Source of the DNA: Ideonella sp. A 288
GTDB lineage: Bacteria > Pseudomonadota > Gammaproteobacteria > Burkholderiales > Burkholderiaceae_C
Assembly: GCF_002198735.1 (NCBI RefSeq)
Contig: NZ_MWLO01000164.1
Location: forward strand, 1 to 42,605
DNA length: 42,605 nucleotides
Reading direction: 5' to 3'
Under the pieces are notes generated by a model, which saw only the letters and a list, made by a program, of their open reading frames with translations, was not told where the DNA came from and did not search any database. The position numbers were made by a program, and so were the translations under genes. How positions within the stretch are numbered: the first letter of the stretch is position 1; the number at the start of each line of letters is the position of its first letter. Below, piece after piece: positions 1 through 42,605 of the stretch.

Positions 1-64
1 TCAAGAAGACCTCCAAATCAAACTCAACTGCCTTCTTTTGGAAGATACAAGATACAAGGCCTCA

Positions 65-760
65 CTACGGAAAGATGCCCGGATTGACCTTGTTCCAGAC
101 CTCCAACTCATGCTTGGGCGGAATGCTGAACCCGTCATGCTTGGGGTGTGAGAGCCATGCTGTGCAAGTCTCAGCCATCTTCTCGACGGAGTAGAAGAAG
201 ACCGACACACCTTGAAAGACAGAGATCACCGGACGTTCAAGACTCGGGGCTAAGCCTTGTTTGACTGCCGCTACAACGAGCCACCCTCCACCCAGCGCAG
301 CGAACGGGAACGAACTGGCGAGCAACTCAGTATCGTTCGGATTCTTACCGTACGTGTCGTTCATACTCCGGTACTCCCTCTCGACATCCTTCAGAGGCAG
401 GAAGGTGTAGTCGCGGAACATGAAAGGCAATACGTCGGTGCCCTTCGGGGCCGAGAACCCGTTCTTCCACTCGTACAGCGTCGCGACTTCCTTGGGAAGG
501 GGCTTCGGAAACCAAGCCGTCTGCTCCAGGATCTGCGTTTGCGTAAGCCCAGGCAGCAAGTAATGCGGCGTCTTCGGGGACTTCGCGGCGTATGCGGACA
601 GAAGTCGGTCGAGCTGTGCGTGCAGAGAGGCGGGCGAGAATGGTGGGAGCGTGGGCGGTTCGACCTTCGGGCTCGGCTTCCGATCGCCACAGGCCGGGAG
701 TGCGATGGTTGCGGCGGTCAGTGGAATGAGGGTCGCGCTGATGGCGCTGCGTCTTCTCAT
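65..760 (-). CDS. SMI1/KNR4 (SUKH)-like lipoprotein, probable first integron cassette
   Basis: This is a 231-residue predicted lipoprotein. Its N-terminus is basic (MRRR), followed by a hydrophobic stretch and a lipobox ending LPAC near residue 24, so export and lipidation are expected. The middle part, with a PGLT..I....W.P.PLP.E...LY.WKNG pattern, resembles the start of SMI1/KNR4 (SUKH) domains, which often act as immunity or protein-binding modules. The ATG at 760 was preferred over a TTG at 790 because the latter lies inside the adjacent attI-like site. The gene begins 11 nt inside the predicted cassette boundary and runs away from the intI fragment, exactly as a first gene cassette does. 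Its GC content is visibly lower than that of its neighbours, which fits foreign origin. No complete attC is visible behind it before the window edge. The domain assignment is moderate and the function is unknown. Confidence 0.7.
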   Translation of the reverse strand: MRRRSAISATLIPLTAATIALPACGDRKPSPKVEPPTLPPFSPASLHAQLDRLLSAYAAKSPKTPHYLLPGLTQTQILEQTAWFPKPLPKEVATLYEWKNGFSAPKGTDVLPFMFRDYTFLPLKDVEREYRSMNDTYGKNPNDTELLASSFPFAALGGGWLVVAAVKQGLAPSLERPVISVFQGVSVFFYSVEKMAETCTAWLSHPKHDGFSIPPKHELEVWNKVNPGIFP

Positions 761-765
761 TTGAG

Positions 766-830
766 GCCTAACGTTGATATAGGGCGACAATTCTGCGCCC
801 TAACTCCGGACGCTGTCGCCGTAACTCGGC
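766..830 (-). other. attI: attI-like integron recombination site
   Basis: On the minus strand the core site GTTAGGC (766-772) matches the integron core GTTRRRY. It is preceded by GTCGCCCTA-N3-CAA-N, and the 23-nt end (766-788) matches the end of class 1 attI1 as I recall it at 19 of 23 positions. A further GTTACG-like element lies near 820-825. The site sits between the intI fragment and the lipoprotein gene. Crossover is expected between the G and the first T of the core, placing the cassette boundary at about 771/772. The identity rests on the motif, the position and the neighbouring intI fragment. The outer limit of the site is approximate. Confidence 0.8.
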
Positions 831-881
831 ACAAGCTGACGGCCGCAAGTCCGCGTGGATGCTCGATGTTCAAGTTGTCGA

Positions 882-897
882 CTGTATATGCATACAG
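882..897. promoter_or_regulatory. LexA (SOS) box upstream of intI
   Basis: The 16-bp sequence CTGTATATGCATACAG fits the LexA consensus CTG-N10-CAG with an A/T-rich, nearly palindromic centre. It lies about 100 bp before the intI start. LexA boxes in intI promoters are established for many integrons, where the SOS response induces integrase expression. The box is intact although the gene it controls is truncated. Confidence 0.85.
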
Positions 898-1000
898 CAC
901 TATCATTTCGGCAAAAGCAGCAACGGCCGTGCGCTGACTTTGCCGGATGTGCTTGCCATCGACAAGGCCCGTGCTCTCCGCGGCCGCTGCGGGAGTCGTG

Positions 1001-1384
1001 ATGAATCACATGTCGGATGTGGTGTCCCGTCGCCGCGCTGCGCCTCAGCCACCGCTCCCTGCGCCGCAGGGGCCGCCGCTGCGTTCAACCAAGATACTGG
1101 ATCAGCTGCGTGAACGCATCCGGCTGCTGCACTACATCCGGCGCACCGAAGAGGCCTGCGTGCACTGGTGCCGCGCCTTCATCCGCTTTCGTGGCATCCG
1201 CCATCCACTGGAAATGGGCGGCCCCGAGGTCGAGGCATTCCTGAACGGGCTCGCCAATGACCGTCGGGTGGCGGCGTCCACCCACAAGCAGGCGCTGATC
1301 TGCCTCTACAGCCGGGTGGTCGAGCTGCAGCTTCCGTGGATGACGGAGGTGAGGCGGCCGCGGGTGCAGCGTCGGCTGCCGCTG
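1001..1384 (+). pseudogene. intI: truncated integron integrase (N-terminal SAM-like domain only)
   Basis: The product closely follows the IntI N-terminus: [50 protein letters not shown] and ASTHKQAL are all recognisable against IntI1. This is the core-binding, SAM-like domain. Similarity stops at RRLPL (about 1384), where functional IntI proteins continue with VVLT and the tyrosine-recombinase catalytic domain (R...H-x-x-R...Y), which is wholly absent. A gap of about two residues around [10 protein letters not shown] suggests further decay. The open frame runs on to a stop at 1465 through sequence antisense to the SGNH hydrolase. ATG 1001 was chosen because GGGAG lies 5 nt upstream; a longer start at 947 is less likely. 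The fragment cannot be an active recombinase. Confidence 0.85.
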
Positions 1385-1401
1385 GGCCGGACGATGCAGG
1401 A

Positions 1402-2229
1402 TCAGCGCGCCAAGGCGCGTGCTGTCGCCAGGGCCGGCACCAGCCGATCGCGCCAGACGCGGTAGCCCGCCTCGCTCGGGTGCAGGCCGTCGACGAACAG
1501 CCGTGCATCCTGGCGGCCCTGTGCATCGACGAATGACGGATACAAATCGAGCCAAAGGGTGAAGCCTGCGAACTCGGGGCTCTTCGCCAGCGCGGCCAGC
1601 CGCGCGTTGACGGGCTTCACGACCGCATCGTCCCGGGTGGTCTCCGACGTGGGCAGCATCGATTGCAGCAGCAGCCGCGTGCCCGGCTTGCGCGCGTGCA
1701 GCGAGCGCATCACGGCCAGCACGCCCTCGAACACGCTGTCGGCCACCGGCATCTCGGCGGCATAGGAGTTGTTGATGCCGACCATCAGCACGAAGAACTC
1801 GGGCGCCAGCGCGTCGGCATCCAACTGGCCCAGGCCGCCCTGAGCCTTCGGCAGAAGGCGGAAGAGCAGGTGCTCGGTGCGGTCGCCCGAGATGCCGATG
1901 TTCAGCGCAAGGTTCTGCGGCACCGCGCCGCCGAACGACTCATCCCAGACGCGGCGGCCGTGCAGGCGGCCCGGAATCCACGGGTCGTCGCCGAGCAGCC
2001 AGAAGTCGGTGATCGAGTCGCCGACGAACACCAGCTTCACGGCGCGCAGGCTCGTCGCGTCTGCCACTTGCGCCTGGATCGCGGCCTGGCGCTGCTGCCA
2101 GTATTCAACGCGGGCTGCGGGCCGCGTCGAGGCGAAGTCAGCTGCCCTGGCAATGGGTGCAAAGAGGCTCGCGGCGGCGACGAGCAGGGCGGCCAGCAAC
2201 CGGGCGATCGGGGTGGGGCTCGAGGTCAT
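1402..2229 (-). CDS. SGNH/GDSL-type esterase, secreted
   Basis: This 275-residue protein has a typical Sec signal peptide (hydrophobic stretch, then ARA-ADF near residue 30). SGNH hydrolase blocks are visible: FVGDSIT with the nucleophile Ser near residue 72 (block I), a conserved glycine in [11 protein letters not shown] (block II), GINN near 151-154 with the oxyanion Asn (block III), and DGLHPS with Asp247 and His250 (block V). It resembles PAF-acetylhydrolase-IB-like esterases and probably hydrolyses ester or acetyl groups in the periplasm. The substrate is not predictable. ATG 2229 places the signal peptide at the N-terminus; the longer frame adds a non-signal extension. The 3' end abuts the intI fragment within about 20 bp, so an ancient rearrangement joined them, but the enzyme itself appears complete. 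Confidence 0.85.
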
Positions 2230-2458
2230 GGGCCGAGAGTCTCCCTCAAACCTGTGGGAGCGTGCGCATGGTGACCTGCGCGGCATCGGCGACCGCGCCA
2301 TCGACACCCAGGTGAAGAACCCGCGCCGCACGATGCACGCGGTTCAGTGGGGTGTCGGCTGCATCGCCTCGGTCTGCAGCGTGGGCTGCCGCGTCGCCAT
2401 GGGCATCGCGCGCTGGCTGACGCCATGGAGGCCGCGCCGAGTGCGGGCCCCTTCCGGG

Positions 2459-3448
2459 CTAGGGCCTCAACAGGAAGGTCAAGGGGATCGCCAGCCGCTC
2501 GCGCCAGGCGCTTTCATCATGCGGCGCTCCGGCAAACACCCGGCTCGTCCAGTCGATGTCGGGCCGGTAGCCCTTGGCCGCCAGCAGAGCGTCCACCTTC
2601 TGCTGGTGCGGGCCATACAGGCCGTCCAGGCCCTGGGTGCCGTGATCGAAGTACAGGCGATGCCGGCCCGCGGCGGGCAGGTGCTCACGCAGCCAGTCGC
2701 GGTAGGCCGCGGCCATCTGTTCGATGCGCGGATCGCCGTTGGCGCCGGGCGCGAACTGGGCCGGGAACGCCGCGTAGTTGTTGGTGATCACCCAGTGCGT
2801 GGAGACGCATCCGGCCCCGCCGAACACCTCGGGGAACGAGCACAACGCATAGAGAGAGATCAGCCCGCCCATGCTCGAGCCCATGACGAAGGTGTCGGCC
2901 CTGCCCGCGCGGGTGCGGTAGTGGGCATCGATGTAGGGCTTGAGCTCGGTGGCCAGGAAGCGGACGTAGGCGTCGCCCAGCGACGCCGCATCGGCCGCGC
3001 CCGGGTTGGGTCGTACGAGTGGGCGCAACTCGGCGGGCAGACTGTCAACCGGGGCCTGGGGCCCGTATTCCCGCGCCCGATGGCCCTCGGTGTTCCACAC
3101 CGCCACGACGATGGTGGGCCGGATCGCGTTGGCTGCCCGCAGCGCCAGCAGATGCCGGTCGACCTCCCACGCACCCCGTGCCATCGGGCTGGGTGGATCG
3201 AAGAGGTTCTGGCCGTCCTGCATGTACAGCACGGCGAAGGGCTCGCGGGAGGCGTCGTATTCGGACGGAAGCCAGGCACGCACCTGGCGTGCCGCCACGA
3301 GTTGCGATGGGAACTTGTCGTGGTCCACGAAGCGGCCACCGGCGCTCGGCGTCTGCGACGGCCTCGCGGCGCAGGCCGCAACGCCGCCGGCCAGCGCCAG
3401 CAGCAGCGTTCTTCGGGCCGGTTCGGGCCTGGATGCGTTTGTACCCAT
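2459..3448 (-). CDS. alpha/beta-hydrolase esterase, Fes/IroE-like, lipoprotein
   Basis: This 329-residue protein belongs to the esterase-D/enterochelin-esterase-like alpha/beta hydrolases. The nucleophile elbow GSSMGG carries Ser192, and the C-terminal APHDESAW carries the likely catalytic His310. VLYMQDGQNLFD near residues 73-84 is characteristic of the family. The N-terminus has an arginine pair, a hydrophobic stretch and GVAAC, suggesting a lipoprotein with Cys26 as anchor. ATG 3448 was chosen because it starts directly before this signal. It follows the CPBP gene by 113 bp on the same strand and may be the last gene of that operon or transcribed separately. The substrate (siderophore ester, feruloyl ester or other) cannot be read from the sequence. 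Confidence 0.82.
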   Translation of the reverse strand: MGTNASRPEPARRTLLLALAGGVAACAARPSQTPSAGGRFVDHDKFPSQLVAARQVRAWLPSEYDASREPFAVLYMQDGQNLFDPPSPMARGAWEVDRHLLALRAANAIRPTIVVAVWNTEGHRAREYGPQAPVDSLPAELRPLVRPNPGAADAASLGDAYVRFLATELKPYIDAHYRTRAGRADTFVMGSSMGGLISLYALCSFPEVFGGAGCVSTHWVITNNYAAFPAQFAPGANGDPRIEQMAAAYRDWLREHLPAAGRHRLYFDHGTQGLDGLYGPHQQKVDALLAAKGYRPDIDWTSRVFAGAPHDESAWRERLAIPLTFLLRP

Positions 3449-3561
3449 CACAGTGCGCAGTATCGTCACCTTTGGGCCTCTGACCAGCACGACGAACGGC
3501 CATGTCGACCTGTCTCCGAGAGCGGCCCCATGGAAGGACGGCGCGACGCGGGTGAGACGGC

Positions 3562-4413
3562 TCAAGGCTGCGCCCGCGACACGGCCAAGCCGCCCTGCGG
3601 CGTGGGGCCTCCGCCGAACAGCAGCAGCATGGCTGCGCAGACCAGCGTGCCCACCACCCACTGAAACGGCCGCAGGTTGCTGCCGTCGGGCAGCACCATC
3701 ACCGGGATCACCGACGACCACGCGTTCACGGCGGTGTGCAGCACCAGCACCGGCAGCACGCTGCCCGCGGTGCGGTTGAAGAGCCAGGCAAACAGGACCG
3801 ACGAGGCGATGGCGCTCAGCGCATACAGCCCCATCGGCAGGTGGCTCTGCACGGTGCCCGCGCTGTAGAAGAGCGGCACATGCCAGAGCGCCCACGCACC
3901 CCCCAGCACCAGACTGGCGCTGCGCCAGCCCCATCGGCGCTGCAGGGCGGGCAAGGCGTAGCCGCGCCAGCCAAACTCTTCGCCCAGCGGGCCGCCCACC
4001 AGGAACACCAGCACGAAGTTCACCGCCGCCAGCAAGACGTGCCCGGCCGCGGGCGACGGCGGCAGCGTGCCACCCAGCGCCACATGGGCGGCCGCGGCCA
4101 GGCCCATGAAGGCGACCGGAAAGAAGAAGGCCCCGACCATCCAGCGCCAGCCCACCCGCCACTGCAGGCAGCGGCCCAACCAGCGACGCAGGCCGCCGCG
4201 GCCGCTTTGGTGCGCCACCACGGCCACGGCCGCCAGGCTGGGCCCGAAGCCGCCGACCATGGCCAGGGCGGTCGCCGCCACCGGCGCATCGTCCTTCCAC
4301 AGCGGTGCCAGCCACCAGAAGGCCCACGACCACGCAAACGCCAGCACGAAGAACGTCAGCACCGCCGCCGGTGCCGCCACCGCTTCAGGGGCCGCGGCCG
4401 GCTTGGCCGTCAC
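3562..4413 (-). CDS. CPBP-family intramembrane glutamic protease
   Basis: This 283-residue, strongly hydrophobic protein has about eight membrane segments. The CPBP (Abi) motifs are present: EExxxR as Glu145-Glu146...Arg150, His178 in the WHVP motif, and HTAVN with His226 and Asn230. Family members include Rce1-like proteases and bacterial self-immunity proteins. Here the role is unknown. The start is a GTG at 4413 whose bases overlap the TGA of the upstream DUF6544 gene (GTGA), so the two are translationally coupled. A longer frame to 4554 exists but lies inside the upstream gene and adds no family sequence. Confidence 0.87.
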   Translation of the reverse strand: MTAKPAAAPEAVAAPAAVLTFFVLAFAWSWAFWWLAPLWKDDAPVAATALAMVGGFGPSLAAVAVVAHQSGRGGLRRWLGRCLQWRVGWRWMVGAFFFPVAFMGLAAAAHVALGGTLPPSPAAGHVLLAAVNFVLVFLVGGPLGEEFGWRGYALPALQRRWGWRSASLVLGGAWALWHVPLFYSAGTVQSHLPMGLYALSAIASSVLFAWLFNRTAGSVLPVLVLHTAVNAWSSVIPVMVLPDGSNLRPFQWVVGTLVCAAMLLLFGGGPTPQGGLAVSRAQP

Positions 4414-5306
4414 GCCGCGAACTCGTAGTGCACCTGCGTGACGGTACCCTTGAAGTAGACCTTGCGCCCTTCCGGCCGCATCCAGGCCACCTCGCCGGCC
4501 AGGGGCACCGACATGCCGTCGCGCGCCTGGTAGTTCGAGAAGCGCCCCTCCCACGGCGCCTGCACCATGATCTTGCCCACCATGCCGCCCCGTGCCTCGG
4601 CCCGGAACGACTCGATCAGGCCGGCGTCGTCGAAGCGGAACAGCAAGCTCAGCGTGAGGGGGCCGTCTGCCAGGGTGGCGTTCGCCGACCGGTCATCGAC
4701 AGCCTCCCAGCGCACGCCCTGGCTGGGCAGCAGCGCCGTGGGGTACCAGGCCGCCTCGGCGAAGTAGCGCATGAACTCGCCGCGCGCGATGTCGCCGCCG
4801 CCCTGCATGTCGGCCATGGTCAGCCAGCCCTGGAGGCTGGCCTTCAGCAGGCCGTTGCCCGCGATGTAGCTGTCGACCACGCGCACCACCACGCCCGGCA
4901 TCATCATGATCCGCGCATCCCACAGGAAGCCCGCACGCCGGGTGGTGACGCGCTGCCGCGACGTGAACGGTTTCCACTGTTCGCCGGTGGGGGACATGTT
5001 GAAGGTGCCGCTCATCTGGATCGTGGCGGCGCTGACGATGGCCTGGCCGGGCGTGAGCGCAGCGCGGAAGTAGCGCTGCACGGGCGCGGGCAGGCCCGCG
5101 AGCTCGCTGGGGTCGTAGCGCGCGGGGGTCGCGGCGGAGGTGGCAGAAGCAGCGAGAGCGACCGACGGCGCCACGCGCCCCGCCTCCAGCTTGGCCGTCA
5201 ACCGCTGCATCGCCGCAGCCCATCGCCTCGATCCGAAGGCCGTAAGTCCTGCGGCGGCCATCGCCAGCGCAACGGCAATGAGCACAAGCCAGGTGAACCA
5301 GGTCAT
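4410..5306 (-). CDS. DUF6544-family membrane-anchored protein
   Basis: This 298-residue protein has one N-terminal membrane segment (residues 3-22, MTWFTWLVLIAV...). It is followed by a domain with the DUF6544 hallmarks: LPAPVQRYFRAAL, W.PF.S.Q near the middle, GFLWDARI, ARGEFMRYFAEAAWYPTALLP, and GVRWEAVDD. The family has no known biochemical function. ATG 5306 was chosen because the membrane segment starts there; the longer frame reads through the antisense of the nitroreductase gene. It sits 29 bp behind the nitroreductase and overlaps the CPBP start, so it belongs to a four-gene minus-strand operon. Confidence 0.85.
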   Translation of the reverse strand: MTWFTWLVLIAVALAMAAAGLTAFGSRRWAAAMQRLTAKLEAGRVAPSVALAASATSAATPARYDPSELAGLPAPVQRYFRAALTPGQAIVSAATIQMSGTFNMSPTGEQWKPFTSRQRVTTRRAGFLWDARIMMMPGVVVRVVDSYIAGNGLLKASLQGWLTMADMQGGGDIARGEFMRYFAEAAWYPTALLPSQGVRWEAVDDRSANATLADGPLTLSLLFRFDDAGLIESFRAEARGGMVGKIMVQAPWEGRFSNYQARDGMSVPLAGEVAWMRPEGRKVYFKGTVTQVHYEFAA

Positions 5307-5335
5307 GGTGAGGGCGCCTTCTGTGTCCAGGGTGG

Positions 5336-6445
5336 TCAGACGAGCACGGCCTCGACGGGCCGGCGCAGCGAGCGCGGCAGCGTCGGGCCGCGACCGAATC
5401 GCACCACCAGGTCCGGCCGCTGGCCCGCCAGGCCCAGGGCGGCAGCGAAGGGCGGGCGCAGCGCCGCCACTTCGACGGGCTGGTTCAAGAAGGCGTTGCG
5501 GATGCCCAGTGCGGTGGCCTGCAGTGCGAAGCGCTCGTAGCAACGCCCCACCTCCACCCAGTGCGCCTTGTCGGTGGCCAGGCCCACGAACACCGCGATG
5601 CCGGCGGAACTGCGCACCTGCCGCGCGTATTTCTCGTTTTCGCCCTTCGGGGTGAAGACCCAACGAAACGCCAGGTCGCCGACCCAGGACGGGATGTTCG
5701 GGTTGCCCGAGGACGCGCTGTACAGCCCGTCGCGCGTGCGCGCCGCATCGGCGCCGTTGAAGCGGATCCAGGCCTTCAGCTCCTGGACGAAGGCGGCGTC
5801 GGCCATCTGCGCGGTGTTGCCTTGAACCACGTAGTCCAGCGTCTGCTCCATGGCCCGGCGCTCTGTCAGCAGCAGCAGGCGGACCTTGTCCGAGCTGCCC
5901 GCGCGCTGCAGCAGCCCCAGCTCGTCGCTGGACAAGGGCTTGCCGTCGTAGTCACCGCGCGTGCATTGGCGGGTGGGGATGGCGTTGAACAGGGGCGTGG
6001 CCTGGGCCTGCGTGGGCTCGAGCGTCACGCGCACGGCATCGCCAGCCGCGTCGAACTGCGCCTGGCCCTTCAGGCCGTGGGCGAGCGCGGCCTGGACCAG
6101 GTTCTCGGTGGCGCAGCCCAGCGAGACAAAGACGTGGTGGTCGTCCGGGTCCACCGCAGGGCAGCGGCGCGACAGATCGGGCAGGATGGCGATCGACCGG
6201 CCATTGGCGTCGAGCGCAAACTTCCAGCACTGCGTGTTGTGGCTGGACGGGGCCAGCGTGGCGCAGCGGACAAGCTCTCGACCGAGCTCGGCGCCGCCGA
6301 GACCCGTCAGGGCACCCAACTGCCAGGTGCGCTCGGCCAGCGCTTCGTAGCTGTCCGCACCAGGCGCAGGGGAGCAGCCTGACAGCGCCAGCGGGCTGGC
6401 CGCCAGCCAAGGGGTCGAAGCGGCGAACTGTCTGCGTGTGATCAT
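5336..6445 (-). CDS. nitroreductase-family (Acg-like) flavoprotein with Tat/lipobox signal
   Basis: This 369-residue protein starts MITRRQFAAS, a twin-arginine-like motif, followed by a hydrophobic stretch and LSGC (Cys24), so it is probably exported and may be lipidated. LAPSSHNTQCWKF near residues 64-76 is the FMN-binding signature of Acg-type nitroreductases. FTPKGENEKYARQ and GRCYERFALQATALG are also typical. Enzymes of this type bind FMN and may reduce quinones or nitro compounds, or act as flavin-storage proteins. Its ATG overlaps the TGA of the DUF6064 gene (ATGA at 6442-6445), so it is translationally coupled. An exported flavoprotein next to a polytopic membrane protein is an interesting pairing. 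Confidence 0.85.
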   Translation of the reverse strand: MITRRQFAASTPWLAASPLALSGCSPAPGADSYEALAERTWQLGALTGLGGAELGRELVRCATLAPSSHNTQCWKFALDANGRSIAILPDLSRRCPAVDPDDHHVFVSLGCATENLVQAALAHGLKGQAQFDAAGDAVRVTLEPTQAQATPLFNAIPTRQCTRGDYDGKPLSSDELGLLQRAGSSDKVRLLLLTERRAMEQTLDYVVQGNTAQMADAAFVQELKAWIRFNGADAARTRDGLYSASSGNPNIPSWVGDLAFRWVFTPKGENEKYARQVRSSAGIAVFVGLATDKAHWVEVGRCYERFALQATALGIRNAFLNQPVEVAALRPPFAAALGLAGQRPDLVVRFGRGPTLPRSLRRPVEAVLV

Positions 6446-7095
6446 GACTTCAATGTCCGATGTGGTTGGCCGGCAGTCGCCAGCAGACCCAGGCCCACCA
6501 AGCCCGCGGCAATGAGGCCGAGGTCAGGCTGGACGCCGAGAAGAAACGCAGCCTGGGCACCGACAAGGCACCACAGCACGGGAGCGATCACCACGCTGCG
6601 CGGCATGGGTGGCGCTGCGAAGCACAGCAGGCCGATGGTGAAGATCGTCGTCGGGCAAGGCAGGCCGAAGGTCGGCGTCGCCGGATACGGATGGCCGGCG
6701 CAGGCCGACCAGACCGGGTACACCACCAGAGCGAAGGCGATGAGCACGACACCCGCCGTTGCCTTCAGGCCTGGCACCCACCGGAAGGTGAGCCTGCGCC
6801 GAACCACACCCTGCCAGATGAACGTGACCGCGCCCGCGGCCGAGAGCGCCGCGAAGCCATAGGCCGCTGGACTGATGCGCGCGAAGAAGGCCAGGTGATA
6901 GGCGAAGGTGATCCAGGCCCAAAGAAGCCCGAGGATGGCGGACGCGGCGACGCTGAGCCCGCGCCCGGACCTGGGCACCGCCGCTGCCAAGGCCGCCAAG
7001 GCCAGTGCGACGAGCAGCCACTGCGCCGGCCATACCGCCGTGTTGTAGTCACGGAAGACCCCGTAGAACTGTTCGACCGTGAAGGGAAGTGTCAT
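6442..7095 (-). CDS. DUF6064-family polytopic membrane protein
   Basis: This 217-residue membrane protein has about seven hydrophobic segments. It starts MTLPFTVEQFYGVFRDYN followed by AVWPAQ, which matches the conserved opening of the DUF6064 family. PTFGLPCPTTIFTIGLL in the second half is also typical. The biochemical role is unknown. It is the first gene of the minus-strand operon that continues with nitroreductase, DUF6544 and CPBP genes, and overlaps the nitroreductase by four bases. No clear promoter motif could be assigned in the upstream 500 bp. Confidence 0.85.
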   Translation of the reverse strand: MTLPFTVEQFYGVFRDYNTAVWPAQWLLVALALAALAAAVPRSGRGLSVAASAILGLLWAWITFAYHLAFFARISPAAYGFAALSAAGAVTFIWQGVVRRRLTFRWVPGLKATAGVVLIAFALVVYPVWSACAGHPYPATPTFGLPCPTTIFTIGLLCFAAPPMPRSVVIAPVLWCLVGAQAAFLLGVQPDLGLIAAGLVGLGLLATAGQPHRTLKS

Positions 7096-7622
7096 GGCCC
7101 TTCAGCCGAGGCGAAGAGGGTGGCAGCGGTCGGTTCGTTGGCAGCTGGGGCTGAACACGACGGATTCGATCTCGCGGCCCAAGCCTTCGCCGAGGGCCAT
7201 GAGGAAACGCTCTGCGCTGACCCTGGAATCGAGCTCGCCGCACTTTCGCTTGCCATGGACCGCGTCATTCGCCCGCTATCAGGCCGCAGTGGGGATCCGG
7301 CCAGGAATTGAGGAGGTGGTGCCCCCGCAGATCGAGGCCGCGCACTCGGGGCCTTTGCGCGCATTGGGCGGAATGTCCGAATGATCCGCACCGGGTTTCG
7401 AATCGTCCGTGCGTTGCCGAACAGAACATCGGCAGCTGCCGGTGGCCTGCGGGCGAGATGCCCGGAAGCCGCCTGTCGCCGCCCGCAGCTTTTGGCCGCT
7501 ATGCAGGTCTTGCCATGACGGCCAGACCCGGCCGTCCGCAACGCGCGGCCAGCCCGTTGTTCGACGTGCGGCTCACGGCGGGCCCAGAGGCCCACCACGG
7601 ACGCCGACGCCGATGCGGCGGC
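7096..7622. other. stretch without a confident gene
   Basis: This 527-bp interval lies between the start of the DUF6064 gene and the stop of the PspC gene. It contains several open frames on both strands, but they are Arg/Pro/Ser-rich, lack ribosome binding sites and resemble no family I know. It should hold the promoter of the DUF6064 operon. I see no repeat or RNA gene. Confidence 0.5.
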
Positions 7623-7979
7623 TCACCCGGCCTGCGGATGGCCCGGTGCGTGCCCGGGCATCGGCGGGTCTGCCGGAATCAGGATCCACATCAGCAGGTA
7701 GACCAGCACACCCGTTCCGGCGCACAGCGCCAGCAACGCGAACAACAGGCGCCAGATCCAACCCTCGACACCGGTGACGCGTGCGATGCCGCCGCACACG
7801 CCACCCAGCCAGCGGTCGTCGCGGCTGCGGCGCAGCGCATTGATCGCCAGCAGGGCTGGCGCGTTGACCTCGGGCGCACCGCCGAGCACGCGCGCCTTGG
7901 CGCGCGCGAACTCCTCATCCGAGAGCACGCCGCGCTCATGCAGGCCGCCCAGGCGCCCCAACTCTTCGCTCAGACTCAT
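7623..7979 (-). CDS. PspC-domain protein with SHOCT-like N-terminus
   Basis: This 118-residue protein combines a short SHOCT-like helix pair (LGGLHERGVLSDEEFARAKAR, residues about 9-29) with a PspC domain (DDRWLGGVCGGIARVTG) and a C-terminal hydrophobic segment ending in LMWILIP. PspC proteins act in membrane-stress responses, and SHOCT modules are found in many short membrane-associated proteins. There is no adjacent pspA or pspF, so this is probably a stand-alone envelope-stress protein. The start MSLSEELGRL is the only sensible one. Confidence 0.85.
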   Translation of the reverse strand: MSLSEELGRLGGLHERGVLSDEEFARAKARVLGGAPEVNAPALLAINALRRSRDDRWLGGVCGGIARVTGVEGWIWRLLFALLALCAGTGVLVYLLMWILIPADPPMPGHAPGHPQAG

Positions 7980-8223
7980 GATGCTTCTCCGTACAGACTG
8001 ACCATCCAGAAGCTCAGATTAGCGCGGCGCCCACGCAGTTCAAGAGGTTTCCGACGAAATGCCGCGGCGCGCGACAGAGCGACATGTCGAAGCGCAAAGT
8101 CGGCAGGACCGACGCCGGGCCCCGCGTGCCGAAGTTGACTGGGCTCAATCCGGCCATGGCAGCCGGTGGCAGCCTCGAAACGTCGCGCTGTTGGGCCGTC
8201 GCCTGCCCGCGGCCAAGATCGCC

Positions 8224-8691
8224 ATGGTGCATACGCCTCCCGTCGTCGCCGACTTCCTGTCTGCAAGACGGGTGGCCGTTGCGGGCGTGTCTCGCTCCGG
8301 CAATCAACCCGCCAATGCCATCCTTCGCCGGCTGCGCGATGGCGGCCACGACGTGGTGGCCATCAACCCACACGCCGAGCAGATCGATGGCACGACGTGC
8401 TACCCCGATCTGGCCGCGGTTCCGGGCATCGTCGACGCGTTGATGGTGGTCGTGCCGCCTGCGGCGGCCGAGCGCCTGGTGCGCCAGGCCGCGGCGCGCG
8501 GCATCGCCCGCATCTGGTTTCATCGATCGTTTGGCGACGGCAGCGTATCGGAAGCGGCGTTGAAGGCCTGTGCCGAGCTCGGCATGCGCCCCATCGTCGG
8601 CGGCTGCCCGCTCATGTACTGCGCGCCTGTGGACGTGGCGCACCGCTGCATGCGGTGGCTGCTGACGCGCCGAGGGCGCGTTCCTGCCTAG
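8224..8691 (+). CDS. CoA-binding (YccU-like) protein
   Basis: This 155-residue protein has a Rossmann-type CoA-binding fold: ARRVAVAGVSR near residues 14-24, NPHAEQIDGTTCYPDL in the middle, and VPPAAAERLVRQAAARGI after it. GGCPLMYCAP near the C-terminus is conserved in the COG1832 family. Such small proteins resemble the CoA-binding domain of succinyl-CoA synthetase but lack a catalytic partner. ATG 8224 was chosen because the longer frame to 8059 adds Arg-rich, non-homologous sequence. It stands alone between two minus-strand genes. Confidence 0.8.
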   Translation: MVHTPPVVADFLSARRVAVAGVSRSGNQPANAILRRLRDGGHDVVAINPHAEQIDGTTCYPDLAAVPGIVDALMVVVPPAAAERLVRQAAARGIARIWFHRSFGDGSVSEAALKACAELGMRPIVGGCPLMYCAPVDVAHRCMRWLLTRRGRVPA

Positions 8692-8944
8692 CCTCCTGCT
8701 GGCGGCAGCTTCCTGCTTGACCCGGTGGGGCTGCGTCTCCTTGCGCAATGGCCGATCACGTTTGGGGGGAGCGAGTCGCGCCGCCAGCGGTCTTGGGCAG
8801 TGCTCGTTCGATGCGGCCCCACCATGAATGACCGCTTCCTGGAATTGTTGCGAACGGGTCGTCCCGCCAGACGCGGCCGTCGCTGACAGTCATGTTGCAA
8901 GCGCGTCAGTGAGGCACGTCGGCACTTCAGGTTCGGGATAGGAG

Positions 8945-9700
8945 TCAAGTGCCTGCGTGCGCGAAGCTGCGAGCCATGAGGACCACGGCCGGGCCGCTGG
9001 CCAACCAACCGAGTTGCATGGCCGTCTGTCGCCAAGGCAAGCGGCGCTGCAGGCTTGGCAGGAGGTCGGCCACCGCCACGTACAGGAAGCTGCTCGATGC
9101 CACGACGAGCAGGTAGGGAAACACGGCCTGCCAAGGCGCCACGATGAGGTAGCCGAGGATTCCTCCCACGACCGATGCCAGGCCGGAGATCAAGTTGTAG
9201 AACAGGGCGCGGCGCCTGGACAGCCCGAGGCTGAGCAGCACGACGTAGTCGCCCACCTCCTGCGGTATCTCGTGGACGATGATCGCGATGGAGGTGGTGA
9301 TCCCGAGTCGAAAGTCCGTCAGGAACGCCGCCGCAATGATGATGCCGTCGCACAGGTTGTGGATGCTGTCACCGAGCAGCACGCTCCAGGTGCCGCGGCT
9401 GGCGATCGCCGCCGTCGGCGGGTCGTGCTCGTGGCTGTGCCGGTACAGCTCGGCCTTCTCCAGGAGAAAGAAGAACAGCAGCCCGCCCAGCAGCGCCAGA
9501 AACAGCGAATGAGGGTCCGCCGCGCTCTCGAAGGCCTCCGGCAGCAGGTGCAGCAGGGCCGTGCCCATCAGCAGACCCGCCGACACGCTGACCAGGCCAT
9601 GGCACAGCACCTTCATCGTCGCGACCGTCAACGAAGCGGCGATGAGCACCGACAACATCCCGCCGGCCAGCGTGGCCATGATGATGTACGACAGGGTCAT
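8945..9700 (-). CDS. ZIP-family divalent metal transporter
   Basis: This 251-residue membrane protein shows the two metal-binding helices of ZIP transporters: SIHNLCDGI with His114, Asn115 and Asp118, and VHEIPQEVGD with His143, Glu144 and Glu148. A His-rich cytoplasmic loop (RHSHEHD, about 88-93) lies before them. It should import Zn2+ or a related divalent cation across the inner membrane. The ATG overlaps the TGA of the upstream methyltransferase gene (ATGA), so the two are coupled. The long upstream frame belongs to antisense of that gene and was discarded. Confidence 0.9.
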   Translation of the reverse strand: MTLSYIIMATLAGGMLSVLIAASLTVATMKVLCHGLVSVSAGLLMGTALLHLLPEAFESAADPHSLFLALLGGLLFFFLLEKAELYRHSHEHDPPTAAIASRGTWSVLLGDSIHNLCDGIIIAAAFLTDFRLGITTSIAIIVHEIPQEVGDYVVLLSLGLSRRRALFYNLISGLASVVGGILGYLIVAPWQAVFPYLLVVASSSFLYVAVADLLPSLQRRLPWRQTAMQLGWLASGPAVVLMARSFAHAGT

Positions 9701-10569
9701 GATGGATCTCCACACTTGGCCCAGCCCGACCCGTCGGCGCGCAGGCCCGTCGGCTTTTCGCCCATGACGAGGCAATGCGTCAGGGAGGGTTCCGCCGTGC
9801 GCCCGTGAACGATCTGCCGGATGAGCCAGCCGGAGCGCTCGAGAAACTGCGGGCTCCAGCCGGCGCGGTCGCCGCGATACAACACGTCGTCCTCCCAAAG
9901 GACGTCACCGTCGGGGATCTCCATCGCCACGCGCACCGTCAGCGCTCCGTTCGCCTCGAAGTGACGCTGCCACCAACCGGCGCTGTGGTACTTGGCGTAC
10001 TCGGCGTTCCAGCCATCGGTGGCACGGAAGAGCGGGGGAAGGTCCTCGATCTCTTGCCTGAAGCAGCCTTGGGCGATGGCCAGGCGACCCCCCGGCTTGA
10101 GCAGCGATGTGAGGTAGCGCAGCAACCACCGGGCCGTCCCGAAGCAATGGAAGGCCTGGAGGCACACGATCGCGTCGAGGCTTCCCGCTTCGACGGGGAC
10201 GCCGCGCGCAATGTCGCCTTGCAGCGCGGTGACGCGATCGGCAACGCCGGCCATGGCGGCGGCCGCCAGCCGCTCGGACGCCGGGATCCACAGATCCAGC
10301 GAGATGACATCGACGCCGCAACGCGTGGCGAAGAAGACCGTGGACTGCCCACGCCCGCACCCGAGATCGAGCACCCGATCGCCAGGCTGCAGTTGCAGCG
10401 CATCGGCGAGCCGTTCGGCGAGCAGCAGACCCCCCGGTGCCATCCAGCGTCCGTCGTCGTAGATCTCGCGGCGCGTGCGCTGTGCAAGGATCGGGTGGCG
10501 CGCTGCCTCGAGGGGCCGGCAAGCGGTGCGCACCCACGCCTCGGTCAAGGGGGCCGTTGCGAGTTCCAT
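9697..10569 (-). CDS. class I SAM-dependent methyltransferase
   Basis: This 290-residue protein has a classical SAM-binding motif I (RVLDLGCGRGQST, about 65-77), an acidic end of strand 2 (VISLDLW), and motif-IV-like DAIVCLQAFHCFG. The C-terminal half carries aromatic-rich sequence (GWWQRHFEANG) as in small-molecule methyltransferases. The substrate is unknown. Coupling to the ZIP gene by a four-base overlap suggests co-expression, perhaps in metal or metalloid handling, but nothing in the sequence proves that link. Confidence 0.82.
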   Translation of the reverse strand: MELATAPLTEAWVRTACRPLEAARHPILAQRTRREIYDDGRWMAPGGLLLAERLADALQLQPGDRVLDLGCGRGQSTVFFATRCGVDVISLDLWIPASERLAAAAMAGVADRVTALQGDIARGVPVEAGSLDAIVCLQAFHCFGTARWLLRYLTSLLKPGGRLAIAQGCFRQEIEDLPPLFRATDGWNAEYAKYHSAGWWQRHFEANGALTVRVAMEIPDGDVLWEDDVLYRGDRAGWSPQFLERSGWLIRQIVHGRTAEPSLTHCLVMGEKPTGLRADGSGWAKCGDPS

Positions 10570-10600
10570 CTTCAGGGCTCCGCTGGGTGCCGGCCTGGGA

Positions 10601-11614
10601 CTACAGGGTCACGTTGGTGGCCTCGCCGGGCCGCAGCATGTGCAGGGCGTCGGCCAGGCCCGCACTCTTGAACTCGCGCTCGATGAACCAGGCGCCTTCC
10701 CTGAAGTGCCGCCAGCCTTCGAAGTGCGCCGGATAGACGTTCTTGAGCCCCAGCACCTTGGTGGCGCGCACGCCGTCGACGGCGTTCATGGTCAGGAAGT
10801 TGTCACCGACGGCGGGCACGTTGGCCGCGCCGAGATGCAGGATGCCCGCATTGACCTTGTAGCGCCGGGCGATCTCGTTGATCTCGTCGATCCACACCGT
10901 GTCGCCGGAGATGTAGAAGGCGCCGGTCGTCTGGCCCGCCCACTCGAGCATGAAGCCGGTCACCTCGCCGACGATCTCGCGCAGGGCCGGGTTGCTGGTG
11001 TGCACCGCCGGCATGGCCGTGATCTTCAGCTGCTCGCCATGGGCGTTGCTGACCACCGTGGTCTCCCACGGCGCCAGGCCCTTGACGTTCTTGCCGGGCA
11101 GGTTCATGGCCGCGCTGGCGGGCGTGGTCAGCGTCACGCCTACCTTGCGAAGCAGGCGTCGGCCTTCGTTGTCCAGGTTGTCCAGATGCTGGGCGTGGCT
11201 GACCAGCGCGATGTCGATGCGACCGATGGCATCGGCCGGGATGGGCGGCGCCATGACCTTGGTCAGCAGGTGGCCCGGCCCCTCGTTGCGTTCCGTGCCC
11301 TGGGGGTCGAACCCGGGGTCGCTGATGATCCGGAAGCGGCCGATCTCGAGAAGGTAGGTGGGCCCGCCCAGGTAGGTGACGCGCACGGGTGATGCCAGGC
11401 TCGTGGGCTTGGCGGCCTGCTTGTCGAGCGCCGCGAGCGCGTCACCCTGGCCCGAGCCCGAGCCCGAGCCCGAGTGGGCCTGGGCCGACGTGTGCGCCAG
11501 GGCCGCCGCACCGGCCGCTGCACCGACGACGGCCGTGACGAAGCCGCGGCGGTCGGATGGGTCGGAGCCGGCTTGCTCCGTGGTTGAACCGTCAGGAGCA
11601 GGGGGGTGGGTCAT
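10601..11614 (-). CDS. exported metallo-beta-lactamase-fold hydrolase
   Basis: This 337-residue protein begins with a twin-arginine-like signal (DRRGFVTAVVG... ending in AHTSAQAHS, residues 21-48), so Tat export is likely. The mature part resembles UlaG/NAPE-PLD-type MBL-fold proteins: VTYLGGPTYLLEIGRFRIISDP, LVSHAQHLDNLD near residues 138-147, YISGDTVW, and a late YPAHFEGW. The first metal motif reads H-A-Q-H-L-D-N instead of the canonical H-x-H-x-D-H. ATG 11614 was chosen because it precedes the signal peptide. A (SG)n run directly after the signal comes from a hexanucleotide repeat. It is divergent from the LysR gene at 11865, which may control it. Confidence 0.83.
   Translation of the reverse strand: MTHPPAPDGSTTEQAGSDPSDRRGFVTAVVGAAAGAAALAHTSAQAHSGSGSGSGQGDALAALDKQAAKPTSLASPVRVTYLGGPTYLLEIGRFRIISDPGFDPQGTERNEGPGHLLTKVMAPPIPADAIGRIDIALVSHAQHLDNLDNEGRRLLRKVGVTLTTPASAAMNLPGKNVKGLAPWETTVVSNAHGEQLKITAMPAVHTSNPALREIVGEVTGFMLEWAGQTTGAFYISGDTVWIDEINEIARRYKVNAGILHLGAANVPAVGDNFLTMNAVDGVRATKVLGLKNVYPAHFEGWRHFREGAWFIEREFKSAGLADALHMLRPGEATNVTL
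11451..11474. repeat. (CCCGAG)4 microsatellite
   Basis: Four perfect tandem copies of a 6-bp unit lie inside the MBL-fold gene and encode alternating Ser-Gly just after the signal peptide. Unit changes stay in frame, so length variation would only alter the linker. Confidence 0.9.
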
Positions 11615-11864
11615 GGGTCTCTCCGAGCAAGGGGTTGGAAGTCGATGGCCGCAACACGGTGCGGTGCGGCAGTCTGTTCGCAGGCCCCGGCGCGGGGAAT
11701 CGACTCCGGGCGCAATTGACTGTTCCGCATGCAGGAGCAATCAGGCCCCAAGGTGAGGCCCGTTCGACCCGGACAGCAGGAACACGGGGGCCCGACCGCG
11801 ACCCGGCCGAGACGGACCCGCCGTTGATGCACACTCCGCCGACCTCACCGGCAAAGAGAGTGGC

Positions 11865-12767
11865 ATGGACAAGCATCACCTGATCAGCGTTTTCGTCGCA
11901 GTGGTCGATGCCAACGGGTTCGCCGGTGCCGCACGCAAGCTGAAGGTGTCACCGCCCGTGGTGACCCGCGCGATCAACGAGCTGGAAGAGACGCTGGGTG
12001 TGCGGCTGCTCATGCGCACCACGCGCGTGGTGCGCGTCACCGAGGCCGGCGCGCGTTATGCCGATGACTGCCGCCGAATCCTGGCGGAGCTGGCCGAGGC
12101 CGACGAGTCCGCCAGCGGACAGCACGGCGTACCGCAAGGCCGGATCGCCATCACGGCGCCTGGCTGGTTCGGGGCCAAGTTCATCACGCCGATCGTCACC
12201 GAGTACCTGGACCAGCACCCGAAGGTGAGCGCCACCTGCTGGTTCCTGGACCGCTTGGTCAACATGGTCGAAGAGGGCGTGGACGTGGCCGTGCGCATCG
12301 CGGATCTGCCCGATTCGTCCTTGCAGGCCATCTCGGTCGGCCGCATGCGGGTGGTGACCTGCGCGTCCCCGGGCTACCTGGCGCGACACGGCACGCCGCG
12401 CACGCTGGCCGACCTGGCGTCGCACAACATCGTGTCCGCGGGTGCCGTGGCGCCGGGACACGAATTGCGCTTCAGCCACGAAGGCCGGTCGCGTGTCCTC
12501 AAGATGCACCCCCGGCTGGCGACGACCACCAACGAGTCGGCCGTGGCCGCGGCGGTCACGGGCTTCGGGCTCACGCAGCAGATGCTCTACAAGGTGGCCG
12601 AACCGCTGGCCCGCGGTGAACTGCAGGAGGTGCTGAGCGACTTCGAGCCGCCTGCCTTGCCGGTGCATGTGCTGCACCGCGAGGGGCGCTACGCCTCGAG
12701 GCGCGTGCGCGCCTTTCTCGACCTGGCCATCGAACGGTTGCGCGCCTTGCCCGAGTTGCAGGCGTAG
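11865..12767 (+). CDS. LysR-family transcriptional regulator
   Basis: This 300-residue protein starts with a winged helix-turn-helix (residues about 3-62; GFAGAARKLKVSPPVVTRAI is the recognition region). It continues with a LysR substrate-binding domain from about 90 (GRIAITAPGWFGAKF, EEGVDVAVRIADLPDSS). It is a clear paralogue of the regulator at 16380-17279, with near-identical stretches such as EAGARYADDCRRILAE. It is divergent from the MBL-fold gene and upstream of the PPOX and GST genes, so these are the likely targets. The ligand is unknown. Confidence 0.92.
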   Translation: MDKHHLISVFVAVVDANGFAGAARKLKVSPPVVTRAINELEETLGVRLLMRTTRVVRVTEAGARYADDCRRILAELAEADESASGQHGVPQGRIAITAPGWFGAKFITPIVTEYLDQHPKVSATCWFLDRLVNMVEEGVDVAVRIADLPDSSLQAISVGRMRVVTCASPGYLARHGTPRTLADLASHNIVSAGAVAPGHELRFSHEGRSRVLKMHPRLATTTNESAVAAAVTGFGLTQQMLYKVAEPLARGELQEVLSDFEPPALPVHVLHREGRYASRRVRAFLDLAIERLRALPELQA

Positions 12768-12784
12768 CGCCGCGCGGCAGGCGC

Positions 12785-12807
12785 CCGTGCGCACCGGCGG
12801 CGCACGG
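12785..12807. terminator. hairpin after the LysR gene
   Basis: A perfect 7-bp inverted repeat (CCGTGCG / CGCACGG) with a 9-nt loop starts 18 bp after the stop codon of the LysR gene. There is no T-tract, so it may be a terminator of the weaker GC-rich kind or only a structured spacer. Confidence 0.35.
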
Positions 12808-12923
12808 ACCCTCGGTGCTCGAGGCGATCGTTCCGGGATCGGCAACAGTCCCTTAGCGACGGCGCGGCTTCTCGCGAGCAGGCCACGGCGCGACAGTTCG
12901 GCACCCCACGCCGAGATGACGCC

Positions 12924-13550
12924 ATGCCCCACGCCTTCGCCAAGATCGCCTTCACGCCGCAGGTGAAGGCCGAGCAGCAGCGCGACGGCAGCCGTGCCGG
13001 CTACGCGCGCAGCTTCGAGGCCGATGCCCGGACCTTCAACGACCGGCTCGGTCAGGCCGAAGCGGACTTCCTCGCCCAGCTTCGCAGCTTCTACATGGCC
13101 ACGGTGTCCGAGACCGGTTGGCCCTATGTCCAGCACCGCGGCGGTCCGGCCGGGTTCGTCCAGGTCCTGGACGACCGGCACATCGCCTTTGCCGACTACG
13201 CCGGCAACCGGCAGCTGATCAGCGTCGGCAACCTGGCGGGCAACGATCGCGTGGCGCTGATCGCGGTGGACTACGTGCACCGCGTGCGCTTGAAGCTGCT
13301 GGGCACGATGGCCGTGCGGCCGCTGGCCGACGACGCGGCGCTGGCCGCCCGCCTGGCAACGCCTGGCACCCGCGCCAGGCCGCAGCGCGCGATGGTGATC
13401 ACGGTCGAAGGCTTCGACTGGAACTGCCCGCAGCACATCCCCTTGCGGCTGGACGCCGAAGACGTGCAGCGCGCGCTGGACGAGCGCGACGCCCGCATCG
13501 CCGACCTCGAATCACGTCTGAAGTCCCTGCAACGGCAGGCCCAGGACTGA
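12924..13550 (+). CDS. pyridoxamine 5'-phosphate oxidase-like flavin-binding protein
   Basis: This 208-residue protein belongs to the PPOX-like split-barrel flavoproteins. [20 protein letters not shown] (about 53-73) is the typical first-strand pair with the flavin-phosphate-binding region, followed by [17 protein letters not shown] and [10 protein letters not shown]. The C-terminus (from about 180) is a short, charged helix with coiled-coil character. Such proteins bind FMN or F420-type cofactors and often act on small electrophiles. It is followed by the GST gene 65 bp downstream and by a larger protein with a second PPOX-type domain, so all three are probably one operon behind the LysR gene. 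Confidence 0.82.
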
Positions 13551-13615
13551 CGCTCGCGGCCCCTCTGGCCGCACCCTTTCCAAGCTACTCCCAACCGATC
13601 ATGAAGGACCTTGCC

Positions 13616-14248
13616 ATGAAGCCGAACCACACCCTCAAGCTCTACCAGCACCCCCTGTCGGGCCACTCGCACCGCGTGCACCTGGCGCTGTCGCTGCTGG
13701 GCCTGCCCTACGAGCTGATCGAGGTCGACCTGATGAAGGCAGCACACAAGCGGCCCGAGTTCCTGGCCATGAACCCGTTCGGCCAGGTGCCGGTGCTGGA
13801 CGACGGCGGCACGATCCTGTTCGACTCGAACGCCATCCTCGTCTACCTGGCCAGCACCTACGACGCCGACCGCCGCTGGCTGCCGCGCGACGCCAAGCAG
13901 CAGGCCGCCGTGCAGGCGTGGCTGTCGGTGGCGGCCGGTCTGGTCGCCTTCGGCCCCGCTGCGGCGCGCCTGATCACGGTGTTCGGCGCCAAGTACAACG
14001 CCGACGACGTGATCGGCCGCGCGCACCAGCTGCTGAAGGTGATGGATGGGCAGCTGGCCACGCGCGCCTTCCTGGCCGGCCCGGACGCCACCATTGCCGA
14101 CATCGCCGTCTACAGCTACGTCTCGGCGGCGCCCGAAGGCAACGTCGACCTGGCGGCGTATCCGCAGGTGCGCGCCTGGCTGGCCCGCGTGGAAGCCTTG
14201 CCCGGGTTCGTGCCGTTCAAGCGCACGGCCGTCGGCCTCGCGGCCTGA
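13616..14248 (+). CDS. glutathione S-transferase
   Basis: This 210-residue protein has the GST N-terminal thioredoxin-like domain ([21 protein letters not shown], then [12 protein letters not shown] and [10 protein letters not shown], the glutathione-binding signature) and an all-helical C-terminal domain. The start at 13616 was preferred over the ATG at 13601 because AAGGA lies about 8 nt before it. It should conjugate glutathione to electrophiles in the cytoplasm. It is flanked on both sides by PPOX-type flavoproteins, consistent with a detoxification operon. Confidence 0.9.
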
Positions 14249-14285
14249 GCCGGCGAGCCCCGGTCACCCCCTTCGAGCAGCGCCC

Positions 14286-16331
14286 ATGAACCGTTCAGAC
14301 CCCAGCCCCGACCCGTTCCATTCGGGCGAAAAGGCCATGCAAGCCCGCCTGGGCGTTGAGGAGCGCATGCTCGATGTGGGGCGGCGCGTGATCCGCCCCT
14401 ACCTGCCCGAGCAGCACCGCGAGTTCTACGCCCAGCTGCCCTTCGTGCTGGTGGGCTCGGTCGACGCGCTCGGCCGGCCGTGGGCGTCGGTGCTGGTGGG
14501 CGAGCCCGGCTTCATGCGCTCGCCCGACCCCACGCACCTGCACATCCAGGCGCGGCCGGTGCCCGGTGATCCGCTGGCGCAGGGCCTGGTGCCGGGCGCG
14601 CCGCTGGGCTTCCTGGGCATCGAGTTGCACACGCGGCGGCGCAACCGCATGAACGGGCGTGTCGAAGCCGTGGCCGACGGGCGCTTGACCGTGGCGGTCG
14701 AGCAGACGGTCGGCAACTGCCCGCAGTACATCCAGGGCCGCGAGACCGAGTGGGCGCGCGATGCGGGCGACAACACGCCGCGCGACACGGTCGCGCTGGA
14801 CCACCTGGACGACGCGGCCTTGGCGCTGGTGCGCACGGCTGACACCCTGTTCGTCGCCACGCGCGCACCGGCCGAAGGCGAGCACCCGGGCAGCGCCGAC
14901 GTGTCGCACCGCGGTGGCCGCAGCGGCTTCGTGCGCGTGGAAGACGAGCGCACCCTGCTCGTGCCCGACTTCACCGGCAACTTCCTGTTCATGACGCTGG
15001 GCAACCTGCAGCTCGACCCGCGGGCCGGCGTGATCTTCATCGACTTCAGCACCGGCGACCTGCTCACGCTGACCGGCCGCGCCGAAGTGGTGTGGGACGG
15101 CCCGGAACTCGAGGCCTTCGAAGGTGCCGAGCGCGCCTGGCGCTTTCACATCGAAGCCGGCTGGCGCCTGAGCGCGGCACTGCCGCTGCGCTGGCGCTTT
15201 CGCGACTGGTCGCCCAACTCGCTGATCACCGGCAGCTGGGACGACGCAGCGAGGCGGCTCGAGGTGCAGCGCCTGGCGCAGACCTGGCGGCCCTACCGCG
15301 TGGCCCGCGTGGTCGACGAGAGCAGCGTCATCCGCTCCTTCCACCTCGAGCCGGCCGACGGCTTCGCGCAGCCCGCTTTCGAAGCGGGCCAGTACCTGCC
15401 GATCCGCCTGCACCCGGGCGGTGATGCCGCGCCGCTGCAGCGAACGTACACGCTGTCCAGTGCGCCGGGCGAGGCGGGCCTGCGCATCAGCGTCAAGCGC
15501 GAAGGCGCGGCGTCGACCTTCCTGCACGACCAGGTGAAGGTCGGCGACACGCTCGAGGCGCTCGGGCCGCGCGGCCACTTCACGCTCGACGCCACGCTGC
15601 GCCGCAGCGCGGCGCTGATCGGCGCCGGTGTCGGCATCACGCCGATGGTGTCGTTCGCGCGGCACCTGGTGGCCGAAGGCTTCCGCCTGCGGCGCACGCG
15701 TCCCACGCACCTGATCCAGGTAGCACGCGACGGCCAGGTGCGTGCCTTTGCATCCGAACTCGAGGCGCTGGCCGCCCGGGCCGGCGGCGCCTTGAAGCTG
15801 CACATCGTGCAGGACGACGGCGCACCGGGCACGAGGCCGGGCCCGCTCACCATCGACACGCTCAGGTCCATCCTTCCGTTCGACGACCACGAGTTCTTCC
15901 TCTGCGGCCCGCCCGGCTTCATGCAGGCCTTGTACGACGGCTTGCGCGAGCTCGGCGTGCGCGACCAGCGCATCCAGGCCGAAGCCTTCGGGCCGGCCTC
16001 GCTGAAGCGGCGCCCGGATGACGCCACCGCTGCGCCCGCCCCGCCGCCGCTGCCCCCGGCCACCGAAGCCACGGTGAGCTTCCTGCGCAGCGGCGACACA
16101 GCCGTCTGGACACCTGCGCATGGCAGCCTGCTCGAGTTCGCCGAAGGCAAGGGCCTTTCTCCGCCCTACGCCTGCCGCGCCGGGCATTGCGGTTCGTGCC
16201 TGACGCCGCTGCGCGCCGGCCGCGTGACCTATGCCGAGCCGACGGCCTGGACGCCCGGCGAAGGCGAGGTGCTGCTGTGCTGCGCGCGGCCGGCGGCCGG
16301 TGGCGACGAACGCATCGAACTGGAGCTCTAG
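14286..16331 (+). CDS. PPOX-ferredoxin reductase-2Fe-2S ferredoxin fusion
   Basis: This 681-residue, three-part protein starts with a PPOX-type flavin-binding domain (about 30-310; FVLVGSVDALGRPWASVLVG, DFTGNFLFMTLGN). It is followed by a ferredoxin-reductase-like FAD/NAD(P) module (about 335-580; RTYTLSS near 385, GAGVGITPMVSF, FLCGPPGFMQ). It ends with a plant-type 2Fe-2S domain carrying Cys630, Cys635, Cys638 and Cys666. Electrons can thus pass from NAD(P)H through FAD to 2Fe-2S, with a second flavin site in the same chain. Comparable PPOX-reductase fusions are known in databases, but their substrates are mostly undefined. ATG 14286 lies 37 bp after the GST stop. Confidence 0.88.
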   Translation: MNRSDPSPDPFHSGEKAMQARLGVEERMLDVGRRVIRPYLPEQHREFYAQLPFVLVGSVDALGRPWASVLVGEPGFMRSPDPTHLHIQARPVPGDPLAQGLVPGAPLGFLGIELHTRRRNRMNGRVEAVADGRLTVAVEQTVGNCPQYIQGRETEWARDAGDNTPRDTVALDHLDDAALALVRTADTLFVATRAPAEGEHPGSADVSHRGGRSGFVRVEDERTLLVPDFTGNFLFMTLGNLQLDPRAGVIFIDFSTGDLLTLTGRAEVVWDGPELEAFEGAERAWRFHIEAGWRLSAALPLRWRFRDWSPNSLITGSWDDAARRLEVQRLAQTWRPYRVARVVDESSVIRSFHLEPADGFAQPAFEAGQYLPIRLHPGGDAAPLQRTYTLSSAPGEAGLRISVKREGAASTFLHDQVKVGDTLEALGPRGHFTLDATLRRSAALIGAGVGITPMVSFARHLVAEGFRLRRTRPTHLIQVARDGQVRAFASELEALAARAGGALKLHIVQDDGAPGTRPGPLTIDTLRSILPFDDHEFFLCGPPGFMQALYDGLRELGVRDQRIQAEAFGPASLKRRPDDATAAPAPPPLPPATEATVSFLRSGDTAVWTPAHGSLLEFAEGKGLSPPYACRAGHCGSCLTPLRAGRVTYAEPTAWTPGEGEVLLCCARPAAGGDERIELEL

Positions 16332-16379
16332 CCCAACCCGATCGGAACGCTCAACGGCGCCGCCGGTGCCGGCGCGGGC

Positions 16380-17279
16380 TCAGTTCAGCGATGGATCGGC
16401 CCGCAGTCCTTCCACCACCAGGTCGATGAAGCCCCGCACCCGCTGCGTGGCCCGGCGCCCCCCGTGGTGCACCACATGGATCGGCAGGTCAGCGGTCTCA
16501 TGGGCTTGCAGCACGGGCACCAGCGCGCCGGATTGCAGCTGCGCCGCGACCTGGTAGCTGAGCAGGCGCGCGATGCCCAGGCCTGCGATGGCGGCCGCGA
16601 TGGCCGCCTCGTTGGAGGTGCTGCGCATGCGTGGCTGCACACGCTGCGAGAAGGCTTGCTCGCCGACCCCGAAGTGCCATTCCGGTTGAGCGGTCAGGCC
16701 AGCGGCCGAGATCAGGGCATGGTCGGTCAGCTCCCGCGGATGCGCCGGCAGGCCACGGGCCTTTGCGTATTCGGGCGACGCCACGAGCACACGGCGCACG
16801 CGGCCCACGCGCGCCGCATGCAGCGATGAATCGGGCAGTTCGCCGATGCGCACCGCCACGTCCACGCCTTCTTCCAGCAGGTTCACCACCCGGTCCAGGA
16901 ACAGGCAGTTGGCGTCGAGCTGCGGCCATTGCAGCAGGTAGCGCGCCAGCAGCGGCGCCACGTACAGCTGGCCGAACATCACCGGCGCGGTGATCGTCAG
17001 CGTGCCCTTGGGTGCCTGGTGCTCGCCCATGGCGGCCTGCTCGGCGTCGTGGACCTCGGCCAGGATGCGCCGGCAGTCGTCGGCATAGCGCGCACCGGCC
17101 TCGGTCACGCGCACGATGCGGGTGGTTCGAGTCAGCAGCCGCAGGCCCAGGTGGCTTTCGAGCTCGGCCACGGCGCGCGTCACCACCGGCGGCGACAGGG
17201 CGAGCTTGCGCGCCGCGCTGGCAAAGCCGCCGGTCTCCACCACCGCCACGAAGGTCGTCATCGCCTGCAGCCTGTCCAC
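16380..17279 (-). CDS. LysR-family transcriptional regulator (paralogue)
   Basis: This 299-residue protein has an N-terminal winged helix-turn-helix (GFASAARKLALSPPVVTRAV) and a LysR effector-binding domain (LTITAPVMFGQLYVAPL, EEGVDVAVRIGELPDSS). It is closely related to the regulator at 11865-12767. A GTG at 17279 (VDRLQAMTTF) is the best start because the longer frame adds 23 residues that do not belong to the family. It is convergent with the fusion oxidoreductase gene and divergent from the NTF2-like gene, so it probably controls the 17.5-20.0 kb operon. Confidence 0.9.
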   Translation of the reverse strand: MDRLQAMTTFVAVVETGGFASAARKLALSPPVVTRAVAELESHLGLRLLTRTTRIVRVTEAGARYADDCRRILAEVHDAEQAAMGEHQAPKGTLTITAPVMFGQLYVAPLLARYLLQWPQLDANCLFLDRVVNLLEEGVDVAVRIGELPDSSLHAARVGRVRRVLVASPEYAKARGLPAHPRELTDHALISAAGLTAQPEWHFGVGEQAFSQRVQPRMRSTSNEAAIAAAIAGLGIARLLSYQVAAQLQSGALVPVLQAHETADLPIHVVHHGGRRATQRVRGFIDLVVEGLRADPSLN

Positions 17280-17372
17280 TCGGCACCTCTGCGGTTTGCT
17301 GTCGAAGCCGCCATTCTGGTGCGGGGACTGTTGCGCGACCCACAACACTGTCTTTGCGGCCCCGGTGATTCA

Positions 17373-17385
17373 CACCCGGCGGGTG
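17373..17385. promoter_or_regulatory. palindrome in the divergent LysR/NTF2-like spacer
   Basis: CACCCG-G-CGGGTG is a perfect 6-bp inverted repeat around one base, in the middle of the 197-bp spacer between the divergent LysR gene and the NTF2-like gene. It could be an operator for the LysR protein, but it has no T-N11-A form and there is no second copy. Confidence 0.3.
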
Positions 17386-17476
17386 CCGGGCCACAGTGGC
17401 TTCCTCACGCCGCCCACCGTTGTTGCGCCGATGCTGTTGTGGGCGCGAGTCACCGCATCCGACCTTCTGGAACCCG

Positions 17477-17956
17477 ATGAACCACCCCCAAGAAACCCGC
17501 GCACCCCTGCCGCCCTTCACCCTCGAATCGGCGACGCTGAAAGTCCGCTTGGCCGAAGACGCCTGGAACACCCGCGACCCGCAACGTGTGGCACAGGCCT
17601 ACACCCGCGACAGCGTCTGGCGCAACCGCGCTGAGTTCCCGGTGGGGCGCGAAGCGATCCAGGCCTTCCTGCAGCGCAAGTGGGCCCGCGAGATCGACTA
17701 CCGCCTGATCAAGGAACTGTGGGCCCACGACGGCGCCCGCATCGCCGTGCGCTTTGCCTACGAGTGGCACGACGACGCCGGCCAATGGTTCCGCTCCTAC
17801 GGCAACGAGAACTGGGCCTTCGACGACCACGGCCTGATGCAGCTGCGCTTTGCCAGCATCAACGACAAGCCCATTCCCGCGGCCGAGCGGCTGATGCACT
17901 GGCCGCTGGGCCGGCGCCCCGATGACCACCCGGGCCTGAGTGCCCTGGGGCTGTGA
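17477..17956 (+). CDS. NTF2-like (DUF1348) protein
   Basis: This 159-residue protein belongs to the SnoaL/NTF2-like DUF1348 family. [18 protein letters not shown] followed by [28 protein letters not shown], and [13 protein letters not shown] are characteristic. It forms a cone-like alpha+beta barrel in known structures, but no activity is established. The stop codon overlaps the upstream part of the next gene's leader (GTGAGGCGG), so it is the first gene of an operon with the flavoprotein and the second GST gene. Confidence 0.87.
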
Positions 17957-17964
17957 GGCGGCCG

Positions 17965-19431
17965 ATGACGAACCCAGCTCACACCGCCACCACCGACGTC
18001 GCCATCATCGGCGCCGGCACCGCGGGCATGGCCGCGTACCGCGCTGCGCTGAGACACACCGATCGCGTGGTCCTCATCGAGAGCCAGGTCTACGGCACCA
18101 CCTGTGCACGCGTGGGCTGCATGCCCAGCAAGCTGCTGATCGCGGCGGCAGAGGCGGCACACTCGGCGCGGCAGGCCCACCGGTTCGGCGTCAACGTGCC
18201 GCCCATCGACATCGATGGCCGCGCCGTGATGGCGCGCGTGCGCAGCGAGCGTGACCGCTTTGTCGGCTTCGTCGTCGACACCGTGGAGCAGTGGCCCGCC
18301 GCCCACCGGTGGCTCGGGCATGCCCGCTTCGCCGATGCGCACACACTCGTGGTCGAAGGCCCGGAAAGCCCCGCGGGCCCCCGGCGCCTGCAGGCGGGGC
18401 GCATCGTCATCGCCACCGGTTCGCGCCCCGCCGTGCCGCCGGCCTGGCGGGCGGCACTGGGAGACCGCCTGATCGTCAACGACGACGTCTTCAGCTGGAC
18501 CGATCTCCCGGGCTCGGTGGCGGTGGTGGGCACCGGCGTGGTCGGGCTCGAACTGGCGCAGGCGCTGCACCGCCTGGGCGTGCGGGTGCGGCTCTTCGGC
18601 CGCGGCAGCCGCATCGGCCCGTTGACCCATCCGGCGCTGCAGGCGCTGGCCCGCGAGGTGTTTGCGGCCGAGTTGCCGGTGACGTTGGACGTGCAAGACC
18701 TGCAACCCCGTCGCGAGGGCGACGCGGTGGTGCTGCGCAGCGTGGCTGCCGATGGCACGGTGCAGGAGGAACGCTTCGAGTTCCTGCTGGCGGCCACCGG
18801 CCGCCGCCCCAACGTCGACCGCCTGGGCCTCGAACACACGGCGCTGCCGCTCGACCCGCAAGGCGTGCCGGTGTTCGACCGCCGCACCGGCCAGGTCGGC
18901 GACAGCGCCGTGTTCATGGCGGGCGATGCGGCAGACGACCGCGCGCTGTTGCACGAGGCCGCCGACGAAGGGCGCATCGCCGGCGACAACGCCGGCCGCT
19001 GGCCCGACCTGCGCCTGCGACCGCGCCGCGCGCCGCTGGCGGTGGTCTTCAGCGAACCGCAGATGGCGCTGGTGGGCGCCACGCATGCCGAACTGGTGGC
19101 CTCCGGCGCCGCCTTCGACATCGGCGAAGTGTCGTTCACCGACCAGGGCCGCAGCCGCGTCATGGCCCGCAACCACGGTGCGCTTCAGGTGTATGCGCAG
19201 CGGGGCAGCGGGCGGCTGCTGGGTGCCGAGATGCTGGGCCCGGCCGCCGAGCACCTGGGGCACCTGCTGGCGTGGTCGGTGCAGCGCGGCGACACGGTGC
19301 AGCAGATGCTCGACAGCCCGTTCTACCACCCGGTGGTGGAGGAGGGGCTGAGAACCGCGCTGCGCCAGGCGCAGCGCGCCTTGCAACTGCCCGCGCCCGC
19401 CCTTGAACACTGCCTGGAGTGCAACGCATGA
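17965..19431 (+). CDS. dihydrolipoyl-dehydrogenase-like pyridine nucleotide-disulfide oxidoreductase
   Basis: This 488-residue flavoprotein has an N-terminal FAD-binding Rossmann motif (DVAIIGAGTAGMAAY), the redox-active disulfide in TTCARVGCMPSK (Cys47/Cys52), an NAD-binding motif (VAVVGTGVVGLELAQ), and the C-terminal dimerisation domain. The catalytic pair is His455/Glu460 in FYHPVVEEG. It is not next to genes for 2-oxoacid dehydrogenase subunits, so it is probably a stand-alone reductase acting on a disulfide or a quinone. The ATG at 17965 has GAGG 6 nt before it and was preferred over a GTG at 17953. Its stop overlaps the next gene's ATG (ATGA). Confidence 0.87.
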   Translation: MTNPAHTATTDVAIIGAGTAGMAAYRAALRHTDRVVLIESQVYGTTCARVGCMPSKLLIAAAEAAHSARQAHRFGVNVPPIDIDGRAVMARVRSERDRFVGFVVDTVEQWPAAHRWLGHARFADAHTLVVEGPESPAGPRRLQAGRIVIATGSRPAVPPAWRAALGDRLIVNDDVFSWTDLPGSVAVVGTGVVGLELAQALHRLGVRVRLFGRGSRIGPLTHPALQALAREVFAAELPVTLDVQDLQPRREGDAVVLRSVAADGTVQEERFEFLLAATGRRPNVDRLGLEHTALPLDPQGVPVFDRRTGQVGDSAVFMAGDAADDRALLHEAADEGRIAGDNAGRWPDLRLRPRRAPLAVVFSEPQMALVGATHAELVASGAAFDIGEVSFTDQGRSRVMARNHGALQVYAQRGSGRLLGAEMLGPAAEHLGHLLAWSVQRGDTVQQMLDSPFYHPVVEEGLRTALRQAQRALQLPAPALEHCLECNA

Positions 19432-20048
19432 TCGACGTCTACACCGCCCACACGCCCAACGGCGTCAAGGTCCCCATCGCGCTCGAGGAGTTGGGCGTGC
19501 CCTACCGCGTCATCCGCGTGAACCTGGGCGCGCTGGAACAGAAGCAGCCCGACTTCCTGCGCATCAACCCCAACGGTCGCATCCCCGCCATCGTCGATGG
19601 CGATGGGCCGGGCGGCGTGCCGCTGTCGGTGTTCGAGTCCGGCGCCATCCTCTGGTACCTGGCCGAGAAGTTCGGCGGGCTCCTGCCGAAAGACCCGGTC
19701 GCACGCATACGCGCCCTCGAATACACCTGCTTCCAGATCGGCGGCATCGGCCCGATGTTCGGCCAGGCCGGCTGGTTCACGCGCTCGGCGCCAGAGCCCG
19801 TGGCCTTTGCGATCGAGCGCTACCGCAAGGAGTCGAACCGCCTCACCGCGGTGCTGGAGTCACGGCTGCAGCAGGTACCCTGGCTGGCCGGCAGCGAGTT
19901 CTCGGTGGCCGACATCATGAACTTCGGCTGGCTCGATGCGCCGGACTACGCGGGCGTGAGCCTGGCCGACTACCCCGCCGTCAGCGCCTGGCGCGAGCGG
20001 ATGCACCGGCGCCCCGGTGTGCAGAAGGGGCTGGCCGCGCTGCGCTGA
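19428..20048 (+). CDS. glutathione S-transferase, Ure2p/YfcG-like
   Basis: This 206-residue protein starts MIDVYTAHTPNGVKVPIALEE, typical of the YfcG/Ure2p-like class of GSTs that have disulfide-bond reductase activity. NPNGRIPAIVDGDG and ESGAILWYLAEK form the glutathione site, and the C-terminal helical domain is complete (WLAGSEFSVADIMNFG). It is coupled to the disulfide oxidoreductase gene by an ATGA overlap. A pairing with a disulfide-reducing flavoprotein suggests a glutathione-linked redox pathway, which is inference. Confidence 0.9.
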   Translation: MIDVYTAHTPNGVKVPIALEELGVPYRVIRVNLGALEQKQPDFLRINPNGRIPAIVDGDGPGGVPLSVFESGAILWYLAEKFGGLLPKDPVARIRALEYTCFQIGGIGPMFGQAGWFTRSAPEPVAFAIERYRKESNRLTAVLESRLQQVPWLAGSEFSVADIMNFGWLDAPDYAGVSLADYPAVSAWRERMHRRPGVQKGLAALR

Positions 20049-20059
20049 ACCCGCCAGGT

Positions 20060-20234
20060 CGGTGAACCAGTCCGACGGGAAGACGAAGACCCCGATCACC
20101 AGCGTCACCGCCAGCAGGGCCGCCGCCGACCATCGCATTGCGAGCCCCCGCACCAGCAGCAGCAGCGGAAACACGTGCTCCGCATACGTGGCCCGACGCG
20201 CTGCCGCTTCGAGCGGCAGCCGCAGCTCACGCAT
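20060..20234 (-). pseudogene. DoxX-family remnant
   Basis: The minus-strand frame starting at 20234 reads AEHVFPLLLLVRGLAMRW followed by SAAALLAVTLVIGVFVFP and SDW. These are the central membrane helices of DoxX-like quinol-oxidase-related proteins. The first helix and the C-terminal helix of the usual ~140-residue family are missing, and no in-frame stop occurs before the frame passes into antisense of the GST gene. The start overlaps the CMD-like stop by 8 bp, as expected for an old CMD-doxX operon. I read it as a gene broken by deletion or rearrangement at about 20055, just behind the GST stop codon. Confidence 0.5.
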
Positions 20235-20775
20235 GCAGATGGGTGCTGACGCGGGGGAAGTCGATATCGGTGTGGGCCACGTTGTTGACGTAGTTGGTCA
20301 GCACGTTGAGCGCCACGTTGAGCACGATCTCGATGGTTTCGGCGTCGTCGAAGCCGGCGCTGCGCAGGCTGCCGAGGTCGCCATCGGTCACGCGGCCGTG
20401 CTCGGCGGCCACGCGTCGCGCAAAGCGCAGCGCAGCGGCGTTGCGCGCGGTGCTCGCCTGGCCGTCTCGTGCGAGGCCGATCTCGTCGTCGCTGAGCTTG
20501 ACCAGGTTCTTGCCGATGTAGCTGTGCGCGGCCAGGCAGTAGTCGCAGCCGTTGAACTCGGCCACCGCAAGCGCCAGCGACTCACGCAGCCTGGCGTCGA
20601 GCGTGCCCTTGGCCAGCGCGCCGCTCAGCGAGAGGTAGCCCTCCAGGGCGGCCGGAGAGCTGCCGAGCAGCTTCATCATGTTGGGCACGACGCCCAGTTG
20701 TTTTTGAACGGCGGCCAGCAGGGGTTTCGAAGCGGCGGGCACGTCGTCGACGGAAGGGATGGCAAGGCGGGACAT
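20227..20775 (-). CDS. carboxymuconolactone decarboxylase/AhpD-like protein
   Basis: This 182-residue protein belongs to the CMD/AhpD family. It has the redox motif CDYC followed three residues later by His (FNGCDYCLAAHSYIG), typical of peroxidase-related alkylhydroperoxidase-D-like proteins. VPNMMKLLGSSPAALEGYL and LNVLTNYVNNVAHTDIDFP are also family hallmarks. It probably reduces peroxides or acts in thiol-disulfide exchange. The 3' end runs into a DoxX remnant. The start MSRLAIPSV has AAGG about 8 nt upstream. Confidence 0.9.
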   Translation of the reverse strand: MSRLAIPSVDDVPAASKPLLAAVQKQLGVVPNMMKLLGSSPAALEGYLSLSGALAKGTLDARLRESLALAVAEFNGCDYCLAAHSYIGKNLVKLSDDEIGLARDGQASTARNAAALRFARRVAAEHGRVTDGDLGSLRSAGFDDAETIEIVLNVALNVLTNYVNNVAHTDIDFPRVSTHLHA

Positions 20776-21389
20776 CTGAAGGACCTTTCAGGTCGGTTGG
20801 TTGAAGAGGTTCTGCACAGCGCCCTGTGGGCTGCAGCGCATGCCGCTACTGTCGGCGGCGAACACCGAAAGGGGAATCGCCTCGGCCGCCAAGGGTGTGT
20901 TCCGCACCTGGAAACAATCCAGCCGCCCCGATGGCCTCGGGCGGATGTGGCGTGCGGCGATTCGACTTCAACGTGCTCGGCGGCAGCGGTGGCGACTTCG
21001 CCAACACGAACGTCAGATCGAAGGTCGATGGGTGGGCGCCCTGTCACGACACGGCGCGGCGCCGTGGACGATGCCAACGGACAAACGCAGCAGCAGCGCA
21101 TCCGCGCGCTGCGCCGGCCCAAGCTGGCCATGCACTCCCCAAAGACACCGTGCTGGAGGTGGACAACGCGCGGCGCATGCACGATTCGCTGCCAGCATCC
21201 TCTCGAGCTGGGCGGCCAGGTACGTGCCGCGCGACTGAATGCCGGATGCGCCGCTGGCAGAAAATTCACAGCATCGAACACGTGGACAGCCGCGTTGCGC
21301 GAGGGTCTGGTGTGGGTCAGATCGCTCGCCAACGCATTCGAGGCGGTACCGCCGGCGGGATCATCGTCCTGAGGTGGACGCCTCGGTTG
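20776..21389. other. stretch without a confident gene
   Basis: This 614-bp stretch has open frames on both strands, but all are composition-driven (Arg/Pro/Ala/Cys-rich) and lack family resemblance. It may hold decayed sequence. It includes the promoter side of the CMD-like gene. I see no repeat or RNA gene. Confidence 0.45.
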
Positions 21390-21590
21390 TCAGCGTACCA
21401 AGGTCCTTCGAACCCGGCTGACGAGCGCCAGCGCGCCTGCGGCGATCACGTCGTCGAAGATCGCACGCAGACTTCGGCTGGGTCGATGTGTGAGTTCGTC
21501 CCCGGCGCGACAACCGGCAGCTTCGTCGGCCCAAGTCTGGTCGTCAGCGAGATCGGCCGGCACTTCGGCATAGAAAGGAGCTGGGAGCAT
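21390..21590 (-). CDS. small hypothetical protein
   Basis: This 66-residue frame starts MLPAPFYAEVPADLADDQTW and ends in RVRRTLVR. GAGG lies 8 nt before the ATG. The amino-acid composition is balanced (acidic first half, basic end, one hydrophobic stretch DDVIAAGALALVS), unlike the Arg/Pro-rich shadows around it. I do not recognise a family. It could still be a chance frame. Confidence 0.35.
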   Translation of the reverse strand: MLPAPFYAEVPADLADDQTWADEAAGCRAGDELTHRPSRSLRAIFDDVIAAGALALVSRVRRTLVR

Positions 21591-21982
21591 GGTCTTGCCT
21601 CGACGGTGTTCCAACACGGAACCAACTGGGGATTGATGACTCGCCGACCGAACTGCGTCATCGGCGATTGACGAGACTGTCCGCGACGCCGGGGCGCTCC
21701 GGAATGCTCGCGGCCCGGAAGACACTGTTTCGCCCAAGCGGAGCCGTGCCTCTGTCGCCCTCGCCGCGGGAGAGGAGAAGCGGCCCGTGGACCAGGCGTC
21801 GGCAGGCCCGCAGGTGGCGGCACCGGCGTCCGACGCTCGCCTGGGCCGTTAAGGATGGCTTAAGAACGTGGCCACAGCATGCGCTCACAGCGCGCCAGCA
21901 GAGCGGCTTGCGCGCCCGACAGACCCGTCTGCAGTGCGCCATTCGTGCTGCCAGCCGGCCACCGCCCCCTCCAGGAGTACCC
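21591..21982. other. upstream region of the cytochrome c peroxidase gene
   Basis: This 392-bp stretch contains no convincing gene. A GC-rich hairpin-like segment (CCTC...CGCGGGAGAGG, about 21749-21777) looks like the terminator-like repeats common in Burkholderiales. The 15-bp inverted repeat at 21849-21863 is listed separately. A promoter for the peroxidase gene should lie near the right end. Confidence 0.45.
21849..21863. promoter_or_regulatory. inverted repeat upstream of ccp
   Basis: TTAAG-GATGG-CTTAA is a perfect 5-bp inverted repeat with a 5-bp centre, 120 bp before the peroxidase start. It has the size of a Crp/Fnr operator but not the FNR consensus TTGAT-N4-ATCAA. A binding role for the nearby Crp/Fnr regulator is speculation. 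Confidence 0.3.
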
Positions 21983-23017
21983 ATGACGCTGTTGACCATC
22001 CCGACATTGGCCGCCCTCACGCTGGCTGCGCTGAGCCTGCCCGGCCAGGCGGCTCCCTGGGAGGCCTTGCCCAGCAAGGCACCGGCGCCCGCGGACAACC
22101 CCACCACGCCGGCCAAGGTCGAGCTGGGCAAGATGCTGTTCTTCGACCCCCGCCTGTCGTCCACCGGCACGGTCTCGTGCTTCTCGTGCCACAACGTGAT
22201 GGAGGGCGGTGACGACCACCGCTCCACATCGATCGGCGTGCACGGCCAGAAGGGTGGCCGCAACGCCCCGACGGTGTGGAACGCCGCGTTCCATTCGGTG
22301 CAGTTCTGGGACGGCCGCGCCACCACGCTGGAAGACCAGGCCAAGGGACCGGTGACCAACCCGATCGAGATGGGGATGTCCAGCCTGGACGGCGGCGTGC
22401 AGCGGCTCAAGGACATTCCCGGCTACCGCAAGCCGTTCGAGGCCGCCTTCGGTGCGGGCGAGTCGATCACCATCGACAACGTGGCCAAGGCCATCGCGGC
22501 CTACGAACGCACGCTGATCACGCCCGACAGCCCCTATGACCGCTACGTCAAGGGCGAGCACAAAGCCCTCACGGCGCAGCAAGTGCGCGGCATGGAGGCC
22601 TTCGGCCAGGTCGGCTGCGTGGCCTGCCATTCCGGCCCCGCCTTCAACGGCCCGGCGCAGCCGCTCGGGCAGGGCTTCTACATGAGGTTCCCCACCTTTG
22701 CCGCCAACGCCTACGTGGCCAAGTACAGGCTGATGGACGACGCGGGCCGACTGGCCAGCACCGGCAAGGAGGCGGACAAGAACCTGTGGCGCGTGCCGAC
22801 GCTGCGCAACCTGGCCTACACCGCGCCGTACTTTCACAATGGCTCGGTCAAGACCCTCGATGAGGCGGTGCGCGTGATGGCCAAGACCCAGCTCGACAAG
22901 GACCTGGGCGAGGCGCAGGTCAAGGACATCACCGCCTTCCTGGAAGCGCTGATCGGTGCGTTCCCGGTGCAGACCATGCCGATGCTGCCGCCCACGCCGG
23001 GCACCTTGCTGGAGTAG
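21983..23017 (+). CDS. di-haem cytochrome c peroxidase
   Basis: This 344-residue protein has a Sec signal peptide (residues 1-23) and two CxxCH haem c sites, CFSCH (Cys66/Cys69/His70) and CVACH (Cys212/Cys215/His216). The CCP/MauG signatures LGKMLFFDPRLS, GRNAPTVWNAAF, WDGRATTLEDQA and LRNLAYTAPYFHNG are all present. It reduces hydrogen peroxide in the periplasm with electrons from cytochrome c. GGAG lies 8 nt before the ATG. A Crp/Fnr-type regulator follows 72 bp downstream, a plausible controller because such peroxidases are commonly induced under low oxygen. Confidence 0.93.
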   Translation: MTLLTIPTLAALTLAALSLPGQAAPWEALPSKAPAPADNPTTPAKVELGKMLFFDPRLSSTGTVSCFSCHNVMEGGDDHRSTSIGVHGQKGGRNAPTVWNAAFHSVQFWDGRATTLEDQAKGPVTNPIEMGMSSLDGGVQRLKDIPGYRKPFEAAFGAGESITIDNVAKAIAAYERTLITPDSPYDRYVKGEHKALTAQQVRGMEAFGQVGCVACHSGPAFNGPAQPLGQGFYMRFPTFAANAYVAKYRLMDDAGRLASTGKEADKNLWRVPTLRNLAYTAPYFHNGSVKTLDEAVRVMAKTQLDKDLGEAQVKDITAFLEALIGAFPVQTMPMLPPTPGTLLE

Positions 23018-23089
23018 CGCACACGATGGCCGCGTCGTGGACCACGGCCTGAAGCCCCTCGGCTGTGGCGAGCGCGGCAGGCAGGGTGG

Positions 23090-23890
23090 ATGCGCGACAC
23101 TGGGCCCATGGGACCTCACGCGCAACCGCCCCCCGAAGTACTGCCAGCCCTTGGTGCCGAGACGGCGTGCCGCGATTGTCGGCTGCGGTCCATGAAGCTG
23201 TTCCACGAACCCACCGGAGAAGAACTGGAACTGGTGCAGTCGCTCAAGCGCCGCGAGCGACGCCTCGGCGCCGGCGAGGCCTTGATTCACGAAGGGCAGA
23301 CCGACGCACCGCTTTACACGCTGCTGCAGGGCTGGGCCTTCCGCTACAAGACGCTCAGCGACGGGCGCCGGCAGATCCTCAGCTTTCTGCTGGCCGGTGA
23401 TTTCATCGGCGTTCAACAGAAGATGGGCGACGCCGCCGCGCATGGGGTCGAGACGCTCACCGAGGCGCTGTTCTGCGTGTTCCAGCGCGATGCGCTGTGG
23501 GAACTGCACCGGCGCAGCCCGATGATGGGCTTCAACGTCACCTGGCTCACCGCGCACGAGGAGTCGATGGTCGACGACACGCTGCTGTCCGTCGGCCGCC
23601 GCAGTGCCGAGGAACGCATCGCCTCGATGCTCATCCTGCTGTTCAAGCGCGCCGCAGCGTTGCAGGCCGACGCGGGGGCCGGTGGCGTCGACTTTCCGCT
23701 GACACAACAGCACATCGCCGACGGCCTGGGCCTGTCGCTGGTGCACACCAACAAGACGCTGCGCAAGCTCGAGCGACGCGGCCTGCACCGCATTGCCGAC
23801 GGGCGGCTGCACCTGCGCGACGTGAAGGCGATGGCCCGGCTGGCCGACCTCTACGGTGACGGCCGCCCGCCGGCGCGCCCGCTGGTCTGA
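23090..23890 (+). CDS. Crp/Fnr-family transcriptional regulator
   Basis: This 266-residue protein has a cyclic-nucleotide-binding-like jelly roll (about 40-160; LIHEGQTDAPLYTLLQGWAF, GDFIGVQ), a dimerisation helix and a C-terminal winged helix (LTQQHIADGLGLSLVHTNKTLRKL, about 204-227). The N-terminus has ACRDCRLRSMKLF with Cys27 and Cys30, and a further Cys129. It lacks the third N-terminal cysteine of classical FNR, so a four-cysteine [4Fe-4S] site is incomplete. It may sense another signal. Starts at 23090 and 23108 are both possible. The tandem position behind the peroxidase gene suggests it controls that gene. Confidence 0.9.
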   Translation: MRDTGPMGPHAQPPPEVLPALGAETACRDCRLRSMKLFHEPTGEELELVQSLKRRERRLGAGEALIHEGQTDAPLYTLLQGWAFRYKTLSDGRRQILSFLLAGDFIGVQQKMGDAAAHGVETLTEALFCVFQRDALWELHRRSPMMGFNVTWLTAHEESMVDDTLLSVGRRSAEERIASMLILLFKRAAALQADAGAGGVDFPLTQQHIADGLGLSLVHTNKTLRKLERRGLHRIADGRLHLRDVKAMARLADLYGDGRPPARPLV

Positions 23891-23986
23891 TCGCCTCTGG
23901 CCTGGCGCGCCGACAATGCCTGCGTCGCGGCATCCCCCCGCCGTTGACCCCATCGAGAGTCCGCGTTGCACAGTCGGAGGCATCCC

Positions 23987-25138
23987 ATGTGGAAAGTCGT
24001 CGTCACCGCGTTGATCGCATTGACCGGTCTGCCGGCCGTGGCTGCGGAGGTGGTCTACATCAAGCGGTCCGAGTTGTGGGCCCATGACTTCGGCCAGCAG
24101 TTGGGGCAGGGGGTCGGTCAGTACGCCGAATGGAATGGCCATGTGTCCAGACGCGATGCCGACCAGGTCAGACTCGGCGAGTTGAAGAAGGCGATCGCGG
24201 CCTGCAACAACCAGTGCGCAGATCGGCAGCGCCTCGTCACGGAGGCCGATGAACTCGACGCGCGGCTCAAGCAGTTCGACAACATGCTCTGCGGCACATT
24301 CCGCGCTCTGAAGCAACTCAGCACGCCGGCCAGAGATGCCGCCATCATGAAAGCCTTCCGGATCGGCCACATCTGCCCCGATCTTGCCGACAAGGACAAC
24401 GCCACGCTCGACCGCGAGTTCTTCGAGAAACAACGGAAACGGATTGCGGCAGGCGACCTCAACGCCTATGCCGACATGGGCATGCGGCATCTCGATGACC
24501 GCGACAGGACCTGGCTGGAGCGCAGTCAGGCAGGCTGTGCCTTGCTGTACCGCGGCGCGGTGCTCGGCAACGCGCGGTCGACCAGGGCGCTGGCCTACTA
24601 TTGCATGAATGCCGAAACCAGCACCGAGGACGAGCGCAAGGCCTTCGTCGCCCTGCTCAGGGCCTGCTCCGACCGGGGCGAAAACACCTGCACCGGGTAC
24701 CTGGGGGCCCTGTACCACCCGGTGGAGAACCGGGCCAGGAACGCCCCCTTCCCCGTCGATGAAAAGGAGGCCCTTCGCCTGTGGGACCTGGCCGCGTCCA
24801 GGGGCGATGCCGGCAGTGAAACGAGTGCGCTTCAGCTGCGCCAGCGGATGAGATCGCAGGAATCCATGGCCACCCCGTCACCCTGGATCAAGGAGCCGAT
24901 CGAACGCCCACCCCGCCCCCAGGCCGCGGTGGCCGAGCCTGCCGTCGAAGAGTCCCGGTCAGCGCCCGCAGCGCGCCGCCCGTCACGTGAGGCTGCAGCC
25001 CTTCGAGCCTCTGCGCAGTGCGAGAGGCTGGCCGAGATCGTGGAGCGCCACAGGCAGGCAGCGCAAGCCGACGCGTCCAGGCAGCGGCGGCTGGCAGCGT
25101 CGACGAAGGCCTACGCGCGAAGGTGTTCGGACCGCTAG
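23987..25138 (+). CDS. secreted Sel1/TPR-like protein of unknown function
   Basis: This 383-residue protein has a signal peptide (MWKVVVTALIALTGLPAVAA) and is then largely alpha-helical. A segment at about 160-230 (GDLNAYADMGMRHLDDRDR, GCALLYRGAVLGNARSTRAL) and a later LWDLAASRGDAGS resemble degenerate Sel1-like repeats. Several cysteines (AACNNQCADR, NMLCGTF, HICPDL, RACSDRGENTCTG) could form disulfides in the periplasm. The C-terminal 80 residues are Pro/Ala/Arg-rich and helical. ATG 23987 was chosen because GGAGG precedes it and the signal peptide starts there. It stands alone, and I cannot name a partner. Confidence 0.7.
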   Translation: MWKVVVTALIALTGLPAVAAEVVYIKRSELWAHDFGQQLGQGVGQYAEWNGHVSRRDADQVRLGELKKAIAACNNQCADRQRLVTEADELDARLKQFDNMLCGTFRALKQLSTPARDAAIMKAFRIGHICPDLADKDNATLDREFFEKQRKRIAAGDLNAYADMGMRHLDDRDRTWLERSQAGCALLYRGAVLGNARSTRALAYYCMNAETSTEDERKAFVALLRACSDRGENTCTGYLGALYHPVENRARNAPFPVDEKEALRLWDLAASRGDAGSETSALQLRQRMRSQESMATPSPWIKEPIERPPRPQAAVAEPAVEESRSAPAARRPSREAAALRASAQCERLAEIVERHRQAAQADASRQRRLAASTKAYARRCSDR

Positions 25139-25302
25139 CAGGCGTGGCTGATCCCGCCTGTGCGCGCGACGTCGCTGGCGTCGCCGCTGGCATCGCAATG
25201 GGTGCGGCGGCCCTGAACAACCCTGCTGCGCCTGGACTCAATACCCGACTGGCGACACAAGTGGTAGGGTGCTGGCAATCCCTTCATGCCAAGGAGCACC
25301 TG

Positions 25303-25614
25303 ATGTCCGAACTCACCATCGCCCAAAGGGACAAGCTGATGGCCGACCTGCGCGTGGTCGTTGCCGACGCCGAAGAATTGCTGAAGCTCACCGCCGGAGA
25401 AATGAGCGAAAGCTCGGTCGGCCTGCGCGACCGGCTGCAGCAGCGGCTGACGGATGCCAAGCACAGCCTGCTGACGCTGCAGGCCTCGGCCACCGAGAAG
25501 GCGAAGGCCGCCGGCCACGCCGCCGACGACTACGTGCACGACCATCCGTGGCAGTCGGTGGCCATCGGTGCGGCCGTCGGTGTCGTCGTGGGCCTGCTCA
25601 TCGGCCGGCGTTGA
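25303..25614 (+). CDS. ElaB/YqjD/DUF883-family membrane-anchored protein
   Basis: This 103-residue protein has a long amphipathic helix (MSELTIAQRDKLMADLRVVV onwards) followed by DDYVHDHPWQSVAIGAAVGV, the DUF883 hallmark, and a C-terminal membrane helix ending in GRR. E. coli relatives (ElaB, YqjD) are inner-membrane proteins reported to bind ribosomes in stationary phase. AAGGAG lies 6 nt before the ATG. It is the first gene of a three-gene operon with YqjE- and YqjK-like proteins, the same order as in E. coli. Confidence 0.9.
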   Translation: MSELTIAQRDKLMADLRVVVADAEELLKLTAGEMSESSVGLRDRLQQRLTDAKHSLLTLQASATEKAKAAGHAADDYVHDHPWQSVAIGAAVGVVVGLLIGRR

Positions 25615-25639
25615 AGGCCGGGCCGGACACCTCCCGGCC

Positions 25640-26092
25640 ATGACGCCCCCGGCCAGCCCCGCGGGCCTGTTCGCCTCGCTGCGCCGCCTGGCCGGCACGG
25701 CGCTGGAGATCGCCCGTGTGCGGCTGGAACTTCTGGCCAGCGAGTTGGAGCAGGAAAAGCTGCGCCTGTTCGATGCGCTGGTCATCGGCGCCATCGGCTT
25801 GGTCATGGTGGGCCTGTCGATGGTGCTCGTGGTGGGCTTCGTCGTGATGCTGTTCCAGGAAGGCTACCGGCTGCCGGCCGTGGGTGTCCTGGCGCTGGCC
25901 TTCGGCCTCGGCGGGGCCTGGGTGCTGCGGCGCGCCCGCGAGGCGCTGCGCGCCGGCGACGGCGGGCCCTTCGCGTTGACGCTGGGCGAACTGCGGCGCG
26001 ACGAAGCCGGGCTCGGCGCCGCCGCCGCCACGCCGCCTGCGGCCCCGGCGGGCGACGTCGCGCCCGCGCGGCGCGGGGACGGCGCGGCGTGA
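25640..26092 (+). CDS. YqjE-like phage-holin-superfamily membrane protein
   Basis: This 150-residue protein has an N-terminal amphipathic helix (GLFASLRRLAGTALEIARVRL), then LELLASELEQEKLRL, and two membrane helices (ALVIGAIGLVMVGLSMVLVV and VGVLALAFGLGGAWVL). This is the layout of the YqjE/putative holin superfamily III. A Pro/Ala-rich tail follows. It lies 25 bp behind the YqjD-like gene and shares a GTGA overlap with the next gene. Confidence 0.85.
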   Translation: MTPPASPAGLFASLRRLAGTALEIARVRLELLASELEQEKLRLFDALVIGAIGLVMVGLSMVLVVGFVVMLFQEGYRLPAVGVLALAFGLGGAWVLRRAREALRAGDGGPFALTLGELRRDEAGLGAAAATPPAAPAGDVAPARRGDGAA

Positions 26093-26388
26093 TCCACGGC
26101 ACCCGCGCCAATGCACTGGCCGTGCGCCAGCGCGCGCTGTTGTTGCGCAGCGCGCAACTGCGCGCGCAGTTCGCGGCCGATGTGCAGTTGCTGGCGCCGC
26201 CGCTGCGACTGGTCGACCAGGTGCAGGCCGGCTGGCGCTGGCTGCGCGCCCACCCGGCCGTGCCGGTGGCACTGCTGGTGTCGCTGGCGGTGCTGCGGCC
26301 ACGCCGCGCGCTGCGCTGGGGGCTGCGGCTGTGGTGGGGCTGGCAGACGGTCCAGCGGTTCCAGCGGCGGCTTCAGGCCTTGCGCTGA
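26089..26388 (+). CDS. YqjK-like membrane protein
   Basis: This 99-residue basic protein has a helical, Arg-rich first half (RANALAVRQRALLLRSAQLR), a short membrane segment (VPVALLVSLAVL) and a basic amphipathic end. This matches YqjK-like proteins, which accompany YqjD and YqjE. The start is a GTG overlapping the TGA of the YqjE-like gene (GTGA), so translation is coupled. The function of the set is unclear beyond association with the inner membrane under stress. Confidence 0.8.
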   Translation: MIHGTRANALAVRQRALLLRSAQLRAQFAADVQLLAPPLRLVDQVQAGWRWLRAHPAVPVALLVSLAVLRPRRALRWGLRLWWGWQTVQRFQRRLQALR

Positions 26389-26470
26389 CCGAACGGGTGC
26401 CGGCGGCGCGCAAGCGCCCGGCGCTGCGCCGTATGCTCGCGCGGTTCGTGTCCACGACCGGTACCGCACC

Positions 26471-27640
26471 ATGAGCAATGCGCCCCTCGTCGAGATCGAC
26501 CTCGCCGCCTTCTGGCGCGACCCCTACCCCGCGCTGGCGGCCATGCGGCGCGACCACCCGATCGCCCACGTGCCGCAGCTCGGCGCCACGCTGTTCACCC
26601 GGCGCGCCCACATCGTCGAGCTGGAGAAGCTGACCGAGGTGTTCAGCTCGCACCAGCCGCAGGGCCTGATGAACCGGCTGATGGGCCTCAACATGATGCG
26701 CAAGGACGGCGCGGCGCACATCGCCGAGCGCAAGCCGATGCTCGCCGCGCTGGGCCCGCAGGCGGTCCGCACGCACTGGGAGCCGATCTTCCGCGCCGAC
26801 ACGCAGCGCGTGCTCGACGCGCTGGCGCCGCTGGGGCGGGCCGAGCTGGTGGCCGACTGTGCGATGCCGGTGTCGGCCCACGCCCTGCGCGCGCTCACCG
26901 GCCTGGTCAACATGCGCTGGCAGGACATGGACGCCTGGTCGCAGGCGATGATCGACGGCATCGCCAACTATGCGGGTGATCCGGCGATCGAGGCGCGCTG
27001 CCATGCGGCCACCGCCGGCATCGATGCCTGCATCACCGAGGCCATGCCGCGGCTGCTGCGCGCACCCGACCCGAGCCTGCTGTCGGTGATGTTGCGCGCC
27101 GGGCTGCCCGAGGACAGCGTGCGGGCCAACATCAAGCTCAGCATCAGCGGCGGGCAGAACGAGCCGCGCGATGCCATCGCCGGCGCGGTGTGGGCCCTGC
27201 TCGCCCATCCCGCGCAGTTGGCCAGCGTGCGGCGCGGCGACGTCACGTGGCGACGGGTGTTCGACGAGTACGTGCGCTGGATCTCGCCGATCGCGATGAG
27301 CCCGCGCCGCGTCGCGCAGCGCCACACCGTCGACGGCGTGACGCTGGAGCCCGAGGACCGGGTGTTCTTCATGTTCGGCTCGGCCAACCGCGACGAGGCC
27401 TTCTTCGACGACCCCGACCGCTTCGACCTGGGACGCAACGACAGCGGCGCGCACATCGCCTTCGGTGCCGGCCCGCACTACTGCGCCGGGGCGGCGGCGT
27501 CGAAGTCGCTGATCGCCGAGGTGGCGTTGCCGGCGATCTTCGAACGCCTTCCCGGCCTGCGGCTGGCCCCTGGCGCCGACGTGCGCTTCGGCGGCTGGGC
27601 CTTCCGCGGGCCGCTGTCCTTGCCCGTGTGCTGGGGTTGA
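26471..27640 (+). CDS. cytochrome P450
   Basis: This 389-residue protein is a soluble class I bacterial P450. The haem ligand is Cys338 in FGAGPHYCAGAAA. The ExxR pair is Glu266/Arg269 in DEYVRW. The I-helix region reads SGGQNEPRD (226-234), so the usual (A/G)Gx(D/E)T threonine is replaced. This variant is seen in some P450 subfamilies and can indicate altered oxygen activation. No ferredoxin or ferredoxin reductase gene is adjacent. It is convergent with the alcohol dehydrogenase gene. The substrate is unknown. Confidence 0.9.
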   Translation: MSNAPLVEIDLAAFWRDPYPALAAMRRDHPIAHVPQLGATLFTRRAHIVELEKLTEVFSSHQPQGLMNRLMGLNMMRKDGAAHIAERKPMLAALGPQAVRTHWEPIFRADTQRVLDALAPLGRAELVADCAMPVSAHALRALTGLVNMRWQDMDAWSQAMIDGIANYAGDPAIEARCHAATAGIDACITEAMPRLLRAPDPSLLSVMLRAGLPEDSVRANIKLSISGGQNEPRDAIAGAVWALLAHPAQLASVRRGDVTWRRVFDEYVRWISPIAMSPRRVAQRHTVDGVTLEPEDRVFFMFGSANRDEAFFDDPDRFDLGRNDSGAHIAFGAGPHYCAGAAASKSLIAEVALPAIFERLPGLRLAPGADVRFGGWAFRGPLSLPVCWG

Positions 27641-27656
27641 CGCCGCACCGCACGCC

Positions 27657-28730
27657 TCAAGGCGTGATGGCGACCTTCAGCACGCCGTCGCGCTGATGCC
27701 CGAACAGGTCGTAGGCCTTCTCGATGTCGTCGAGCTTGAAGCGGTGGGTGACCATCGGGCCGAGATCGACGCGCCCCGACTGGATCACCGACATCAGTCG
27801 GCGCATGCGTTCCTTGCCCCCGGGGCACAGGCTCGTGACGATCTGGTGGTCGCCGAGTCCGGCGGCGAACGCGCCCAGCGGGATCACGAGGTCGGTCGAA
27901 TAGACGCCCAGGCTCGACAGGGTGCCGCCCGGCCGCAGCACGCGCAGGCAGGCTTCGAAGGTGGCCTGCGTGCCCAGCGCCTCGATGGCGACGTCCACGC
28001 CGCGCCCGTCGGTCAGGCGCATGATCTCCTCGACCGGGTCGGTGCGGCTGCTGTCGACGACGTGGTCGGCCCCCATGCGGCGCGAGATCTCGAGCCGGTT
28101 GGCCAGCCGGTCCACGCCGATCACCAGCGTCGCGCCGCTCAGCTTGGCGCCGGCCGTGGCGCACAGGCCGATCGGCCCTTGCGCGAACACGGCCACCGTG
28201 TCGCCGATGCGGATGTTGGCCCGCTCGGCACCGCTCAGCCCGGTGGACATGATGTCCGGGCACATCAGCACCTGTTCGTCGCTGAGTTCGTCGGGCACCG
28301 CGGCGAGGTTGGTCATGGCGTCGGGAACCAGCACGTACTCGGCCTGGCAGCCGTCGATGGTGTTGCCGAACCGCCAGCCCCCGAGGGGCTTCCACCCGTG
28401 GACGGTGCCTGCTCCGTCCTGCGAGCCGCAGCCGCACTGGCAGGCATTGCTCCAGCCACTGGGTGTGATGGCGCCGGCGATCACCCGCTGCCCTTCGCGG
28501 TAGCCCTGCACTGCCGAGCCGAGCTTGTGGATGACACCCACCGGCTCATGGCCGACCGTCAGCCCGCGGGCGACCGGGTACTCGCCCTTGAGGATGTGCA
28601 CGTCGGTGCCGCAGATGGTGGTGGTGGTGACCTTGATCAGCGCGTCGAGCGGGCCGACATCCGGGATCCGCTTGTCCTCGAGCACGATGCGTCCGGGTTC
28701 GACGAACACCGCTGCCTTCATCATTGCCAT
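27657..28730 (-). CDS. zinc-dependent alcohol dehydrogenase
   Basis: This 357-residue medium-chain dehydrogenase has the catalytic zinc ligand region TTICGTDVH (Cys40) and GHEPVG (His61/Glu62). It has a shortened structural-zinc-like loop NACQCGCGSQDG (Cys97, 99, 101) and an NAD(P) motif VAVFAQGPIGLCATAGAKL. It fits zinc ADHs that oxidise short or secondary alcohols. ATG 28730 is preceded by AGGAG at about 8 nt. It follows the CBS gene with 232 bp between them on the same strand, so it may have its own promoter. Zinc ADH genes are frequent in low-oxygen regulons, consistent with the FNR-type box found upstream in this cluster. Confidence 0.92.
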   Translation of the reverse strand: MAMMKAAVFVEPGRIVLEDKRIPDVGPLDALIKVTTTTICGTDVHILKGEYPVARGLTVGHEPVGVIHKLGSAVQGYREGQRVIAGAITPSGWSNACQCGCGSQDGAGTVHGWKPLGGWRFGNTIDGCQAEYVLVPDAMTNLAAVPDELSDEQVLMCPDIMSTGLSGAERANIRIGDTVAVFAQGPIGLCATAGAKLSGATLVIGVDRLANRLEISRRMGADHVVDSSRTDPVEEIMRLTDGRGVDVAIEALGTQATFEACLRVLRPGGTLSSLGVYSTDLVIPLGAFAAGLGDHQIVTSLCPGGKERMRRLMSVIQSGRVDLGPMVTHRFKLDDIEKAYDLFGHQRDGVLKVAITP

Positions 28731-28962
28731 GGAGTCGCTCCTGTGGGTTGCCGGGCCCGGTTCGATTCCTCGGCGGCCGAGCCTGTTCCCCCGTGCGCGT
28801 GCGCGAACTTTGTGCGGCGTCAATGAGGGGCTCGACCCTGCGCGGCGCAGGCTGCCCTTCAACGATGAAGAAGTCCGGCTCGGGCAGTTCACGAGCGGCA
28901 CCGGCTGGGCGCGGAATGCGGCCGCTGCGCCCGTGGCGCCAGGCCCGGGCCGGATGGGCTCA

Positions 28963-29610
28963 TCAGCCCCACACGTCCAGCGGCGGATCGGCGGCCAGCG
29001 CGCGCAGCAGGTCGGTGCGCGAGACGAAGCCGAGCACCTCGCCGCCGTCGCCGGACACCGGCACGCCGGGCAAGCCGGTGTGCAGCAGCAGCGCGGCGAC
29101 TCGGCGCAGGTCGGTGTCGGGGGCGGTGCTGGGCACGGGCGACCACATCACGGCCGTCACCGGCTGCGACAGGCGGGCCGACTCCGACGCCGCGCCGGGC
29201 GGCTCCAGCGAAGCGGCCGGCATCAGTTCCGCCCGGCCGACCATGCCGACCAGGCGGCCCTCGGCGTCCACCACCGGTGCCTGGGAGATGCCCTGGCGGG
29301 CCAGCATCTGCCAGGCCGCCCGCAGGCTGGCCTCGGCCGGCACCGTGAACGCCGGGCTGCTCATCACATCGGCCGCGCAGGTCAGCGGCCGGCGCACGTG
29401 CGTGGCCGCCGCCTGGCCGTAGGCCTGCACCGCCTCCACGCCCAGGGCGTGGCCGCTGCCGCCCGAGGGCAGGGCCGTCGACGGGCTCGCGTCTGCGCCC
29501 ATGGGGGCGGTGCGCCGCACCCGTGCGGGGCCGGTCACCAGCTGCTGCTGTCGCAACTGCTCCAAGGTGCCCGAGAACACCCAGCCCTGGATCCCATGAA
29601 CATGGAACAT
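28963..29610 (-). CDS. tandem CBS-domain protein
   Basis: This 215-residue protein has an N-terminal region (MFHVHGIQGWVFSGTLEQLR) seen in related proteins. It is followed by two CBS domains: CAADVMSSPAFTVPAEASLR with APVVDAEGRLVGMV, and VTAVMWSPVPSTAPDTDLR with GVPVSGDGGEVLGFVSRTDL. CBS pairs bind adenine nucleotides and often regulate transport or metabolism. It lies 30 bp behind the antiporter gene and may sense energy charge for the ATPase/antiporter pair. Confidence 0.9.
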   Translation of the reverse strand: MFHVHGIQGWVFSGTLEQLRQQQLVTGPARVRRTAPMGADASPSTALPSGGSGHALGVEAVQAYGQAAATHVRRPLTCAADVMSSPAFTVPAEASLRAAWQMLARQGISQAPVVDAEGRLVGMVGRAELMPAASLEPPGAASESARLSQPVTAVMWSPVPSTAPDTDLRRVAALLLHTGLPGVPVSGDGGEVLGFVSRTDLLRALAADPPLDVWG

Positions 29611-29640
29611 CGCTGCTTCTCCCGCGGCCCGCGCGACCGC

Positions 29641-30645
29641 TCACACCCCACCCAGGTACACCCGTGCCGCGTTCAAGGCGTAGGTCGCGGCGAGGCCGAC
29701 ACTGACCCAGCTGACCACGCGAAGGGTGCGCCCCTGCGGCCGCATCACCAGGCCGATGATCACCAGACCCGTCATCACCAACGCCGTGGCCGCGGTGCCC
29801 GCGTGCACCGGTGCGGCGTCGGCGAGCAGGGGGCCGCGCACGTAGAACGCATCGTCCACCGCCAGGATCATGACGTTGAACAGGTTGCTGCCCAGCAGGT
29901 TGCCGATGGCCATGTCCAGCGCCCCGAGCCGCAACGCGCCGAGGGTGACGGCCATCTCGGGCAGGGTGGTCACGATGGCCATCAGCACGGTGCCGACGAA
30001 GCTTCGCGACAGCCCCGCTTCGCTTGCCAGGCCGTCGGCCACCTGGGGCAGCCAGCTGCCCGCCGCCAGCACCACTAGCGCGGCCAGGCCGAACCGGCGC
30101 CACTCGTCCCGCGTCTGACCGGCGGGTGCCGGCGTGCGTGTGGCCGTGCCGGCGGCCATGGCCTGTCGCTCGTGCGCGTGCACCCCTTTCAGCGCCAGCA
30201 GGTACAGCGCCAGCAGCATGGGGCTGTAGACGCCGACGTGCAGCACCGCCGGTGCCCGCGTGCCGGTGACCAGGCTCAGCGCGACGAAGCCCAGCATCAC
30301 CACGCCGAAGCCGGCCGACAACAGGTGCGTGGCGCTGGCCTCGCGGTACATCGGCTGGTGGCGCTGCAAGGCATCGACGACGACGAGGAACAGCAGGTTG
30401 ACGACACAGGCGCCGAGGGCGTTGCCCACGGCCAGGTTGGGCGCGTCGACCATGGCCACCGCACTGATGCCCGAGGCCAGCTCGGGCAGCGAGGTCACCG
30501 TGGCCAGCAGCGCCAGGCCGACCCAGCCGCGTCCCCAGCCGTTGGCCTCGGCCAGCGCATCGGCGCTGCGGCTGAGCACGTAGCCGGCCCGTGCGATCAG
30601 CACGGCGCAGAGGGCGAACTGGACGAGCAGCCAGCCGAGCGTCAT
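29641..30645 (-). CDS. Na+/Ca2+ exchanger-family (CaCA) antiporter
   Basis: This 334-residue membrane protein has about ten helices and the two alpha-repeats of the CaCA family: TVTSLPELASGISAV with APNLAVGNALG, and IVTTLPEMAVTLGAL with DMAIGNLLGSNLFN. The paired Glu residues bind the cation. It should exchange Ca2+ (or Na+/K+) against Na+ or H+ at the inner membrane. Its ATG overlaps the TGA of the P-type ATPase gene (ATGA), so the two cation transporters are made together. Confidence 0.92.
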   Translation of the reverse strand: MTLGWLLVQFALCAVLIARAGYVLSRSADALAEANGWGRGWVGLALLATVTSLPELASGISAVAMVDAPNLAVGNALGACVVNLLFLVVVDALQRHQPMYREASATHLLSAGFGVVMLGFVALSLVTGTRAPAVLHVGVYSPMLLALYLLALKGVHAHERQAMAAGTATRTPAPAGQTRDEWRRFGLAALVVLAAGSWLPQVADGLASEAGLSRSFVGTVLMAIVTTLPEMAVTLGALRLGALDMAIGNLLGSNLFNVMILAVDDAFYVRGPLLADAAPVHAGTAATALVMTGLVIIGLVMRPQGRTLRVVSWVSVGLAATYALNAARVYLGGV

Positions 30646-33479
30646 GGCCGCGGTCGGTGCATCGTGCGCACCCAGAGCTTGCGGACCTCTTCCACCCACA
30701 GCACCAGGCTGGCCAGGCCCAGCAGCGGCAGCAGCGAGGCCAGCGGCAGCGGCACGGTGTGGAACAGCGTGTTCAGGGCGGGCACGTAAAGCACGGCCGC
30801 CTGCAGCGCGATGCTCAGCGACAGCCCGAGCGCCAGCCAGCGGTTTCGCAGCAGTCGCGGGCCCAGCGCCGAGGCGACAGCCGACTGGCAGTTCAGCACG
30901 TTGAACCAGCAGCACATCGCCAGCACGGTGAAGGTCTCGGTGCGCACCAGTTCTTCAGGCACGCCCAGCGACAGCCTCCAGGCGAACCAGCCGAAGCTCA
31001 CCGCGGCGATCGTCGGTGTCATCAGCGCCACGCGCCCCAGCAACTCGCGGCCGAGCAGCGGGTCGTCGCGCGGCACCGGCTGGCGGCGCATCTCGTCGCC
31101 GTCGGGCGGCTCCATCACCAGGTTCACCGTCACCGTGCCTTCGGTGACGATGTTGATCCACAGGATCTGCACCGCGGCCAGCGGCAGCGGATAACCGGCC
31201 AGCAGCGCGGCCAGCAGGATCAGCAACGCGGCCATCGAGGTGGCGAACAGGTACAGGATGACCTTCTTCAGGTTGCCATAGACGATCCGACCTTCCTCCA
31301 CGGCGCCGACGATGGTGGAGAAGTTGTCGTCGGTGATGACGATCTTGGCCGCGCTCTTGGCCACCTCGGTGCCGGTGATGCCCATGGCCACGCCCACGTC
31401 GGCGCGCGCCAGCGCGGGGGCGTCGTTGACGCCATCGCCGGTCATCGCGACCACCTCGCCGCAAGCCTGCAGTGCCTCGACGATGCGCAGCTTCTGCGCC
31501 GGCTGCACGCGGGCGAACACCGCGATGCCGGGCAGCGCGGCACGCAGGTCGGCCTCGCCCATGCGTTCGAGTTCGGGGCCGTCCACGGCGCGGTAGGCGC
31601 CGCCGGGTGAGCCCTCGCGGTAGGCGCCGCCGGGTGAGCCCTCGCGGTAGGCGCCGCCTGGTGAGCCCTCGCGGTAGGCGCCGCCCGGTGAGCCCTCGCG
31701 GTAGGTGCCGCCCGGTGAGCCCTCGCGCTCGCCGTCGCCCGCGATGCCGAGTTCACGGGCGATGGCCAGGCCGGTGAGCTTGTGGTCGCCCGTCACCATG
31801 ATCGGCCGAATGCCGGCGGCCCGGCACTCGGCGACCGAGACCTTGACCTCTTCGCGCGGTGGATCGATCTGGCCAACCAGGCCGAGCAGGCGCGCGCGGC
31901 CGGCCAGCGCGTCGAAGCCGGCCGCCGCGTCGAGGCCGTCGTCGTCCACGGCGGCAAAGGCCAGCACGCGCAGCGCCTGCGTGGCCATGGCCTCCGCGGC
32001 ATCGCGCGCCGCCTGCAGTGTCGTGCCGCCGTCGGCCCTGCACAGCCGCAGCACGGCCTCGGGCGCGCCCTTGATCCACACGCGGCGGGGCGCGTCGGCC
32101 ATGCGGTGGCGCGTGGCCATCAGCTTGGTGTCGGAGTCGAAGGGCAGTTCGGCCTCGCGCGGCGCGGCGTGGCGCAGGGCCTCGATCGCGAGGCCGGCCT
32201 TGCGCGCCAGCACCAGCAGGGCGCCTTCGGTCGGGTCGCCAAGCACCGTCCAGCCGGCGCGGTCTTCCTCGGGCGGCAGCAACTGCGCGTCGTTGCAGAG
32301 TGCGGCGGCCATGCACAGGTCGCGCAGCGTCGGATCGGCAACGTCGGCGGCGGCCCCGCCCTCGTCGAGCGCGCCTTCGGGCACGTAGCCGATGCCGCCG
32401 ACGGCGATCACGCGGCCGCCGGGCAGCCACAGCGCCACGGCCGTCATCTCGTTGCGGGTAAGCGTGCCGGTCTTGTCGCTGCAGATGATGGTGGTCGAGC
32501 CCAGCGTCTCCACCGCCGACAGCCGCCGGATGATCGCGCCGCGCTCGGCCATGCGCTGCATGCCCACGGCCAGCGCGATCGTCATCGCCACCGGCAGGCC
32601 CTCGGGCACCATCGAGACCATCTGGCTGATGGCCACCATCAACACCTCGGCCAGCGGCAGCTCGCGCCACAGGCCCAGCAGCACCACCAGCACGAACAGC
32701 CCCAGCGCCGCCCCCACCAGCGCGCGGCCGAACTGTTCGAGCCGCATCTCCAGCGGGGTCTTCGGCTCCTCGGCGTGTTCGGTGAGGCCGGCGATGCGGC
32801 CGACCTCGGTGTCGACACCGGTGGCGACGACGACGGCGCGCGCCCGCCCGGCGGTGACATGGGTGCCGGAATACACCATGCAGTGGCGGTCGGCCAGCCC
32901 GGTGGCCTCGGACACCGGGGCCACCGACTTCGACACCGGCACCGACTCGCCGGTGAGCGCGGCCTCGGCCACCTGCAGCTGGGCGTCTTCGACCAGCCGC
33001 GCGTCGGCGGCCACCGCATCGCCCGCGGCCAGCAGCACGGTGTCGCCCGGCACCAGATCGCGCGCCTCGACAACCAGTTCGCCACCGTCGCGCAGCACCC
33101 TCACGCGCAGCGCGGACAGCCGCCGCAGCGCCGCCATCGACCGCTCGGCGCGGCCTTCCTGGACGCTGCCGATCAGCGCGTTGACCAGCACCACGGCCAG
33201 GATGACCATCGCATCGCCGCGATGGCCCAGTGCCACGGCCAGCACCGCGGCCACGAACAGGATGTAGATCAGCGGGCTCTTGAACTGGCGCGCAAAGGTG
33301 CGCCACAGGGGCTTGGGCGGCGGCTCGGGCAGCGCATTCGGGCCATGTCGCGCCCGGGCCTGCTGCACGGCATTCGAGTCGAGGCCCTGCCGTGGGTCGA
33401 GCTCGAAGTGGCGCAGCAACTGGTCTACCGGCAGCGCATGCCAGAGGGGGGCGATGTCATCGGTCGTCCGGCCTGCCAT
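30642..33479 (-). CDS. P-type cation-transporting ATPase (P2-type)
   Basis: This 945-residue ATPase has the cation ATPase N-terminal domain, an actuator motif (LTGESVPV), the phosphorylation site SDKTGTLT (Asp335), KGAPEAVL of the nucleotide-binding domain, MVTGDH and the hinge motif MTGDGVNDAPAL, and a C-terminal set of membrane helices. VPEGLPVAMTIALAVG is the conserved M4 sequence of type II Ca2+/Na+-type pumps. A 45-residue insertion of five Arg-Glu-Gly-Ser-Pro-Gly-Gly-(Ala/Thr)-Tyr repeats lies at about 586-630, between MVTGDH and the ELERM region of the P domain. ATG 33479 was chosen because the longer frame adds Arg-rich antisense sequence. Confidence 0.93.
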   Translation of the reverse strand: MAGRTTDDIAPLWHALPVDQLLRHFELDPRQGLDSNAVQQARARHGPNALPEPPPKPLWRTFARQFKSPLIYILFVAAVLAVALGHRGDAMVILAVVLVNALIGSVQEGRAERSMAALRRLSALRVRVLRDGGELVVEARDLVPGDTVLLAAGDAVAADARLVEDAQLQVAEAALTGESVPVSKSVAPVSEATGLADRHCMVYSGTHVTAGRARAVVVATGVDTEVGRIAGLTEHAEEPKTPLEMRLEQFGRALVGAALGLFVLVVLLGLWRELPLAEVLMVAISQMVSMVPEGLPVAMTIALAVGMQRMAERGAIIRRLSAVETLGSTTIICSDKTGTLTRNEMTAVALWLPGGRVIAVGGIGYVPEGALDEGGAAADVADPTLRDLCMAAALCNDAQLLPPEEDRAGWTVLGDPTEGALLVLARKAGLAIEALRHAAPREAELPFDSDTKLMATRHRMADAPRRVWIKGAPEAVLRLCRADGGTTLQAARDAAEAMATQALRVLAFAAVDDDGLDAAAGFDALAGRARLLGLVGQIDPPREEVKVSVAECRAAGIRPIMVTGDHKLTGLAIARELGIAGDGEREGSPGGTYREGSPGGAYREGSPGGAYREGSPGGAYREGSPGGAYRAVDGPELERMGEADLRAALPGIAVFARVQPAQKLRIVEALQACGEVVAMTGDGVNDAPALARADVGVAMGITGTEVAKSAAKIVITDDNFSTIVGAVEEGRIVYGNLKKVILYLFATSMAALLILLAALLAGYPLPLAAVQILWINIVTEGTVTVNLVMEPPDGDEMRRQPVPRDDPLLGRELLGRVALMTPTIAAVSFGWFAWRLSLGVPEELVRTETFTVLAMCCWFNVLNCQSAVASALGPRLLRNRWLALGLSLSIALQAAVLYVPALNTLFHTVPLPLASLLPLLGLASLVLWVEEVRKLWVRTMHRPRP
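31591..31725. repeat. 27-bp x 5 in-frame minisatellite
   Basis: Five tandem 27-bp units start at 31591, 31618, 31645, 31672 and 31699 inside the P-type ATPase gene. The units differ at only a few positions, mostly synonymous. Because 27 is a multiple of three, unit gain or loss keeps the frame. There are no spacers, so it is not a CRISPR. Confidence 0.95.
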
Positions 33480-33538
33480 GGCGCTGCGCTGCGGTGGTGA
33501 GCGAGACCGATCGTCGTGTGCCTGCGAGGCGCGGGTGC

Positions 33539-34414
33539 TCACGGCCCGCGCACGACCAGCGTGTCGCAGTCGAGTGCGTGCAGCAGGCTCTCTGCCGTGC
33601 TGCCGAGCAGCGCCCTCGCCACCCCGCTGCGACCCTGCGATCCCAGGACCACCAGATCGACATCGGCACTGGCCACGTAATCGGACAGCAGGGCCTCCGG
33701 ACTGCCGCTCTCCAGCATCTGATGCACTGCCGCTGCGACGGCTGCGGGCAGGGCCGCCGCGGCCAGGTGCGAGGCGCAATGCTCCCTCATCGCGGTCTGC
33801 CAGGAGGCGATGGCGACCGGCCCGCTGCTCGTCGCCGAGCCGGGTGGGGTGCAGGCGTGGAAGAGCGTCAGCCGGGCGTCCGCGAACCAGTGCGCGGCCA
33901 GTCGCAGGGCGTGCATCGCCGGGTCGGAGAAGTCGGTGGCCACCACGACATGCTGGTAGGCGCCTCGGGCGCGGCGCCGGACGTTCAGCACAGGCACGCG
34001 CGAGTGCCGCACCAACGCATCCGCCGTGCTGCCCAGCTGGAGGCGATCCCTGCGCGCGTCCTTGGAGATGCCCAGCACGACGAGCCCCGTGCCGCCGTCG
34101 CTCGCGTCCAGCAGCACCGCGTCGGCCGTCGTGCCGATCACGACCTTGGACGTCGCCTCGACCCCTTCCGCGGCCAGGTCGGCGCGCAGTGCCCGCTCGA
34201 GCGTTTGTGCCCAGGATTCAGGGCGGTGCCACGAGGGCACGCCGCTCGCGAGCTGGTCGTGCCGGGCGACTTCGACGGCGTGCACGACATGGGCGACGGT
34301 CAGCTCGCAGTGCCACGACCGCGCCAGCAGCGCCGCGCGGGCCAGTGCGCGGTCGCACCGTGCGCTCAGGTCGGTGGCCAGGAAGATGCGGGTGGGCAGC
34401 GGGGTGTCGGTCAT
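33539..34414 (-). CDS. tandem universal stress protein
   Basis: This 291-residue protein has two UspA domains. The first ends in GISKDARRDRLQLGSTADAL with HSRVPVLNV, and the second in GSQGRSGVARALLGSTAES. Both carry the G-2x-G-9x-G(S/T)-like ATP-binding motif in recognisable form. USPs support survival under oxygen limitation, starvation and membrane stress. ATG 34414 is preceded by AGGAG. It is upstream of the ATPase, antiporter, CBS and ADH genes, and its own upstream region holds an FNR-type box and an NhaR-like element, so it is probably the first gene of this operon. Confidence 0.92.
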   Translation of the reverse strand: MTDTPLPTRIFLATDLSARCDRALARAALLARSWHCELTVAHVVHAVEVARHDQLASGVPSWHRPESWAQTLERALRADLAAEGVEATSKVVIGTTADAVLLDASDGGTGLVVLGISKDARRDRLQLGSTADALVRHSRVPVLNVRRRARGAYQHVVVATDFSDPAMHALRLAAHWFADARLTLFHACTPPGSATSSGPVAIASWQTAMREHCASHLAAAALPAAVAAAVHQMLESGSPEALLSDYVASADVDLVVLGSQGRSGVARALLGSTAESLLHALDCDTLVVRGP

Positions 34415-34580
34415 CTTGGTCTCCTGGTCAGGGAAGTCGTGTGGGTGGCTGTCTGGCGGTGGAGCAAGCCCAAAGGGCCGTCGGTGGACAGCGCCCGCGG
34501 CACTCGGACGGCGCCGCACGGAACCGCTCACCCATCCACTGGAAGACTGCCCAGCGTCGTGCCGGGTTCCGGCCGCGCCA

Positions 34581-34594
34581 TTGAGTTGAATCAA
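34581..34594. promoter_or_regulatory. FNR/Anr-type box upstream of usp
   Basis: TTGAG-TTGA-ATCAA matches the FNR consensus TTGAT-N4-ATCAA in 9 of 10 conserved positions. It lies 167 bp before the universal stress protein start on the minus strand. An oxygen-responsive start of the downstream operon fits the gene content. Confidence 0.6.
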
Positions 34595-34664
34595 CGTCGG
34601 CGGCGGGCCGGTTCGGGCGGTGCGGCGCACGCTGGGCGCTGTCCTCTGGCGCAGGCACGATCCG

Positions 34665-34700
34665 CAGATTTATCCGATGCGTTGGCATCGAATATTCGAT
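34665..34700. promoter_or_regulatory. NhaR-like operator, copy 1
   Basis: This is the 15-bp block CAGATTTATCCGATG, 7 variable bases, then the perfect palindrome ATCGAATATTCGAT. The same layout and the identical 15-bp block recur at 35767-35802. It lies downstream of the nhaR-like gene and upstream of usp, so it is a candidate binding site for the NhaR-like protein. The assignment is inference from duplication and position. Confidence 0.55.
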
Positions 34701-34821
34701 CGATCGATTCACGAAGCGAGGCCTCGGCGGGATGCCCTCCAGGCGTGGTCCACGGCCGCCTGTCGGGATCGGCCGGTGCCTGTCGACGGCGGGTGGTGCC
34801 GTCGCGGCACCCTCGGGCAGC

Positions 34822-35757
34822 CTACTGGCGCTGGCCGGCGCGGGACGGCTTGGTGCGCACCGCCGGCTGGAACAGCTCGCCTCGGGCCGCCCGGGTGATG
34901 GCCAGCACGCAAGGGTGGGTGATGCGCCGCTCGACGGAGATGGCGTAGAAGTGCTCTTCCACCGCGTCGATCGTGCCCACGTGCTGCACCTGGTGCCGCG
35001 ACTCGATCTCGTCGACCAGCACCTCCGGCCCCAGCAGGTAGCCCACGCCCCGGCGGCCGAACTCCTGCGCCAGCGCGCTGTCGTCGAACTCGGCGACGAT
35101 GCGCGGATGCAGTCCCTGCGACTTGAACCAGGTGCGCAGGCGCTGCCCGACGGCGGAATCCTCGCCGGGCATCAGCAGCGGCGCGCCGTTCAGGCAATCG
35201 GGGAAGGGCTTGCGAGAGCGCGCCTTCAAGGCACGGGCCGCGAAGACGCCGATGCGCGATCCCCCGAGGCGATGGCTGAAGGCCTTGACGCTGACCGCGG
35301 GCGGCAAGGGGGCATCGGCGATCACCAGGTCGAGCGTGTGCACCGCCAGTTCGGACAGCAGGCGATCGAGCCGCCACTCGCGGCAGACGATGCGCACCGG
35401 CTGCTCGACCGCCAGTGCGGGTTCCACGAGGCGGTAGGCGATGGACTTGGGCACCGCGTCCGCCACACCGATGCGGAAGTCCAGGGTCCGTCCGGCCTGC
35501 GCCTTCTCGCGCACCGCCGCCTCCAGCTCGGAGCCGAGCGAGAAGATCTCCTGTGCGTAGGTCAGGGCCAGCCGGCCGGTCTCGGTCAACTCGAGGCGAC
35601 GGCCGACCTTCTCGAACAGCGCGCCGCCGAGCCGGTCGGCCAGCAACTGGATCTGCCCGCTGATGGTCTGCGGCGTCAGGTGCAACTGTCGGCTGGCCGC
35701 GGCCACGCTGCCGGTCTCTGCCACCTGAAGGAAGTAGTGAAGGTGCTTGTAGTTCAT
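34822..35757 (-). CDS. nhaR: NhaR-type LysR regulator
   Basis: This 311-residue protein starts MNYKHLHYFLQVAETGSVAA and continues with SRQLHLTPQTISGQIQLL, matching the NhaR N-terminal helix-turn-helix almost word for word (GRRLELTETGR follows). The rest is a LysR effector-binding domain ending in a basic tail. NhaR proteins respond to Na+ and control nhaA and stress genes in enterobacteria. In this cluster likely targets are the stress/cation-transport operon to its left and the hibernation-factor-like gene to its right. A copy of the 36-bp element begins 10 bp before its start, suggesting autoregulation. Confidence 0.85.
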   Translation of the reverse strand: MNYKHLHYFLQVAETGSVAAASRQLHLTPQTISGQIQLLADRLGGALFEKVGRRLELTETGRLALTYAQEIFSLGSELEAAVREKAQAGRTLDFRIGVADAVPKSIAYRLVEPALAVEQPVRIVCREWRLDRLLSELAVHTLDLVIADAPLPPAVSVKAFSHRLGGSRIGVFAARALKARSRKPFPDCLNGAPLLMPGEDSAVGQRLRTWFKSQGLHPRIVAEFDDSALAQEFGRRGVGYLLGPEVLVDEIESRHQVQHVGTIDAVEEHFYAISVERRITHPCVLAITRAARGELFQPAVRTKPSRAGQRQ

Positions 35758-35766
35758 GACAGGCCT

Positions 35767-35802
35767 CAGATTTATCCGATGGAACAGAATCGATTAATCG
35801 AG
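35767..35802. promoter_or_regulatory. NhaR-like operator, copy 2
   Basis: CAGATTTATCCGATG, 7 bases, then ATCGATTAATCGAG (palindromic core TCGATTAATCGA). It lies in the 115-bp divergent spacer between the nhaR-like gene and the hibernation-factor-like gene and could serve both. The 15-bp block is identical to copy 1. Confidence 0.6.
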
Positions 35803-35872
35803 TTTACGGGCCATTGTTCGGGCCCTACATTGCGTCCGAGCGATCGAGGTGGGGGGCAGAAAAGGACGCAAG

Positions 35873-36220
35873 ATGGACATCCGGTTCCAGGCTTCGACGA
35901 CCCGCACGGGTGTCGATCTCGCAGCGCATGCGCGCAGGTGTCTCCAGGTCGGCATGCAGCATCGCAGCGACCGGGTGGAGCACATCGAGGTCAGGTTCGG
36001 CGACGCGCGAGAACGCCGCCCCCACCAGGACAGCTACTGCATCGTGCGCCTGAAGCTCCACGGGGCGTCGGCGGCCACCGTGGTGCAGGTGGGCGCGGAT
36101 GCCTACAGCGCGATCGATCGCGCGGCCGATCGCGCCTGCCGCCTGGCCGAGGAGCAACTGCGCCTGGCCGGCCTCCCGAAGGCCTGGCCGGCCGCGCCGG
36201 CCATCGCGTTCGTGGCATGA
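35873..36220 (+). CDS. ribosome hibernation factor (HPF/RaiA)-like protein
   Basis: This 115-residue protein begins MDIRFQASTTRTGVDLAAHA and continues with the HPF/RaiA (sigma-54 modulation) fold: RVEHIEVRFGDARERR, CIVRLKLHGASAATV, and YSAIDRAADRACRLAEEQL. The last two motifs are hallmarks of the beta-alpha-beta-beta-beta-alpha fold. Such proteins stop translation by binding the 30S decoding region. AAAGGA precedes the ATG at about 7 nt. It is divergent from nhaR and next to other stress genes. Its sequence is diverged from the main HPF, so it may be a specialised paralogue. Confidence 0.8.
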   Translation: MDIRFQASTTRTGVDLAAHARRCLQVGMQHRSDRVEHIEVRFGDARERRPHQDSYCIVRLKLHGASAATVVQVGADAYSAIDRAADRACRLAEEQLRLAGLPKAWPAAPAIAFVA

Positions 36221-36385
36221 CGTTTCCGCCCCTGGTTTCGATGGACCGATGCCGATGGGCGGTCGCGGCCTGCGCTGTCCGACGGAACTCGGGCCTTCGC
36301 CACGGCTCTCAGGGGGATCACCCCGAGGCGCTCGCGGCGGCATGGCCGGCGCGCCTCAGACCGATTGTCATGACGAAGGGAAACA

Positions 36386-36811
36386 ATGAAGCATCCTGTG
36401 CCGGCATCCGACGAAGCCTTGGCCCACGCGCTGGCGATGATGGTGGCGGCCAACGGCCGAATCGACGAGCAAGAACTGAGCACGCTCGCCCAACTCGATG
36501 CATTCCGGCGGGTCGGGGTGAGTCGTGAGCGCTTCGTCGACATCGCCCACGCCTGCGTGGCAGACGTTGGCGCTCACCTGTGCGATCGCTCCTGGCTCGG
36601 CGCCGATCACAAGGCCTACATCGACGCACTGCTCGATGCCGTTCCAAGCGACGAGGGCCGCCTCCTCGTGTGTCGCCTCGCCGCGGCGGTCATCACGGCG
36701 GATGGGCGGGTGACGCATGACGAGCGCCTGGTCTACGACCACGCCCTGACGCGCTGGCGCATCACCCAATCCGACGTGACGCAGGCCATCCTCCACGACC
36801 CGGTTCGGTGA
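36386..36811 (+). CDS. TerB-like protein
   Basis: This 141-residue helical protein resembles TerB/TerB-like domains: HALAMMVAANGRIDEQELSTL and CRLAAAVITADGRVTHDERL are two copies of the D-G-x-(I/V)-x-x-x-E acidic-turn pattern typical of the fold. TerB-like proteins bind divalent metals and occur in stress and phage-defence contexts. AAGGG lies 5 nt before the ATG. It is downstream of the hibernation-factor-like gene with 165 bp between them. Confidence 0.75.
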   Translation: MKHPVPASDEALAHALAMMVAANGRIDEQELSTLAQLDAFRRVGVSRERFVDIAHACVADVGAHLCDRSWLGADHKAYIDALLDAVPSDEGRLLVCRLAAAVITADGRVTHDERLVYDHALTRWRITQSDVTQAILHDPVR

Positions 36812-36936
36812 GCCGCGCGCGGCCGGCGGTGCGCCGCCGCCGGCGGCCGCACGGGCGCGGGCCCCGCAGCACCCCTGCCGGCCCGGGCCCGGCTGTCGCA
36901 TGATGTCGGCCTGACGGCCCACCGCGCACCCCAGCC

Positions 36937-37362
36937 ATGACCCTCGACGAGACCGACCGCCGCCTGATCGCCTTGCTGCGGCAGGACGCGCGCCTGCCGC
37001 TGGCCACGCTGGCCACCAAGCTCGAGGTGTCGCGCGGCACGGTCAGCAACCGGCTGCGCCGGCTCGAGGACGCCGGCCTGATCATCGGCTACACGGTGCA
37101 GCTGCGGCCCGAGGCGCGGCCCGACGAGATCCGCGCCTGGATGGGCATCCTGGTCGAGGGCAACCAGACGCGGCTGGTCATCGCCAGCCTGCTGGGCGAA
37201 CCCGGCGTGGCGGCGCTGCACGACACCAACGGCCGCTGGGACCTGCTGGCCGAGCTGCGCACCGGCTCGATGGCCGAGCTGTCGCAGGTGCTCGAACGCA
37301 TCCGCCTGCTCAAGGGCATCCGCAGCACCGAGACGAGCATCCACCTGGCCACCTACCGCTGA
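36937..37362 (+). CDS. Lrp/AsnC-family transcriptional regulator
   Basis: This 141-residue protein has an AsnC helix-turn-helix (LDETDRRLIALLRQDARLPL with LATKLEVSRGTVSNRLRRLE) and a RAM/ligand-binding domain. Lrp/AsnC proteins respond to amino acids. Its targets are not clear here: a two-component pair follows 54 bp downstream, and a TerB-like gene precedes it. It is probably a single gene. Confidence 0.92.
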   Translation: MTLDETDRRLIALLRQDARLPLATLATKLEVSRGTVSNRLRRLEDAGLIIGYTVQLRPEARPDEIRAWMGILVEGNQTRLVIASLLGEPGVAALHDTNGRWDLLAELRTGSMAELSQVLERIRLLKGIRSTETSIHLATYR

Positions 37363-37416
37363 CTTGCGGGGGCCGCGCACCGCAGGCACTGGCATGGTGC
37401 TTGCGACGACCGCGGG

Positions 37417-38697
37417 GTGACCTCCGAGCCCCCGACGCGCACGCCCGATCCGCTGGAAACACCGGCCGAGCGTCCGCTCGTACCCGCGGCCGGCCCCGCA
37501 CCCGCCGTGCCCACCCGCGACGCCGCGAGCCTGGCGCTGCTGCTCGAATCCACCGGCGAGGGCATCTACGGCATCGACCGCGACGGGCGCTGCACCTTCA
37601 TCAACCGCGCGGCGGCGCAGATGCTGGGCTACCGCACCGAACAGGTGCTCGGGCAGAACATGCACCGCCTCGTGCACCACACCCATGCGGACGGCCGCGA
37701 CTACCCCGAGCATGACTGCCCCATCCTGAACGCCTACCGGCAGGGCCTGCCCTGCCGCATCGACCACGAGGTGTTCTGGCGCGCCGATGGCCGCCCCTTC
37801 GACGCCGAATACTCCAGCTACCCGGTGATCGAGGCCGGTGAGGTGGGCGGCGCGGTGATCACCTTCGTCGACATCACCGAGCGCAAGCGCGCCGAGCGCG
37901 CGCTGCAGCAGGCCAAGCAGGCGCTGGAGCGCACCAACGACGAACTCGAGCACCGCGTCGCCGAGCGCACCCACGCGCTGAGCGACGCGTTGACGCGGCT
38001 GCGCGAGCTGTCGGCCTGGCTCGAGACGGTGCGCGAATCCGAGCGCACGCGCATCGCGCGCGAGATCCACGACGAACTGGGCTCGCTGCTGGTGGCGCTG
38101 AAGATGGACGTGAACTGGATCGGCCGCCGCGTCGACGACCGCCCGCCGCTGGCCGCCAAGTGCGCCGGCATGGGCCGGCTGATCGACACCGCGGTGGACA
38201 AGGTCGGCCGCATCATCACCGACCTGCGGCCCAGCATCCTCGACCACCAGGGCCTGTGGGCGGCGCTCGAATGGCAGGCGCAGGAGTTCATCGACCGCTT
38301 CGAGTGGCAGGCCGATCTGCGCGTGGTGGTGGCCGCCGGCGTGCTGCCGCCGCAGGGCGGGCAGGCGATCGCGGTGTTCCGCATCTTCCAGGAGATGCTG
38401 TCCAACGTGGCCCGGCATGCGCAGGCCACGCGGGTGGCCATCCGCATCACGGTGGACAGCCCGCCCGACCCGGTGCTGTGGGTCGAGGTGCAGGACGACG
38501 GCGTCGGCGCCACCGTCGCGGCGCTGGAGGCCCCGCGCAGTTACGGCGTGATGGGCATGCGCGAGCGCGCGGGCCACCACGGCGGGGTGCTGACGTTCCG
38601 CAGCGCGCCCGGCGCCGGCACCTGCGTGCGGCTGGTGATGCCGCTGCACGACGAGGCGCCGCACGACGCGGCCGTCCCCGAGGCCCCGCCGCCATGA
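37417..38697 (+). CDS. PAS sensor histidine kinase (HisKA_3/NarX type)
   Basis: This 426-residue soluble kinase has a PAS domain at about 38-155 (LLESTGEGIYGIDRDGRCTF, NRAAAQMLGYRTEQVLGQ), a coiled-coil linker (about 158-200), the HisKA_3 dimerisation domain with the phosphorylatable His218 in AREIHDELGSLL, and an HATPase domain (EMLSNVARHAQATRV, DDGVGA, GVMGMRERA). There is no membrane segment, so it senses an intracellular signal through PAS. It starts with GTG 37417 and overlaps the response regulator by ATGA. It probably acts on the adjacent regulator. Confidence 0.93.
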   Translation: MTSEPPTRTPDPLETPAERPLVPAAGPAPAVPTRDAASLALLLESTGEGIYGIDRDGRCTFINRAAAQMLGYRTEQVLGQNMHRLVHHTHADGRDYPEHDCPILNAYRQGLPCRIDHEVFWRADGRPFDAEYSSYPVIEAGEVGGAVITFVDITERKRAERALQQAKQALERTNDELEHRVAERTHALSDALTRLRELSAWLETVRESERTRIAREIHDELGSLLVALKMDVNWIGRRVDDRPPLAAKCAGMGRLIDTAVDKVGRIITDLRPSILDHQGLWAALEWQAQEFIDRFEWQADLRVVVAAGVLPPQGGQAIAVFRIFQEMLSNVARHAQATRVAIRITVDSPPDPVLWVEVQDDGVGATVAALEAPRSYGVMGMRERAGHHGGVLTFRSAPGAGTCVRLVMPLHDEAPHDAAVPEAPPP

Positions 38698-39347
38698 CCG
38701 TGCGCGTGCTGATCTGCGACGACCACGCCATCGTGCGTCAGGGCATTCAGCAGATGCTGGCCGATGCGGCCGACATCGCGCTGGCCGGCGAGGCCGCCGA
38801 CGGCGCCGAGGGCGTGGCCGCGGTGCGCCGCGCCGCGGCCGGCGGTGCGCCGATCGACGTGGTGCTGCTCGACATCGCGATGCCGCGGCGCGACGGGCTG
38901 GACGTGCTGCGCCAGCTGAAGGACGAGTTCCCGCGGCTGCCGGTGCTGATCCTGTCGACCTACCCCGACCGGCAGTACGCGGTGCGCAGCCTCAAGCTCG
39001 GCGCCGCGGGCTACCTCAACAAGAGCGCGGACTCCGAGCAGATCATTGCCGCCATCCGCAAGGTGGCCGGCGGGGGCCTGTTCATCACGCCGACCATCGC
39101 CGAGCTGCTGGCCGCGTCGGTGGGCAACGCCGGCGTGCAGCCGCCGCACGAGACGCTGTCGCACCGCGAGCACCAGGTCTTCGGCCTGCTGGCCAGCGGG
39201 CGCAGCGTGGGCGAGATCGCCGGGCAGCTGTCGCTGTCGTCGAACACCGTCAGCACCTACCGCGCCCGCATCCTCGAGAAGACCGGCGTGCGCAACGACG
39301 TCGAGCTGGCCCTGTATGCCGTGCGCCACCAGCTGCACGGCGTGTAG
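38694..39347 (+). CDS. LuxR/NarL-type response regulator
   Basis: This 217-residue regulator has a receiver domain (phospho-acceptor Asp60 in VVLLDIAMP, acidic pair Asp9/Asp10 and Lys in GYLNKSAD) and a C-terminal LuxR-type helix-turn-helix (LSHREHQVFGLLASGRSVGE, SSNTVSTYRARILEKTGVRN). It is coupled to the kinase gene by ATGA. The next gene on the same strand is the ABC-transporter binding protein 87 bp downstream, the most likely target. Confidence 0.95.
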   Translation: MTVRVLICDDHAIVRQGIQQMLADAADIALAGEAADGAEGVAAVRRAAAGGAPIDVVLLDIAMPRRDGLDVLRQLKDEFPRLPVLILSTYPDRQYAVRSLKLGAAGYLNKSADSEQIIAAIRKVAGGGLFITPTIAELLAASVGNAGVQPPHETLSHREHQVFGLLASGRSVGEIAGQLSLSSNTVSTYRARILEKTGVRNDVELALYAVRHQLHGV

Positions 39348-39362
39348 GGCTGGCACTACACG
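39341..39362. promoter_or_regulatory. inverted repeat between response regulator and nrtA-like gene
   Basis: CGTGTAG-N8-CTACACG is a perfect 7-bp inverted repeat centred 83 bp before the transporter start. It overlaps the response-regulator stop codon. It could be a hairpin terminator or the target of the response regulator. No T-tract follows. Confidence 0.4.
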
Positions 39363-39434
39363 CGATCGGTGCGCCCGTCGATGGCGCGCGGTCCTCGTCC
39401 CGCCTACCGTTCAACCCAGCACCGGAGAGCCCGC

Positions 39435-40802
39435 ATGACCCCAACCCACGACCCCTACGACGCCGACCGCCCCCTGATGCTGCGCTGCGCCTGCGGGCAG
39501 GACCATGCCCCGCGCGACCACGCCACCGACGCCGTCGACCCCGACGAGATGGGCCGCAACTTCATCGAGGCCAGCCTGGTGAAGGCGCTGTTCCCGCAGG
39601 AGCCGGTGCGCCGCGCCTTCCTGAAGGCGGTGGGCCGGCGCGGCGCCATGGCGGCCATCGCCAGCGTGCTGCCGATCGCGTCGCTGCAGGCCATGGCGCA
39701 GGACAGGAAGGCGCCCGAGAAGAAGGACCTGAAGATCGGCTTCATCGCCATCACCTGCGCCACGCCGCTGATCATGGCCGACCCGCTGGGCTTCTACCGC
39801 CAGCAGGGCCTGAACGTGCAGCTCAACAAGACGGCGGGCTGGGCGCTGATCCGCGACAAGATGCTCAACAAGGAGCACGACGCCAGCCACTTCCTGAGCC
39901 CGATGCCGCTGGCCATCAGCATGGGCCTGGGCAGCACGCAGGTGCCGATGAACGTGGCCACCATCCAGAACACCAACGGCCAGGCCATCACGCTGCACGT
40001 CAAGCACAAGGACAAGCGCGACCCGAAGAGCTGGAAGGGCTTCAAGTTCGCCGTGCCCTTCGAGTACAGCATGCACAACTTCCTGCTGCGCTACTACGTG
40101 GCCGAGGCGGGGCTGAACCCCGACACCGACATCCAGATCCGCGTGACGCCGCCGCCCGAGATGGTGGCCAACCTGCGCGCCGGCAACATCGACGGCTTCC
40201 TCGGGCCCGACCCCTTCAACCAGCGCGCGGTGTACGACGAGGTGGGGTTCATCCACATCCTGAGCAAGGAGATCTGGGACGGCCACCCCTGCTGCGCCTT
40301 CGGCGTCAGCGAGGCCTTCATCGCGCAGAACCCGGCCACCTTCGCGGCGCTGTACCGCGCCGTGCTCACCGCCGCGGCCATGGCCCGCGAGGCCAAGAAC
40401 CGCGAGCTGATCGCCAAGGTCATCAGCCCCACGGCCTACCTCAACCAGCCCGAGACGGTGATCGCGCAGGTGCTCACCGGCAAGTTCGCCGACGGCCTGG
40501 GCGGCGTGAAGACCGTGCCCGACCGCGCCGACTTCGACCCCGTGCCCTGGCAGAGCATGGCCGTGTGGATGCTCACGCAGATGAAGCGCTGGGGCTACCT
40601 CAAGGGCGACGTCAACTACAAGCAGATCGCCGAGAAGGTGTTCCTGATGACCGACGCGCGCAAGCACATGGCCGAGCTGGGCCAGAAGGCGCCGGCGGCC
40701 TCGGCCGCGTACCCCAAGTTCAAGATCATGGGCCGCGAGTTCGACCCGGCCAAGGCCGACGAGTACGCGAAGAGCTTCGCCATCTCGAAGCTGTCGGCCT
40801 GA
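39435..40802 (+). CDS. ABC transporter substrate-binding protein, NrtA/CmpA type
   Basis: This 455-residue protein has an unusually long N-terminus (Cys18, Cys20 in RCACGQDH) before a twin-arginine signal VRRAFLKAVG at about 58-67 and a hydrophobic stretch ending AMAQD near 90. The mature domain is of the NrtA/CmpA/SsuA type (IGFIAITCATPLIMADPLGF, GNIDGFLGPDPFNQRAVYD). It should bind a small anion such as nitrate, nitrite, cyanate or a sulfonate. SD GGAGA lies before the ATG. It is followed 12 bp downstream by the permease gene. Confidence 0.9.
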   Translation: MTPTHDPYDADRPLMLRCACGQDHAPRDHATDAVDPDEMGRNFIEASLVKALFPQEPVRRAFLKAVGRRGAMAAIASVLPIASLQAMAQDRKAPEKKDLKIGFIAITCATPLIMADPLGFYRQQGLNVQLNKTAGWALIRDKMLNKEHDASHFLSPMPLAISMGLGSTQVPMNVATIQNTNGQAITLHVKHKDKRDPKSWKGFKFAVPFEYSMHNFLLRYYVAEAGLNPDTDIQIRVTPPPEMVANLRAGNIDGFLGPDPFNQRAVYDEVGFIHILSKEIWDGHPCCAFGVSEAFIAQNPATFAALYRAVLTAAAMAREAKNRELIAKVISPTAYLNQPETVIAQVLTGKFADGLGGVKTVPDRADFDPVPWQSMAVWMLTQMKRWGYLKGDVNYKQIAEKVFLMTDARKHMAELGQKAPAASAAYPKFKIMGREFDPAKADEYAKSFAISKLSA

Positions 40803-40813
40803 GCAGGCACGCC

Positions 40814-41689
40814 ATGACCGAACGCTGGAAGGCGGCACTGCTGTCGCTGCTGCTGCTGGCGCTGCTGCTGGGCGCCTGGCAGCTGGCCACGCAGGCCAAG
40901 GGCGGTGGCACACCGGCGCCCGCGGCGGCGTCGATGACGCCCGAGCAGATCGAGTACGCCAAGCTGATGGGCAAGGACCCCACTGCCGGCGCGGCGGTCA
41001 AGAAAAGCGACGGCTTCCCCACGCCGGCGCAGCTGGGCGAGGCCGTGGTGCGCAACCTGGCCAGCCCCTTCTACGACAACGGCCCCAACGACAAGGGCAT
41101 CGGCATCCAGCTGGGGCATTCGCTGCTGCGCGTGGCCCTGGGCTTCGGCATCGCGGCGCTGGTGGCCGTGCCGCTGGGCTTCGTCATCGGCATGAGCCCG
41201 CTGCTGTACCGCGCGCTCGACCCCTTCATCCAGGTGCTCAAGCCGATCTCGCCGCTGGCCTGGATGCCGATCGCGCTGTACACGATCAAGGACTCGTCGA
41301 TCTCGGGCGTCTTCGTGATCTTCATCTGCTCGATCTGGCCGATGCTGATCAACACCGCCTTCGGCGTGGCCGGCGTGCGGCGCGAATGGCTCAACGTGGC
41401 CAAGACGCTGGAGGTGAAGCCGCTGCGCAAGGCCTTCGAGGTCATCCTGCCGGCCGCCGCGCCCACCATCCTGACGGGCATGCGCATCAGCATGGGCATC
41501 GCCTGGCTGGTGATCGTGGCCGCCGAGATGCTGGTCGGCGGCACCGGCATCGGCTACTTCGTCTGGAACGAGTGGAACAACCTGTCGCTGACCAACGTGA
41601 TCTTTGCGATCCTGGTCATCGGCGTGGTCGGCATGTTGCTCGACCTGATGTTCGCGCGGCTGCAGCGGGCGGTGACCTATGTCGACTGA
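40814..41689 (+). CDS. ABC transporter permease, NrtB type
   Basis: This 291-residue membrane protein starts with an N-terminal helix (KAALLSLLLLALLLGAWQLA). It has a periplasmic stretch and then the binding-protein-dependent permease core with five helices (LLRVALGFGIAALVAVPLGF to VIFAILVIGVVGMLLDLM). The EAA-like loop is visible around EVILPAAAPTILTGMRISMG. This matches NrtB/SsuC/TauC permeases. It couples to the ATPase gene by an 11-bp overlap. Confidence 0.92.
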   Translation: MTERWKAALLSLLLLALLLGAWQLATQAKGGGTPAPAAASMTPEQIEYAKLMGKDPTAGAAVKKSDGFPTPAQLGEAVVRNLASPFYDNGPNDKGIGIQLGHSLLRVALGFGIAALVAVPLGFVIGMSPLLYRALDPFIQVLKPISPLAWMPIALYTIKDSSISGVFVIFICSIWPMLINTAFGVAGVRREWLNVAKTLEVKPLRKAFEVILPAAAPTILTGMRISMGIAWLVIVAAEMLVGGTGIGYFVWNEWNNLSLTNVIFAILVIGVVGMLLDLMFARLQRAVTYVD

Positions 41690-42593
41690 CACCAGCCGCC
41701 CCTTCCTCGAGGTCGCCGGGCTGGCCAAGCGCTTTCCCGGCGCCACCGAGCCGGTGTTCGACGGCGTCAACTTCAGCATCGGCCGTGGCGAGTTCGTCTG
41801 CATCATCGGCCACTCGGGCTGCGGCAAGACCACCATCCTGAACGTGCTGGCCGGGCTGGACCGCGCCAGCGACGGCACGGTGATCATGGACAACCGCGAG
41901 GTCGTCGGCCCCAGCCTCGAGCGTGGCGTCGTCTTCCAGGGCCATGCGCTGATGCCCTGGCTCAGCGTGCGCGCCAACATCGCCTTCGCGGTGCGCAGCA
42001 AGTGGCCCGACTGGAACCGCGCGCAGGTCGACGCGCAGGTGCAGAAGTTCGTCGCGATGGTGGGGCTGTCGCCGGCCATCGACAAGAAGCCCAGCCAGCT
42101 GTCGGGCGGCATGAAGCAGCGCGTGGGCATCGCGCGGGCCTTCGCCATCCAGCCCAAGATGCTGCTGCTCGACGAGCCCTTCGGCGCGCTCGACGCGCTG
42201 ACGCGCGGCACGATCCAGGACGAGCTGCTGCGCATCTGCGCCGAGACCCACCAGACGGTGTTCATGATCACGCACGACGTGGACGAGGCCATCCTGCTGG
42301 CCGACACCATCCTGCTGATGAGCAACGGCCCGCAGGCGCGCATCGCCGAGGTGGTGCGCAACCCGCTGCCGCGCTCGCGCGAGCGCGCCACGCTGCACCA
42401 CGAGCCGCTGTTCTACGCCGTGCGCAACCACCTGGTCGACTTCCTCGTCACCCGCTCGAAGACCCTGTCGCACGGCAAGGCACCCGAGCACCCGCCCGAG
42501 GTGCGGCCCGGCGTCGAGGCCGGGCCCGCGCCGGCTTTCGACCCCGCCCACCCGCCGGCCACGCCGCGCGTGGCGCTGCAGCGCGTGGTCTGA
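41679..42593 (+). CDS. ABC transporter ATP-binding protein, NrtD type
   Basis: This 304-residue ATPase has Walker A GHSGCGKTT (44-52), a Q-loop (VVFQGHALMPW), the signature LSGGMKQRVGIARA, Walker B LLLDEPFGALD and the H-loop THD. Its closest class is NrtD/SsuB/TauB (nitrate, sulfonate or taurine). The C-terminal tail (about 265-304) is Pro-rich and unrelated to the ATPase fold. There is no NrtC-like fusion ATPase. The gene ends 12 bp before the window edge, and any cyanase, nitrate reductase or nitrite reductase gene would lie beyond it. Confidence 0.93.
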   Translation: MSTDTSRPFLEVAGLAKRFPGATEPVFDGVNFSIGRGEFVCIIGHSGCGKTTILNVLAGLDRASDGTVIMDNREVVGPSLERGVVFQGHALMPWLSVRANIAFAVRSKWPDWNRAQVDAQVQKFVAMVGLSPAIDKKPSQLSGGMKQRVGIARAFAIQPKMLLLDEPFGALDALTRGTIQDELLRICAETHQTVFMITHDVDEAILLADTILLMSNGPQARIAEVVRNPLPRSRERATLHHEPLFYAVRNHLVDFLVTRSKTLSHGKAPEHPPEVRPGVEAGPAPAFDPAHPPATPRVALQRVV

Positions 42594-42605
42594 CCCACCC
42601 CCGAA

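Follow-up and report, generated by a model that had tools for sequence, protein, structure and literature searches.

The nhaR locus of Ideonella sp. A 288 raises the question of why the same two-part sequence element stands at both ends of a regulator gene, and which protein and which genes it serves. The window (the whole stretch of 42,605 nucleotides that was analysed, contig NZ_MWLO01000164.1) carries the element once beside the nhaR start and once upstream of a universal stress protein gene. The element is very probably a 37-bp two-part LysR-type operator bound by the NhaR protein encoded between the copies. We place at roughly 0.85 the probability that both copies are NhaR operators, with the mechanism proposed below at copy A and with copy B as the counterpart of a usp-associated site in relatives. 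This reading is built on sequence, genome rarity, recurrence and geometry, from which we infer binding, signal and the direction of regulation.

Two copies of one element

The sequence-only reading had described an element of identical spacing at the nhaR start and in the usp control region, and a pattern scan of the window confirmed it: CAGATTTATCCGATG-N7-ATCGAWTAWTCGA occurs at 34665-34699 and 35767-35801 (+ strand), with 0 mismatches in each. The element had been called 36 bp long and palindromic. It does have two parts, but the pattern as stated spans 35 bp, and the sequences of relatives extended it to a 37-bp operator. In copies A and B alike, the 12 bp of the left half form a perfect palindrome; the right half, ATCGGATAAATCTG, has the same letters in both copies and is non-palindromic.

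35766..35802, minus strand: operator copy A, 37 bp, CTCGATTAATCGATTCTGTTCCATCGGATAAATCTGA; exact match, profile E 0.011 (copy A is in the profile)
35766..35780, minus strand: copy A, right half, ATCGGATAAATCTGA; presumed to be the regulatory half, of high affinity
35790..35801, minus strand: copy A, left half, TCGATTAATCGA; presumed to be the activation half
34664..34700, minus strand: operator copy B, 37 bp, ATCGAATATTCGATGCCAACGCATCGGATAAATCTGC; exact match, profile E 0.004 (copy B is in the profile), 21.4 bits with a 38-site matrix trained without it
34822..35757, minus strand: nhaR, LysR-type regulator, 311 aa; NCBIfam NF008284, 240.9 bits, cut-off 219
33539..34414, minus strand: uspA, two-domain universal stress protein, 291 aa; Pfam PF00582, 149.6 bits

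The copies lie in direct orientation 1.1 kb apart and are identical at 27 of 37 positions; apart from copy B, the best match to copy A among the window's 37-mers reaches 20 of 37. The gap between copy A and the nhaR ATG (35757, minus strand) is 8 bp, and that between copy B and the downstream uspA ATG (34414, minus strand) is 249 bp.

The stated pattern did not occur in 100 shuffles. Relaxed to three mismatches or fewer, it still gave two matches only in the whole genome (6,980,783 bases in 164 contigs), and a reversed control pattern gave none at the same tolerance. A 30-site sequence profile, in which both copies are training sites, returned the same two places and nothing else at E values up to 10. 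The many randomly placed copies that the sequence-only reading had named as evidence against an operator were thus not seen (2 matches at three mismatches or fewer in 6.98 Mb). The further copies that it had expected before other cation-transport or stress genes were not found either, and no wider regulon was found in the Ideonella genome with the 30-site profile at E up to 10. Partial matches to a single half occur elsewhere in the genome: those at L063 (round the C63 match), L041, L042 and L044 have no full site above 8 bits, and the L043 region has a full site of 8.5 bits.

Two direct copies 1.1 kb apart might also be left by a mobile or dispersed repeat (REP-like, an integration site or a transposon end) that landed twice. 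This explanation was rejected because the genome searches gave two copies only, and we regard it as extremely improbable: both copies have counterparts in the relative G012, and in relatives the element is joined to a promoter at a fixed offset.

Recurrence beside nhaR in relatives

The product of the window's nhaR passes the curated NCBIfam NhaR model (NF008284). Inspection of the DNA upstream of nhaR homologues in relatives revealed a site of 37 bp whose two halves are fixed. Both beta- and gammaproteobacteria have it beside nhaR. Among 30 aligned sites, right-half positions T24, C25, G26 and C34 and left-half positions C3 and G4 are invariant, and T7 is conserved in at least 90%.

The recurrence was scored at named nhaR loci, of which the top 80 of a longer list were taken. 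A first matrix, built from 10 sites that included copy A, gave at least 20 bits within 250 bp upstream at 51 of these best 80 loci and less at the other 29; L127 is probably the same sequence as one of the training genomes of this matrix. Permuted-column controls gave 0 of 1600, with a maximum of 15.6. A 38-site matrix found sites of at least 18 bits within 300 bp upstream at 74 of the best 80 loci, a count that is only partly independent because 29 of the 74 sites had trained the matrix (45 lay outside the training set). The six loci without a site at 18 bits by this matrix are L069, L070, L091, L096, L101 and L136. Most sites (67/74) lie within 60 bp of the start of the nhaR match, the other seven at 101-224 bp. 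The best site upstream of nhaR in the relative G019 is weak, at 14.8 bits.

A second survey covered 60 genomes, Ideonella's own and those of 59 relatives. The profile gave 17 hits in 15 genomes, of which all but two (in G038 and G050) lie within 2 kb of a nhaR homologue. By comparison with the aligned training rows, 12 of the 17 are training sites. Three of the five others stand beside nhaR (in G021, in G037 and the second G055 site), and two do not. Where NhaR identity to the window's protein was 45% or more (14 genomes), 12 had a profile hit near nhaR, the exceptions being G048 and G025, although most of the sites behind this figure had trained the profile; among genomes with a weaker NhaR homologue the count was 1 of 21 (G037).

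The Ideonella genome encodes two further NhaR-like proteins, at C141 and C156, and such a paralogue, or some other LysR protein, might bind the element instead. We consider this improbable. The 14 and 20 kb regions round the C141 and C156 paralogues contain no operator above 8 bits, and in relatives the site recurs beside the nhaR subgroup found in the window. The earlier proposal of a regulon operator stands in part: the element is operator-like and tied to NhaR by the NF008284 match, by its recurrence and by a half resembling the E. coli NhaR motif, but no further copies were found.

Operators flank nhaR on both sides in two other lineages (L142:6707-6743 and L055:9995-10031). The second operator points outward from the 3' end of nhaR and precedes the gene for a 65-aa protein in L142 and for a 321-aa protein in L055. 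Just downstream of nhaR, G021 (L053) has short repeats in tandem (CATTCGGCTAAAT) that resemble the NhaR half site. In the window, a hairpin 3' of nhaR is not strong (z-score -1.94; 7 of 200 shuffles fold equally well).

The predicted promoter beside the site

35803..35831, plus strand: predicted sigma70-like promoter of the divergent gene, TTTACG-N17-TACATT; same place as the relatives' promoters
35873..36220, plus strand: gene of 115 aa, HPF/S30AE-like, which copy A is predicted to control; ATG set by comparison with relatives

The site abuts a sigma70-like promoter that points away from nhaR, and at copy A the left half adjoins the -35 element directly. Since the promoter played no part in finding the sites, its position in relatives is an independent test. 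At the -35 place (offsets 1-2), TT is present in 74 of 74 sites, and in 46 of 46 of the non-redundant set. TAnnnT stands at the -10 place (offset 24) in every site but that of L133 (73/74; non-redundant 45/46), against three sites at most at any other offset from 7 to 60. Outside the 38-site training set, the -10 is present in 44 of 45 sites. The -35 is weaker, with a mean of 3.3 of the 6 TTGACA letters in the non-redundant set, compared with up to 2.6 at the other listed offsets.

With the transcription start taken as 7 bases after the -10, which in the window falls near 35838, the right half is by arithmetic centred at about -65 and the left half at about -40. In LysR-type operators the regulatory half sits near -65. 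A regulatory half near -65 and an activation half at -35 are arranged in this way, relative to the predicted promoters, at copy A and at 73 of 74 relatives' sites. Copy B has no such promoter on its conserved promoter side.

The promoter abutting copy A points away from nhaR, and copy A therefore probably drives the divergent gene at 35873. This HPF-like gene, which did not figure in the sequence-only reading, becomes the main predicted target.

Genes faced by the promoter

The 35873 protein is 53-54% identical to the proteins encoded divergently from nhaR in L066 and L068, and 28-33% identical to the counterparts in L077, L081, L084, L087, L113, L133 and L142 (weakest E 0.004). Its match to the L081 protein has 33% identity in BLASTP, with E 7e-12. 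The L081 protein passes Pfam PF02482, and this S30AE family is reached by the L081 and L113 proteins, homologues with 33% and 30% identity, at 49.1 bits against a threshold of 23.7. The 35873 protein itself matched no Pfam family, PF02482 included, and no Pfam threshold was reached by its 54% homologue in L068 or its G012 counterpart. S30AE membership of the window protein was rejected because it reaches no Pfam threshold, and we keep "HPF-like" as a name. The G012 HPF-like gene, beside the counterpart of copy A, has a GTG start at L045:5244. In G012, two extra usp genes, absent from this place in the window, lie between the HPF-like and TerB-like genes (L045:5579-7412).

The first gene faced by the promoter was picked by a simple rule for 80 sites (74 upstream of nhaR and six others, copy A included), and the family names rest on one tested member each, or three for the HPF-like family. 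A small lipoprotein-like protein is faced in 33 of the 80, all of them Pseudomonas loci; the one member tested had no Pfam hit. The HPF-like gene follows with 12 sites, then Rrf2-like (9), TerC (8), Bax1-I (6), usp (2) and M48 protease (2) genes. Eight faced genes are singletons, one of them a known mis-pick.

Copy B and the stress protein genes

30642..33479, minus strand: P-type cation ATPase, start inferred; Pfam E1-E2_ATPase and Cation_ATPase_C
34581..34594, unstranded: FNR-like box at a distance of 69 bp from copy B; differs from TTGAT-N4-ATCAA by 1 mismatch

The P-type cation ATPase is possibly co-transcribed with uspA; its best NCBIfam model is a PMR1-type Ca ATPase, with a score under the cut-off of that model. 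The ATPase gene contains an in-frame tandem repeat at 31589-31741 (period 27, 5.7 copies, encoding REGSPGGAY repeats), and no repeat of this type is present at the corresponding place in the G019 ATPase translation.

Two relatives, G012 (NhaR 87% identical to that of the window) and G019 (79%), have counterparts of copy B between a second usp gene, uspB, and uspA/ATPase or ATPase. There the promoter side of the site faces uspB, and the uspB promoter has its -10 at the expected offset and a poor -35. In the window both uspB and its promoter are absent, and copy B is therefore without a promoter on the usual side. Judging from the sole genome match to uspB at E 1e-10, which is 39% identical, the usp gene facing the copy B counterpart is lost from the Ideonella genome. 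Direct control of usp by copy B as such, as the sequence-only reading implied, thus finds no footing: the promoter side of the site faces away from the window's usp gene and the promoter is missing. The pairing of operator and uspB is not general either, given two exceptions: the uspB of L067 (76%) is not preceded by an operator (best -25 bits), and the gene faced by the second L066 site encodes another protein, which looks secreted and has no Pfam hit.

Copy B could accordingly be a mere relic, if a deletion took the usp gene and its promoter and the operator has not yet decayed, in which case only copy A works. We rate this somewhat below an even chance. G012 and G019 keep uspB on the promoter side of the site, where the window has neither that gene nor its promoter, and nothing closer than the 39% match is found elsewhere in the genome. 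Against decay, copy B retains all seven checked conserved positions. The distance to the FNR-like box is also kept.

The FNR box consensus is TTGAT-N4-ATCAA, and the window holds no FNR-like box at one mismatch or fewer other than the one near copy B. Boxes of this kind lie upstream of the uspA/ATPase side in G012 (0 mismatches) and G019 (2 mismatches), each 70 bp from the operator. The sequence between operator and box is clearly alike in the window and G012, whereas in both comparisons with G019 it is no more alike than shuffles. The persistence of the distance (69, 70 and 70 bp) in spite of this argues against a relic, but weakly, because only three loci are available. As a control, we searched 1.5 kb upstream of five ATPase relatives from genomes whose best NhaR homologue is at most 41% identical, and found neither the operator nor an FNR-like box (best 3 mismatches) in any of them (5/5). 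We favour joint use of operator and FNR-like box, as suggested by this arrangement, while three loci cannot prove a constraint on spacing. If copy B is functional as an NhaR operator, it may still modulate the uspA/ATPase operon. The G019 locus (L046:5005-8878 and 14468-17852) also has neighbours that, read from their translations, are antiporter-subunit-, sodium/calcium exchanger- and potassium efflux-like.

Comparison with known NhaR and LysR-type systems

E. coli NhaR belongs to the same regulator family as the window's NhaR, with which it shares 38% identity. At E. coli nhaA, a 37-bp stretch is followed by TTTTAA-17-TAAAAT, the same layout as at copy A, as noticed by eye. One of the seven conserved positions is missing from the nhaA site, in a left half that is degenerate. 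The 38-site matrix gives the nhaA site 17.6 bits in the promoter-facing orientation and 10.1 bits in the opposite one; the corresponding scores with the 10-site matrix are 5.6 and 9.7 bits. Older footprint papers reportedly mapped a sodium-sensitive G at -60 of E. coli nhaA, which would fall in the right half. The predicted targets in the window differ from nhaA, being a hibernation-like gene and possibly usp and the P-type ATPase.

The right half of both copies agrees with the E. coli NhaR motif TCgaAAAAatCtA at 10 of 13 letters, counted by eye (PMC6307784, in the part available), and the same portion of that article describes even the E. coli motif as not well characterised. LysR-type operators consist of a regulatory and an activation half, termed RBS and ABS (PMC11739112, in the part available). 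The likeness to such operators lies in two half sites about two helix turns apart, near -65 and at -35. The window copies differ from most relatives' sites, however, in the T-N11-A motif of LysR-type operators. Among 38 nhaR-upstream sites, copy A included, T stands at position 24 in all 38 and A at position 36 in 27; both window copies have G at 36 where A is expected, and T-N11-A is broken in each.

For E. coli, binding of NhaR to probes of rmf and rsd has been reported, together with a rise in RMF and 100S ribosomes when nhaR is deleted (PMC10003395, from the portion accessible). A link between NhaR and hibernation is therefore already in print for E. coli, as far as that portion goes, and the window would resemble it in tying an NhaR protein to ribosome hibernation. 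In contrast to the rise of RMF on nhaR deletion reported there (PMC10003395, same portion), the geometry in the window predicts activation, and the window gene is S30AE-like, not rmf. A second article, by its title on E. coli Rsd and RMF, contains NhaR once (PMC6904343). Judged by titles, the open literature yielded no report of NhaR control of usp, hibernation or TerC-type targets outside E. coli, nor was the phrase "NhaR regulon" found in it. The two copies are very probably a real NhaR operator pair; the kind is ordinary, and what the pair adds are new predicted targets and an unusual second copy.

Proposed mechanism and significance

In the proposed mechanism, a tetramer of NhaR would anchor on the right half ATCGGATAAATCTG and, through the left half TCGAWTAWTCGA, contact RNA polymerase. 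That left half would, at copy A, touch the -35 box of the promoter leaving nhaR. Given its signal, which in E. coli is Na+ and high pH, NhaR would activate the HPF-like gene at 35873, and NhaR bound to copy A, 8 bp before the nhaR start codon, may limit its own synthesis. Copy B would be the counterpart of the site in the divergent usp control region of the two relatives and, lying near an FNR-like box at a distance like theirs, may still modulate uspA and the cation ATPase.

At just under even odds, a broader arrangement is conceivable, in which NhaR, the 37-bp operator and the abutting promoter form a fixed input module, shared by beta- and gammaproteobacteria, whose output gene is exchanged between lineages (a hibernation-like factor, a Bax1-I membrane protein, an Rrf2 regulator, TerC, a lipoprotein, an M48 protease or usp). 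In the window's group, the second copy would then join NhaR, at constant spacing, with an FNR-like site, so that oxygen-dependent control of a stress protein and a cation pump would be linked to a sodium/pH signal. The locus would offer a case in which regulator and operator stay while the faced gene changes. For NhaR proteins outside the enterics, the analysis provides a sharply defined operator and promoter layout, with direct targets predicted in many named genomes, several of them testable at once, and it would connect a ribosome hibernation-like protein with a regulator presumed to respond to sodium and pH.
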